DNA from: Diabrotica undecimpunctata
Lineage: Eukaryota; Arthropoda; Insecta; Coleoptera; Chrysomelidae
DNA: 64,000 nt
Assembly (NCBI RefSeq): GCF_040954645.1
Contig: NC_092804.1
Location: forward strand, 151,165,108-151,229,107
Direction of reading: 5' to 3'
The position numbers and the translations under genes are program-made. Below are positions 1 through 64,000 of this stretch, piece by piece (positions within the stretch are counted from its first letter, which is position 1; every line of letters starts with the position of its first letter). Under the pieces are notes generated by a model. The model saw only the letters and a list, made by a program, of their open reading frames with translations. It had not been told where the DNA came from and ran no database searches.

Positions 1-844
1 TTTTTATTTCTTTTCTTTTGCTTTTGAATGTGGTTTCTAGTAGATAATGGTCACTACCAATTTCATAACTTCTTTTTACCCTTACGTCTCTTATCCAGTT
101 CTTCTCTGTTTTTTGCACTATAGTATAGTCTATAATTGATTGTTCGTCTCTTGATTTGACTTCTCTTGTGATCTTGTGTATCCTTTTATGTTGGAAGTGT
201 GTGTTCATAATCACCAGGTTATTGTCTAGACAGAATTCGAGTAGTAATTTTCCATTTTTGTTTAGTTTGTCCTCCCCATAAGGTCCGATGACATTGTTCC
301 AATTTTTTGTTTTTTTCCCAACTCTACTGTTCATGTCTCCTGTGATCACAATTTTCTCTGTACAATCATTTATCACTTCTTGTAATTTGTCCCAGAATTC
401 ATTCTTTTCGTTTTTTGTTGCGTCTTCATCTGGTCCATAACATATGATTAGGTTTGTATTGGTTTCCTCTGTATCCATATCTATGTCTACTCTTAGTATA
501 CGTTCGTTGTAATATATCCAATTTTTTATTTTGTTGATACTCTCCTTCTTTATCATGCACGCTACTCCTGCCTGAGCTCTCTTCGTTTCTTCCACTCCAC
601 TGTATATTAGTAACATTCCGTTTTCTAATATTATTGATCCTTTTCCTTTTTTCTTTGTCTCTGTTATAGCTACTATTTCAATGTTCTTATCTCTAATTTC
701 TTCCCCCAGTTCTATTTCCTTCCCATTTATACCTCTCACATTCCATGATGCCATTTTCCAAATTGTTTTGTTCTTTTCTGTGTTTAAGTTGTACTTCAAT
801 TTGTTTTTACTCCCGTTTGTGTTATTATCTTTAGATCTGCTCAT
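1..844 (-). CDS. LINE ORF2, N-terminal endonuclease part (runs off the window)
   Basis: This is the start of ORF2 of a non-LTR retrotransposon, encoding an exonuclease-endonuclease-phosphatase type nuclease that nicks target DNA to prime reverse transcription. The frame is open without a stop from about 910 down to base 1. The first Met is at 844 and a second, just before the domain, is at 754. Counting from Met754, the sequence shows a TETK motif near residue 31 (catalytic Glu), then TGDMNSRVG and finally GSDHYLL, all hallmarks of the fold. The reverse transcriptase would lie outside the window. ORF1 lies immediately upstream in another frame. The fold is certain, but the exact LINE clade is not. 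Confidence 0.88.
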   Translation of the reverse strand, partial: MSRSKDNNTNGSKNKLKYNLNTEKNKTIWKMASWNVRGINGKEIELGEEIRDKNIEIVAITETKKKGKGSIILENGMLLIYSGVEETKRAQAGVACMIKKESINKIKNWIYYNERILRVDIDMDTEETNTNLIICYGPDEDATKNEKNEFWDKLQEVINDCTEKIVITGDMNSRVGKKTKNWNNVIGPYGEDKLNKNGKLLLEFCLDNNLVIMNTHFQHKRIHKITREVKSRDEQSIIDYTIVQKTEKNWIRDVRVKRSYEIGSDHYLLETTFKSKRKEIK

Positions 845-897
845 GTCCCTGTTCTGTGCCTGTTTTGTTTCTCGGTCCGTTATTGTGTTTTCTTCAG

Positions 898-1707
898 CTA
901 GTTTTTTGAACTAGTTGGTTCTGTATTGTATGTTATTTTTTCTATCTGGCTTGTTTTTTGATTCCATTTCCACTTAATGCCTTCAATAATTATGAAACCA
1001 TATCCAATTTTTGTCCTTTTTCCATTAGTCTTTTCATCTGCTGCTATCTTCCTAAGATTTCTTTGTATCTCTATCTCTTTTAATGTTAGGTCACATTCTA
1101 TATATACTCTATGTTGCTTATAGTTTATTAGTTTACCCTTGGCTTTCAGTATTTTCATTTTATCTTCGAATTTTTTACATTCGATAACACACATTGTTTC
1201 ATTTATCTTTTGTACCCTATTTATTTCTGATTTTACTCCCATTTTTGTTTCTATAAAGTTCTCCAGTTGCTCTGCTTCTATTGTGTCTATTGGTAGGCCT
1301 CTCATAATTAGGTTATTTTTCTTCTTTTCTTTCTGACATGCTTCCAATGCTATTTCTATTTTATCTATTTTTTGTTTCATCGCTGTCATTTCTTTCTTTA
1401 GATTTTCATTTTCTCTTATTATTTCTTTCATTTGCAATTTGTATTCACTATTTTCCTTCCTAATTTCTTTTAGTTCCTCAATCATATTACCCATTGTATT
1501 TTTTATCTCTTCCTGGTCATTGTTTTTCTTTTTATTATCGCTTGCTATTTGTCTCATTAGTTCCATCATTTCGTTCTGGCTGCTGGTTTCATTCGTTGTT
1601 GGTTTCGACCTGTCTGGCGTTCGGCTCACTTTTCTGCTCCTGCTAAATATATCTATCTCCTCTTTGCTTTTTCTTTTACCATCTTCATCAATCTTACCAT
1701 CCGCCAT
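898..1707 (-). CDS. LINE ORF1 protein (coiled coil plus RNA-binding region)
   Basis: This intact 269-residue ORF encodes the nucleic-acid-binding ORF1 protein that packages LINE RNA. The N-terminus is basic and polar. A long heptad-rich coiled coil covers roughly residues 46-125. The segment NNLIMRGLP near 131-139 starts an RRM-like domain of the kind seen in L1-type ORF1 proteins (transposase-22 family), and the tail is basic. The start is the first Met, followed by MADGKIDEDG. It stops with TAG at 898-900, only three bases after a slippery-looking A-run. The endonuclease ORF continues in the -1 frame. The protein is uninterrupted, so this copy may be fairly young. Confidence 0.85.
   Translation of the reverse strand: MADGKIDEDGKRKSKEEIDIFSRSRKVSRTPDRSKPTTNETSSQNEMMELMRQIASDNKKKNNDQEEIKNTMGNMIEELKEIRKENSEYKLQMKEIIRENENLKKEMTAMKQKIDKIEIALEACQKEKKKNNLIMRGLPIDTIEAEQLENFIETKMGVKSEINRVQKINETMCVIECKKFEDKMKILKAKGKLINYKQHRVYIECDLTLKEIEIQRNLRKIAADEKTNGKRTKIGYGFIIIEGIKWKWNQKTSQIEKITYNTEPTSSKN
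901..907 (-). promoter_or_regulatory. candidate -1 ribosomal frameshift heptamer A AAA AAC
   Basis: On the minus strand the last sense codons of ORF1 read TCA AAA AAC TAG, so the heptamer A AAA AAC lies exactly in the phase needed for tandem slippage. The -1 frame carries a stop at 911-913 and is open from 910 onward into ORF2. The window of overlap is therefore just the slippery site. ORF2 could instead be started at Met844 by reinitiation. Confidence 0.5.
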
Positions 1708-2250
1708 TTTTCTTCTTATTCAAGTAATTAAATTATTTATAAATATAAATATTATAAATAACGGTTACGGATCTCGACAAGCGCCGCGCCTACCTCTACA
1801 GTTAAATCTTATCAATTATTCTCGATCCTAATCAGTTTCGACTTCTACCACTTGTAAATACAAAAATACAATCAATATCAAAACAGCAAATAAATTCAGC
1901 CTTTATAATTCTGTATAGTTTTACCGAAACCTGAATAACAGACCTATTGTTTTTGTTGATAATTATTATTGTTTATCGTTCTTAATCACCCGTCCAGCGT
2001 AAAAAGCTCAACTCGTTTCGACCACTCAGAAGTTTCACTTTTATCCGTAGGGCAATTAAAACTAACTATCAATTTATTACAGTTCAAAATCAGATAACTG
2101 ATTATTTACTTACATAAAGGTCCCTTTCAAACACACTTTACACTAACTTGCATGCAGATTACACTCGAAATCACCCAAAATTGGAATTTAATTTCGGAGC
2201 GACACTACACACGTCCTACTAGTCTGACCGCCAATCAATCCCCCAGCTGC
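1708..2250 (-). other. non-coding leader upstream of LINE ORF1
   Basis: No coding signal was found. The position directly 5' of ORF1 makes it the probable 5' untranslated or promoter region of the LINE. The upstream boundary cannot be set, but a plus-strand LINE tail begins near 2250. Confidence 0.4.
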
Positions 2251-2257
2251 AGTACTT

Positions 2258-2495
2258 GTGACATATAATAAGAAATCAAACTCAATCAGATATAAGCTAC
2301 TCCAACGTATTTTGCAAGGTAAAATTAAAGGAGAAAGGGTTCCAGGACGAAGAAAAATATCCTGGCTCACTAACCTGAGAGCATGGTATAGAAAGATCTC
2401 AATACATCTATTTCGTATAGCAGCCAACAAAGTCATCATAGCTAGAATAATCGCCAACGTTCGGAAATGACAGACACTCTAAGAAGAAGAAGTAG
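2258..2495 (+). pseudogene. 5'-truncated LINE: C-terminal tail of reverse transcriptase
   Basis: The 70-residue reading carries the signature of the extreme C-terminus of an insect LINE polyprotein: LQRILQGKIKGER, then GRRKISWLTNLRAW, then a LFRIAANKV segment and IIANVRK before the stop. It is followed by an AAGAAGAAGAAG tail instead of poly(A), as in several other LINE ends in this window (9925, 41955, 50040). The rest of the element is missing, as expected for a 5'-truncated insertion. Confidence 0.7.
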
Positions 2496-2499
2496 TTAT

Positions 2500-3180
2500 C
2501 GTTATAACAAACAGAAGGAATTAGGGAATATTAAAAGCTAGAAACATTTTTTGGGGAAATCGATTATTTTTAATTATTTATAGAGAAAATATTTTAATTT
2601 TCCTCGTATGTTTTCATTCTCTAACTCCTGGTACTTTTCTTGCGTGTTTCATGGTATGAGAATCAATTTTCAACATTTATCTTTTAGTTTTCGTGTTTGT
2701 ATTACCTCTCGGTAAGCGTATTGAATTTCCTTTCAAGTAAATCAATTACAATTTTAGTTTTAACTAGTTCAGGCAATATGAAGTTAGCTTTTAAAGTTAA
2801 AACCAACAGTATTTATAAAATAAAACTGTTACAACATAATATTAAAAAAAACATTTTTGTTTTAGAAGTATTTAAAATTTATGCTTCAATCTAATTATGT
2901 TCAAACTAGTTTAAACCATGCTCTTTCAACCATCAATTAATAGAGTACCGGCATGTAAGTAATGTTTTATTTATTTGTTCATTTATTAATTCATTACAGT
3001 TTAATAGACTATTTTACCAATTTGTGGGTCTTACCTTGTCTGCTTAAACATTTTATTCATTTTGAAAAACCACAGACATGTAATATTGGCATAATTACTG
3101 TAATTTATACAATTTATATCATCTATCTTTGTTTATCTTTATTAGATAACACCCTAATATGGGTTTATTATTTCAGCATT
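2500..3180. other. AT-rich stretch, no gene recognised
   Basis: Short ORFs here have no recognisable motif and the base composition is strongly AT-rich. The right end leads directly into the hammerhead-like motif, so part of it may belong to that repeat. Confidence 0.4.
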
Positions 3181-3181
3181 T

Positions 3182-3256
3182 ATTTAACTTTGTATCGAGA
3201 CCTGAAGATGCTTTGCATATTGTAGAAAGCGAAACCGGTCGTCTAAATAGTTAAAT
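3182..3256 (+). ncRNA. hammerhead ribozyme candidate (type I)
   Basis: The core reads CTGAAGA (3202-3208), stem II GCTTT/AAAGC (3210-3214 with 3226-3230), then GAAA (3231-3234). Stem III is the loopless palindrome ACCGGT, followed by C at 3240 as the predicted cleavage site. Stem I pairs AGAC (3198-3201) with GTCT (3241-3244). After an internal loop it continues with ATTTAACT (3182-3189) paired to AGTTAAAT (3249-3256). One deviation from consensus is an unpaired T at 3209 between the core and stem II. Zero-loop stem III fits the minimal, probably dimer-active hammerheads of Penelope-like elements and retrozymes. Activity is inferred, not shown. Confidence 0.68.
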
Positions 3257-3330
3257 TAAATTGATTGTGAGTAAGTCTAATTTACTATTTCTTTTACCTT
3301 TTAATAATAATAATGTTTATTGCTCCCCTT

Positions 3331-3455
3331 ACCAGGGGCTGCCAGGCATTTGCTGCAACTGAATATAAGGAACGGCACGACTCAGTAGGAAAGATCCATC
3401 TCCCATATTATCAATACGTTCCTGAAAGTATACTTAAGAATGATAACTACAAGCA
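3331..3455 (+). pseudogene. fragment of R2-like LINE C-terminal domain
   Basis: The sequence encodes GCQAFAATEYKERHDSVGKI then HLPYYQYVPESILKNDNY, nearly identical to part of the larger minus-strand copy at 48645-49690. Relative to that copy, 45 bases are missing between the two blocks, which keeps the frame. It is preceded by a TAATAATAA microsatellite, as the larger copy also is at its truncated end. It is a dead fragment of the region after the zinc knuckle. Confidence 0.7.
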
Positions 3456-3499
3456 CTGCGAGAATCATTTTCACAAAAGATTATTTATAAGAATTTTGT

Positions 3500-4390
3500 A
3501 AAAAAGAATGCGTAACTGCCACAACTTTTACAACATTGTATCAATTTAAAAAGATCCTAGTCAAAAATTTAAAGTACCTATAAGTGTTTACTTTTAATTC
3601 TACGAACTTTGTTTGTGTTTCAGGTTGGACACCGTATAACGTGGGAATAAGTAATTTTTTGTAAATTTTGTTTAACTTATATAAACTTTATATGCCAAAC
3701 ATTAGATTTTTTAATTGGGCCTAAATGTGTCTATGGAAATATGAAATAGTAAAAGATAGTTCTCACTTCTTTGACACCAAAATGGCTATTCGGGCATGTA
3801 ATAAGTGTTATGAAAATATCACTAAATTTCGTTAAAACAATAATAATTAAAAAAAAATGGCTGTCTGGAAATTTTTTGTAAGCGAAAATTATTTTCGGAA
3901 CAAATTGAACTGGTGCTCGGAGATACTAATTTCAAGGCTTTCTTATGTAGTTTTTGATTTAAATTTTAGTCATTGTGTGTTCATTAGTGATAATAATATA
4001 AAATAAATTTTGTGAAAACCAAAGTTTTCAGTGTTTTATTGTTAGAAAAATTCAAATATTAGTTCATCGACCGCATAACGTACTGAAGGCTGCTCATTTT
4101 ACAATTTTTAGCAATTAAATGATCACAGATTTTTCTGGAAAACTAATGTATCTGTGTGATAGATACTTAATGATATCCTGTTTTTTTTTGAGACGTATTT
4201 GGCAGACATTCAATTTGACGGGAATGACAACTAGCTTTTGTCATTAATACGATCGAACCTTTTAGTAACAGTTCTACTATCGGCTGAAAATGTTCTTTAA
4301 AAATATTACTGATCATATCAGCATGGTAGTCTCCAGTTTTTTAGATTAAAATATTGAAGAACCACCTTCTAAAAATGCGAAAAGTGATAT
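3500..4390. other. non-coding, AT-rich
   Basis: No gene or clear repeat end was recognised. It probably includes the 5' non-coding part of the piggyBac copy that follows, but I could not identify a terminal inverted repeat. Confidence 0.35.
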
Positions 4391-4394
4391 TTAT

Positions 4395-6168
4395 GTGATA
4401 CAGAAGATGATCTAGAGGAGTTAGAAAATCCATTCGAAAGCGACGATAGTATTGAAGATAGAGACTATGATCCTATACAGGACGAACAAAATGTCTTCAC
4501 AAAACTAGCTAACACCTGAGCAGATACACCAGCAGAAACTCACAAAGGAACAAGGAATACATGCTCTGGTAAAAGAATTAAAATTACGCAGCAGCCGTCA
4601 TCAGAATCAAAATATACTGATAACCGTATTGAACAAAAATCGTCTGTTATAATATGCGATAATATGCAATAAACAGTCTTTGGTAGATAAAAACGGTTAT
4701 AAGTGGAGTAATTTACCAATAAATGATGGAAGTCGTAAAGTCGCATCCAGAAATATTGTTTATATCCGTCCAGGTCCAACGAACTTAGCTAAAGATGCTA
4801 TAGAACCTATAAACGTTTTTATTTATTTTTTACAGATCAGATTCTGGACAAAGTTTTGCTACGTACAAACGAAAAAATTTCAGAGTTACGAGAGAAGTAC
4901 CAGACAAAAAAGGGTTAGGTTTGTTATTTTTATTTGCAACTTTAAAAAATAAACACCTCTCAGCTGACGTTTTGTTTGATAGCAGTTATGGTGGCCATAG
5001 ATATAAAGGAACGGTGAGTAAAGAAAGGTTTAATTTTTTGATCAATTCTTTACGATTTGATAACTTCTTGTCAAGAGAAGAACGTAAAAAAGAAATTAAT
5101 TTTGCTCCAGTATCTAAAATTTGGAACTTGTTTATTGAAAACTGTGTCAAATATTATAAAGCTAGTTCATATGTGACAATCGACGAACAACTCCTAGGAT
5201 TTCGTGGCAGGTGTCCATTTCGCATGTATATGCCAAACAAACTTAGTAAATACGGTATAAAAATACTAATGGTTTGCGACGTGGCTACGAAATATGTAAT
5301 AAATGCAACACCGTATCTGGGTAAATCTACTGTAACCAACGGCATTCCTTTAGCATAACATTTTGTCACAAGCCTCACGAGATCTTTACATGGAAGTAGA
5401 CGTAATGTGACAATGGACAACTCGTTTTCCAGCTTTCCTCTTGCAAATAAATTATTATCTTCCTCTTACAATTTGACAATGATCGGAACACTCGGGAAAA
5501 ATAAAGGAGAAATATCTCCTGAATTGCTCGATAACAAAACTTGGAAGTGCTGTTCAAGTATGTTTGTGTACGATGAATACATGACTTTTTCATCTTATAA
5601 ACCTAAGCAAAATAAGACAGTTCTTCTACTTTGAACCATGCATATTTCTGGAAACATTAATCATGAAACAACAAAACCCAAAATAATCCATACATATAAT
5701 TCAACTAAAGGAGCTGTAGATACGTTTGACCAAATGTTTCAGAACATTTGCTATAATAGGAAGACTAGAAGGTGGCCGCTATGCATATTTTACAATATGA
5801 TGAATATTGCAGGAGTAAACGCTTTTGTAGTCTACCATCGCAATGCAACTAAAAACAAACAGGAGCCATTATCAAGATTAAATTTTATACTGAAACTTCA
5901 TGAACAATTAACGAAGCCGTGGACACAAACTGGACTCCAAACAGTACCAACTTTATCAAGAAGTCTCAAAGAGAGTCTTTCCATGACTTTGAATTTAACG
6001 CATGTTGCTGAAGACCGCCAAGGTCTCCAAGGGAAAGGAAAACGGACTTACAGTAGTTTATGCTCTACAGCAAAGAAACAAATGACAACTACCAAATGTT
6101 ACAAGCGTGGGAGTTCCTTGTGTGGTGAGCATCGAATAAAAATGTGTATGGAATGTGCACATCAATAG
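4395..6168 (+). pseudogene. piggyBac-type transposase, broken
   Basis: This is a cut-and-paste transposase of the piggyBac family, which inserts at TTAA. An acidic N-terminus (about 4395-4520) is followed by several stops. The DDE region is then well preserved from about 4900 in three pieces (4921-5358, 5407-5634, 5638-6168). The three catalytic aspartates are visible in VTIDEQLLGFRG, NVTMDNSFSS and GAVDTFDQM. A cysteine-rich C-terminal finger follows (Cys-x-x-Cys clusters ending CMECAHQ). At least six stops or frame changes make it non-functional. The TIR-bounded element beginning at 6224 lies just 3' of it. Confidence 0.9.
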
Positions 6169-6223
6169 AAGGTTATCGTTTTTATATTTGAAATGTTTAT
6201 TATATACACAGGTTTATCGTGTA

Positions 6224-8467
6224 TAGTTTGTTTCACGAAAAATGGTTAAGTGCTTAATGGTTACCTGAGTTGATCCTATTGTGTATACAAGAGTCTCTCA
6301 ATAAACTACCGAAGTACACAGGGTCGCACTTCAGAAAGTTTGTTATTTAATATATTTCATTGGTAGCTGTGTAATACACGATTATAAAAATTTATTAAAT
6401 TATTTCATATGGTATTTTCAGGTTGTTCAAGTGAATATACTTGATAATTGAACAATTTTTAACATGAAGAAAGTAGTTTTTTTGTTCTACGTGAATAATT
6501 GTAGTATATGGACCTAAATTCAGAAAGGTACTTTCCTTTACACTTTTTACATGCTTAGGACTGTCAGCAAAAAACTGGCGTGTTTAAAAGTTTTTGCTCT
6601 TCCTAATCGGATATTGTTAAAAATGTACAGTAATAATAGTTCTATTTACAGTATATACATACAAACGAATACCTAATGTACAAAAAATAGAGGAATTGAA
6701 AAAAACATAGAAAAATATATACAAGTTAATATTTACAAAAAAAATACCCAAAATAACCAAAATATATTTATGAATTCCTAAATACCTAATTCTGTTTTGC
6801 TGTCACTATCCTCTTCAAGTTTAATAACAATTGGTTTAATTATGTAATTCACAGTAACATATGAATTTTCTACGTTCATTACATAGCGTACTGAACTTTT
6901 CCAACTTTCTGGGAAGATATCATCAACACATTTCCTTATTAATTCGACTACACTTTCACTTAAAGTCGGAGAAACATTTTGTGACCTAACATTTGACTTT
7001 AGTTGGTACTACATATGCTCTATATGATTAAATAAACAATAGTAGGGCGGAAGCCGTAACACTGTATGTCCCATGTCCTCGGCCAATGCGTCACAAACAT
7101 ATACTTTTTTAATAGAAAATGATTTTAACACTTCTAACAGTTCATTTTTTTAAATAACTTTCTTCAAAATATATATCGTTTTCTAACAGGTGGTTTTGAA
7201 TGTCAATTTTCGTGTTATTTGCACTTAAAGACTTATGTAATTGACGACTGTGGTAACTTGCATTGTCCATTACCTAATCCTCCGGTTAGGTATAAGACAA
7301 TTCTTAAACCATTGCTCAAAAAGCTCTGCCGTTGTATCCTCATAGTAGTCCACGAAGGAGTCTTTAATGTTCTTTGCAGAAAGCCATAAGGCATTTGGGA
7401 CCCAACCATTTTCTGATCCTGCATGTAAAATTGTTATTCTTTTCCCTGTGTTAAATGGAGCTTTTGTTTGACACCTGTTGGAAGAATCGGACCATCCTTT
7501 GGATGGTGTTTCATGAGTGTCAAACCATGTTTTGTCCAGATAAATTATTGGTCGATCTTCTGTACGGTACTTTCTTATGGAAGTTATATATTCAGTACGC
7601 CACTTTTGTAAACGATAGGACTCCATAAGCACTTGCCTTTTGTCAACTGTACGATATCTGAAGCCCATTTTAGACAAAATCCTCCAAAGACTAATGCGGC
7701 TACAATTTATTTGTGTATCATCATTAGTAAGCCGTTATTTTAAAGCATTTAATGTAGGTATCCGTTGCTCTTCGTACATTATGTACATTTTTCGTCTTAT
7801 TAAGTCCTTATCACTTTCGTCAATACATTTGGTAGAACCGGCATCCTTACGCTTTCTTCTTGACTTAATGGGATTTGATGTAATTCTTTTCACTGTGGTT
7901 AGAGGTATTTTCGTTAAATCAGATATTTCACTGGCAGCAGTATTAGCAATAAGTTCTCTTGTAAGTAAAGAACTATATATTGTTTTTACGATTTCTCTAG
8001 CGTCAGCAGATAAATGCTTTTTCTTTGCTGGAACAATGGAAGAAGCACCATCAATGTTTTTCCACGGACGCCACATAATGCTGTTTTATAGGTATAAATA
8101 GGTATAACACTGGTAACACTTGTAACACTTTCAACTAAATGAAACAAAATGTATATTTAAAAATTTTTCATCGGTTTTATATACTTTTACAAATTATACA
8201 GAATAGAGGGAACCTGTATAATTATTCCAGGAAATACTTAACGATCAACAAATTTATTGTGGTCATTAAAAGGTCAACCATTGATAGTGAAACTCACTGT
8301 TAAAATGTTTACAGCTTTATTATACAAACAAGATAACGACACTCCACAGTAGCTTCAATTTTACCTGAATACTTACCTGCTCAACTAATGTTGACTAAGC
8401 TGGGGTACTTGCGGTCGGGTTTTATTGCAATCATTAAGCACTCAACCATTTTTCGTGAAATAAACTA
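6224..8467 (-). mobile_element. complete Tc1/mariner-superfamily element with 36-bp TIRs
   Basis: The ends match as inverted repeats: 6224-6259 (starting TAGTTTGTTTCACG) and 8432-8467 agree at 34 of 36 positions. Each is flanked by TA (6222-6223 and 8468-8469), the target duplication of this superfamily. The 2244-bp element contains one degenerate transposase gene on the minus strand and about 800 bp of non-coding sequence between that gene and the left TIR. Confidence 0.88.
7015..8076 (-). pseudogene. transposase with unusually long D-E spacing (DD82E-like)
   Basis: The N-terminal part (7735-8076, Met then WRPWKNIDG) is a helix-turn-helix region. A TAA at 7735 interrupts it and the same frame continues to 7270. 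The catalytic residues are IIYLDKTWF (first Asp), VMDNASYHS at 7265 (second Asp, after a frameshift) and PPYYCLFNHIEHM at about 7020 (Glu). Second Asp to Glu is about 81-82 codons, far more than the 34-41 of usual Tc1 or mariner proteins and matching the long-spacer lineage described as DD82E (Sailor). Several stops in the last third make it inactive. Confidence 0.75.
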
Positions 8468-8469
8468 TA

Positions 8470-9775
8470 CATAATATTACAAGATTCGGTTCTGTGTCAA
8501 AAGTATCTATTTTATGTTGTTAATGTTTGGAATATTAATATTTCAATTTATTTGTGTCGTTGCTAAATAAACTTTTCGTAAATTTAAACCAGATTAATTT
8601 AATTAGATAAGAAATAAAAAGAAAACACTAGACCTAAATCAACGAGTACGTAAAATTTACGTATAGTTAGCGTTTACGTATGTTAAAGAAACGTTAGTAT
8701 TCTTGGTTTAAACGATATAGATATATTTTATAGACATATAATATGACAAACTTACCTCGATCGCAATATTTCACAACAGAAGATAGCTATAATCAAGCTA
8801 GAAGTTATACAACTGCACCTTCCTTGAAATTTTGATGTGAATCACACAACAAAAACCACTTCGACGAAACCAGTGGGTACATTCAGTATACACATGTTGT
8901 TTCGATACTACGGAACACAAATAGTTTATCAGATTTAAGACCAACAGTGACAACTTATAACCAGCAACTAAACTAAAAATTGTTTCAGATTTGGAACATG
9001 GCGGCGAATGGAAAGTTTAAAAAATGTGAAATTTTTAATCTAAAAAAAAATCATATTTTTAATATATGATTTTGTCAATTAGTGTATTGCTTGTGAATTC
9101 ATTTTAATATCATTTCTTAAATATAATATTGTAGAAATCTTTATGAATGTCTCCAAACATTAAGAATACAGAAATAACAAAATTTCCTTAAAATATCCTC
9201 AGAATATTCGCAAAAAATAACATCTCCTCTCATTTAAAACTCCTCGTCCGTAATTGCGTCAAAATAAATAGAATAAATAAACGAATATACATAACCAAAT
9301 AAATTAAAAGCCTCCCTTTTGAGATCAAAGCAGTACTTTAAAATATCGAAAGCTTTTTATCAGTGAAATTAAACTTTTCCAAACAGAGCATTCCTCATCT
9401 CATTGCAATTAAAAGGAAAAGGGATTACCCTTGAAAATTTTTGGAACAGATCATAATTAAAAGTTAAAGAGAAATAATACTATTTGTTTAATTGGATTAG
9501 AGTGGATTTAATACCGCAATCGGTTCCATTCGATATCTCAAAACAAGATTTAAAGCTTTAATCAATTGCTAATATTTGTGGAAAAATATCATGCTAAAAA
9601 GTTTTAAGCTCGTCCACTTACACACACCGATAAAAAGGATTATGCTTAAATTAGCACTTATTATGTAATTTTCTTTTGTCTTTTAACAAATTTAAGTGGA
9701 ATTGGTAAGACAGTGAAGTTTTATTAACATTTATTTACTTAAATAAAACAATATCGGTAACAATACAGAATGAAA
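8470..9775. other. non-coding, AT-rich; one palindromic repeat end
   Basis: No gene was recognised. Around 8647-8690 there are TACGTAAAATTTACGTA-type palindromes followed by TAGTTAGC, closely resembling the ends of the MITE at 44207-44409. It may be a solo or decayed end of that family. Confidence 0.4.
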
Positions 9776-9779
9776 CTAT

Positions 9780-11320
9780 ATAGCACTTCTTAATAGAGAA
9801 CGGTGTAAGACAGGGTTGTATTCTGTCTCCCTTACTATGAAGCAATTTTTGAAAGAGCCTTGAGCTATACTGAGAATGGCACCAAAATTAACAGCATGTA
9901 TTTAATATCATTCGATATGCCCATCTTCTTCTTCTCATGGCGCCGTCTCCTCTCGAAGGTTGGCTATCCAAATGGCAATTTTAGTTTTGGAAACTGCTGC
10001 GCGAAAGATTTCTGCGGATGAGCGGTCGAGGCCTTTCAGGCACGAGTTCTGGCGTCTTCCTACTGATCTTTTACCCTGTACTTTTTCTTCCAGTATAACT
10101 TGAAGTAATTCATATCTTTCGCCTCTCAACACACGACCCAAGTATTGCATTTTCCGCTCTTTGATTATTCTAAGTAATTCTTTTTGTTTACACATGCGAC
10201 GAAGTACCTCAACATTAGTAACTCTTTGTACCCATGAAATTCTCAACATTTGTCTGTATATGTACATCTCAAAGGCATCTATTCTTTTTTCTATTTTAGA
10301 GTCCATTGTCCAACTTTCACAGCCATACAGTAAGACAGAAAAAACTTAACATCTGATCATTCGGATTCTAAGTTGTAGAGTAAGGTCTGATCTTGTAAAA
10401 AATGTTTTCATGCTCATGAATATTTTCCTTGCTTGTTCGATTCTTGATGGGATGTCTTTTTTTGGATTACACTGACTATTAATATTTGCTCCCAAATAAT
10501 TTATGAAATTTACCTGTTCCATTATTTGAGCCTTGGCATACACCTGTACGTTTATGGGTGTCTTTGAAAATACTGAAGTTTTAGTTTTGGAAACGTTTAT
10601 ATATAAAATGAACATTTCGCTGTGGTGAACTACCGCATTTATTATATTTTCTAGTTCTTGTGCGTAGCTTCGGAGTATAGACTCCGAATACAAATTAAAC
10701 AGTAGCGGTGATAAGACGCATCCCTGTCTCACTCCTCGTCGGATTTGTATGTCTTCGGATGTTGTGTGCTCTATTTCAATTGTTGTGGTTTGGTGCCAGT
10801 ATATTTCTCAGATAATTCGCAATTTCGCATTCTTGTTCGTCAACTCCAGTTGTTCTAAGTATTTCGATCATCTTTTGATGGTTAACGCAGTCATGCGTCA
10901 GATATGCCCATGACGCAGTCATAATAGCAGACAGCCAGAAAGACTACAACGTCTTATCGACAGATTAAAAATAGAAGGAGAATAAAATGCTTTAAAAATT
11001 AACATAGACTAAAAATATCAAGTATAAACAGAAATAAAGCATAAGAAATGTAGATTCATAAACGGACGCTAATGATACCTTGGCCAGCAAGAAAAACTAA
11101 TAAGGAAGTACTAAGGAGAGTCATCAAGGATATATAATTGCTTAAATCTGTTAAACTCCGGAAAATGTCTTATCTGGGACATTTAGTGAGAGGAAGTCGA
11201 TACAGAATACTACAACTGATCCTTAAAGTTAAAACAGAAGGCCGTATAGATTTAGGGAAAAAACAGGTTTCTAAGTTAAAAAAAAACATTCGTAAATGGA
11301 CTCAGATATGAAATTCAAGA
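9780..11320 (+). pseudogene. degraded LINE reverse transcriptase, interrupted
   Basis: The plus-strand reading shows NGVRQGCILSPLL (9800-9838), then IIRYAHDAVIIAD across the insertion point, where the polymerase box YADD has become YAHD. The C-terminal end MSYLGHLVRGSRYRIL is at about 11168. Numerous stops are present. It is split by a second LINE copy at 9925-10900. The catalytic box mutation and the stops show it was dead or dying when, or after, it was hit. Confidence 0.7.
9925..10900 (-). mobile_element. 5'-truncated LINE nested in another LINE, 11-bp target duplication
   Basis: The insert is flanked by GATATGCCCAT at 9914-9924 and 10901-10911. On the minus strand it encodes RT remnants (10346-10732, beginning MRQGCVLSPLLFNLY, with a deletion removing the YADD box). 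The C-terminal tail is at 9935-10306 (YLGRVLRGERYELLQ, then IWIANLRE). The element ends with a GAAGAAGAAG tail at 9925-9935. Orientation, tail and truncation fit target-primed reverse transcription. Confidence 0.82.
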
Positions 11321-11324
11321 CAAT

Positions 11325-13130
11325 TCCGCAGGTGTTCGGACGAATAACGGTCTATGTTACAAAATATCTAAAATTCAATTTTGGTTTGAATAACGGTCTA
11401 TGAAATGTGTAGATTGCACTAAATAATTATAGTTTGTTAATATACCAACAGATGGGGTGAGTAGACCAATACGGATAGTGAAAATAAATTTTTAATTGGA
11501 ACAACAGTCTATGTGACATCAACTTCAAGCGTGCTTCGACTGTACCGAACCAAATCATTTTGTTGTGTGGTACCGTGCGAATGGTTATCGTCTCTTTACA
11601 TTGAAGTATTGTTTAGGCTGTAATCTGTGCAGTTTTACTACATTATGAACAAAACGAGGTAGAACAAACCAAGAATGTTCGGTTTTCACCGACTGATATT
11701 CGTAGACTAAATAAATCAAAAAGGCAGCTAAATATAGACACTTATATTAAATAATATATTATTCCGTTTTACAATAAAATGATTTTTTTTAAATACTAAT
11801 TTTCCATTCGTCTCTATTTAGATTTATTAATTTTCTGTTATTTGTTTAAGGTAAACATATGCCGCAAATCCTGTTAGCAAATGTGTTCACATTTAATCCT
11901 TCCCATGAGAAAAGATCTCTTCAAGTTCTTCTATTCACATTCGTACGATGAGCAGTCTGCGTTTTTAACAAAATGCATAGGAATGGAGGAACCAAAAAGA
12001 AGAAGAACTATAAAAACAGATAACACTTCGTTAAAGTTGCGTTCTTTTGCATACTTTATTAATGACCAGAAAGTATGTAAAATTATGTTACTTGACGTTT
12101 TCTAAATCATCCAAACACGAATACTGCCGCCGTAATTTTACTGCTACTGTTAGCGACAATCTGTCGCTGGTGGAGCTATAGCCTTAGTGCTGACAGAAAG
12201 TACGGAAGAACTCTTAGTCATAATTTTAGTTCTAGAAGAAAAAATAGATAACCTAAAATTACACAAGGTTTAAAAAAAGCGTTAAATGGGACCTTACCTT
12301 AAAAGAGATATACGGTTTAAAAAGAATGACGGGTTTTACCTAAGGCAATTTGGGCTGAGTGCATTACAATTAAAACTATATACAGAGTGTAAAACAAAAA
12401 TGCTATAGTTGAGTGAAAACTTTTAACTTGTTTCCATTACATTGATATTTTATGATGTAAAAATATTCTCCAATACAGTTTTGTCTGTTTTACATTTTTA
12501 TCCAAGTTTTCAAAGCTATTTTGTATTACTTACTATAAAAATGTTTGTACTTGTTACGATTAATATTATTCTCACCTTTATTGAAAAATTTATGATTTAA
12601 TTACATAGCAGAGAGAAGCAGACATGTGACTATAAATGTTTAAAAGAATCAACAATGACACCTGCTGACTATTTTTGTACAAATAATATTTTACCTGAGC
12701 ATGTAAGGGTATTAATAAACTAAAAGTTTAGGAAACAAGATAAGTACAAAATACAGCATTATAAATTTTGAATTACGCAAATTTTCTTTTATATATAAAT
12801 ATTTTACTTTTCTTAAAATATTATTTTTAAAATACAATTTCCGTATTGCTGCAACTTTTCAATAATATATTACCATCAGAACACAAATTCGTCTTTCTAT
12901 TTATTTAATCATATGTCAAAACATTTTCCCTGTTAAAGCGCTTTACCACTTCAGACTCTTCTTTTGGGGACTATCGTTTGCAATTTAAGAAATTGATTCG
13001 ACGTGAAATAAATCAATCCAGACATCCTGAAAGTCGTTCGCTTTGGAGCAATTCTTGCATACATGATATAGACCAGGTAAAATAAAATTTCAGAGATTAG
13101 ATTCTACTGATATAATAAAGTCTTGCACTA
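11325..13130. other. mostly non-coding, with one fragment of an unrecognised repeat family
   Basis: Between 11339 and 11512 a short motif like AATAACGGTCTATG occurs three times with small changes. At 11881-12105 a 74-residue ORF (SYDEQSAFLTKCIG, then EPKRRRT and KVCKIMLLDVF) has the look of a widespread insect transposon-associated protein, preceded by Cys-rich codons in the same frame. I cannot name the family. The rest, 12110-13130, is AT-rich with no gene that I can support. Confidence 0.35.
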
Positions 13131-13139
13131 GAGTAGAAA

Positions 13140-14060
13140 ATTGGGTAAACACTTTTTGGAATAATAAAACTAAAGTCAAAACACGTTATGAGACTACAAA
13201 AGAATTGTAAGTGAAATCATTCGAGAAATACCATAAAATTAGAAAAAACGATAAAAAATGCTATCGATGCCAACACCACAGACAAATAACAACAAACAAT
13301 AAAGGGAAGATTTAGGGAAATTAGCAATGAGCTGACAGAACGGATAAAAGATAAGATAAAAAAAGAAGATAAAAACCAATTTCACTTTTACATGAAGAAA
13401 ACAGAATGTTTTACACAAAAGAAGATAAAGCGAAAGTTATATAAAGAACATGCTAGAAACAGGATTTCGAAACAACTACAATCCCGATGCAGATATAGAA
13501 TTCATAGAAAACGTTGAAAGAAGATATATATACACCGGTATTTTAGGCGGTACGCCCTTCCGGTGGGGATCTATGGAGGAGTATCACTGAGCCGCAAGCC
13601 CTTATCTCTTGCCGTACTGCTACACCATAGGCCGATCAGACACCAGCATATTCTAGTCTAAGCCGCAGATTCATTAAGAATTTTAAACTGCTGCGTTAGC
13701 CTTTTTGTTTTCTGTACACCGAGCTGGGGATCGAACTCACATCCACTGAACCACTCGCAGTGAAGCGAATGAGAACCGGCCGCACAGTCCGCTTGCCTAT
13801 CTAATCTGAAAGAAGATACATAATGTTAAAATAAAATAGGGGTAACAGGTAATAGGAGATTTTACACAAAGCTCCTCAGAAAAAGTCAAAAACTAAACAA
13901 ATTTCCAAAAAAGCACCAGGACCAGATGGGATCACAAACAGAGATTTGAAAAATCTACTAATGAAATCAGTAATACATCTGACAAATTTAATCAACACTA
14001 TACTAAGAATAAGATATTTTCCTGACAGATGGAAAGAAGCTACTGTCTACTGATAGCAGA
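13140..14060 (+). pseudogene. Jockey-like LINE ORF2 fragment, interrupted by a SINE
   Basis: The reading at 13890-14060 gives KAPGPDGITNRDLKNLL then LRIRYFPDRWKEATVY, the N-terminal signature of the reverse transcriptase domain in Jockey-type elements. Upstream, 13140-13520 keeps a recognisable linker (VNTFWNNKTKVKTRYETTKE) broken by stops. The SINE at 13527-13806 splits the linker. The element is cut off abruptly at about 14060. Confidence 0.65.
13527..13806 (-). mobile_element. tRNA-derived SINE with 12-bp target duplication
   Basis: On the minus strand the head resembles a tRNA with RNA polymerase III promoter boxes: an A box like TAGGCAAGCGG (13789-13799) and a B box GAGTTCGATCCCC (13726-13738). 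A tRNA-unrelated body follows, with a short TGTATATA tail. The sequence is much more GC-rich than its surroundings. Perfect direct repeats TGAAAGAAGATA flank it at 13515-13526 and 13807-13818. It has no coding capacity and would depend on LINE machinery. It sits inside a Jockey-like LINE. Confidence 0.82.
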
Positions 14061-14082
14061 GGCAGGGCAAAGCCTTTCTTGT

Positions 14083-14580
14083 TGAAGTCAAAGCCATTCC
14101 TTAAACAGTATTATTGTCATTCAAGCATTTTTATTGAAACTGTGTTTTAAGGGCAATGATTTACGAGTTTTAAACACCTTTGACTCCCTTATAATAAAAA
14201 CTAGCAATTTATAGCTTCTATCAGAATTAGCACAATACATTATTATCAATCTGTCCTTTGAAATTTTTCCGCCCACAGCTTTGTCCCCTAAAAACATGAG
14301 GTGCCATTTGGATTGGTTCGGTAATAAAGCGCAGTTTTGTCGCAATGTACAAGCACGCTGATTGATGGTTCTTTATTATTGAAGGTAACACATCTGTTAT
14401 CCATGTATTTGCGGCAGATACATCTGCATCTTTTGATTCTCCAACATTTTTTTGAAAAAAAACTTATAAACGATTTTTGTTCATCCAATCGTAGCTGTGA
14501 AGTTAGCGTTTTCTAGAGTTTTGGCTATTTCTTTTAAAACTGGACCACTGATGGAATAATTTAGGCTCTCTTTGCTAATG
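14083..14580 (-). pseudogene. pogo/Tigger-like transposase fragment
   Basis: The minus-strand reading contains ISGPVLKEIAKTLENANFTA (CENP-B type DNA-binding region), then DKTALYYRTNP, then GGKISKDRLIIMYCAN and VFKTRKSLPLKHS. These follow in order the linker and first part of the DDE_1 nuclease of Tigger transposases. The usual ADET aspartate-glutamate motif is altered to CDKTAL, and frame changes occur near 14300 and 14480. The catalytic C-terminal half is missing. It abuts a Jockey-type LINE at about 14590. Confidence 0.65.
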
Positions 14581-14589
14581 CTTTTTCCT

Positions 14590-15600
14590 GATCTGTCTTT
14601 AACCATTTTAAATCTTCTGTTCTGATAGGTGGATTTTAGTTTTGTGGCAACTTTAGCTTATTTGTAGCCTTCTATAATAAGTAATCACTATCTGGGTTAG
14701 GTTTCAGATGTTCTAGTTATTGTTGGAAATTGAAGTTGCTATGTTGTTTAAGCTGTTCTTTTATTTCTCTACACACTCTGTTTAATTTGGTTTTGGCTTG
14801 AAGTGAACGAGTTTGATGCCATTTTCACGAAATTTTCGTCTTTCTAATACTTTTGTTCTTATTATTGTTGGACAATCCTTATTTAACCGTTTTCGTTTAA
14901 AGTTATATTTTGTAGATTCTCATGCAGCTTTCTTCGTGTATTTGTTTTGTTGATGTTTCTATTACTACTTCCATTTATTGTGGTTGTTTTAGTTGGAATT
15001 TTAAGTCTATGTTTTTTTTTGTAGGATTTCTTTGAAAATATTTCCCTCTGAAGGTAGAAATTTTTCTGATGGATTTGTCATTATTGCTGCAATGATTGGT
15101 AAATGATCTGACGACAGGTCTTCATTAGATTCTATGTGCAGATATTCTTTTGGTATTCCTTTTCAGATAAAAAAATCAAGTAAATCGGGCAGTCTACTAA
15201 GATCGATTGGTTAGTAAGTTGGTTTGTAAGTTGAGAGATATTATAGTTGAATTTCTTTCACCACATCGTTAAGGACTCTTTTTAAAGACTTTTTTCCGGG
15301 GAGATAATCTTACGCCCCAGATCTAGTGTTTTCATTTATAGTTACCATTTACTAAGATACTGGTTCAAATCAATTCTTGTTAGGTTGATAATTTGGCGGA
15401 CAATAAACTGCTGAAATGCGTAGTGGGCCAAAATTGTCTATGCTCTATGTTTTATGCAAATGTAAGCTACTTGTAGGAAGTCTTTTTCGATTTTTGGTAG
15501 TGCGTGATGTTTTAGATTATTCCTAATTATTATTGCTGTTTCCCCTCTGGGGTTACTTTTTGCATCAGGATGTGCTGTATTGTATTGTATTAGTAACTAA
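14590..15600 (-). pseudogene. Jockey-type LINE ORF2 (endonuclease to linker)
   Basis: Read leftward from 15600, the sequence encodes HPDAKSNPRGETAIIIRNN, then a degraded middle, then LPDLLDFFI and NEDLSSDHLPIIAAIM (15060-15220). This is the catalytic end of an endonuclease of the Jockey clade. The linker to the reverse transcriptase (KVATKLKSTYQNRRFK, then a KTDQEKA-like segment) runs to about 14600. Several frame changes are present, and the reverse transcriptase itself is absent. Confidence 0.68.
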
Positions 15601-15650
15601 GAATATTTTGATTTTTTTTTCTACGTTTTAGAAGTGTATTTGCGTTCAAT

Positions 15651-15836
15651 TCAGCAACGCTTATTAGTTGTAACATCCTCAATATATTTAATAAGTTCTC
15701 TTAACTGTTGTATTTCTAGTGTCAATAGATTTATTGTTTGTTGTTGATTTTTCATTGTTTTATGTAAATTCGAAATGATTGTGATAAAGTGAAATAGACT
15801 GTCTTGTACAGTTTCGTTTGTTGTTGGTTGCGGCAT
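15651..15836 (-). pseudogene. LINE ORF1 C-terminal remnant
   Basis: This 61-residue ORF (MPQPTTNETVQDSLFHFI, then a leucine/glutamine-rich helix) lies just upstream of the Jockey-type ORF2 on the same strand, where the end of a gag-like ORF1 is expected. It has no zinc knuckles in the preserved part. Assignment rests mainly on position. Confidence 0.4.
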
Positions 15837-15889
15837 AGTTATAGGTTGCTAGTTTTAAACTACTTGTGTATATGTGCTTAGTTCTTGGG

Positions 15890-17000
15890 TCATCATCATC
15901 AGTAGCTCGACAACCCTTTCTGGGTCCTGGTTTGTTCTAGGATTTTCCGCCATTCTGTTCTCTTCCTTGCTTTGTTTTTCCAGTTGGTAATCTTAAGTGT
16001 TTTTAGATCTTGTTCCATGTATCTATTAGTTCTTGGGTGCGTGTTTTTATTGTGGTTGGTGTCTCTGATTGGAGCGGGCATTTGAGGGGTGTTGTTTTTT
16101 GTAATGATTTCACATTTTTATTTGGGCATCTTCCAGACCAAGTATCAATAGATAAGCCTGCCATTTTTTATAATTGGATGCCACACCTCCACATACATTT
16201 TGCTGGTTTTCCATCATTTTTATGTCTTTTACAATTCCGGTAATTATGATTTCTAGCACATTTAACATATTTATACGGTTCTATTTGTTCTTCTCTGATT
16301 TTCTTCTTTCTTCCATGAGTTGCAGTATATTGTTATTCATGCAACTTTTCCTCTTCTCTTTATTTTCTATAAGATGTTCTTCTCTTATTATGTGAAAGGT
16401 TTCACATATATTCTGGAATAATTTTTCTGGATCATATTTTTTCTCCAAGTTACTTAGCTTTTTTGAAAGAGTCCGTGCGACTATCTCCTTTGTTTCCTTA
16501 TCTTTTAGTCTTCTTATATCACATTTTTGAAACCATTCTTTTTTGTAACCTTTTTATATTTAAACCCAAATTTACCAAGAATATGATCTAACGGTACGTC
16601 AGTACCGGGGTAACTTTTAACTGTTAGTCATCCGTTACGGAATCTCTTGTTCACCATTATGTAATCAATTTGATTCCTTATTATGTTTCCTGGTTAATCT
16701 AGTGGAGTGAACCAAGTGTACAAACGTCTTGGTGGTAGTTTGAAGAACGTATTTAGTATTGCAAATTCTTTTTCCTCTACAAATAATTTCTCTCCCCTTT
16801 CATTTCTCTTCCCTAGACCAAAATCACCAATTAATTCACCGCTTTTCCCTTTACCAATTTTCGCATTTAAGTCACCTATAATAATAGTTATCAATGTTAA
16901 TTGTGTAGCATTTGTAAATTTACTGGAATCCCCTCGTATATGCGATAAATTGAAATCCCCATATATATGTTTGAAAACTCGAAGAATATTTTTAATGTTT
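15890..17000 (-). pseudogene. internally deleted LINE: endonuclease plus C-terminal tail
   Basis: The endonuclease part at 16560-16900 reads IIIGDLNAKIGKGKSGE, GKRNERGEKL, RRLYTWFTP and NQIDYIMVNKRFRN, typical of RTE-like or craniofacial-development-protein-2-like LINE nucleases. Further down (15899-16060) comes the polyprotein terminus DLKTLKITNWKNKARKRTEW with a (GAT)n tail near 15890. The reverse transcriptase between them is gone except for linker-like remnants. It is a deletion derivative, non-functional. Confidence 0.72.
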
Positions 17001-17004
17001 CTCA

Positions 17005-18980
17005 GTTCCTATCTTACAAGTTAAAATACGCAAAAAGTATTTTCAATTCCTTCTTAGATCGGCTCGAGTTAATATAAACCATTTTAGAGTTGTTTATTAT
17101 TTAACAGATGTGTACTTCCTCGGTATTTCTTTTAATGTTTTATTCGAACTGCTTGATATTGCGTTTTCTAATAAATGATTTGCGTTTCAACCATCGTTTG
17201 TTTATTCCAACTTATGCGATCAATTTTTAAAGATAATTTCATCACTTTCGTTGGAGCCGTGGTGAAGAGTGGTGGTCTTCAGCGTTATGTCCAAATTTTA
17301 CGTCAAATTTGAAATGTTCCTCGTTGTTCGTCTTTTTTATGAAGAATATGTAAAATATAGTAGCAGTCTAATGGTTCAGTTACAGTTTAAAGTGAGTTTT
17401 GAAATGTTGCCATTGTATCCAGTTGTACCTATTCCTGTTTTTAAGAAGCCAAGTCCAGTTTAGTTTCCAAGGTTTGTGTTCCAGTGACGTGACCCAATTT
17501 CCTTTTGTTCGTGTGTTTTTTTTTTGTATTTTGGTATTTTGCGGCTATTGTTATTATATTTTTGTATTGTCTTATTTTTATAACTGTTTGTGGTAACACA
17601 AAAATAAATGTTAAATTTTTTTCTTAACATTTTGTTTATTTTTTTCAACCAACCCTTTTTTGAGTTTAATTTCAAAAAGATATGTTTTGCATTTCTGATA
17701 ATTATTTCCCTAGTTACAACTAGTTGTTGTAATGGTTATAATTAGGCACTTCGAAGTGGTGCCCTTTTTAAAAAATTACTAGAGATGTTCCTGTTTCTTT
17801 TTGTTTTGTTTGTCCCAAGAGATTCATGACCTTTTGTTTCATATTTTTGTAGTTGCCCCAACCTGACCCCTTGTCCTTTACTTATCCACGACCCCAGCTC
17901 TCCTAACAAACCCTGAGTGTCGTTCGCACAAGTAACGACTATTTTGCTTGCCCTATCTTCACCCTCAGTAGTTTCTGTCCCCAATTTTCTACCCCTTATA
18001 GTAATACCCCATGTGGTAGGCAAAAATAAATCATTGCAATTGATAGATGATAATAGGATTAAAATTAAATAAATCTCTAAATCTGTTTGGAAAATAATTT
18101 GTAAAAAATAAATAAATACCATTTTTAAGTACAATTAGCAATCACAAAAGATAAACTTTTTTTTGTGTAGCAAATATGTTGTTATTTGCTGTTCACGCAC
18201 TTTGACCTTTGGCTCGTATTCTATATGGAAGCACGGACTATCTTGACAGTTTTATTTTCTTTAAAAATATAGCACAATTTAAAACAGTTTAAAATACATT
18301 CTTTGAAATACATATTTAATTTTTTTGGTTCAAAAGTACGACATTATCGTTTTAATTATATTATAAATCAATGCTCTATATTTATAACCAAAGTGTAAAA
18401 GATCTATTTTGACTAGTCTAGAAGTTTCAACTCGAGTACTTTGACGCATTCGTGCTATACATAACATATAAATAGCTAGGTAGATGGTTGTTCACTAGAG
18501 ATTTTATCACATGTCACTCTTCCGCATCGTTTTGCTTTTACGAAATTACTTTTTGATTTTAGTAAATGATACGAGAGGGAATATGAGCTGCGACTTTATT
18601 ACTTATCCGGCTATATCCCATGCTAGGCGTGATAAATGAGGGCTTGTTTATGAAAAAAATGTTGTACGTATGAGATAGAAAAAGTCGGAAGTCAAATATA
18701 AATATAAAAGCTTTTTCCTTCGTAAATGAGATTTCACGGTGCTCGTGCAAGTAGCAAAGAAAACAAACCACATTATATCGAACTTGCAGAATACGAAAGG
18801 AATGAAAAATAAATAGCTAAATATAAATAGCATAAAAGACGAGAGCTCGTTTGCAGTAAAATTGCAAACAGTTAAGTTTAAAGCTTCTTAACGTGAAAAT
18901 TATGCGTTGGTGAATGTAAATAATAGAAGAAAATCAGTTTGAAAATCTTATTATTATGTAATATACAAAAAACTTAAAAT
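17005..18980. other. non-coding, no recognised feature
   Basis: Several 60-130 residue ORFs occur on both strands, but none shows domain signatures or consistent composition, and they overlap one another. A slightly GC-richer patch at 17880-18010 is of unknown origin. Confidence 0.4.
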
Positions 18981-18984
18981 AAAT

Positions 18985-19740
18985 TATCATTTATTTGAAA
19001 CTGTTTTCTCCTGGCATGTTTTAGTTAAATATTGTATTTATATGGAATTAAAGCACAATTATACAATTGCAAATTGAAAATACACAATAAAGATAATCAA
19101 ACTGCCGAAATTACCATAAGAATAAGGTTAACGTGGGCAGGATTTGGAAAACTGAGTTGGATCTTGAAAGCACTAAAATAGAACAATATTTGAAAACCAG
19201 AATTTACGATCAGTGTATGCTCTCTATACTCACGTATGGTTCACAGGCGTGGACACTTACGAAGTCTAATATGGATAAAGTAGTAAAAGCACAAACAGCA
19301 CTGGAAAAATCAATGCTCGGGGTGAAACTTATAGACAAAAAACCAACAAATAGATTAGAAGCAAAACCAAAGCAAAAGACGCAGAAGAACATACTGCCAA
19401 ATTAAAATGGAGCTTCGCAGGACACAAAGCTCGACTGAAGGATAAAAGATGGAACCACGAAATATAACAATGGAGACCATGGTTAGGAAAGAGAAGCAAA
19501 GGAAGACCACAAATGAGATGGGCTGATGACATTAAGAAGATCGGAGGACACAACTGGAAGCAAGTGGCGCAAAATAGAAGACACTGGATTGATTTGGAGG
19601 AGGCCTTTGTCCAAAGTTGGATTACTTAAGGCTAAATAAGAAAAAAGTACAATAATTGGCTTTCATGCCATTCAAATGTCATTTTACATTTGATTTTCAC
19701 GATTCTATTTCTAATCTGGAAATAGTTTTAAAAAATATAA
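18985..19740 (-). repeat. dispersed repeat copy, split by a LINE tail
   Basis: The blocks at 18985-19065 (GAAACTGTTTTCTCC, then TTTTAGTTAAATATTG) and 19690-19740 (TCTAATCTGGAAATAG) match, in the same order and spacing logic, the repeat at 38500-38665, where they are nearly contiguous. The LINE tail at 19100-19640 lies between them. The position next to the Penelope-like fragment suggests these may be that element's terminal sequence. Confidence 0.45.
19100..19645 (+). pseudogene. LINE reverse transcriptase C-terminal fragment
   Basis: The frame at 19133-19405 encodes YLKTRIYDQCMLSILTYGSQ then WTLTKSNMDKVVKAQ and MLGVKLIDKK, the thumb/connection region after the polymerase. After a frameshift at about 19370 the tail continues: TAKLKWSFAGHKARLKD, RSKGRPQMRWADDIKK, then a terminal HWIDLEEAFVQSW. 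The reverse transcriptase fingers and palm are missing, so this is a 5'-truncated dead copy. Confidence 0.75.
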
Positions 19741-20345
19741 ATTAAAAATGAAGGAATTGTTAACCTATGGATAATTATTATAGTCGCTTCTTGGTAGACA
19801 ATTTGACATTGGGCTCACTTGGTCTCGATTTTGTAGCCAATTACCTATGTTTTTAAGTTGAAATTATGAGGTTGGTTTGTAACCTGGGATAGATGTCAAA
19901 TTCTGTTTTTGGTGTGTTTATGTACTTATTTGTAGATAATGTACCTCTGTCCTTCTAATAACCCATTAATATTGGTATATTAATTTATATTGCTGATTTC
20001 TTCGTTCAGTACCTACTGGTAACAGAGCTTGCTATATTCTGCTAATGGGTTCGCTACACATTTTTCTTCCTTAGGTAAAATAAGGGGACTTCTTTGATTG
20101 TTCTATTTTTGCTGCCCGTTTCTTTTATACCTATTGATGTATCTGTTTGTTGCATTCTGTGCTTATTATTCCAGGTACGTTTGCATATCTGGGATATGTC
20201 GAAGTCTCTGTTTTTGATGTATAACTCATGCTCAATTATCCTACCCTTTAGTAGTTATAAGGCTTTTTCCACATATAAATCGATGCATTCAGAAGGCATT
20301 TTATAAATACAGTTCTTTGATCCCTCTTGTGTGTTTTTTATTGGA
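19700..20345 (-). pseudogene. Penelope-like element: GIY-YIG endonuclease end
   Basis: Read leftward from 20340 the frame gives CIYKMPSECIDLYVEKA (a decayed GIY...YIG motif), RIIEHELYIKNRDFDIS (the conserved Arg and Glu-His region), TWNNKHRMQQTDTS and KETGSKNRTIKEV. These are the features of the C-terminal GIY-YIG nuclease of Penelope-like retroelements. A stop lies in the first motif and more follow after 20080. The reverse transcriptase domain is not in the window. This family is known to carry hammerhead motifs in its terminal repeats, which bears on the ribozymes reported here. Confidence 0.65.
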
Positions 20346-20439
20346 TATAATATTGGACAAATCTCAATGTATTGGTTATTTTAATGTTCTTTTAATATTG
20401 AATCTATTTTCTTTAAAATGTTTGTGAATATCTTATTTC

Positions 20440-20765
20440 AATTTTTTTGTGTTTTCTTGATGTAGTTCTTTTTTAGCTGCTTTCGGGTATTCCTCTCTTT
20501 ATTTTCTTGTCTGGTTGGTGTTCAAGTGCTTGTCTGATTATGTTGCTTTTATCTTTTCCCAAAGTGTGGCCAATCCATTCCCTTTTTTTTTTCGTAGACT
20601 GTAGTAGATATATTGGTTTGCTTTTTCTTTCCCAAAGTTTTGTAATATTTTTTATTCTGTTGGGCCAGTGTATTTTTGGACTTTTTATTAACATTTCTTT
20701 ACAAAAGTTTGTGGTTTTTTAGTTGTGGATTCGTGCTGTTCTCATGTTTCTGATCTGCAAAGGTA
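20440..20765 (-). pseudogene. LINE C-terminal tail fragment
   Basis: The ORF at 20473-20694 encodes KREWIGHTLGKDKSNIIRQA then EHQPDKKIKRGIPES, the WIGHTLRK...RQAL signature of the final region of many LINE polyproteins. Upstream codons continue the reading weakly to 20765. No polymerase motifs remain. Confidence 0.62.
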
Positions 20766-20769
20766 GTAT

Positions 20770-21305
20770 ACGTTTGATGCAACTATTAAAGATTTTAATT
20801 TTTAAAAATTAGTAGAAAGAAATTCGAATATCCTTCGTGAATAAGTCTCTAGTACTCCAAAAATTATTAAATAAACAGAGCAGAAATACTTAAGATTTGA
20901 TTTCAATACAGTGCCTCTGCAATCCTCTTATACGTAATTCGATCTTCTTAAAATAATCCCTCCTAAAAGATCTGCTAAAGATCCCACCGCAAAATCACTG
21001 GGTGCATAACGAAGTTAACCGAATTAATATAAATAAGTTAAATTAGTGATATTTAATCACTAATATGTATGTTGTGTATCTGTGAATTGAAATATGAACT
21101 GTCACCACTGGTTTTTAAGGTAATCATAATAAGATGAGTTCTTGCCCGTAGCTGGAAAGTAGGTTTGTAGTGAAGTTTTAGTATAAATTATATTTGGTCA
21201 TGTCTGTTTCTTGAAATAAAAAAAATTGATAAGTAGTAAAACTTTATTCTCTGTTGGTAATTCTAGCATCAAATTTTAACTCACCTACGGTTTAAAGTAA
21301 AAAAG
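20770..21305. other. non-coding, AT-rich
   Basis: No feature was recognised. Confidence 0.35.
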
Positions 21306-21308
21306 CAT

Positions 21309-21464
21309 GTAGGTTGCACTTGCCCCTCAGAAATAATTTGGCGGAAAAGTGTAACCGGTAGCTAGGGGAAAATGTAAACCTGCATGTTATACCCTAGAGG
21401 AAGTAGGTACTGTTTATTTATATTGAATAAGTACTTAATACACAGTATCTACTTTCTCTAAGGT
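21309..21464. repeat. two adjacent hairpin-forming inverted repeats
   Basis: The first hairpin has arms CATGTAGGTT...CCCCT and AGGGG...AACCTGCATG (about 21309-21386). The second has arms at 21391-21413 (ACCCTAGAGGAAGTAGG) and 21441-21463 (CCTAAAG-rich complement) around a loop of about 27 bases. Both stems carry a few mismatches. It could be a small non-autonomous element or a structured transcript; there is no coding. Confidence 0.5.
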
Positions 21465-21589
21465 AAATCATCAGAAACCAATCTTAGGCCGCACAATTTG
21501 TTTCAAATAATTTAGTCATTTTCATACCACCCTTGTGCTTCAAAATGGTTCGCAATATTACGTAAGGAAAGGGTGAAAGCCTTTGTATT

Positions 21590-21962
21590 TAGCTGATACT
21601 TTAAAGGTGTACGTAGAAGAGGTACACTATAGAACAAAAACCTAACAAGATACAAAGAACTCAACAGGGAAATTGAGAAAAAAATAAATGAAGCTAAGGA
21701 AGAGTGGATGAAAGAAAAATGTGAAGAGGTAGAAGATCTGAATATCAATCATAAAGGTAGAGAACTACACAGAAAGGTTAAAGAACTAGCTGGAATATGA
21801 AAACCCAAACACTTATCGATTGTAACAAACCAAATAAAATTGGACCCTGAAAAACTGAAAGAAATATGAAAGCAATATCTTAAAGATTTGTTCGGTGATC
21901 AGAGAACAGAAGATCCGCCACAAATAGATACAGATAAAAAATTAAACATTCTCACCGAATAA
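21590..21962 (+). pseudogene. LINE ORF2 linker fragment
   Basis: The reading NLTRYKELNREIEKKINEAK then EEWMKEKCEEVEDLN and later YLKDLFGDQRTEDPP is the lysine/glutamate-rich linker between endonuclease and reverse transcriptase of LINEs in this window. It ends abruptly at 21962 where an oppositely oriented fragment starts, giving a head-to-head junction. Confidence 0.6.
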
Positions 21963-21965
21963 GTT

Positions 21966-22270
21966 TTTTCTCCCCTTGTCTTATTCCGCTGCCTATTTGT
22001 ATAGGTTCTGTAAGTTGTCCATTTATTCTGACTTCCATTTTGTTGTTTTGGTAGATGTTTTCGATAGCTTGTACAATATTTAGGGGAATTTTTCTATTAT
22101 ACAGAAGATGGATTACATTTTTGAGTCTTACTCTGCCAAATTCTTTCTTTAGGTCAATTAGACACAGAAATGCTGGTCTATTATACTCTAGTGATAAGTA
22201 AACTTATCCTCCGATTTATTAGCACTTTTAAAATTTTAGTTGCAAGTTTTGGCGTAGTATTTAAGATCCT
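21966..22270 (-). pseudogene. LINE reverse transcriptase fragment, target of the fold-back insertion
   Basis: On the minus strand, 22195-21966 encodes NRPAFLCLIDLKKEFGRVR, NIVQAIENIYQNNK and GSGIRQGE, i.e. RT motifs with the first catalytic aspartate in LIDLKKEF. Upstream, 22270-22196 gives RILNTTPKLATKILK, matching the related copy at 39650. Codons for NPIRILNTT continue across the 14-bp repeat at 23269-23282, showing that the LINE was continuous before the insertion of 22271-23268. Confidence 0.65.
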
Positions 22271-22403
22271 AAAAGTGAAACTGGAACAAACCATGAAGTG
22301 GAAATATCCAGGAGTGGCTAGTATACCTGTTGAATACAAAGCACATGGCGTTCGTGTGTATTAAGGTATAAAAAATGCTTATTAAAAGCTTAAAATTTTT
22401 ATT

Positions 22404-22449
22404 GTAAAGAAGATCTTTTCGAAATTAAATCATTCCATCATCAGTTTAC
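22404..22449 (-). ncRNA. hammerhead ribozyme candidate, left arm
   Basis: On the minus strand: GTAAA (stem I), CTGATGA (22438-22444), an extra T, stem II GGAAT/ATTTC, then GAAA (22417-22420). The palindromic stem III is AAGATCTT, with C (complement of 22409) as cleavage site, then TTTAC closing stem I. One stem II pair is weakened relative to the right-arm copy. Confidence 0.6.
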
Positions 22450-23156
22450 TAAAAGAGAGAGTAAAAATACCAATATTAAAAAACAAGTAAGTTAAAATTT
22501 AAATATATAGAAAGAACACGTTGGTTTTTTACTACTTACATAAAAAGTTGTTAAAAACATTGTATGGCCACATAAAAACATTGGAAGGACATCCGTATTA
22601 AAAAATCCTCATGGTATTTATCAAGGTAAATGCAATAGACTGTTAACTTGATTAGTAAGAACTGAAAATGGGGGCATCTTACATGACCCCCTTTAGTTGT
22701 TGAGGTTTTATAGACTTACATTACCTCTGATCTGTGCTGGAGTCTTGGGCTAACTGATAGAGAGATGGTATGAAAAATCAGTTAGTACCCGTCAATGTCA
22801 AGTGGAATGATGTAGTAGGAGCAAAAGTCATTGTGCTTGAGTTTGTGAATAGGCAGTTTTTAGTGAAGAATTGTGTTTTGTGTATAGTAGGATCAATTAT
22901 TGATTCTACTATACACAAAACACAATTCTTCACCATAGTACTTGTTTTTACTAATCAAGTTAACAGTCTATTGCATTTACCTTGATAAATACCATGAGGA
23001 TTTTTTAATACGGATGTCCTTCCAATGTTTTTATGTGGCCATACAATGTTTTTAACAACTTTTTATGTAAGTAGTAAAAAACCAACGTGTTCTTTCTATA
23101 TATTTAAATTTTAACTTACTTGTTTTTTAATATTGGTATTTTTACTCTCTCTTTTA

Positions 23157-23202
23157 GTAAACTGATGATGGAATGATTTAATTCCGAAAAGATCTTCTTT
23201 AC
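23157..23202 (+). ncRNA. hammerhead ribozyme candidate, right arm
   Basis: GTAAA (23157-23161) pairs with TTTAC (23198-23202) as stem I, possibly extended by TTTTA with TAAAA. The core CTGATGA is at 23162-23168, followed by one extra T. Stem II GGAAT/ATTCC (23170-23174 with 23181-23185) is perfect. GAAA is at 23186-23189, stem III AAGATCTT is palindromic, and the cleavage site is after C23197. Confidence 0.66.
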
Positions 23203-23284
23203 AATAAAAATTTTAAGCTTTTAATAAGCATTTTTTATACCTTAATACACACGAACACCACGTGCTTTGTATTTAAGATCCTGA

Positions 23285-24075
23285 TTGGATTATAATATTT
23301 TTACACGAAATTAAAAAAGTGGTTATAAGCTTGTTGTAATTATTTTGCTAATCCACTCTCAAAATTATTTTATTTAATGATTACTAATTTAATTTATGTG
23401 TTACATGATCTACCTCAAGTTTTGTATTTTAAAAGATATTTAGTGTGTGTTCCCAATGTTCCTAAATATTAAATCTACGTATTATGTGTTAAAAATAATA
23501 AGGATTGTAAAATTTTACTAACGGTGACGCTTTAAAAATACTCTTTTTAGAACTTTTTAAATGGACAAATGGTATGCAAACCACGCATGCGATATTTTTA
23601 CCCTGAATTCGATAATGCCCCTCAGGGAACGAAAGCGTGATTCAGGAAGAAGTTAGGTTGGGGAGATTATTGAAATCTTATGCAAGATTTTTGATATCTA
23701 TTGGGATTTACGGCTAACGTTTCATAATATTTAAATGATCCAAATTGATAAATGACCAGAAATTCATCATTTTGTTATATATGACGTTCTTTACTTTAGG
23801 GGGAAAATTTTGTTCAAATTGAAATTTACGTAAATAATCTGTGATGTTTTTAATATTTTGGTTTTACCGTATTTTCAAACAAATGGGATCTGATTGTATA
23901 TAAAAAGCCCTGATTTAATAAAAGGGTTATGGAGAAAAAAATATAATCTTTTACTTGGAAATAATGGTGGAAACAATATTTACAGTCTATAATCTGGCAA
24001 AAAAAAATACCCAAACATTGAAAGATAACAATAATATTAATATTTTATTAACAGTTTATATTAAAACTGTAATTA
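23285..24075. other. non-coding, AT-rich
   Basis: Beyond a few RT codons just after 23283 (see 21966-22270), no gene or repeat end was recognised. Confidence 0.35.
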
Positions 24076-24077
24076 TA

Positions 24078-26012
24078 CAGTATGGTGGAAATGAAAGGAA
24101 TAAATTCGTTATTTTGTAAACCGGAGACTTTAAGGAAAAATCCTGAAACCCGTCGATTTTTATTTTTAAATAAGCTATTCCTAAGAATACATTTTTCTTT
24201 TTGACGTCATCTATGTGAGCGTGATGACGTCATTGCTAAAATTTTTAAATAGAAAGGGGGGTATTGTAATACATCATTTGAAAGGTCTTTTAAATACCTA
24301 TTCAGCCATATAATATGTCTGAGTATTTGATGTTTGTAATTGTTTAAAAAAATTATTAAATATTTATTACTACAATAAATATTTATTAAGTATTGGTATG
24401 ATGTATTATTGACACCCAAAAATAAATTTTATAAAGGCCATCACTGGTAATGAAATGTCTTTTTTATCTACTTTTTACCTTTTTAAAAAAACTAGTTACC
24501 TTATCAATATGAACATTGATAGTTGGACATTCAAACTTAATTATCTTTCTGTCAAGTGATTAATAGTATTATTATAGTAAACGTATTCAAAAAGTCTTTG
24601 TATCTTTCAACATGAAGCTAACTGAAACGCAAAGAATTGAAATTCTCATAATGATTGGTTATGGAGATAAAACACGTACGCAGAAAGAAGTATGTGCGTT
24701 ATTTAATAATAAATACCCCCGTCGAGAACCAATTTCACAATCCACTGTAAGCAAAATTGAGAAAAAATTTAGAGAAACGGGCCATGTTAAAGACCTTCCT
24801 AAAGGTAGTAGAAAACCAATATCTGAAATCCAACAAGTAGACGTTCTATTAGCTTTTCAAGATAATCCTCATAACAGTTCACGGCAAGTAGCATTAGATA
24901 ATGACATGGACCATTCAACAGTTCTTAAGTAGCTAAAGAAGGAAAAGTGGCATCCCTACAAAGTAAGTTTAGTACAAGAACTTATGGAAGATGATTTTGA
25001 TAGACGAATTGACTTTTGTGAGATTATAATGGAACGAAATAACAGAGATCCGATGTTTTTAAAAAAGATTATTTTCTCTGATGAAGCTACATTTCTACTA
25101 AACGGTCATGTCAATCGTCAAACTTATCGGCACTGGGCTACGGAAAATCCACACTGGATGCAAGAGTACCGTACTCAATACCCAGAGAAAATTAATGTTT
25201 GGGTGGGAATAATAGATAATAGGGGTATTGGACCATACTTTTTCGAGGAAAACTTAACAGGTCCTCGATATTTAGAATTTCTTCAAAATTTCTTGCTTCT
25301 AGAATTGAACCGGTTGTTTCCAAACAGAAATGATTTATGGCTACAGCAAGATGGTGCGCCTCCACACTATGCTGTCTTGGTACGCAACTATTTAAACAAC
25401 GTCTTTCCAAATCGGTGGATAGGTCGAAGAGGAACAATAGAATGGCCGCCTAGGTCACCTGATTTGACTCCTCTTGATTTCTTTTTATGGGGATATTTAA
25501 AAAGTAAGGTGTATCAAAATAGACCACAAAATATTAATGAACTGAAAGAAAGAATACGTAATGAGATTGTTCAAATAACTCCGGAAGTTTTAGAGAATGT
25601 TAGAGAAGAGTTCGCGGCACGCCTTTCTAATTGTATTTTATCTGTAGGTAAACAATTTGAGCACTTAATTTAGGTTTCGTTGTATTTATTGAATAATACT
25701 TAATAAATATTTATCGTAATAATAAAAATTTAATTATTTTTTTAAACAATTACAAACTTTAATTACTTAGACATATTGATATAGCTAAATAGGTATTTAA
25801 AAGACCTTTCAAATAATGTATTACAATACCCCCCTTTCTAATAAAAAATTTTAGCAATGACGTCATCACGCTCACATAGATGGCGTCAAAAATAAAAATG
25901 TATTCTTACGAATAGCTTATTTAAAAATAAAAATCGACGGGTTTCAGGATTTTTCCTTAAAGTCTCCGGTTTACGAAATAACGAATTTATTCCTTTCATT
26001 TCCACCATACTG
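24078..26012 (+). mobile_element. DD41D mariner with 318-bp terminal inverted repeats
   Basis: The left TIR, 24078-24395, starts CAGTATGGTGGAAATG and is matched by 25695-26012 in inverted orientation over about 318 bp with scattered differences. TA duplications are at 24076-24077 and 26013-26014. The TIRs contain paired TGACGTCA palindromes (24202-24209 and 24225-24232, mirrored on the right). The 1935-bp element holds one transposase gene broken only by a single stop. Confidence 0.9.
24612..25673 (+). pseudogene. mariner transposase (DD41D), single nonsense codon
   Basis: The frame of 353 codons is continuous except for TAG at 24930-24932. The N-terminal helix-turn-helix (MKLTETQRIEIL, QKEVCALFNNKYP, ISQSTVSKIEKK) covers about residues 1-60. 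The catalytic triad is IIFSDEATF (Asp), WLQQDGAPPHYA (Asp) and SPDLTPLDFFLWG (Asp). There are 41 residues between the second and third aspartates, which defines the DD41D (rosa-like) group. The C-terminus ends GKQFEHLI. Length and motifs are those of a full mariner-type transposase, so this is a recently dead or read-through-dependent copy. Confidence 0.88.
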
Positions 26013-26149
26013 TATATAATACCAACGCAGCATTTTAGGCCTATAACTTGACAATTGCTTCTTATTATTACTCGAAGGATTTTACGTACCCAGACCAGCA
26101 ATTAATTTACTTATTTTCTTTTGTATAATATGAATTTTTACATCTCGTC

Positions 26150-26365
26150 AGAAAACAGGAATTTAAAAAATGGAGATCAACAATAGACGTAATACACGTA
26201 CCAAAGAAAACCATCGAAGCAAGCTACGAACATGACACAAAACTATACATATATTGTTTATCGACTTCCAACAGGCCTTCGATAGCATATTCAGACAATA
26301 ATAATTGGTATATGGCGAAAGGAATTTATGTCGAAAAACGGGCGAAATGAGTTAAATAAACCATA
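26150..26365 (+). pseudogene. short LINE reverse transcriptase fragment
   Basis: The reading STIDVIHVPKKTIEASYEHD then TKLYIYC and, after a frameshift, a QQAFDSI-like segment corresponds to RT motif 2a and the first catalytic motif of LINEs. Only about 70 codons survive. Confidence 0.5.
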
Positions 26366-26369
26366 CCTT

Positions 26370-26700
26370 CCAAAAATGGATATTACATCTTGAAGAAAAG
26401 AGGTTTAAGTATATATGTAGTGTAAATTACTTATTCTTCTGAGTAGAACAGTGTTTTTAAATTTAATCTACTAGTTCTTTGGAAATATGCCACCCAAAGA
26501 GTCAGACGTAAAAATTAGTTATTGGCAGAACTACACGTAATAAAACAATTTTTTCGAATGCTTAAGAGGTCTATAATTATTCGTAGAACATATCCAGCAT
26601 AAAAAATGTCAATTAATACTTTGGATTTGATCTTTAGGACACACTATACTAAGTGGATTCGAGTCTAGTCCACTAGTCCACTATTTTTTTACTTAAGGTT
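26370..26700. other. non-coding
   Basis: No feature was recognised before the piggyBac end at 26704. Confidence 0.35.
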
Positions 26701-26703
26701 TGG

Positions 26704-28575
26704 TTAACCCTGCGTTGGTCGCATGGTTAAATGAACCACCATTAGTCGCAGGTGAGCGTGAAGCTCACTTGTCATGTATATGACTTATTTTGACTTTTTA
26801 TGAGTTAAAAAAACAAAAGGCATAAATATAATGATTTATTTATCACACTCTGTGCAAATGGTGATTGTATGTTCTTTACAAATTGCTCTGAAACACTTGG
26901 CGCATTTTGAAGCTGTTTTTCGATTTTTTTTCTTGGGGCAATAGGAGCATTTTGGCCTTGCACCTGCTTGATTTTCCTCAGGAACATCTCGTTTCTGTGT
27001 CAAAGAAAGATTAAGATATTTTTTAATTTGCAAAGTTAGCAGAAATAGCAAGTTTTGGGCCGCTCTTTTTTGCATGTGTGGGGTAATGAGTTGACTGGCT
27101 AAAATTTTCAGATACTCACGTCTTAGTTGGCAGGAATCTAATACATTTGTCCTAAATATAATGTTTCCATTTATTCCAGCGATGTTTAGCATATTAAAAA
27201 AAACAGTCAATGGCCACCTACATGTGATTCTTGCCACTGAATAAAGACTCTTCAGTTGGTCCACTGAATATACTCCCGAGTTTGTTTGATTGTAAAAAGT
27301 AACTACTGCTGGTTTGCAAACTTCACCACTATCCTCGTCAATTTCGTCATATTCATGGAGGGTTGACAAAAGCAGGACATTCTTATTTTTTTTTTGGGAC
27401 GTACGAAACTAATAAACATTCACAACCAAAAGCAAATAAACTGCTACGAATTGGCCTTTCTTTAGTTGCAACAAATATTTTAGGAATTTCACATTTGTTT
27501 TTTCTAATTGTCCCAACTAAAGTTATTTTTTTCTTTTTTAATTCTTCGGCCAAAGGAACTGACGTGAACGAGTTATCACAGGTTAAATTTCGTCCTGAAT
27601 TCATAAGAGGTTCACACAATCGTTTCACCACACTGGCTGAACTGTTGTCAATACAAAATGGACTATCAGGCTGCTTTCCTGCGTAAATATCTATTTTCAC
27701 AGTATAAAATACACGACTCTCAGCCAAGGCAAATATTTTTATCCGGTATTTGTTTGGTTTACTCGGGATATATTGCCTGAAGCCGCACCTTCCACGGAAA
27801 CCCTCCAGCATTTCGTCAATAGTACAGTTCTTACCAGGCGTGTAGCAGGCTTGGCATCTTTCTATAAATTTCTCAAATATATTTCTTATTGGAGCTAGCT
27901 TATCAATTAATTTGCGTTTAGCTCTTGTGTGAATATTATCAAAACGTAGTGATCGAATCAACAAATATAAACGTTTCAGGGGCATTACCATTTTGAATAA
28001 CTCTGGTGCTGTAGAATCGTTGCTCCATAGGTCATTTAGGTTGGTGTGTCGGGATTTCAAAACTCCTGCCATGTACAACAATCCAAACACTGCTTTTATT
28101 TCTTCACAGTCAGTATCTAAAACATCTGGTTCGCGTGTATAGTTGCCTCCAATTTTCTCTAGGTACAAATTTGTGCACGTCACAATTTCTTCAATGATAT
28201 CATCTGTTATGAGCAGGTTCCAACTTTCATATGAAGTTTTAGCATCCTTTGCCGCATGTTTCACTTTCGGTAGTTTGCTAATAATATTGTGCTGTCGAAT
28301 ACGGTTAGTTTTTCGCTAACAGTGAACTTTCCTAATGGTTTTTTGTCTCTGCTGATATATTTGGGACCATCTTCAGACCAAAACGTTGAAATAGTATTTG
28401 TCGTATCATCGGCCGAAAACTCTGAGTCTGTCTCATGATTAGAACTGACTTCTACTGAATCTATGTCGCTTTCTTCATCGTCCAAATTTTGCTCTTGCGT
28501 CTGTTCAACTAACAAATGCTCTTGCTCCAATTCTTCATATATTTTTAACAGTCTGGCCTCTTCTTTAGGATCCAT
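26704..28575 (-). pseudogene. second piggyBac-type transposase, frameshifted
   Basis: Three blocks on the minus strand make up one transposase: 28261-28575 (acidic N-terminus, MDPKEEARLL), 27383-28264 (DDE core) and 26836-27369 (C-terminus). The first two are joined by a one-base frameshift at about 28262 and the last two by a frameshift in an A9 run near 27390. Catalytic motifs are CTIDEMLEGFRG and LTCDNSFTSV. The third expected GVD is GVYSVDQ, so the third aspartate has become Tyr. A cysteine-rich finger closes the protein (CSYCPKKK...CTECDK). The 3' end of the element is suggested by TTAA followed by CCCTGCGTTGGTCGC at 26704. The 5' end was not found. Confidence 0.85.
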
Positions 28576-28579
28576 TACA

Positions 28580-29640
28580 CAATAATATTTTAAAGTTATA
28601 TGATTTAAAACACAAAGTCAATAAAAAAACCCAACAAAAATTGCTCTGTAGCTTCATAGCTTTTAAATATAAAAATATGGTTCTAGACATATAAAGAATA
28701 TATTGATAATAGTCAAAATAGAGATTGTTAGTTAAAATATATATAAAAAAATTACGGCTGAGAGGTAAAATCTTGAAATTCTGCGTCGTCACGAACGTGC
28801 TTTAATGCATAGTGAAATATAATAATTTTTGTTTATTATTTTTGTTAATAAAAATTACTTATTATCTCTTTTGAAAACGAATTTAAGGCCATCTATTTTT
28901 TGTTTTAGAGCCAAGAGTCCGGCCAATATTTTGGGTTGCTTAGCATCAAAATATTAAGTAATAAATTTTCACTTCGTAGTAGAATCCAGTTTAAATCATT
29001 TCTGCATACCACTCGTGACAAGACAATATTTTACGCTAGTTCGGTATCTCATTCATATGTTAATAGTATGCATATAGCATAAAGCGCGTAACTCGCATAG
29101 CTATGTCTGCATTAAAACGTATTTAATTTAGTTTAAAGTGAGTTGGAGGCACATTAAGTGCCATTTCCCGCTTGATGGAAACACCTTACTTAAATTTAAT
29201 AAAAACATGAGCTACAGATGTTGACAATATTCGTTTTGAACCTCTAGTCGAAAATTATCTACGCTACGCTTCTCGACTTCCAAGTCTGTAATGTTTATCA
29301 AACGGAGTGCTAATTCATTTAGAAAACTGACTTACACCTATTTTATTCCTATCTCTAAGATACCGAAAATTACGAAGTGTTAACAGTTAGACTTTGTAGA
29401 ACGTTACCGTAATTAAGTTTTAAATGATAGTAGCAAAACAGAAGATGTTAAATTTTCAGTGAAAGAAAAAAGATAGAACAGTTGGTAATATCATAGACTG
29501 GCGCGAAACTTCATCCTTTTTTTTTCTTTATTTTTTAAATTTAAATAATAATATGAATCAAATAGTTTTATTATTTATTTATTGTTACTATTTTATCTTA
29601 CCATAAAGTAGTAGGGTAGGGGTAAAGTGGGGTAGTCTAC
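28580..29640. other. non-coding, AT-rich
   Basis: No gene was recognised. The missing 5' terminal repeat of the piggyBac copy should lie here if preserved, but I could not find it. Confidence 0.35.
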
Positions 29641-29648
29641 AAGGAGCA

Positions 29649-31264
29649 CTGCCCTATTAAAAAAGAACCCCGTATCTCCACTATAGCGAGTTTTGAGAAA
29701 AACGCGATTAAAGATTTTTGTTTAATCTCTTGTGCTTTTGATACAATAATAACATAAAATCATGAGTAGAGTGTATAGCATCATAGTTAACTTTTTTCAA
29801 AAAAAAAATTGCAAAATTACCATATGGACATTAGTTATGCGACATACGGGCCAACAAAGCAAAGAATTATGTCAAGTTTACTTAGCTAAAACCACATATT
29901 ATCCAAATTTGTCTTAAGCTTGGTTTTAACTATGTAATTATTATAAAACTAGCGGACCAACTGCCCATCGAGTTTTTTAAATGAAATTTTTATTTTATTT
30001 ATTTTCATCAAATGTCGACATGGATATCATTTAGCAGTTAATTTTGCATGCTGATCACGAATCCGGTGTCAGATTTGCTCTATCTTGACGTTTTATGCGC
30101 GTTTCGGGTCACTTCCAGTGTCGGATCGCAACCGGAAGTACATATTTAGATTCGTCTCGACGAGACCTTTCGATCCATATATACATTGTGGGGTCTAAAA
30201 CTTAAAGTAAATTTTAACTTCCGGTCATCTCAAAACCGGAAGTGAATTTTTGTACCAAAAGTATATCTTGACAATCTCATACGTAATACTAATAATATTC
30301 CGAAAAAATATTTTAATTATCTAATATGGTTTTTGAGTAAAGTGGTGGACAAGAAAAGGGCTTAGCGTTTTAGTACCTATATAAGATAATATAACTGCCC
30401 CGAAAAGCAAAACATATAAATATTTTAATAATATTTTTTATGAAGATTTGTTGAATAAAACATAAGTATTTACGAAAAACGTTTATTTAAAAATACAAAA
30501 TGAAAATTATTATTAATCGGAAGTTGGAAATTCTTCCCAAAATTGATGGCGGTTCGCCGGAATAATTTGACCTAACTTTTTTAATATTTGGTATTGTCTC
30601 TTCTTAGCAATCCCAGAAGGTTTCGTCACAGGTGTGGGGTCCTTTATCCTAGATTTTAACACGCTGGCCTGCAAAAAGTCCATCTCTATCAACTCCTCGC
30701 TAACGTCAATCTTAACGTGTAAAATCTTACTCTTTCTTTTCACAAGTACTTTAACAATTTGTGATAGGTATATACGTGACTCTGTTTTCTTTAATTTTGA
30801 CTGTGATGATAAGTCTTTTCAGATAAGAAAATCGGAATCCCCCATTTCTTTCAACACCACACGATTCAAATTACACGTTTTAACGGCCTCGACGAAATCA
30901 TGATAATCATAAACTTTCTTCTTTTTCTTTAACGATAGTTTCACTTGGTGGTGGAAACTGTTAGCGGTGTTGCTTTATTCCTTAGAAAAAACCTCGCATA
31001 TCGTTTTATCCTACGTTAAAAACCCGTATCTGCTGAACATATACCAGGTTTTTACTACGAAGCGTTAAATACCAGGTTTATACTAAGCATAATAGTCATT
31101 TTTGGCGTTTACGGAGAAACTGTTTTCTTTCATAAAATATTTAGAAATGTAAAATACGGTTTTTCTCTATGTGAAATTGTTATATAAATCATAATTATTC
31201 ATATGGTGCAAATATCCCAATTTTTAAAATTTTGGAGATACGGGGTTCTTTCTTAGTAGGGCTG
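29649..31264. mobile_element. TIR element of unrecognised family
   Basis: Inverted repeats of 32 bp at 29649-29680 (CTGCCCTATTAAAAAAG, then AACCCCGTATCTCCA) and 31233-31264 differ at three positions. Both are flanked by AGCA (possibly GAGCA), at 29645-29648 and 31265-31268. Inside is the remnant ORF at 30513-30950 on the minus strand. The rest is non-coding. The left internal part (29950-30260) contains short repeated motifs such as ACCGGAAGT in both orientations. A target duplication of four or five bases and this TIR do not let me name a superfamily. Confidence 0.65.
30513..30950 (-). pseudogene. C-terminal fragment of an unrecognised transposon protein
   Basis: The minus-strand reading runs VYDYHDFVEAVKTCNLNRVV, one stop, then a lysine-rich stretch, then HVKIDVSEELIEMDFLQ. 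It ends with SGIAKKRQYQILKKLG, NRHQFWEEFPTSD and a stop. The ending (a Gly-(I/L)-x-x-x-K-K motif followed by NR-x-x-FW) resembles a C-terminus I associate with a repeat-encoded insect protein family of unknown function. One stop interrupts it. The N-terminal half is missing. Confidence 0.45.
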
Positions 31265-31363
31265 AGCATTAGTACGGTATTTAATCGTTTAAGCGTTTAT
31301 GCGTCATGTTGAATCGTTATTCTTTATTAACTATTTAAATACAAATTTATTTGTTACAGCCAT

Positions 31364-31759
31364 GGTTAGAACGTATAAAAAGAAAACTAATAAGCACTCC
31401 TAGTCCACAGAAAATATTAAAAAAACAGTTCATAGCATGAGATCAGAAGACATGGGTTAAAAAAAGCAGCACAGGCACACATTGTTGCTCAAATAACATT
31501 TAAACGACTGTGTTTGTAAAGAAGCTGGGTCAGTCAAATCTATATTTACAACTGAACAAAAAAATAAAATGATACCATATATTAAGATAATGAAAGAGCG
31601 ATTTTACGGTCTTACGTCACAGGAACTTAAAAGACTTTCGTCAGGTAAAAAAAACTATATTAAATACAGGTTTATTACAACTAATGGTGTGGGAGGAGTC
31701 GACTAGTTCAGAGGTTTTTTCAAAAGTCATCGTGATATCAGTTACTTAAAACCTGAACC
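31364..31759 (+). pseudogene. pogo-like transposase, N-terminal half (split by P element)
   Basis: The start MVRTYKKKTNKHS parallels the start of the intact pogo-like transposase at 54565 (MVRTYTKKTTR). Later codons give TTEQKNKMIPYIKIM, FYGLTSQELKRL and KSHRDISYLKPEP, the CENP-B-type DNA-binding region leading into the linker. Several stops and frame changes are present. The reading resumes at 33874 after the P element insertion. Confidence 0.7.
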
Positions 31760-33873
31760 ACAGAATACTCCATCCCAACAAGAAGCGAAACGGAAGGCTT
31801 TTTCGCAATCCAAATTTCTTTGCGCATGTGCGAAATCCGCCATGTTTTAAGTAGTTGTGATGTCTTGTTTGTATATGTATTGAGAAGTATTTGGTGTTTG
31901 TTTTTTAATAGTTACTATAATTAATTTAGTTAGTATTTTAGTGTTAGTTAGTTATTTAGTTAGTTAGTTATTTAGTTAGTTAGTTAATTTAATATATTTG
32001 TGTAAGAAACTTATTGTGATGGCTGCACGAATGGGAGGATTTTATTGTGTTGTTCGTGGGTGCCCATCGAAAACTGGTGAAGGAATTAGTCTCTTTTCAA
32101 TACCGACTGATCGTAGCAGGTAAACAAATTAAATTTTAAATTCAAACATATTACAAATGTTGTCTGAATGTTTATATTTTAGTTAAATACACTTTTTTTT
32201 TAGAGCTGAATTATGGCTGAAAGCGGCCAATAGGTATGATCTGCTTTCCAAGCATGCTGAATGGCATACAAATTATAAAATGTGCGAGAAACATTTTGAA
32301 CCGGTGTACATGTATAAAGGAAACACACGGAAGACATTATTTCAACAAGCACATCCAACGATTTTCTCACACAGCCAATATTCAAAACACACAGACGAAC
32401 CATTAAAGAAAGTCATAAGGCTGGAAGGTAGATACCTTTTATTTATTCACAATTATAGTGCTTTATTATAAAAGTCATATAAAAATCAGTAGTTGTTTTC
32501 ATAATATAAACAAGATCTGAAATTGTGAAATTTAATGATCTTTTATCAGCCTTATTAAGAACATATATCTTATGGTTACATACTGAGTAATATTTATGTC
32601 GTGGTTTTAGGTACAACTGAAATCTATAATGTACAGGAAGTAATTAATAGTCCAACTGATAAACATAATACTATACCTGATACTTTGATGGAAGAGTTTC
32701 TGCTAACAGGTAATTTAATTTATTGCTCCTACAACTTTATTATGCATTCAACTAATCACTAATAAGCATTAACATATCTACTTTGAACGTTTATATGTTA
32801 TTTGGTTATTATATATATTTTTATATTTTAGATGTTAATAGGCAGAAAGTGTCTAGCCCACCTAGGCCCCATACTCCAGAATGTTTCACAGCTGCAACAC
32901 AAACCTCCTCCAAGTTGTCGGGAGGTACACCCAGAAAAAAAAACTAAGATTAAAAATAAAAAATTTGCGTGCAAGTACAAAGAAAGCATATGCGTCTTCC
33001 AAACAGAAGGAAGACAATAAATCTTTAAAAATTTTGTTTCAAATGTGTGACAAATTTTTAAACAAATCCCTAGCACAAATAGTGAAAGCTCAAGCAATTT
33101 TAAAAACTAAATGTCCAAAAAGTAGAAGGTATTCTGATGAATATAAACAATTTGCATTAACACTATATTTTTTGGGCCCTAGAGCCTATGCTTTTATGGA
33201 AAGAATATTGTATTTGCCCTCAAAACGAAGTCTTCAAAAAATTACAGAAAATTTGGTCTGTAAACCTGGTTTGAATAATGACCAAATATTTGATGCCCTA
33301 AAGTTAAAAGTGAACAAAATGTTAGATCAGGACAAGCACTGTAGTATTTGTATTGATGAAATGTCTATTAAAAGTAATTTATTTTTTGATACAGGTCGTG
33401 ATGAGATTGTTGGTCTATATGATATAGGAAATGGGAAAAAGGAATCAATAATTGCACAAAATGTACTTGTGATAATGGTTCGAGGCTTATATTCAAATTG
33501 GAAACAACAACTATCATATTTCTTTGTAAACACTACCTTTGAAGCAAATCACCTTCTTCCTATTATAAAAGAATGTATTTCTAAACTATTTCAATCAGGT
33601 TTATATGTGAATTGTCTTGTTACTGATATGGGATCGAATTTTCTAAAATTGAGTAAATTACTGGGGATTTCTCCAACTAACTCAGAATTTGATGTCAATA
33701 GACATAAAATTATTTATATATTTGATCTATGTCATTTAATTAAAGCCACTAGAAATAACTTAATTAATAATGTTTTTTATTTTGATGACAAAAAAATATC
33801 TTGGTCATTTATAGAAACTTTTTATCATGAAGATAAAAAGCTGTGATTAGAAAGTTGTGATTAGTATTCTGTG
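31760..33873 (+). mobile_element. P element inserted in pogo-like element, 8-bp target duplication
   Basis: CCTGAACC occurs at 31752-31759 and 33874-33881. The ends just inside are inverted: ACAGAATACT at 31760-31769 and AGTATTCTGT at 33863-33872. The flanking pogo-like reading (LKPEP then PEPTSAATAMEF) is continuous when the insert is removed. The element carries a multi-exon THAP-containing transposase gene that stops 27 bp before the right end, so the 3' part of the gene has been deleted. Duplication length is 7 or 8 depending on where one assigns a shared base; 8 is usual for P elements. Confidence 0.8.
32019..33846 (+). pseudogene. P element transposase (THAP domain), four exons, 3'-truncated
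   Basis: The proposed exons are 32019-32119, 32204-32427, 32611-32709 and 32832-33846, all with GT/AG borders and phase-consistent joins. The THAP zinc finger spans exons 1-2: FYCVVRGCPSKTG (two Cys) and YKMCEKHFEP (Cys, His). Exon 4 shows the P transposase core: PKSRRYSDEYKQFALTLYFL, CIDEMSIKSNLFFD (catalytic Asp region), VTDMGSNFLKLSKL and FDLCHLIKATRN. The frame breaks once in an A9 run near 32933-32941. The protein ends at about half the family length, where the element's right end follows directly. Confidence 0.82.
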
Positions 33874-34565
33874 CCTGAACCTACCTCTGCAGCCACAGCT
33901 ATGGAGTTCAAAAGATTTGCTGTAAGCAGTTTTTTGATCTACTGGAGAAGATTTACGATAATTAAAAATTAAATGAATCATATGAGTGGTCATAAATGAA
34001 GCACATGTTTCTACCGTGCCCAAGAGTCATTACAGAATTCAAGCATCGTGTGGCAAACGAACGAGGCAAATTAATGACCACAATTGTTTGCTTAATTGCT
34101 GTTGGCAACTGCATGCCTCCTATGTTTAATATATCAAGAAAGCTTATGAAGCCAGAATTACTCGATGAAATCTCCAGCTGAATCCTAAGGGGAAATCGGT
34201 ATGGATACAAAGCTACCTTTTTATACTCTAGTTAAAGCGTTTTATAAAATATTCATATGCCACGAAACGCAATCAGGTACTTTTGCTCTTAGTTTCACAT
34301 ACCACACATGTGAAATCTGTAAAGGTGATCGATATGGCCCGCTAAAATAGTGTGATTTTGTTGTGATTCACTTCACATTGCATTGATCATTTGCAGCCGT
34401 TAAATGTAAGTTTTATGAAGCCACTGACCACTTACTACAGTAGTGAAGTAAAAAAATGGCTTAGAAGACACGCAGGTCATGTGGTGACTTAATTCCAGAC
34501 GGCAACACTATTTGAATTGGCATCTGTAACTGTAGCCAAAATGACCACCGCGATAAATGTATATT
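33874..34565 (+). pseudogene. pogo-like transposase, catalytic half (split by P element)
   Basis: The reading resumes with PEPTSAATAMEFKRFAVS, then 33996-34181 gives HRVANERGKLMTTIVCLIAV then CMPPMFNISRKLMKPEL. After further frame changes a stretch like ILLSFTSHCIDHLQPLNVSF (the third acidic motif, D changed to N) and WLRRHAGHVVT reach about 34500. The order matches the intact copy at 52982-54565 closely. Confidence 0.7.
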
Positions 34566-34588
34566 AATCAACAAGAACCTGGCATATT

Positions 34589-36100
34589 CACTCAGTTGCA
34601 AAAAAATCGATCCATTCCTTATTTCTTATTTATTTGAAGTTGTATAATTTTAGAGACATTAAATTACGTATGTAAATTTATAAAAGAAGAGAAATAAAAT
34701 AATATTTTTAATATTGCTTTTTATATTTCTTAAAACAAATTGGTAGTTCAGGTTTTTGTCAAAAAGGGTCTGAAGCAAGTAGATATTTATTGAATGTTGT
34801 TTTTAATTCAACAACCATACATAGCGATTTTATTTTCAAAACGTGTCTCTAAATGTCTCTAACTCCGACAGATGCTGCAAGGGCGGTGACTTTAGTTCAA
34901 GATGGTCGTAGCCAATATTATGCAGCTAAAATGTTGGGTATTAGTCGATCTTCGGTTCAAACAGCAGTTCTGCATTTTAGCGACACCGGTAACTTCACAA
35001 GAAGACCAGGATCAGGTCGTAGAAGGGTAACATCCGAAAGAGATGATTGATTTCTGGTCTCATCATGTTTGAGAAATCGGCATCTAACTTCAGTTGAACT
35101 GGCAAATCGTTTAAGCGAAGTGAGAAATGTGGATGTAAGCAGATTGACAGTTCGTCGACGACTTGTAGAAGGTAATTTATTATCCAGAAGGCCAGCCCTA
35201 TCTCCAATACTATCCATAGAACATCGCATAGCTCGCCTTGCTTTTGCAAGAGAACATCAAAACTGGAGTGATGCAGATTGGAGCAATGTATTGTTCTCAG
35301 ATGAGTCCAGATTTTGTCTAAGGTCACCAGACGGCCGAGAAAGGGTTTGGAGAAGACACGGAGAGCGATATTTTCAATGTAATATTGCGAAAATAATAAG
35401 TTATCAGGGGGCTCCGTTATGGTTTGGGCTGGTATCAGTTCAGAAGCCCATACTAATTTAGTTATTGTAGATAGAGGTTCTATGACTGCTGCAAGATACA
35501 TAACAAGTATTTTAGATCAGCATGTGGTACCTTTTTCTCCTTTTATTGGACCTAATTTTATTTTTATGGATGACAACGCGCGTCCTCACCATGCTATAAT
35601 CGTCAACCAATATATAGAGGAGGTGGGAATCGTGCGTATGAACTGGTAAGCTTGCAGTCCCGATCTCAATCCCATAGAACATCTATGGGATATAATGGGC
35701 AGACGTCTTCGAGCACGAGTACCCCGTCCAAACAACTTGGCTGAATTTACAGCGGCTCTTCAAGAAATATGGGACCAATTGGATCAATTTGATATCCAGA
35801 GGTTAATTACCTCAATGCCTAGACGTGTACAGGCTGTTATAAGGGCCCGAGGGGGAAACACTAGATATTGATTTATTATCAATATTTTTCTTAATTTAAG
35901 AAAGTTTTAAATATTCTTGTATTTTTGAGTTTTGGCGTATGTCTCTATAAATAAATGATTTTTTTTTGATAATCTGTAAAAATTATTTTAATCTGACATA
36001 TACATTTACATATATAGGTACCTGATTTAAAATTAATATCTTCAAACGTTTTCTTTTTCAGCAAATAATACTCATGGATCGATTTTTTTGCACCTGAGTG
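34589..36100 (+). mobile_element. Tc1-type transposon with 27-bp TIRs
   Basis: The left TIR, 34589-34615, starts CACTCAGTTGCAAAAAAATC. The right TIR, 36074-36100, is its inverse with one mismatch. TA follows the right end (36101-36102), while the left flank is TT, probably a mutated TA. The 1512-bp element is full length with one transposase gene, now broken. Confidence 0.87.
34853..35872 (+). pseudogene. Tc1 transposase (DD34E), broken
   Basis: The paired-like helix-turn-helix region covers MSLTPTDAARAVTLVQDG, AAKMLGISRSSVQTAV and GRRRVTSERDD. The catalytic residues are VLFSDESRFCL (Asp), IFMDDNARPHHA (Asp) and SPDLNPIEHLWD (Glu), with 34 residues between the last two. There are two in-frame stops (after RVTSERDD and after VRMNW) and one frameshift near 35395. 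The C-terminus is complete (AVIRARGGNTRY then stop). The length of about 340 codons is standard for Tc1. Confidence 0.87.
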
Positions 36101-36104
36101 TAGA

Positions 36105-36700
36105 TCGAAATGTTTTTAATCCCTCAATCCCCCAATAATATTAAATTTCCTCTGACTCTATCTACTACTTGTTGTAATTCGTTATAAAACGTTTTCCTTA
36201 TTGTTTAAGGCTAGTTATTTTCTGGGCCGTATACTCATATAATGTTCAGGTCTTCCTTCCCCATTTTTATCTTTGCCGTTTCAATCCTTTCTGATATGTA
36301 TTGACACTCTCTGATCTGATTTTGGTACTTTTGGTGTATTAGTAAGGCTACACCTTCCTTGGCACTGTTTTCTTTTGCTAATTTACTGTAGATTGATAAG
36401 TATTTACCTAATTTTGATTTCCTTTTTCTTTTCTGTTTTATTTGTTTTTCTTTCAGCACTTAAATTATTTCTTGGTGTCTTGAGTCGAGCATCCTAATAT
36501 GCCATGTAGTAATTTATTCTCATCTGGGTTTTGGATATTTTTCGCTTGTCCGTTTTTCTTGTTGTAGTTATCTTCATAGTATTAATCCTGTTATAAGACT
36601 GTACATTCTTTATTTAAGCAATATTCATTTTTTACGATTAGTAGGTTGCTAACCTTGTCAATCACTCTCCACATTTTATCCGGTCTTGGGACCGGCTGTA
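36105..36700 (-). pseudogene. LINE endonuclease fragment
   Basis: Read leftward, a WNIRMLDSRHQEI start (about 36505) leads into the ORF at 36235-36459: GKYLSIYSKLAKENSAKEGV, ALLIHQKY, ISERIETAKIKMG, then IYGPENN and a decayed LLGD motif. It is the first half of an EEP-type LINE nuclease. It ends near the Tc1 element, and the rest of the LINE is absent. Confidence 0.62.
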
Positions 36701-36744
36701 GTAACCGCGGACCTACTCAATCCACACCGCAATTACTCCAGGCA

Positions 36745-37125
36745 GCGTAAGAGGAAGTTTCCAGAGAATATGTGTACTAAGAAAATACCAAAAAATAATA
36801 TTTATAAACATACATGCACCGAATGAAAATGAACATATAGAAATAACAGAAGACTTCTATAATCAAATAGATACAGTATTTAAAAATATTCCCAAATACG
36901 ATCTACAAATAATGATAAATGATTATATTGATGATGATGATGATGATGATAATAATTCAAAAATAGGAAAAGAAGAAATATACGTACCCACCATACGAAA
37001 ATAAAGTCTGCATGAAATTTTAACGAAAAAACTAACAAAAGTAGATGGTAAAGAGCTGATCGTTTATCAAGACTTTACGAGGACCACGTTGCTCAATTCG
37101 GCACTTCACTGGGGGGTGACTAAGA
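36745..37125 (+). pseudogene. LINE endonuclease fragment with GAT expansion
   Basis: The reading INIHAPNENEHIEITEDFYN then a stretch for VFKNIPKYDLQIMIND is an EEP nuclease. The expected GDFNA catalytic motif is replaced by a run of aspartates encoded by seven GAT repeats (about 36923-36948), followed by SKIGKEE. The fragment fades after 37070. Confidence 0.55.
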
Positions 37126-37129
37126 ATAT

Positions 37130-37745
37130 AAATTAATATATAAATAACAGATATATAAATGACAGATAGATAAACGATAGATAATAATTAGATAACATTT
37201 TGACAAAAGAAACAGGAAACACTAAATACAGCTAAACTGCAAAATACAGAATGGGCTAATGACTCTTAACCAGAAAGTCATAAAGGACAATAAATCGTAA
37301 GAAGTAATTACAAATAAATATAAAGATAAACATAAAAAAATATTATCACGTATTTCCAGATCTAAATGAATGGATCCCTTAAGGGTGTTGTTGGTGAGTT
37401 GCAAAATTACACATAATAGAAGAGCCTTCTTGCATCTGATACGTAAGTCTTTATTTAATTTTTTTCATATAATTTGTTTAATTTTTTACATATAATTTTA
37501 AATTTAAGGTACATACCCTAATTATACCCAATGCCATAAATGTCTTAATCTATTGTATATTACGTCAATCCTTTCACTAAATAAATTTCACAGTTATCAT
37601 CTTATTAAGAGCATATATGTAGTACCAATTCTACTACCTAATTATGGCTATAGTTGTTTGCTTGATTGTTTTAATTTTGATTTTAATTTTTGTGTTAGGT
37701 GTTCATTCTTTGTTTCATGATGTTGTTTTTTAACTTTTAGTTTTT
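37130..37745. other. non-coding, simple-sequence-rich
   Basis: ATAAATAACAGATA-like short repeats occur at 37131-37195. Otherwise nothing was recognised. Confidence 0.35.
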
Positions 37746-37763
37746 GTTAAAACAAAGATCTGT

Positions 37764-37809
37764 GGTCTGATGACCTGCATATATTATAAGCCTCCAAACC
37801 GGTAGCCTA
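37764..37809 (+). ncRNA. decayed hammerhead-like motif
   Basis: CTGATGA (37767-37773) is followed at a suitable distance by CAAA in place of GAAA, then the palindrome ACCGGT and A as the would-be cleavage position. GGT and GCC can form three base pairs of stem I. Stem II is not convincing. Downstream sequence (TTTATACAATAAAAA) resembles that following the hammerhead at 23198, supporting common descent. It is presumably inactive. Confidence 0.35.
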
Positions 37810-37914
37810 GAAATTTATACAATAAAAAACTTATCTAAGATTGTGAGGATTAACTTATCCCCTATACACCAGTAGTATGGACTCAAATTGGCAACCTTTT
37901 CATCATCTGAAAAC

Positions 37915-37975
37915 TATTATATTATTATATTATTATATTATTATACTAGTATATAATTATATTATATTATTACCT
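37915..37975. repeat. TATTAT microsatellite
   Basis: About nine TATTA/ATTAT units in tandem, with imperfections at the right end. Confidence 0.8.
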
Positions 37976-37979
37976 TATA

Positions 37980-38495
37980 GTATTATGGTAAATTTTACTT
38001 TACTCTTATCATTTTCCTTTTTCTTCCCATTTTTTGTTCAAAACCAAATCACTACATTTTCTACTTTTGAATACGTTAGCCGATTTTTTTCCACCACTTT
38101 ACACCACCTTCTTAACACTTATATATTTAGATATTTTTTAGGGTATCTACCGGAAAATTTTATAAATTTTCCCCTGTGGGTATATATACATATTCAGTAG
38201 GTTGTGAAGGGTTTTACGCTACGATAGGCTCAGACGATGATAAAAAGAGCATAGACAAGGCATTTTCAAAAATGCATTGAGATACACACTGCATATATTT
38301 ATACATATTTCCATAATACTTAAAGAGTGTATATAAACAACAATTTTATTTTTTCGTAATACTTTTTACATACTTAATACGTAATTTTTTTCATATATTT
38401 GTGATATGATGAGAATACTTAATAATTACAATTTCATGTATTAGAAACATCAATCAAAATAATATTATTTGGTCAATATTATGTGTTATTTAAAT
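37980..38495. other. non-coding
   Basis: No feature was recognised. An ORF at 37877-38200 is an artefact of low-complexity sequence. Confidence 0.35.
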
Positions 38496-38499
38496 ATCA

Positions 38500-38665
38500 G
38501 AGAAGTGTTTAATTGTTTTATAAAGGTTTTGAAACTGTTATCTTGTGGCATATTTTAGTTAAATATTGTACATATTTATATGAGATTAAATCAAAATTTA
38601 TGGTAATAAAAATAACATATTGGTATTGACTTTTCAATCTCCAATCTGGAAATCGTTTTTAAAAA
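38500..38665 (-). repeat. dispersed repeat related to 18985-19740
   Basis: It shares the ordered blocks GAAACTGTT...TTTTAGTTAAATATTG and CAATCTGGAAATCG with the copy at 18985-19740, here separated by only about 60 bases. This shows the other copy was opened by an insertion. Confidence 0.5.
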
Positions 38666-38699
38666 AGATTATATAGATTTAAGAAAACATAAGAAATGT

Positions 38700-38970
38700 C
38701 GAACTCATATCAAAATAGTGATGACAGAGGTGTAAGCATCATACAAGAATGACAAGTATGCTGAACGATGAAAAACTATGTCAACTTTTAAATAATATCA
38801 CTATCACAAGCAGAAAGGATATTTTTATGTTGGAAGACTTTTATGGACACCCAGGATCTACAACAAATGACGCCGTTGTCGGGCCATGTAAGGAAAAAGG
38901 TGTAAATAATAATAGAGACGAATTTTACAAACAGAAAAACAGCCACATTTTAGAGATAGACTAAGTCTAC
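38700..38970 (+). pseudogene. weak LINE endonuclease fragment
   Basis: The ORF at 38749-38964 contains DIFMLEDFYGHPGSTTND then VVGPCKEKGVNNNRDE. This corresponds to the GDFNG...ND.VVG...NNNG region of an EEP nuclease, with the catalytic GD changed to ED. The similarity is short, so the call is tentative. Confidence 0.45.
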
Positions 38971-38974
38971 ATCC

Positions 38975-39475
38975 CAGCAAAAATCGATAATTTACTACAT
39001 GATATCCAGACCGACTTCTCGTCCTCGTATGTAAGATGTCCAAGTTTAAAGAGGGGCATAATGTAGAAAAAACCATTATCTTTAAAACGCAAAAACTGTT
39101 TCATATAAAGATAAGTAACATAAAAAAACGGACACGTAATATATCCTTGTCGGTCCACGCGTCCACATATGTGTACAAATTAATCAAAATTCATATTTTT
39201 CATTGTACGTTTCTTAATTTGAATTTGGCGCCACATATCGTTCCTTGAAGCACATGTCTACTTGTTTATGTAAGAAATACTTTAAATTGATACCAGTACC
39301 TGGCAATTAGTTGAACTGCAAAGTTTGTGTTTTGAGGACGTTTAGAAAATGGATACTTCACGAGGTAAATCTTATTAAATTTCTTGTAAAGTTAGTCATC
39401 AAAAAAAAAATCTGGTAGTATCGTTTTTTAAGGATTAATTTACAACATAGATTGTACAGTATTACATATATACAG
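38975..39475. other. non-coding
   Basis: No feature was recognised. Confidence 0.35.
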
Positions 39476-39479
39476 AAAA

Positions 39480-40645
39480 TCACAGGACAAGACAGAATAT
39501 CAAACTTCTAGAGTACAAAGGACCAGATCTGACCTAACAACTACTAAAACTTATCCCAAATTTATTAGAACAAAACAGAATTCCTCAAGAATGAAGGTCA
39601 AGCATCCTAATACCTCTCTTCAAAAAAAAGATAAATTGGACATGGAAAATTACAGAGGAATTAATTTATTAAATACAACACCAACATTAACAACCAAAGT
39701 GATAACAAACAAACTGAATGAAATTATAACACTAGAAGAAGAACAACAAGGTGTTAGTTCGGTAAGATCATGCACCGACGCTATACCTATTTATCCAATT
39801 ACCGGCAGGTGCAAGAAATATCATTAGAATACAACAAGCCGGTATATCTATGTTTAGTGGACCTTGAGAAGGTATTTAACTAGTTTAAATGCCTCTGATC
39901 CTCTGAAGTCTTGTACGCAGAAAGATCAGACAGGGAGATCCCCTGATGCCTCTATTGTTTAACCTGATTATGGATGAAATAATAAAAAAAGTAAGAATTA
40001 AAAAAGGATATCAAATGGAAGAAAAACAACTTAAAATTATCTGATATGCCGACAACGCAATAATACTCTCTCAAAATGAAGGTAATTTACAAAGTATGCT
40101 ACACCAATTCAATATAATCGCCAGAACCTTTAACAGGTAAATTTCTCCAAAAAAGGCAAAATGCATACTTATAACAGCAAATTTACTAAGATGTAAATTA
40201 ATAAGCTGGAAGATTAGATAATAAAACAAGTGATGGAGTTAAAATATCTAGGCATCACATTATCTAGCTTCGGAAAGCTCGAAACAGAAATGAAAAAATA
40301 AGTCAATAGAGAAAAGAGAACCGTAGTTTGCCTAAATAAAACAATATGGAAAAATAAAAATATCGGGAATAAAAAACATCAGACTATTAATGGACTGAAT
40401 AAGAAATAGAAGAGTAGAATAAAACAATCATATAAGCTGAATGACAATAAATAGTTGTTTCGAATGACAACAATAATAGAATGTAGTAAAGATGGCAAGA
40501 GACGGTTCACCAATAGGAAGACGATCAATAGAAAGACCACTAAACGAAAACGAATTTACTGGAGGCACATTAAAAAACAGACAAAGTCATGTCTACATAA
40601 AAAAGAAGAAAAAGGAAAAAAAAACGAAAGAAGAAGCATATATTC
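39480..40645 (+). pseudogene. degraded LINE reverse transcriptase to 3' end
   Basis: The frame at 39591-39827 encodes ENYRGINLLNTTPTLTTKVI then LEEEQQGVSSVRSCTDAI, RT motifs 1-2. It is followed by RQGDPLMPLLFNLIMDEI and YADNAIILSQ (YADD changed to YADN) near 40045. The terminus RDGSPIGRRSIERP at about 40500 is nearly identical to the plus-strand tail nested at 49918-50052. Many stops are present. The same lineage was hit by the fold-back element at 22271. Confidence 0.72.
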
Positions 40646-40649
40646 TTGA

Positions 40650-41005
40650 AAGATTAATACAACTTTTAAATTTTCTAATCTAACTAAATTTTTAAAAACA
40701 CCGTGCTGGAGATAATGAGAATAAAGTCTAATAGAAAGCTACATAATTAGTCATAAAATACGCGGACATCTAACAGAAGAAAATAAAATAAGCAGCTCTT
40801 ATACCAAGTTAAAAAAATGTGTAGCAAAGATTAATAGAATGTAGCAACATCCGGTTACCAATACTGAAAGAAGAAGTTATCCATAAAAATATATCAGCAC
40901 TAACGAGTTAATATTAGATCCGAGATAAAGTATCTAAAATGAACTACAATAGGTGTACAAAGATCAAAATTGTATACTATTCTAAAAGTATAACATCATT
41001 TTTTA
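40650..41005. other. degraded, probably LINE-derived, no clear motif
   Basis: Lysine-rich codons suggest decayed LINE sequence, but I cannot place them. Confidence 0.3.
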
Positions 41006-41009
41006 GAAT

Positions 41010-43206
41010 TTCACTCAAAACATAATTAATGATAAGCTGAAAAATCACAAAGCGCCGGGTACGGACAAGATACCAGCAGAACTTCTGAAATATGAGGGAG
41101 ACGCACTAGATCGCCAAATCCACCAGCTAATAACGCACATATGGTTATAAGAAAGGATACCAGCACGATGGAAGGAAAACATAATAGTGCCCATCCACAA
41201 AAAAAGGGGACAAAACAAAATGCGCGAATTATAGAGGAATTTCACTCCTAAACACGGCATATGAAACCCTCTCAAACATCATTTTTAGTAGACTAATCCC
41301 TTATGCTTAATATCACAATAGACAACTATACTATCGAACGAGTGGATGCCTTTACATATCTCGGCACAGAAATCAATCAGAATAACTCCGTAAGTAGCGA
41401 AATTAATGCACGTATTTCCAGCGGAAATCGTACATACTATGCTAATAAAAGATTGATAACATCGAAATTATTAGACAAAAGAACCAAAATGACTATCTAC
41501 AAAACACTGATTAGACCCGTAGTAACCTATGGAGGTGAAACTTGGGTAATGACGAAAAAAGATGAAGCCCAACTCAGGATATTCGAGAGAAAAATACTGA
41601 GGAAAGTATATGGCCCGGTACAAGAGGAAGATGGCACATGGAGAATCAGGAGAAACGACGAGGTTAATGAGTTAAATGAAGGTTATGACATTGTAAGATT
41701 TGTGAAAAGTCAAAGACTGTCATGGCTGGGACATGTGCAGAGACAAAACGATGCAAAAACAACAAAGAAAATGTTACAATGGAAGCCCATAGGAAGGCGA
41801 AAAAAAGGAAGGCCCAGAACGAGATGGTTGGATGACGTGGAAGACGACCTGAAAACAATGAACATAAGACAATGGAGAAGAAGGGCACAAGAGAGATCTG
41901 AATGGAAGGACATAGCCAGACAGACAAAAACCCGTCCAGGGTTATGATGCCAAAAGAAGAAGAAGAATCCCTTATGCTGAAAATGTCCCAGGCGAATATC
42001 AAGCCGGTTTTAGGGCAAATAGATCAACAATAGATCACCTATTTACGCTGAGACAACTTCTAGAAAAGGGATGGGAGTATAACAGACCCATACACAATCT
42101 TCTTATCGACTTTCGACAGGCATATGATAGCGCAGAAAGAAGTTAAGTATGGAATGCCATGGCGGAGTTCTCAATACCAAAAAAACTCATTCGGATGACC
42201 AAAGTCTGTGAGGGTGGAATATCTAAAGTACGTGTAAATAATAAACTGTCTGGCAGCTTTGAAATCAACAGTGGACGCAAACAGGGTGATGCGTTATCTC
42301 CACTACTTTTTAACCTTGTATTAGAGAAAGCCATAAGGTCGGCCGAAATAAAAACAGAATTGCTATCGGTTCAAGGTCCCAAGCTACTACTCGCATATGC
42401 AGATGACATAGATCTCGTTGGAGACTCCATCCTATCCATGAAAAACATCTTCAACAAGGTGGAAGGAGCAACAAGTGAAGTAGGGCTGAAGATTAATGAA
42501 GAGAAGACGAAATATATGTGTATAAATAGAACGACACGAAGAGACAGAATAGGACAAAATGTGATGATCAACACCTTCAATTTCGAAAAAGTACAACGTT
42601 TTAAGTATCTGTGGGCCGTAATCAGCTGACAACGTACTGAAGAAATAAAAGACAAAATCCAATCTGCAAACCGCTTTTTATTCGCACTGGAAAAGCTCAT
42701 AAAATCAAAAAATCTTACAAAAAGTTCAAAGATCAAAATTTATAAATCCATCGTCAGACCTGTAATAACATACGGATGCGAAACGTGGACCATGACCAAA
42801 GCAAACGAAGAAAAGCTCAGACGCTTTGAACGAAAAATACTTAAAAAAATTTTCGGACCTCACAATGATATCACCACAAACCAGTATAAAATGAGAACCA
42901 ATATTGATTTAAAAGCACTCTACAATGACGCCGATATTGTCCAAGAAATTAAATCAAGCAGGCCACGTACACAGACTGCATAACGAGAGACTTGTAAAAC
43001 TGGTATGGGAGGAGATTCCCACAGGCAAAAGACCACTCGGACGTCCCAGAATGCGATAGAGAGATAACATCCAAGCAGATCTCCGGAAAATGAACATTTC
43101 ATTTGACCCTAGGTTGATAAAAGACCGAACAAATTGGAAAAAAGTTGTACAGTTAGCCAAGACCCACCCAGGGTTGTAGAGCTACTTGATGATGATGATA
43201 ATTAAT
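41010..43206 (+). pseudogene. LINE reverse transcriptase with (GAT)n tail, interrupted at 41308
   Basis: The host LINE reads HKAPGTDKIPAELLKYEG and [12 protein letters not shown] up to 41307, and resumes at 41966 with [18 protein letters not shown] and [14 protein letters not shown]. It then continues with 42159-42629 (RKQGDALSPLLFNLVLEKA, LLLAYADDIDLVGDS with an intact catalytic YADD) and 42780-43160 (RPVITYGCETWTMTKAN and a C-terminal KTHPGL-like end). A short TGATGATGATGA tail ends it near 43200. Stops near 42135 and 42627 and at least one frameshift near 42975 make it non-functional. Confidence 0.8.
41308..41965 (+). mobile_element. 5'-truncated LINE nested in a LINE, 13-bp target duplication
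   Basis: AATCCCTTATGCT flanks the insert at 41295-41307 and 41966-41978. The insert contains one uninterrupted 214-codon ORF (41303-41947): DAFTYLGTEINQNN, RPVVTYGGETWVMTKKD, FERKILRKVYGP, LSWLGHVQRQND, GRPRTRWLDDVEDDL and a TRPGL terminus. This is the RT thumb and C-terminal domain only. An AAGAAGAAGAAG tail precedes the right repeat. The open frame and perfect duplication mean a recent event. Confidence 0.85.
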
Positions 43207-43209
43207 GTC

Positions 43210-44200
43210 TATAAGATCGAGGCCAATAAAGTCATCCGTCAAATTGGCAATACCATTTACAGTCAATTATAAACATTAACAGCTTCTAAAAAGTAAAACT
43301 TAACTTACGTTTATAAACAATATTCCAAAAGCCAAGTACATTTCAAGTATTTTTTAATAAAATAGTATTAACTTTTCTTATACACCTTCTACACCTTCAA
43401 CTATGTAAATTTAATACGGTTATATACAACTAAACATGTGCCAACCAATCACAATTCTTGTCGCCCCGTTATTTATGCATTCGCGCGTTTTCGGTGTAAT
43501 ATTGTACTTCTGGAAACAATTTTTCAGAGATCTGGAAATTTCTTTTATATTCGTATTTGTTTCTGTTGGATTTTGTTGCCCTGTTATTGAAATTGTCTTC
43601 ATATTGTATCTCCTATGTAACATTCATGCGGGACTATGTCACTCATGTATATTTATTGCTTGGCGTTTGTAAAGAAATAAAAGAATAACCTGCACGGCAT
43701 ATTTAATATATTAAAAATATGTTTAAAATATTATTTTTGAAAGGAAAAGATTCAATTTGACATTAACTTCTAAACAATAATTTAATCTGTTTTTGGGGTA
43801 TTTGTGTAAATTTTATATACAGTATTTTGTAAACTAATGTCCTTATACACACAACCAAACTTATATGCAATCACCATGTGTTTTAAACCAATATTGATTG
43901 ATTTTTTAGCTTGTTATTATTGCGAAGAATAAAAGTTTTTATTAAAAATAAACTTACGTATAAAACAACCAGATAACACAGTCCTGTACGGTATAGATTA
44001 TTTGTTTTAGTTGTAAATTTAACGAAAAAAAAAATTAACTAACTTTAGCTTTCAAAAACAAAAATATGCCTTATGTGGAGTTAGATGTGCAAAGTGGAAA
44101 GATTATTGGCCTTCTGGAGCAAGTAATGCCTAGAGGGACATAGCTGCTACGACAAATATATGCTAAATCATAATATCAGGGGCTAGGAACGCTTAACAAT
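43210..44200. other. non-coding, AT-rich
   Basis: Overlapping ORFs on both strands at 43420-43672 show no motif. Nothing else was recognised. Confidence 0.35.
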
Positions 44201-44206
44201 AGAGTA

Positions 44207-44409
44207 CTAACATACGTAAATTTTACGTACCAATTTTAATCTGACGGCTACTGAAAGAAAACTAAACCTGGAAATGCTTAGCCGCGTGGGCTATGCTATG
44301 CTCACTTCATGGTCAATAAAAAAAACAAATACTCGCTTTGATTTAAGTTTGGATTAGGCTTTGACCATATAATAATAACACTCCATACGTAAAAGATACG
44401 TATGGTTAG
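44207..44409. mobile_element. 203-bp MITE with TACGTA-rich TIRs
   Basis: The left end, CTAACATACGTAAATTTTACG, and the right end are inverted repeats of about 24 bp with small differences. Both are flanked by TA (44205-44206 and 44410-44411). There is no coding capacity. The TA target and size suggest a Tc1/mariner-dependent MITE. A similar end occurs near 8650. Confidence 0.6.
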
Positions 44410-44472
44410 TATCCGTGTAAAAAGTTCTGTACGTAATTGTTACGTGTTATTATTATTAACGTATAAATAAGA

Positions 44473-45475
44473 TGTCTGCAAAATCAAAGGTTAATATAAA
44501 GCGTCCTCGTACTGAGAAAAAGTTGGAGGAAATTATAAATAAAAGTGACTAGAGGAGTTAAAAGTGGAGTAATTCATGTCAAGATGGCGACTGACGAATT
44601 AATATACAAAGAACTAGATCGTCTTAAGAAATCAGAATTATTGGAAATACTTATTCACAAAAAGGTTCCCGAAGGAATAAAAATTAGTGAAAGTGTCAAA
44701 AATGTTTTGTAGACCAGTGGATCTTCTTGTTCCGATGTGAAACTGTGCAATAGTGATTTGAGGTTAGAACTCAGTGCAAGTTAAAGTGTGCCGAGATCGA
44801 GATTACTTACTTAAAATCGTTAAATACAGAGCTAGTAAAAGGTAATGAACGTCAAGATTTAATTATTTCTTTATTAAAAACGAATTCAAATAAAAATATT
44901 GAACATAAACGGACTACGCCCAACGTTGCCAAACCTACTAACGGGGGACTTAAACCACCTGAAAATTCAAATGTTGTAGCTAATAATAGTAGTCGTAGTC
45001 GTAGTAAAAGTCAATCCACGTCCACTGTGGAAGCAGCACTTCCAGTTTCAGTTGATTTAGGAAGTAATGAGTGTCAAAAGGCCCAAGAAAGTATTATGTC
45101 ATCTGTAATAAATCTTACGAAAGAAGCCACAAAAGACGAAGCTCCATGGCAGAAAGTTCAAGACAGAAACAAAAGAAGAAGACAGTTAGTTGTTGGAACT
45201 GGTGCTGGATCTGTCAAAGGTGTTCCAAAATATGTGGATCTACATGTGTATCGCATTGATCCTAGCACCAATGTGACTGCAATGGAAAATCTTCTAAAAC
45301 CCCATTTTCCGGAAGTGCTTTGCGAGTCTATGGAGTCTCGCTACCAAGTCTTTACTCATCATTTAAGGTCCGAATATATTAAAATAATTTTAATAAAGCC
45401 ATGGATCCAGCACTCTGGCCTGAAAATGCATGTGTGAACAATTTTTTGTACCTACGGAAAAATCAGAGATTATGT
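44473..45475 (+). pseudogene. LINE ORF1 (two-ORF element), frameshifted
   Basis: It begins MSAKSKVNIKRPRTEKK and breaks early, then stays open in 45027-45437 and flanking sequence. After a low-complexity NSSRSRSKSQSTST stretch comes EAPWQKVQDRNKRRRQ, then PKYVDLHVYRIDPSTNVTAM, a domain typical of ORF1 of insect LINEs of the CR1/Jockey group. A frame change follows near 45350. The end, reconstructed in the next frame, is ALWPENACVNNFLYLRK. ORF2 begins right after it. Confidence 0.68.
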
Positions 45476-48321
45476 TAGAGGTTATGTTAGAGGTAATGTT
45501 TAACCCTAAATTAATGTTATTAAATGTTCAAAGTATAAATAACCATAAAATATGTGACATTGTTGTGGATATTAATACATTTAAAAATATAGAAATCTTA
45601 TGTCTAACAGAATTATGGGAAACCATTGACTCTATTAATAATGTATACATTGATGGATTTACTATGAGTAGTAGTTATTGTAGAAACTCTTCCGTAAGAG
45701 GAGGTGTTGTAGGAATATTCGTAAAGAGAAATGTAAACGCTCATAATATTAATGTTAAAAAATTCTGTTCTGATAAACATTTAGAGTTTTGTTGTTCTTT
45801 AATTAGGGATAAAAACAATAATATCTTTTACATATTGAATTGCTACCGATCTTCGTGTGGAGATGTAAATATTTTTTTAAATAATCTTGACTGTCTTTTA
45901 AATCATTTATACAAGCCAAATGCATGTTATATTATTTGTGGTGACTTTAATATTGATATGAAAACGTCAAACAATAACCAAACAAAACTACTTAATTGCT
46001 TATCTGCTTATAACATACATACTAATCTTGTCAAATGGCCTACAAGAGTAACAAATACCAGCATAACAACAATTGATAGTATTTTTGTAAATTTTTCTAA
46101 TTTAGGTACATCATGTATTCGTGACAACACTGTGTCTGATCATAGAACTGTTTTAGTCGAACTTGAAATCGATATATCGACCTTGCCTATGTCTTGTCAA
46201 AAGCGATATTTTTCTGAGAGTGGGATAGATAATTTTGTTACGAGTCTTGTGCTGGAAGACTGGAATCTTGTTTATGATATACTTGATACTAATTTGGCTT
46301 TTAATGTGTTTGTTGATATTTTTTCGTATTATTTTAACATTAATTTTCCATTGCAAAATAAACGTATTATAAATGATCGTAAAAAAATGGGTAAACACTG
46401 AAGTACGCTTATCTAGTAGTAACTTAAAAAACTTGCATGTTTTATCTAGATCCTGTCCGTGTGTTCGTGAATATTACAAGTTAGAAAAAAGAAACACCAG
46501 AAACTTTTATGTTTGACAAAGAAAAATTATTACCAGAATATTATTTCATCATCAGATAATCCTACAAAAAGTGCCTGGAGACTTGTTGCCGACGTGACTA
46601 ATAATGTTGACAATAATAGAAGGAAAAATATATGTCTAAAATCAGATGAAAATTGTGTAATAGAGGAATGCCCTATTGTTGCTAACATGTTCAATGTTTT
46701 CTTTAAGAATGCTCCAATTGAGGTACGTTCTAAAATTCCCAGTCATCAAAATAGTACTTTAAGGAAACCGCCTTATAATGAAAATGACAATTTTTTACAA
46801 TTATGTCCTTACACTCCAAATGAGCTGAGTAAATTATTGATAGGAAAAATAAAATCTTCAAAATCGTGTGGATTTGATGAAATACCTCAATTTTTATTAA
46901 AAAAAGTAATTCCATTCATATTATCACCTTTAACATTTCTAATAAACTTGTCTTTTTGCAATGGTATTTTCCCGGATTATCTAAAGGTGGGAAAAGTCGT
47001 TCCTGTACATAAGAAAGGTGATCCAAAGAATATTAGTAATTATCGCCCAATAACTGTCCCTTCAGTGTTTTCAAAAATATTCGAATACTGTTATCTTAAC
47101 AGATTAAACTCTTATTTATTGGAGAAAGGTATTGCTAGTAAATATCAGCATGGCTTTCAGGCAGGTAAGTCTACAAATACAGCAGTTCATTCATTTTATA
47201 AGACTTTAACTAACTATATTGATGCAGATAAATGCCCTGTTGGGATTTTTTGTGATCTCCGTAGGGCATTTGACTGTGTCGATCATACGTTACTCATTAA
47301 TAAGTTAGTTAGAAAATATTGGAATAAAAGATCTCTCTCTAAAATGGATAGAATCCTACCTATCAGAACGTCGTCAGTATGTCTCCTTAACAGATGTATC
47401 CCAACAATCAGTAAATATTTGCAAATCAGATTACATTTACATTCATATGGGTATTCCACAAGGTTCTGTAATTGGCCCAATATTATTCATTATTTACTTA
47501 AATGATATTGTCTCAATAAATTCTGCTGTACAGTTTACACTTTATGCAGATGATACTTCAATACTTATATCAGATAAATCACATAAATGTAACGAACTTT
47601 TGTGTGATCTTAGTAATTGGTTTTCCTCGAATTACTTACATCTTAATGCGGATAAAACGCATGCTATTCATTTCCACAATAGACAGAAACATCTGTTTGA
47701 TATCGAACTATCAATATATTCTAAACAAATTGAAAAAGTTCATTGCCTAAAGTTTTTGGGTTTGTATGTTGATGAATGTCTCAATTAAAAAGGCAATATA
47801 ATGATATTATTTCCAAAATAAACTCATCATGCTACCTACTTCGAAACCTCAAAGATATACTAAGTGAAAAACAGCTAATTATGCTGTATTATGCTCAGGT
47901 GGAGTCTCATTTGCGGTATGGCATAGTATTTTGGGGTATGTCTTGTAAATTCGGTGAAGTCTTTCTGTCTCAAAAGAGAATAGTCCGTTGTATTGCTGGT
48001 ATTTCTCGAATCACTAGTTGTAAGAGTTACTTTACTAGATATAAACTTTTAACTGTGCCGCGTTTATATATTTTTGAAGTTTGTGTTTTTATTCATTCAA
48101 ATCTTGAGAAATTTAAAACTAATAGTCAAATTCACAATATAAATACAGGGCAGAATCAAAAATTACATGTGCCTTTTTCTAAAGGAAATATGCATTTTTA
48201 CTCACCTACAATAATAGGTCAAAGAATATATAATAAGTTACCCGAGCCAATAAAAAAATGTAAGAATATGAAAATATTTAAATTAACTTTAAAAGACTTT
48301 TTATTGCAGAATACGTTTTAA
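45471..48321 (+). pseudogene. near full-length LINE ORF2 (endonuclease plus reverse transcriptase), few frameshifts
   Basis: Endonuclease: LMLLNVQSINNHK, LCLTELWE, YIICGDFNIDM and NTVSDHRTVLVE. Reverse transcriptase: SKSCGFDEIPQFLLKK, VGKVVPVHKKGDP, YRPITVPSVFSKIFE, GFQAGKSTNTAV, VGIFCDLRRAFDCVDH, MGIPQGSVIGPILFIIYLN and FTLYADDTSIL (catalytic YADD intact). The C-terminus contains SKNRIVRCI-like and KLLTVPRLYIFEVCVFIH segments, ending KDFLLQNTF. Frame changes occur near 46385, 46500, 47312 and 47775, otherwise it is open. Lack of RNase H and the motif style point to the CR1/Jockey group. A 3' UTR with AATAAA follows to about 48520. Confidence 0.82.
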
Positions 48322-48520
48322 TCTGTTGATGAATATTTTAGTAGTTGACATTATTTTAAGTATATACTAGTAATTTTACACTTTCTATTTGTGTTTGTCT
48401 TGTAATGTTAGGTTTAGCGTTATTTTAGATTTACATTTATATTTACTTATTTTGTTTTCTAAACTGTGACTGATCCTATACAAATTGTATTTGTCAAAAA
48501 GGAAATAAAGTATTATTACT
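48322..48520 (+). other. 3' UTR of the two-ORF LINE
   Basis: The AT-rich sequence ends GGAAATAAAGTATTATTACT, a polyadenylation-type signal followed by a short TATTA repeat rather than poly(A). Confidence 0.5.
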
Positions 48521-48524
48521 ATCC

Positions 48525-49695
48525 AGATTTAGCCATACGGCTCACACTCCCTCTAAGGGGAAAATTCACTCATCCCAGATACCTACGGTATCAAAAGGAT
48601 TGAGCTCTGGTGGGACTCTTTCCGTGTTATCGAGCCCTAGGTGACTAGTATGCTGAAGTATCTCCCAGAAATTTTCGTACACATCTGGACGTTGAGAGTA
48701 GTACAGCTTTCTGGATGGTCTTGTAGAGATGTTCATTCAGACCTAGCTTTTTTATGTTTTCTAGGAGGTTCTTTGTAATGACTCCAGTAGTAGAGAGAAT
48801 AATAGGTATTGTCTGGGTACTTTCCATTCTCCACTGTCTTCGTATTTGAATTTCCAGGTCCCTGTATTTGGCGATTTTTTCGTTCTGTTTAACACGAAGA
48901 TTATTGTTGTTGGGTATCGCCACATCAATTAATGTTGTTTGTCTCTTTAGTTTATTAACAAGAATGAGATCCGGTCTATTATGTGCCACTGTTTGATCTG
49001 TGAGCAAAGTGCGGTCCCAGTATAGCTTGTAGTTGTCATTCTTAAGTATACTCTCAGGAACGTATTGATAATATGGAAGATGGTTTGTTTGAAGAAGTCC
49101 CAGTTTGATAGCTATCTCTTGATGAATGATCTTTCCTACTGAGTCGTGCCGTTCCTTATATTCAGTTGCAGCAAATGCCTGGCAACCCCCGGTAATGTGT
49201 TGGATGGTTTCTTGAGCTTGACACCCATATCGGCATTTGTCATTTTTGACCTGAGGGTCTTTGACGATATATTTTAGGTAATTTTTGGTTGGTATAACCT
49301 GATCCTGAATGGCCAGTAGTGAACCTTTTGTTTCAGGGAACATCTTTCCTGATGTCAGCCAATAGTTCGACGCTATATTGTCGACATGGTCTTGACTGAC
49401 CTCATTGGGATGTCGCCCGTGCAGAGGTTTACCCATCCAGGTGCGCATTTTTTCGTCCTTAGTAAGATGGTTTATGCGCATTTCTGGTTCCCTCAGTTTG
49501 ATCGGTGTTGTATCATCTACTGCGCAAATCGCGCGATGTAGAGTAGATGTCTCAGCCTGCACCTGAAAATAAGTTCTTAAATTAGTAATTTGTTTTTCTA
49601 GTGGCTCACTTATATCCATAAGTCCTCGTCCTCCTAAATACCGCGGTAATGTCGTTCTTTCTACTGCACTTCGAGGATGGTGTTTTTGTGCCTTT
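48525..49695 (-). pseudogene. R2-like LINE C-terminus: zinc knuckle and restriction-like endonuclease, 5'-truncated
   Basis: The open frame runs from about 49690 to the stop at 48645. It contains a CCHC knuckle, CRYGCQAQETIQHITGGC (Cys-x3-Cys-x7-His-x4-Cys), then HNRPDLILVN and TTLIDVAIPNNNNLRVK. This PD...D arrangement is that of the restriction-like endonuclease of the R2/R4/NeSL group. Later come KYRDLEIQIRRQW and IPIILSTTGVITKNLLE. The reverse transcriptase is cut off by truncation at a TTATTATTA microsatellite (49696-49725). About 120 bp of 3' UTR follow the stop. The surviving frame is undamaged, so the insertion may be young. Confidence 0.8.
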
Positions 49696-49729
49696 TATTT
49701 ATTACTATTATTATTATTATTATAATTTA

Positions 49730-51400
49730 CTGTTCTTCGTCTTAAGTCTACATTTCTAACTCTGTGACGAAGCGATATACTCAGCATTCTTTCCATTTTT
49801 TTTGAGCTATTTGCAGCATTTTAGAAGTTGCAACTGTCAATGTCAAAGTTTCAGCACCATAGGTCATCACAGGCAACACACATTGGTCATATATTTTACG
49901 TTTTAAACTAATTGGTATAAAAATAGCAAGAGACGGTTCCCCATTAGGAAGACGATTAGTAGGAAGACCACGAAAACGATGGAACGACAACTTACTGGAG
50001 GCATATTGACAAACAGAAATAGTCATGTCTATATAAAAAGAAGAAGAAGAAGCTTTTATAGATGTCTTTTATTTTTCCATATATGCTGCTCATACTATGT
50101 TTATTTTGATTTGTAATTCGTTTGGTTGTCTCTTGTGATCTTTATTTCGTGTCCAAGGTATATGTATTTATCCACCAGCTGTACTTCGTTTTCTGGAATA
50201 TTGATATTTCCGATGTACTAGGTTTGTCATGAATTTTGTTTTGGAGAGATTTATGTTAAGACCCACACTGGTCCACACTAACTGAAGTTCATGTAGCATT
50301 GTACATATCTCCTTGAGGTTGGCTGAGAACAAAACTATGTCGTCAGCGAATTTTAAATTTATGAATCTTTTACCGTCAATGTTCAGGCCATTCCCTTCCC
50401 AGTTAAGTTTTTTACAAGCAGATTCTAGTACTGCGGTAAATAGTTTAGACGATAAGGTATCACCCTGTCGGACTTCTCTGCCGATTGGGATATGATCCGT
50501 GTTTTTATGTAGTTTCACTGACATAGTTCTTATTCTTATTCTTATTCTTATTCTCTTATAGTCTTCTTGTATGTATTGTAAATTAACCTTGTATATCCGT
50601 AGTCAATGCAGAATGCTTGTAGTGTTTCCAGAATTTTGCCAAATTCTACCATGTCAAAGGCTTTACAAAACTGTCTACTACTTTGATATTCTCTACTTGT
50701 GTATGTGCTAATAATAATATTATTATTTGCTCTGTCATTGCTAGTTTACGCTTGATTTCTGAAGAGCAATCACTATCCAACTATTTAAATCTGTCTACTA
50801 CTTCAACTCGCCACTTGGTGTATGGGCGGTAGATTTTATCATACAATTATCTTATTAGGTTAACTACGTGATTACCTAGCCCCTTATTTATATTATATTC
50901 CAAAGATTAACCATTTCGTTGATTATAATATGGTAGGACTTTGTTTGCATAAGGAATATTAGTATCCAGTATTACATCTACGCCAATCTCGTCTATTGCT
51001 ATTAGAATCTCCGCTGGTATATCACCGATCCCTGGAGATTTTTGTTTTTTAGTTGGTTGAGAGCCTTCTCTACTTTTGCTCGTAAAATGATTGATTCTGC
51101 CTTTCTACATGTTTCTTATGTTTTATAACTGATGCATCTTTTGAAGTGTCTTTCTATACTTTTGAAGTAATAATTGTTCCAGGTCTCTGCAATGCTCTCT
51201 TTGTCGGTTTTCACTTCTTGATTATGGTTTTTAATGACTTAAAGTTGTGGCTGAAACTTTCGGGCAAAATATTTAACTTTTTTAAATAGTTTATGACTTT
51301 CATGGCGGTTTGCATGTTGCTCCAGTTTTTAACACACGGTATTTATATATTTGTTTTATCTCTAGTGCGCATACATCTTATTTTCCTGCTAAGTTACTCT
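49730..51400 (-). pseudogene. LINE reverse transcriptase, minus strand, interrupted by another LINE tail
   Basis: Read leftward: LKNKKSPGIGDIPAEIL-like codons near 51030, RQFCKAFDMVEFGKILETL near 50680, HIPIGREVRQGDTLSSKLF (50460), INLKFADDIVLFSANLKE (50350, catalytic ADD intact) and LKRKIYDQCVLPVMTYGAE (49850-49905). A TTATTC hexanucleotide repeat (50527-50554) has expanded within the coding region. A 135-bp plus-strand LINE tail sits at 49918-50052. Stops are common. Confidence 0.72.
49918..50052 (+). mobile_element. very short 5'-truncated LINE tail nested in a LINE
   Basis: The plus-strand codons RDGSPLGRRLVGRPRKRW then an AAGAAGAAGAAGAAG tail match the 3' end of the LINE at 39480-40645. 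It interrupts the minus-strand LINE just upstream of its LKRKIYDQC segment. I could not identify a clean target duplication. Confidence 0.6.
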
Positions 51401-51404
51401 ATTT

Positions 51405-52065
51405 CTTGAGTGTTACTTTCCGTTTCTGGTTAATTGTTAATTGGTAATTATAAGGTTTTTCATGACAGCCAATGTGTAGTTTTTTTAATTTTAAGCGTTG
51501 TTCACTCTTTCCCCGCTGAATGTATCCAGCTTTTTATTCCAATCCAGGTTTTTATTACGTCTTTTAATATTTGTAGTAGCTGGTTTGTCTGATGTATTTT
51601 TCTGCTTTTGTACAGTTTGATCCTGCAGTTCATTTTTAGCAGTTTAAGTTATATTAGATCACCGTAAAGCCAGGGATATTTATTATCTTTAGTCTGAAAT
51701 AAGTTTATACCTAGATAGACAGAATACTTTATTTTTAATTTTAACTTCGATTTAACCGAAATTTCGATGCACGAGTACTGGTTAAGTCCAGCGCTGTCTC
51801 GCATAATATTTAACATAAAGCACATACGCACACCGCTAGTAAGCCTAACGAGTATGTGGGTACGTAATGCTCCTGTACAGCGTACATTCCAATTACTGAA
51901 AACAACTTGTTTCTAATTGCCCGCTCATCAACAATACGCTCACATAAGCTCGCTGCTGAACGTTGATTACATTATATGTTTTAATATTAATTAGTGCAAT
52001 TCACCCAAAATTAGAGCCACTCTGTCATGGAAATTTCAATATGTTGCCCTAGCGGAATCTCAAGG
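51405..52065. other. non-coding
   Basis: No gene was recognised. The last 80 bp lead into the tandem repeat. Confidence 0.35.
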
Positions 52066-52739
52066 GGCCATGAAAGCTACTGAGACGGAAATTGGTTATT
52101 AATTTCTCTGAGGTTATTCACCAGATGAGTTTCTAAATGCTCCTCAAAAAGGGGTTTTCAAATTACGGTTGATTTAGGACAATATGATAGTTAGGACAAT
52201 TATCAATCGTTATCGATATTACAGTCAGGTGTCCAATATGATCGTGAAATAAAAATATATGAGCAATAATTATTTCAAACTTTATGTGAGAAAATAAATA
52301 AATCGGAATGTCTAAGGAACACAATGTTTCTCTTAATATAGGGGAGAGGGGGGCAAGTTGTTACATAATTGATTCTATTATTTATTTGGGCAATAGTAGA
52401 TCTTTTATATGAAAACTAAAATCGGATTAAGGTAGTTAATACATTTACACAAATAATGTTAATTTTAATTTATTTAAAAAATCATATTTAACATTTTGTT
52501 ATTATCAATTTAACTCAACTTGTAAATTGTAACAACATACCCCACTATGAGGCAAATTGTTACAGTCCATGGGGTAAGATGTTACAATAGAAAAAAAAAT
52601 TCTAAAAACTTCCCACAACATTATTTAGTGGTCACAGAAAGAACCCTTGCTTAGCTACAAAAAATATTATAAACATAACACAAAATGAAATAAAATAAAA
52701 AATGAAAATCTGAACAAACCTGTTTACAAGAATGTTAAA

Positions 52740-53030
52740 CTAGTCACTATCGGACGAGCAGTGAATACAAATATAAAAATCATCGTCTTTTCCACAAGCA
52801 ATATGTGCCCACTTTTGACACACAATGCACCGAATCCATTCTTCGTTTTTGGACTTCGAAAATGGAGCTAAACATACCAGACACGTCGATTCCTCATCCT
52901 CTTTCGAGCTTTCAGAATCTGATTTTTTGAAGGTGTTTTTGGTAATGACGGTCTGTTTCTTACATTTTTTAACAGTAGTTTTTACCTTGTTTCTTGATTC
53001 ACCTGATATGTTTCTTTTGGTTGCCCCCAC
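52740..53030 (-). CDS. PHD finger, C-terminal module in the -1 frame of the transposase
   Basis: The ORF overlaps the transposase end by about 49 bases. It encodes a basic linker and a Cys4-His-Cys3 PHD finger: STCLVCLAPFS, EEWIRCIVCQKWAHIAC and FYICIHC, ending SSDSD. There is no ATG at its start; the track start is GTG. Slippage or a one-base deletion at the A8 run (53032-53039) would join ...RQRKK to NVGATKRN and give one transposase-PHD protein of about 610 residues. Tigger-type insect transposases often end in such a finger, so I read it as the true C-terminus rather than a separate gene. Confidence 0.72.
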   Translation of the reverse strand: MGATKRNISGESRNKVKTTVKKCKKQTVITKNTFKKSDSESSKEDEESTCLVCLAPFSKSKNEEWIRCIVCQKWAHIACGKDDDFYICIHCSSDSD

Positions 53031-54565
53031 ATTTTTTTTCTTTGTCTTGCCTTTTCTTCCTCCTCCAAAGCTGATTTAATGGGAGTATCAGTCAAAACAG
53101 CGGAAGTTCTTTTCTTCCGACCCCCTTTGGATTTCCTTGGCATTGCTTTTGGATAAGGCTTCAACTCCCGGGGCGTTATATGAGTAGGTGAATCGACAGG
53201 TTCATTTATCGCCAAGTTAAAATCTGTGCTTGTAGAAGGTTGCTGTTGGGAAGGAGTTCTATGTGTTTCGGTGCCAATAGGTGCCGGATCTATGACTACT
53301 GTTGCGTTTATATTTTCTGTTATTGGCCTATTTGTTACCTCTGCAGGCAAGAATTCATCATCTTGAAAAATTTCTCTGTTGTATGGCCAAATTCCTGTCA
53401 CACTAAATCCTTTTTGTATATTGAGAGGTGTAACAGCAAGAGGAAGTGAATCTTTAAGAACGATAGGTATATCGTAAATGTTCATTACTTTACCGGGATT
53501 AGATCTTAACCATGCATCTGCAGCACTATTAAAATATCTTTTAAGTGGGCCAAATACCGTCCTATCAAGCGGCTGCAACTTGTGTGATGTATGTGGCGGG
53601 AAACTTAAAAGAACCACTCCATTTTCTTTGCAAAAATTCAACACCGGAATAGACAAATGAGACTCGTGATTATCTAATAATATCAAAACGGGTTTCTCTT
53701 TGCTACATCGTACAAACTGGACGAAATGTTTCATAAACAACAAAAAATTATCACATGTCATCCATCCAGAGGAATGAGACGCACCTACACAACCAGGAGG
53801 TCCATTGGCTACCATAACATCTTTGAATTTCTTTCTCGGAAATATTAAAAATGGAGGTACAAAATTTCCAGTTGCGTTGACAGCTAATGCCAAGGTAACA
53901 AGTTGACCTCTTTCTCCAGATGTGATAGCACCTACCTGCTTAGTTCCCCTTTTTGCAATGATTTTTGTAGGCCTTTGGACAGTTGTAAGTCCAGTTTCGT
54001 CCATATTGTACACTTCTTGGAGCTCAAATTTATATTTATCATAAACTTCGCCGAGATTGTTAAAAAACTGTGACACATTATGACGATTAAACGCGGTAGC
54101 TCGACCCATACTAGTAGCTTGAGGTGTCCGGACTGATAAAGTTCGATGCCTCTTCAAAAATCCATATAGCCAGTCTCTGGAAGCTATTTCATTAACCTTT
54201 TCATTTTCCGGAACAGATATTTGGTTGGCTGTTGCATATTGAAATGCAAATTTTCGCAAATCAGAAGTTGTAAGACCGTAATAAATTTTAGCAGAATGCT
54301 CAGTATATTCGGCAAGTTCCTCTTCTTCAGCATTGTTAAATATTTTTCTGGCCGTAGCGTAGCCGACTAAGTTCTTGTTACTGTTTTCAGCACCTAAGTT
54401 TGATTTTCTTTTCATATAGCGGTGCAATGTCATAAAATTAACTCCATAGCGAGTAGCAGCATCCCTAATTGACAAGTGTTCTTGTAAAACCGATTGCGCC
54501 GCCCTTTCAAATTGTTCGGTTGGAATAATAACCCTTGTGGTTTTCTTGGTATACGTTCGCACCAT
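52982..54565 (-). CDS. pogo-like transposase (DDE_1 family), intact ORF
   Basis: This 527-residue ORF encodes the cut-and-paste transposase of the surrounding element. The N-terminal psq-type helix-turn-helix (about 15-52, LSIRDAATRYGVNFMTLHRY) is followed by a CENP-B-like DNA-binding region (about 80-145). The catalytic aspartates are D189 (YNMDETGL), D298 (LLDNHESH) and D334 (KLQPLDRTVF), with 35 residues between the last two. The C-terminal 130 residues are Pro/Ser/Thr-rich, then basic (PRKSKGGRKKR). The start MVRTYTKKT is shared with the related dead copy at 31364. The frame stops 18 codons after an A8 run, and a PHD finger follows in the -1 frame. Confidence 0.9.
   Translation of the reverse strand: MVRTYTKKTTRVIIPTEQFERAAQSVLQEHLSIRDAATRYGVNFMTLHRYMKRKSNLGAENSNKNLVGYATARKIFNNAEEEELAEYTEHSAKIYYGLTTSDLRKFAFQYATANQISVPENEKVNEIASRDWLYGFLKRHRTLSVRTPQATSMGRATAFNRHNVSQFFNNLGEVYDKYKFELQEVYNMDETGLTTVQRPTKIIAKRGTKQVGAITSGERGQLVTLALAVNATGNFVPPFLIFPRKKFKDVMVANGPPGCVGASHSSGWMTCDNFLLFMKHFVQFVRCSKEKPVLILLDNHESHLSIPVLNFCKENGVVLLSFPPHTSHKLQPLDRTVFGPLKRYFNSAADAWLRSNPGKVMNIYDIPIVLKDSLPLAVTPLNIQKGFSVTGIWPYNREIFQDDEFLPAEVTNRPITENINATVVIDPAPIGTETHRTPSQQQPSTSTDFNLAINEPVDSPTHITPRELKPYPKAMPRKSKGGRKKRTSAVLTDTPIKSALEEEEKARQRKKMWGQPKETYQVNQETR
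53032..53039 (-). promoter_or_regulatory. A8 run: possible -1 frameshift site or indel
   Basis: On the minus strand AGA AAA AAA ATG in the transposase frame includes A AAA AAA, a workable -1 slippery heptamer. The PHD finger lies exactly in the -1 frame. A simple one-base indel is equally possible. Confidence 0.4.
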
Positions 54566-55899
54566 GTTAAGCTATCTGAAAACAACCAAAACAATTTCAT
54601 GATAGAAAAATTTAATAAAACCTAATCTGTGTTTCTAACATGCTTTGCAAAAATAAATGTAGGTAGGTATGCTATTCATTACAAACAAATTACTATCTAC
54701 AAAATATGTCTGATCATAATATTGGATTTTTAGTGAAATCATAAATTATGGTAACCATATTGTAACCATTGTAGGTATTTTGATATATTCTTACATTAAC
54801 GTGTTCGGGGCAAGTTGTTACAGTAACAACCTGGCCCCAGATTATTGTAACAACTGGCCCCACGTGTACGAAATGAGGTTAAGTCAACGTTTTTTGGTAA
54901 ATATTGAGAATCAATTACTAACAATAGCATGCCAATAACGAGAAATATATACGCTTCAAAACTATATAATACACATATTTATACTACTTACCAATTTCTC
55001 ACAAATAAAAACAAAAGCCACCTGACAACGGTACAGTTTTAGACCCGAAACCACATTCTAAGCAATAACACTATAATGGATGTCTGACTTGAGTATCAAT
55101 ATCCGTTCACAGATGACGGGTCAGTTGACCCAACTTTCCATAAAATATCGGCAACTCATGATACTTGCTGCGTTTTAAAATAATTGTGTAACAACTTGCC
55201 CGTGTAAAAACTTGCCCCCCTCTCCCCTACATCAATTTTGAATGTATTTTAAAAAGTGATATACCGTTGGAATGCTTGATTGGCCAGGAATGAAATCAGC
55301 TCAATTTTAATGTACTATAATATCCTAATAATAAATAATCAAACAAACGTTAAGAAGTGTACTAAACTAATGGAAATTTTTAACATAAAAGTCTTTCGAA
55401 ATTTTTAACATAAAAGTCTTTCATAATATGAAAGCTACTGAGACGGAAATTGGTTATTAATTTCTCTGAGGTTATTTACCAGATGAGTTTCTAAATTCTT
55501 CTCAAAAAGGGGTTTTCAAATTATGGTTGATTTAGGACAATATAATAGTTGGGACAATTATCAAATGTTATCGATATTACAATCAGGTGTCCAATATGAC
55601 CGTGAAATAAAAATATATGAGCAATAATTATTTCAAACTTTATGTGAGAAAATAAATAAATCGGAATGTCTAAGGAACACAATGTTTCTCTTAATATACA
55701 TCAATTTGGAATGTATTTTAAAAAGTGATATACCGTTGGAATGCTTGATTGGTTAGGAATGAAATCAGCTCAATTTTAATCTACTATAATATCATAATGA
55801 TAAAATAATCAAACAAATGTTAAGAAATGTACTAAACTAATGGAAATTTTTAACATAAAAGTCAATATAAAACCTAAAAATCTAACAAAAATGTGTTTA

Positions 55900-56335
55900 T
55901 TAATCTGTTTTCTTCAGCAACATTAATTACAGCTTGATACCATCTTAGTATACTTAAAATTAAATTATCAATTTTGTTTTGAGAGAAATATTGAAGACCT
56001 TGTTTATTATAAACATTGTGCAGATGAGAAGCAATCTATCTCTGAAGAATATCCTATACTTGATCGATGGGACTAAGATTTGGCGATTATCCTGGCCACG
56101 ATAAAAGTGTAATATCCTCTTTATAAAACCAATTTCTTACTGTTGCTGCAGTATGTAGCCTTGCATTATTATGCAAGTAACGAAAGACCTGCAGCAGTGG
56201 AAAATGAAAGGGCAACATATTCTAAGGTACAATGTATATATTATGATTCATTCAAAGGGCCTTCTACAAAAATAGGAACAGCTCTATCATGAAAAAATAT
56301 TTCAGCCTACATTATAACTTGTAGACCATTATATG
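55900..56335 (-). pseudogene. Tc1-type transposase C-terminal fragment
   Basis: The minus-strand reading gives HNNARLHTAATVRNWFYKED (second catalytic motif, with the expected Asp replaced by Asn), then ITLLSWPG, a stop, and SPNLSPIDQV (third motif region). The C-terminus reads LRWYQAVINVAEEN. Only the last third of a Tc1 transposase remains, with stops and catalytic changes. Confidence 0.7.
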
Positions 56336-56345
56336 GAGTGTCAAC

Positions 56346-56515
56346 AAATGGTAGGGAAGTGTCTTGAAAACTACGGCCACTTATCCCTTACCACGGTACC
56401 TTACAAAGGTACTTCAATGTTTTGAGGTGGGGCGATGCGCATCGGGGTACGTATTAGCCCACGACTGAGGCCCCCGGTGACATCCCCCCTCCTTTGAAGT
56501 CTACGGCTGGAAAGA
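56346..56515. other. GC-rich patch of unknown origin
   Basis: A block of markedly higher GC (for example GAGGCCCCCGGTGACATCCC at 56466-56485) within AT-rich sequence, without an ORF or recognised RNA motif. It may be a promoter-like or SINE-like piece of a repeat. Confidence 0.3.
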
Positions 56516-56519
56516 AATT

Positions 56520-57295
56520 TATTAAAAACAACATATTGTACAACAACAAATACAATACAATTACATTAGTACAATAAAACTCGTTCAGTACCAAATTGTA
56601 CTTTTATTACTCCATTATAAATTCATTTTATAGATTAATCGAAATTTTTATTTAAAAACTCATAAAAAAATTAAAATTATTATGGTGTACCATGCATGCC
56701 AAAACAACTGCAAGGTTCATCCAGCAAATAAAGTAGGCTTAGTAAATTTAACAGCGGCTGACTTCGGCTGGATGCGTCTGAACGCTACTTCTAGTTTGCT
56801 ATTCAGCCGCTGAGATCGACTGAACGCACCCAATGTTTTTGTATGAATAAGAATTTGTCCAGTCGTCAGGGAGTTAACCCCTAAAAATCATACGAACAAG
56901 CTATATTTTTCCGAGAATAATAATTTTGGGACCCCAAAAAAGATGCAAAAAACTTTACCACTTTTACCCCCGGGCTTCCCCCTAAAACCTCCCTCGTAGG
57001 TAGGTTAAAACGCAAAAAATTGATTTACCAAGAGTCTGTACGCCGCAGAAAAAAATATTTTTTTTAAAAAATGTAGCTAAGGATATTTTAAACAAGAATG
57101 TTTTTTGGCACTTTTGGTGTAGAATGAACCGTTTTCTTAGAAACAACGCTTAAAGCAACCGTCCATTGTACATGTCAGTTACGTGCGCAAATCCATGGTA
57201 TAATAAACGACAAAGCTAACATATTGCGCACGCCGCATGACCGTCGGCCAGGGAGTGACGTCACCCGCAGCGTAATCAGTTAGAAACTAGCATCT
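56520..57295. other. non-coding; upstream region of the second P element gene
   Basis: It contains an imperfect inverted repeat around 56750-56815 (AGCGGCTGA ... TCAGCCGCT). Otherwise nothing was recognised. Its location suggests the 5' part of the P element, but I found no matching TIR. Confidence 0.35.
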
Positions 57296-57354
57296 CTAGA
57301 GTGGAGTTCTCAGTTTCGAAGTTTTCTCACAGTTATATTTTTAATTTTAACGAT

Positions 57355-57555
57355 ATGCGTTTTGCGGTTTTTGGCTGTTCCTTTGATTACAAGATCAAGC
57401 GAAATCGTTGCCCTGACACGAGGTTTTTTCGTTTCCCTAAAGAGGAAAATCTAATTAAGCAATGGGTGCATGCCAACGGTAGGAAAGATAAATTTAAGCC
57501 AAAGACGGCTTATATTTGTTCAAAACATTTTACAGAGACAAACTTTTATGTAAAC
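57355..57555 (+). pseudogene. P element THAP domain, first half, interrupted by the ribozyme array
   Basis: From Met at 57355 the reading is MRFAVFGCSFDYKIKRN, CPDTRFFRFPKEENLIKQWV and TAYICSKHFTETNFYVN, a THAP zinc-finger domain. The second Cys and the final Cys and His are present. The first ligand Cys (expected five residues before GC) is Phe, which one base change would explain. The domain continues at 60240 (LKHQLLNYRPKNYRG, stop, KDVVPNKNLP) once the array is removed. Confidence 0.75.
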
Positions 57556-57791
57556 AAAAAGAGAAATCAAACGATTTCTACTTAGCGAAACCGAATTCAA
57601 ATCTTAACCACTGTGTTTCCTAAAATTTGCGAAACAAACAGCTGGATGAATTAATCGGCAAGGGAATCTAAAATTGCATCCCACAAGCCGTTCATCCTAG
57701 TCAAAATTCGTAGTGAATTCAGTTTCTCGTACTTCCAACGAAGTAAATAACAAAACAGAATGACGGTTTTAGATTTTTGTTTTGATAAAGT

Positions 57792-57856
57792 GCAGCAACA
57801 ACCGTTGATACGTATTTCGACCTCCTTAAGTCTCTTCAGAACGGTATAGCCACTGC
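57792..57856 (-). ncRNA. hammerhead ribozyme, array unit 1
   Basis: Same structure as described for 59741-59805, on the minus strand. Predicted cleavage is after C opposite 57807. This is the most diverged unit outside the motif (e.g. AAAACC for TGAACC in the flank), but the core and stems are intact. Confidence 0.82.
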
Positions 57857-58177
57857 TCAAAACCAAAACAAAAATCTTTCCCGTCCTAGACAATAGTTAT
57901 TAAAATAACTATATACAGACGTAACTACGCCATCTAAAAACAAAAAGAGAAATCAAACGATTTCTACTTAGCGAAACCGAATTCAAATCTTAACCACTGT
58001 GTTTCCTAAAATTTGCGAAACAAACAGCTGGATGAATTAATCGGCAAGGGAATCTAAAATTGCATCCCACAAGCCGTTCATCCTAGTCAAAATTCGTAGT
58101 GAATTCAGTTTCTCGTACTTCCAACGAAGTAAATAACAAAACAGAATGACGGTATTAGATTTTTGTTTTGATAAAGT

Positions 58178-58242
58178 GCAGCAACAACCGTTGATACGTA
58201 TTTCGACCTCCTTAAGTCTCTTCAGAACGGTATAGCCACTGC
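58178..58242 (-). ncRNA. hammerhead ribozyme, array unit 2
   Basis: Identical core and stems to unit 59741-59805, inverse orientation, exactly 386 bp from unit 1. Confidence 0.82.
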
Positions 58243-58501
58243 TCTGAACCAAAACAAAAATCTTTCCCGTCCTAGACAATAGTTATTAAAATAACTATAT
58301 ACAGACGTAACTACGCCATCTAAAAACAAAAAGAGAAATCAAACGATTTCTACTTAGCGAAACCGAATTCAAATCTTAACCACTGTGTTTCCTAAAATTT
58401 GCGAAACAAACAGCTGGATGAATTAATCGGCAAGGGAATCTAAAATTGCATCCCACAAGCCGTTCATCCTAGTCAAAATTCGTAGTGAATTCAGTTTCTC
58501 G

Positions 58502-58830
58502 CATGATACTATGACTAACAAGATAGGATCTTCCCGTAGCACAAAATCGGTCGTGTTCGCGCATGCCGTCATTGGAGACCAGAATTTGAATTCTTGTTAA
58601 AGTTAAATGGGATTTTTATGCAGTCTATGATAAAATTATTCAATTAGCAAAATAATAGTAATAAATAAAGGTTTAATAATTACAGTAATCGTACACAAAA
58701 GGATATCTCCAAAGTATTTATTAAAAATTATTTCTTGACACATACAAAAAATTGACATTACGAACGTGCAAGTCTCCAATTACGTCACGACTTATGCGCA
58801 ATATCTTATCTTCTTAATCATAGTATCATG
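58502..58830. mobile_element. 329-bp P-type MITE inserted in array unit 3
   Basis: TIRs of 28 bp (58502-58529, starting CATGATACTATGA, and 58803-58830) differ at three positions. The 8-bp target duplication GTTTCTCG is at 58494-58501 and 58831-58838. An 8-bp duplication and CATGATA-type ends resemble P elements. Non-coding. Its removal restores the array unit exactly, so it is younger than the array. Confidence 0.85.
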
Positions 58831-58900
58831 GTTTCTCGTACTTCCAACGAAGTAAATAACAAAACAGAATGACGGTATTAGATTTTTGTTTTGATAAAGT

Positions 58901-58965
58901 GCAGCAACAACCGTTGATACGTATTTCGACCTCCTTAAGTCTCTTCAGAACGGTATAGCCACTGC
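58901..58965 (-). ncRNA. hammerhead ribozyme, array unit 3
   Basis: Identical motif in the unit that carries the MITE; the MITE lies outside the ribozyme itself but between it and the neighbouring unit's sequence. Confidence 0.8.
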
Positions 58966-59286
58966 TCTGAACCAAAACAAAAATCTTTCCCGTCCTAGAC
59001 AATAGTTATTAAAATAACTATATACAGACGTAACTACGCCATCTAAAAACAAAAAGAGAAATCAAACGATTTCTACTTAGCGAAACCGAATTCAAATCTT
59101 AACCACTGTGTTTCCTAAAATTTGCGAAACAAACAGCTGGATGAATTAATCGGCAAGGGAATCTAAAATTGCATCCCACAAGCCGTTCATCCTAGTCAAA
59201 ATTCGTAGTGAATTCAGTTTCTCGTACTTCCAACGAAGTAAATAACAAAACAGAATGACGGTATTAGATTTTTGTTTTGATAAAGT

Positions 59287-59351
59287 GCAGCAACAACCGT
59301 TGATACGTATTTCGACCTCCTTAAGTCTCTTCAGAACGGTATAGCCACTGC
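59287..59351 (-). ncRNA. hammerhead ribozyme, array unit 4
   Basis: Identical core and stems, inverse orientation, last complete ribozyme left of the inversion point. Confidence 0.82.
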
Positions 59352-59740
59352 TCTGAACCAAAACAAAAATCTTTCCCGTCCTAGACAATAGTTATTAAAA
59401 TAACTATATACAGACGTAACTACGCCATCTAAAAACAAAAAGAGAAATCAAACGATTTCTACTTAGCGAAACCGAATTCAAATCTTAACCACTGTGTTTC
59501 CTAAAATTTGCGAAACAAACAGCTGGATGAATTAATCGGCAAGGGAATCTAAAATTGCATCCCACAAGCCGTTCATCCTAGGATGAACTCGGAAACACAG
59601 TGGTTAAGATTTGAATTCGGTTTCGCTAAGTAGAAATCGTTTGATTTCTCTTTTTGTTTTTAGATGGCGTAGTTACGTCTGTATATAGTTATTTTAATAA
59701 CTATTGTCTAGGACGGGAAAGATTTTTGTTTTGGTTCAGA

Positions 59741-59805
59741 GCAGTGGCTATACCGTTCTGAAGAGACTTAAGGAGGTCGAAATACGTATCAACGGTTGTT
59801 GCTGC
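59741..59805 (+). ncRNA. hammerhead ribozyme, array unit 5 (reference copy)
   Basis: Stem I: ACCGTT (59752-59757) with AACGGT (59791-59796), then an internal loop (TGGCTAT opposite TGTTG) and GCAG (59741-59744) with CTGC (59802-59805). Core CTGAAGA is at 59758-59764. Stem II is GACTT/AGGTC (59765-59769 with 59774-59778), loop AAGG. GAAA is at 59779-59782. Stem III is the loopless palindrome ATACGTAT. The cleavage site follows C59790. All conserved core positions match the hammerhead consensus, and the stem I internal loop is where natural hammerheads make their activating tertiary contacts. Confidence 0.87.
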
Positions 59806-60126
59806 ACTTTATCAAAACAAAAATCTAATACCGTCATTCTGTTTTGTTATTTACTTCGTTGGAAGTACGAGAAACTGAATTCACTACGAATTTTGACTAG
59901 GATGAACGGCTTGTGGGATGCAATTTTAGATTCCCTTGCCGATTAATTCATCCAGCTGTTTGTTTCGCAAATTTTAGGAAACACAGTGGTTAAGATTTGA
60001 ATTCGGTTTCGCTAAGTAGAAATCGTTTGATTTCTCTTTTTGTTTTTAGATGGCGTAGTTACGTCTGTATATAGTTATTTTAATAACTATTGTCTAGGAC
60101 GGGAAAGATTTTTGTTTTGGTTCAGA

Positions 60127-60191
60127 GCAGTGGCTATACCGTTCTGAAGAGACTTAAGGAGGTCGAAATACGTATCAACGGTTGTTGCTGC
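60127..60191 (+). ncRNA. hammerhead ribozyme, array unit 6
   Basis: Identical motif, 386 bp after unit 5. The array ends 36 bp downstream at the target duplication. Confidence 0.82.
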
Positions 60192-60239
60192 ACTTTATCA
60201 AAACAAAAATCTAATACCGTCATTCTGTTTTATGTAAAC

Positions 60240-60943
60240 CTTAAGCATCAACTGCTGAATTATCGGCCGAAAAATTATCGGGGTTTGTAAAAAGATGTTG
60301 TTCCCAACAAGAATTTGCCTATGATGAAACCTGAGGTCTGTTGGAGTATAAGCGCAAAATAAATTTTGCAAAGAATGTCTGACATGATTTCAACAATGCG
60401 AGTTAAAGGCAAGAAATCATGGGTTTCGTTCCAAAAAGGTAACACAATATATCAAAGTAAAAACACATTTATAACATTTTCCAAAACATTGTAGGTATTC
60501 TTATATCAAATAAGGCTTTGCAGTTGCTTCTTGAAGATGTAGACAAACGATATAATATATACTACATTTTGACAAGGCGCTTAAACCAAGATCCCTTGGA
60601 AAATTTTTTTGGGGTCATAAGAGCGAAAGGTGGTTTAAACGATCATCCAACTTCTTTAGATTTTAAATACCGACTCCGTTCTTATTTAAGAGGAAAAAAC
60701 GAAGGTGTCTTTTTAAATTACTGTAATGTAGAAGACGATAGTACTCCTACATTAACTATTGGCAGTAGTATGGTAGAAAAGCTTGCTTCAAAAAAAAAAA
60801 CAATCATTGACCCCAATTTTACGGATGAAGATGACATAGTCCTCTGTAAAGAAGTCGATGATTTAGGATATGATGGACTAGGACATTTAGGAGGATTTAT
60901 TTGTAGCAAGTTTAAACGCAAGTTACCAAATTTAAGCAAGTGA
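60240..60943 (+). pseudogene. P element transposase, end of THAP and C-terminal exon
   Basis: This resumes the gene cut at 57555. After LKHQLLNYRPKNYRG and a stop, the reading shows KDVVPNKNLP, then MISTMRVKGKKSWVSFQKG. A plausible intron (GT at about 60440, AG at 60494) follows. The conserved P transposase block is then NIYYILTRRLNQDPLENFFG, RAKGGLNDHPTSLDFKYRLR and LGYDGLGHLGGFICSKF. The middle of the transposase, including most catalytic motifs, is absent, so this is an internally deleted copy. An open 141-codon stretch (60518-60943) is undamaged. Confidence 0.8.
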
Positions 60944-60944
60944 C

Positions 60945-62580
60945 CTAAAAGTCATTTGACAGAAGGTGGACTATATAAACCTTCTAACGAATTTATGGCT
61001 CATTTGGAAAAACTGGAGATACCATATTTACTGGCAAGCAATATATTTCAAGTCTGTTGTCCGCAAGTGTTAATATTGATTGTCATCAAGATGCTAAGAA
61101 AATATTTTTTCGGTTGCGTGTGTACTTCGGTATGAAAGATTTTAATAAAAAAATGGTTTAAGCCACCTACTAATAAAAGAATATACAAAAAACTATCGCA
61201 TAATGTATATAGTTTTATATTTTTAAACGGAAACTGTTTAAAAAATGTTTTATATATGGTTAGTTAGCAAGAATATTAACGCCATCGTAACATTTATTTT
61301 AAAAATTGGCATCGGACTTCTGTAAGTGACTGTTGTTTTATTTAAATTTAAGTATATATTCATCAATTATGTATAATATAAAAATTTTGTTACTTCTTAA
61401 AAGTTTATGAAAAGTGCAAGTACAAGTGCAATTTATATGTAGGTACCTAATAACTAAGTAGCTATTTTTTTTGTACTAATACCTTATTAGTTCTAATTCG
61501 CATAAAAATTAAACATATTTGACTAAGAAAACATGATAAACATTTGTTTTTATTTGAAATGTATGAAGAAAGTAAAATAATATGCAAAATATCCATATTT
61601 AGGGTGACTAAGTTAAGAGTGCTTATGTATACAATTAAGGGCAATGTGAATACTATACTGCAAATGACGTAGCTGCGCAAGGTTAACGCAAATTTGCACT
61701 TCGGAATAGATGGCCCTGGCGCAAAGCAATGTTTAATACAATTGTATCAGCTCGACGGTAAAAATTCGATATCTTCGGTTCCAAGTGTCCAATGAACTCA
61801 GTTTTTATATCGGTGTTAAATAAATAAAATAATCACTTTCAGTGAGCATTCGTAGTAAAATTTTTATTTTTATAGATCAATATTTAAAACCTATGACATG
61901 AAATTTTAATTTTAAATTGTGGCAACAAGTATGAGGCATTTAAAATGTGAATAAAAAATGCAGAATTTAATATTTTATATTACAAACGATCGCACGTCAC
62001 GGGAAGTGCCTCCAAGGAAGACGGTTTGGGATGTAGCTTATAGCAGAAATTTGGTTCTTTTTAAAAACGTACTAATTGAGGGGTATACCTTCAAAGTGTA
62101 CAATCTCCATGTTACCTAAATTTTCAGTAATCGAAAAAAAAAAACGGATAACCTATTTCATAATAAACAATAACACTAATTTTTTTTCTATTACATTTAT
62201 ATGACAACTACGAGTTAATATACAATTTTTTTCTTTAAATTATTCAAAAAGAAGTAAGTAATTCTAGAAAAATATTTGGACATTGTACATTATGAAAATA
62301 ACTAATGGAGTTTGTCCACATTGAAAATAACTTACGAACATAATTTATTAAACTTATTTATTTTATTGAGATTATACACATTTAATTATTCAAAAATAGT
62401 TGCGGCATTGTCTTCTCGATTGTCTTCGATGATGATGAATTTGTAAAAACTTAAACGGGGATCACTTTTCCAGTCCTCTCCAAAATGACAGCATAATAAA
62501 TTATTAACATCAACCTTTTTGTTGTTATTGACCACGACAATATGTTTCGGAATTTTGGCAGGTTTCATTCTTTCAAACAA
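60945..62580. other. non-coding, AT-rich; right flank of the P element
   Basis: A few codons after 60943 (LEKLEIPYLLASNIFQ-like) may still be P element derived. A minus-strand ORF at 62386-62580 has no recognised domain. I found no terminal repeat to mark the P element end. Confidence 0.35.
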
Positions 62581-62585
62581 GAAAA

Positions 62586-62800
62586 TTGGAATATCTCGGA
62601 CATATTACACGTGAAAAGAAATACACCTTGTTCCAACTGATTATGCAAGGAAAGATCCAAGGAAAGAGAAACATAGTGAGGCGTAGAATGTCATGGCTGC
62701 GTAACCTAAGAGAGTGGTACGGATGTACATCAAATGAACTTTTCAGAGTAGCCGTCTCAAAAGTCCGAATAGCTATGATGATTCATAAACAAAATTCTTA
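62586..62800 (+). pseudogene. LINE C-terminal tail fragment
   Basis: The reading MEYLGHITREKKYTLFQLIM, QGKIQGKRNI, RRRMSWLRNLREWYG and SKVRIAMMI is the same kind of polyprotein terminus as at 2258. The usual IANLR ending is replaced by unrelated codons after about 62785. Confidence 0.68.
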
Positions 62801-62804
62801 CTCT

Positions 62805-63120
62805 AAAAAAGCGGCAACACTTTATACACTTTTGCCACACGCTGAACTGTCAATAAAATTTTAAGTATTCCGGTATCAGTTGCGTCTAATCTATTTAATT
62901 AAGATTATTATTTTGTGCAATATTAGACTTGAAGAGTTATTTCATAAAATTTATATTATTAATAATAACAAATGTTTTTGGTTATTTAATCAATATAATT
63001 CTAAAATTTTCAATATAATGATGATTACATTTTTCTGATTATTACACCATGTTGACGCCTATGAAATTTCGAGTAGTTCCGTATGGGTTTCGTATTATTA
63101 CCTGTGTTAGAAACATTTGA
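62805..63120. other. non-coding
   Basis: No feature was recognised. Confidence 0.35.
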
Positions 63121-63127
63121 ACTCTAA

Positions 63128-63716
63128 AGGCCATGATCGACAGGCTAGTAAAACTGCGGTTTTGTGGCTCGTCGGTAAAGCTCGTCAGTGTATCATTGCA
63201 ATACCGCGGTTTTATATACCGACGAGCCTGGCTCGCGGCTCGTCAGTTTGTTTTATTTTTTACTTGGCTCGTCATTTAAAACCGCGCGTGTATCACTACT
63301 GGTGAGCAAAACCGGCAGTTTCCAGCGACCGTTGAAGTGAAAAGATCAGTTTTTAATCATGGATATGCGTACTCTCAGCCACGACTTTTTATTAGAATTT
63401 ATATATTGTTTACGAGAATGTGTTTGTTTATGGAAATGTACATTGCCAGAATACAAAAACAAAAAAAATTGGCTTAACGCATATGTTAAACTTTTAAATA
63501 CCCAACGTCTAGGACATTTCCGCTTTTTTTTTTGTAATTTCGTAGTATGCTATAGCGAGGTAACATAAAACTTCACTTTCAGTTGAACACGACATGTTAG
63601 CTGTGGACGGTTGACAATGACTGTTTTGCTCGCTAGTCGATCAGCACTGACGAGCCGCGAGTAAAACCGTCGTTCTTAAAACCGCGGTAATATGGCTCGC
63701 TCGTCGATCACCCACT
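63128..63716 (+). mobile_element. small Harbinger-like TIR element with MADF ORF
   Basis: The ends AGGCCATGATCGAC (63128-63141) and the inverse of AGTGGGTGATCGAC (63703-63716) match at 10 of 14 positions, and both are flanked by TAA (63125-63127, 63717-63719). GGCTCGTC-type octamers recur at least five times near both ends in both orientations, as subterminal repeats. A three-base TAA duplication and a MADF protein are typical of PIF/Harbinger elements, whose second ORF is a Myb/MADF-like DNA-binding protein. No transposase is present, so it would be non-autonomous. Confidence 0.6.
63359..63568 (+). CDS. short MADF-domain protein
   Basis: A 69-residue ORF starting MDMRTLSHDFLLEFIYCLRE and continuing VCLWKCTLPEYKNKKNW. 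It shows the MADF signature of an acidic-hydrophobic helix, LW, and a P-x-Y-K-N-K motif. MADF domains bind DNA as Myb/SANT relatives. The domain is cut after about 45 residues and the remaining C-terminus looks unrelated, so it may be the first exon or a truncated remnant of the DNA-binding protein of the surrounding element. Confidence 0.55.
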   Translation: MDMRTLSHDFLLEFIYCLRECVCLWKCTLPEYKNKKNWLNAYVKLLNTQRLGHFRFFFCNFVVCYSEVT

Positions 63717-63719
63717 TAA

Positions 63720-64000
63720 GGTTGACGTCCTGGAAATTTTAAATACAAGTAACGCCACTTTGTATAAATCATGACGTGCAAGTGTTTTACTTTGAAAAAT
63801 GGTACCTATATACTTTTTACAACTTATATATACATATTTTAACATGTTTGTAAATGCAATGAAGAATTTCCATATTATTTGAAAATATTAAAAGATTAAG
63901 GTTTGTTGGAAATAACACTTGGAATTTAATAATTCCTTATAAAGTTCGTTTATATTAATAATTTGTAAATCACATTCTAATATAATATGTGTTAGATCGC
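63720..64000. other. non-coding, AT-rich
   Basis: No feature was recognised. Confidence 0.35.

Follow-up and report, generated by a model that had tools for sequence, protein, structure and literature searches.

Metazoan non-LTR retrozymes are the closest described counterparts of the element considered here. As set out in the available portion of PMC7229834, they consist of tandem, non-coding units of 170-400 nt with a low G+C content, a type I hammerhead ribozyme and strong self-pairing; target-site duplications, when present, exceed 4 bp, Penelope-like elements co-occur with them, and insects are already included among their hosts in general terms. All of these features recur in the present element. 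Both the enzyme that moves retrozymes and the use of an RNA circle as the template figure only as proposals in the discussion of that source (PMC7229834). Plant LTR retrozymes likewise carry hammerhead repeats and are thought to move via RNA circles, but differ in possessing type III hammerheads, LTRs and 4-bp duplications (PMC7229834, available portion). The Dolichopoda pDo500 repeat is a further insect sequence with a hammerhead-like structure; it is described as a satellite family, and a comparable insertion structure is not mentioned in the available portion of its description (PMC2808323).

Penelope-like elements offer a second point of comparison. Penelope inverted repeats lie head to head with palindromes and 8-10-bp duplications, and fold-back self-priming has been proposed to account for them (PMC3846280, available portion). 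In purified form, a Penelope-like protein cleaves and extends both strands of its target, initiates internally at two sites and favours AT-rich DNA; insertion in vitro did not need hammerhead cutting, and unprocessed RNA served as the principal substrate (PMC11167929). The element described below shares with this class head-to-head inversion, junction palindromes and target duplications (PMC3846280, PMC11167929), as well as AT-rich targets and two internal start sites for reverse transcription (PMC11167929). The shared inversion and target duplication concern a way of insertion and not membership: the unit differs from Penelope-like elements in having neither a reverse transcriptase nor a GIY-YIG frame (no frame exceeds 81 codons), and its putative start sites are ~200 nt apart, one per arm.

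In the open-licence literature searched we found nothing that ties retrozymes to twin priming or to head-to-head order; in a retrozyme paper that mentions an inverted repeat, the available portion concerns back-splicing and viroids. Two-armed insertions with paired fixed ends are not mentioned in the available portion of PMC7229834, and the insertions reported here differ from the metazoan retrozymes described there in being two-armed, head to head and bounded by two fixed ends; the circle is here a predicted one. In this study, we analysed an array of hammerhead-bearing 386-bp units in a window of 64 kb, the whole stretch of DNA under analysis, together with related arrays elsewhere in the same genome. 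A preliminary description of the window had proposed a recent tandem array of an insect retrozyme. The arrangement of the arms, their end points and their variants are compared across 32 arrays, and a mechanism is suggested in which insertion proceeds from the two ends of a cut in the target.

Anatomy of the window array

The array is flanked by an exact 12-bp target-site duplication, TTTTATGTAAAC, at 57544-57555 (left copy) and 60228-60239 (right copy). The preliminary description had reported this repeat, and 12 matching bases were obtained in none of 100,000 random placements at equal spacing. Between the two copies lie a minus arm (57552-59581), in which the ribozyme sense is on the minus strand, and a plus arm (59591-60231, plus strand). 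The minus arm runs from unit position 255 at its outer end (site B, defined below) to unit position 107 at its inner end, and the plus arm from unit position 187 at its inner end to unit position 55 at its outer end (site A). In ribozyme sense the 3' ends are outermost in both arms, so that the arms face each other head to head, and they are inverted with full complementarity over up to 641 bp. The junction (59571-59590), which joins unit position 107 to 187, consists of the 18-bp palindrome GTTCATCCTAGGATGAAC (59571-59588) followed by TC.

The unit is 386 bp in length with a G+C content of 36%, and the longest stop-to-stop frame of the endlessly read unit on either strand is 81 codons, which amounts to a low coding capacity. 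The units were also correctly described as near-identical: only three differences were found over 2,342 bases compared, all three in the leftmost stretch. The minus arm is interrupted by an inserted element of 329 bp (58502-58830) with 31-bp inverted ends (87%), which is flanked by an 8-bp duplication, GTTTCTCG, at 58494-58501 and 58831-58838. This element presumably resembles P elements; a second full copy was not found within the 64-kb window. The earlier picture of a tandem array therefore stands for the units but not for a single head-to-tail run, since two arms lie head to head and the minus arm is interrupted; it had omitted the inversion, the inserted element and the transposase-like host gene.

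The insertion cuts a THAP-domain coding stretch (57355-57555, plus strand; PF05485, 48.1 bits). Past it lies a frame (60461-60943, plus strand) in which a P-transposase-like C-terminal RNase H piece is recognized (PF21789, 39.4 bits). When the target site is joined, the frame is open for 16 codons across it. Joining the flanks changes the THAP score barely, from 48.1 to 49.9 bits, and a search for a homologue of the joined-flank target sequence found none, so the open frame lends weak support to the joined reading. Among the best 120 of 1,314 matches, Leptinotarsa decemlineata provides the nearest named relative of a window transposase (86% identity), and the top named relatives come from beetles. 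The host is thus probably a beetle, in keeping with the insect origin that had been proposed. A P-transposase-like frame with RNase H N-terminal and P-element HTH domains is also present at 32866-33846 (plus strand).

Hammerhead ribozymes

Full hammerhead cores (CTGAAGA, stem II, GAAA, stem III, C) are present six times in the window array, which bears out the claim of six hammerheads in 386-bp units. Four are on the minus strand (57801-57845, 58187-58231, 58910-58954 and 59296-59340) and two on the plus strand (59752-59796 and 60138-60182), and for the latter two the known hammerhead core predicts cuts after C59790 and C60176, respectively. The covariance-model check for type I hammerheads suggested in the preliminary description was carried out on a 2.8-kb stretch, where each of the six was matched by Rfam Hammerhead_1 (RF00163) with 30.8 bits (E = 5.5e-5), slightly short of the gathering score of 34. 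The six were not listed by whole-window Rfam runs at the gathering score or at E<=1, in the latter case presumably because filters are stricter on longer sequence. Twister-P1 (RF03160) matches are also observed in the window, one at 6531-6590 (minus strand; 42.1 bits, gathering score 67.2; E = 6.8e-6 for the window and 5.3e-8 for 501 bases) and a weaker one at 36659-36719 (minus strand; 25.1 bits, E = 0.52).

An inner stem I of 6 bp, CUGAAGA, a stem II of 5 bp (loop AAGG) and GAAA are present in the centroid fold of 59700-59840, in which the stem III segment is open. Stem III (AUACGUAU) is self-complementary and weak within a single copy, and co-folding of two cores gives a double hammerhead at -23.1 kcal/mol versus -7.0 for one core. 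Salamander hammerheads with a weak stem III act as dimers, according to the available portion of PMC7229834. Of the 227 places found across the 32 arrays with up to six substitutions allowed, 210 have an exact core. Searches with a 33-base hammerhead string in genome_contigs, with a slightly looser string in viral_contigs and with the 386-bp unit among phages gave no match.

Copies across the genome: orientation and end points

The genome-wide search for the unit, also proposed in the preliminary description, returned at least 349 matches in the 1.74-Gb assembly of 2,867 contigs. The arrays compared here (n = 32) are all clusters among the matches listed and occupy 31 regions on 11 contigs, the window's included; the genome contains further unit matches beyond them. 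Segments below 90% identity were dropped, which removed one row, in L043 (67.8%). Two arms are present in 28 of the 32 arrays, in each case a minus arm followed by a plus arm and hence head to head, while four arrays have one arm only (three minus, one plus).

The outer ends cluster at unit positions 49-55 (site A, between ATTCTG and TTTT) and 251-260 (site B, between TTTTTG and TTTTT). One A end and one B end are combined in 26 of the 32 arrays, and A/A or B/B combinations do not occur (26/26 against even chance, p 3e-8); B is on the left and A on the right in 15 arrays, and the reverse holds in 11. The exceptions are two two-armed arrays, L025 (ends at 206 and A) and L044 (40 and B), and four one-armed arrays, L038 and L049 with A only and L039 and L043 with B only. 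This pairing bears on the possibility of self-priming, in which the inverted arm would arise when a target-primed cDNA folds back to serve as its own template, as might be suspected from the head-to-head order of the arms and the palindrome of 18 bp at the window junction. Self-priming would end the second arm at the start of the first, whereas the ends are A plus B in these 26 arrays and never alike, and we regard it as very unlikely.

Arms starting at A are not significantly longer or shorter than those starting at B (p 0.46), the two arm lengths of an array are uncorrelated (rho 0.18, p 0.38) and the pooled inner ends depart mildly from uniformity (p 0.015). No two of the 28 two-armed arrays share a junction pair. 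The long, fully complementary inverted arms of the window copy (up to 641 bp) and their flanking duplication might suggest a fold-back DNA transposon, in which a transposase mobilizes the inverted arms; yet the two outer ends differ in sequence, so that common terminal inverted repeats are lacking, and 28 differing junctions out of 28 mean that the copies are not derived from one another. We find such an origin barely conceivable. In L030 the junction holds 216 nt of unrelated A-rich sequence (L030:3107-3322), which perhaps reflects a template jump onto another RNA.

Target sites and the predicted RNA circle

Target-site duplications were scorable in 27 of the 32 arrays; four arrays in (AT)n were excluded, as was L039, for which no duplication was obtained. 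Expressed as maximal lengths with overlap with the unit counted in, the duplications are 13 bp in 13 arrays, 12 bp in six, 14 bp in two, 16 bp in one, 10 bp in two and 6 bp in three, so that 21 of the 27 fall at 12-14 bp. Where the duplication is at least 10 bp (n = 24), the overlap with the unit ranges from 0 to 5 on the left and from -4 to 6 on the right. Over the 15 bases to the left of each array the A+T content is 82%, versus 65% further out, with the (AT)n sites counted. In the window copy, base pairing between the final four bases of the target and the template is possible on both sides (AAAC/GUUU and AAAA/UUUU); the pairing words GUUU and UUUU occur seven and 12 times, respectively, in the 386 unit positions.

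Folded as a circle, the unit has a predicted energy of -116.8 kcal/mol (z -7.5; none of 100 shuffles as low), and the opposite strand -88.6 kcal/mol. Sites A and B are single-stranded parts of one multiloop of this predicted circle, which is closed by the pair 45-308 and sits at the distal end of the long stem I. Their mean predicted unpaired probabilities are 0.89 (A) and 0.68 (B), and 5% (A) and 10% (B) of 8-nt windows in the predicted circle are equally or more open.

The size of the unit, its type I hammerhead, 36% G+C content and self-pairing, the duplications exceeding 4 bp and the dispersal of multi-unit insertions together support assignment of the element to a known kind, the metazoan non-LTR retrozymes. 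The retrozyme identity put forward in the preliminary description is thus supported by the fit to the features given in the available portion of PMC7229834.

Sequence homogeneity, template and age

Six unit positions, namely 79, 112, 127, 153, 225 and 302, are polymorphic between arrays. Within arrays only one of 190 array-site cells is mixed, owing to a base peculiar to a single unit of L030, and the majority allele is identical in both arms in all 138 comparisons. The number of arm mismatches is therefore 0, versus a mean of 31.9 and a minimum of 17 in 2,000 shuffles of the arms among the 28 arrays. Differences amount to 0.29% within arrays, 0.32% between the two arms of an array and 0.68% from array to array, which agrees with the recent origin claimed for the window array. 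The remaining variants are nearly all single-copy, with the exception of seven sites (four in L022 and one each in L030, L033 and L051).

Array-wide haplotypes bear on the nature of the template. Two-ended priming could take place on a linear multimeric transcript instead of a circle, and unprocessed RNA is indeed the main substrate in the purified Penelope-like system (PMC11167929). Such a template predicts unit-specific variants in both arms at the matching unit, counted from the outer ends. An identical 60-nt deletion (unit 240-299) is found in L029 (L029:1970 and L029:2620), in one unit per arm with the other units intact, and is placed where a common linear template would put it; it suggests either a multimeric template or a later conversion between arms. 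Against a linear template, none of the 58 testable unit-specific variants in 28 arrays is common to both arms at the matching unit, L029 being only partly covered in this test (63% and 72% of its arms), and the haplotypes are array-wide, with the single mixed cell noted above. When offsets of -4 to 4 units were considered, one match was obtained, an L022 variant at unit 317 that the two arms have in common one unit out of step. The lack of variants common to both arms at the matching unit favours a monomeric template, most simply a circle, and a linear transcript appears unlikely to us.

Variants also recur within one arm, with periods of four, two, six and three units in L022, L030, L033 and L051, respectively, and some arrays were thus probably extended after insertion via local duplication. 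Gene conversion inside arrays may be an alternative route to homogeneity. Later local duplication of this kind, like the tandem units and the low divergence within arrays, is what ordinary satellite DNA would exhibit under unequal exchange and gene conversion without retrotransposition. Satellite DNA does not match 32 sites on 11 contigs with fixed ends, constant duplications and head-to-head order, nor alleles that vary from array to array but not from arm to arm, and we consider it extremely unlikely as the whole explanation. Insertion from a monomeric, probably circular template remains our preferred reading.

A diverged relative of the unit lies around a hammerhead at 20837-20951 (minus strand), in which the core is broken by a change of GAAA to GAAT. 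Its local score of 79 compares with at most 42.5 in the other window chunks tested; a permissive long alignment of the unit with 20200-21600 was not above background, and this region is not significantly structured (z -1.63, six of 100 shuffles as low). Diverged retrozyme-like sequences with 82% identity over 50 bp are also observed at L052:559-608 and L053:607-656 (both minus strand), ~0.9 kb from a GIY-YIG match. These relatives, together with the 67.8% segment in L043, indicate that the family predates the near-identical arrays.

Penelope-like elements as a possible enzyme source

GIY-YIG domains are plentiful in the genome, with at least 73 matches over the cut-off when 150 of 6,687 candidates were scored; none was found in 20 translated stretches of the window. 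One frame combines RVT_1 and GIY-YIG matches in L058 (29.0 bits, cut-off 29.6, and 27.6 bits, cut-off 22.6) and likewise in L059 (34.8 bits, cut-off 29.6, and 27.3 bits, cut-off 22.6). L058 possesses inverted arms of 370 nt that are 99% complementary and arranged head to head, with both outer ends 3' to the frame and in AT repeats; its arms end at a single site and not at two. L059 stops 28 nt before the L058 end, likewise at AT repeats, an offset that recalls the optional tail of Penelope-like elements (PMC11167929). A target duplication could not be read in L058 or L059. Comparison of the unit with L054, L056, L058 and L059 gave a best E of 0.08 and no convincing common sequence, which, with the single end site of L058, makes the link between the unit and Penelope-like elements one of architecture only. 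Eight GIY-YIG loci searched with Rfam at E<=1 yielded no hammerhead. Candidate CTGANGA...GAAA strings are seen by plain pattern in L054, L056, L058 and L059, and CTGAAGA...GAAA occurs in Penelope-like end repeats at L058:1195 (minus strand), L058:3638 (plus strand) and L059:3577 (plus strand), without an Rfam match at E<=1.

Proposed mechanism

As read from the assembly, the arrays have a common anatomy, with two fixed ends, one of each per array, head-to-head order, target duplications, a new junction in each copy and one haplotype per array. We propose that the retrozyme inserts by two-ended target priming at sites A and B with rolling on one RNA circle, and assign this reading a probability of roughly 0.7. 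In the proposed cycle, the tandem units would be transcribed and the hammerheads, probably best in pairs, would cleave the transcript into 386-nt monomers, each of which would be closed into a circle. An endonuclease/reverse transcriptase would then make a staggered cut of ~12-13 nt in AT-rich DNA, and the two free 3' ends would prime on one RNA, at site A (~G51-UUUU) and at site B (~G252-UUUU). The two cDNAs would roll several rounds and subsequently be joined head to head at their stopping points. The enzyme would most likely be supplied by a Penelope-like element. Transcription, cleavage, circularity of the template and this enzyme source are elements of the cycle that we infer.

In the twin priming of LINEs, both ends of the target cut prime on one RNA and give rise to an inverted part, with one start at the 3' tail. 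The unit differs from this scheme in that its two starts are fixed and internal and the template would be read round several times.

Several observations count against the proposed cycle, including the hammerhead scores below the Rfam gathering score, the weak stem III, the L029 deletion, the L022 variant at unit 317, the periodic variants, the odd or one-armed arrays and the dispensability of hammerhead cutting for insertion in vitro (PMC11167929). The single end site of L058 and the lack of convincing common sequence count against the Penelope link. A more specific and general form of the model, which we advance tentatively and hold at somewhat below even odds, is that a dimeric Penelope-like enzyme might cut both strands and seat each 3' end on its own multiloop start site (A or B), with two rolling cDNAs on one circular RNA being joined head to head, and that animal retrozymes might insert in this way generally.

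Paired start sites, array-wide haplotypes and duplications of nearly constant length make the mechanism testable, and the two-ended array structure provides a genome-only signature that can be sought in other animals. If the proposal is true, the arrays would be direct records of two-ended rolling-circle target priming, and would represent a natural means by which a small RNA circle is written, in multimeric form, into the two sides of a DNA break.
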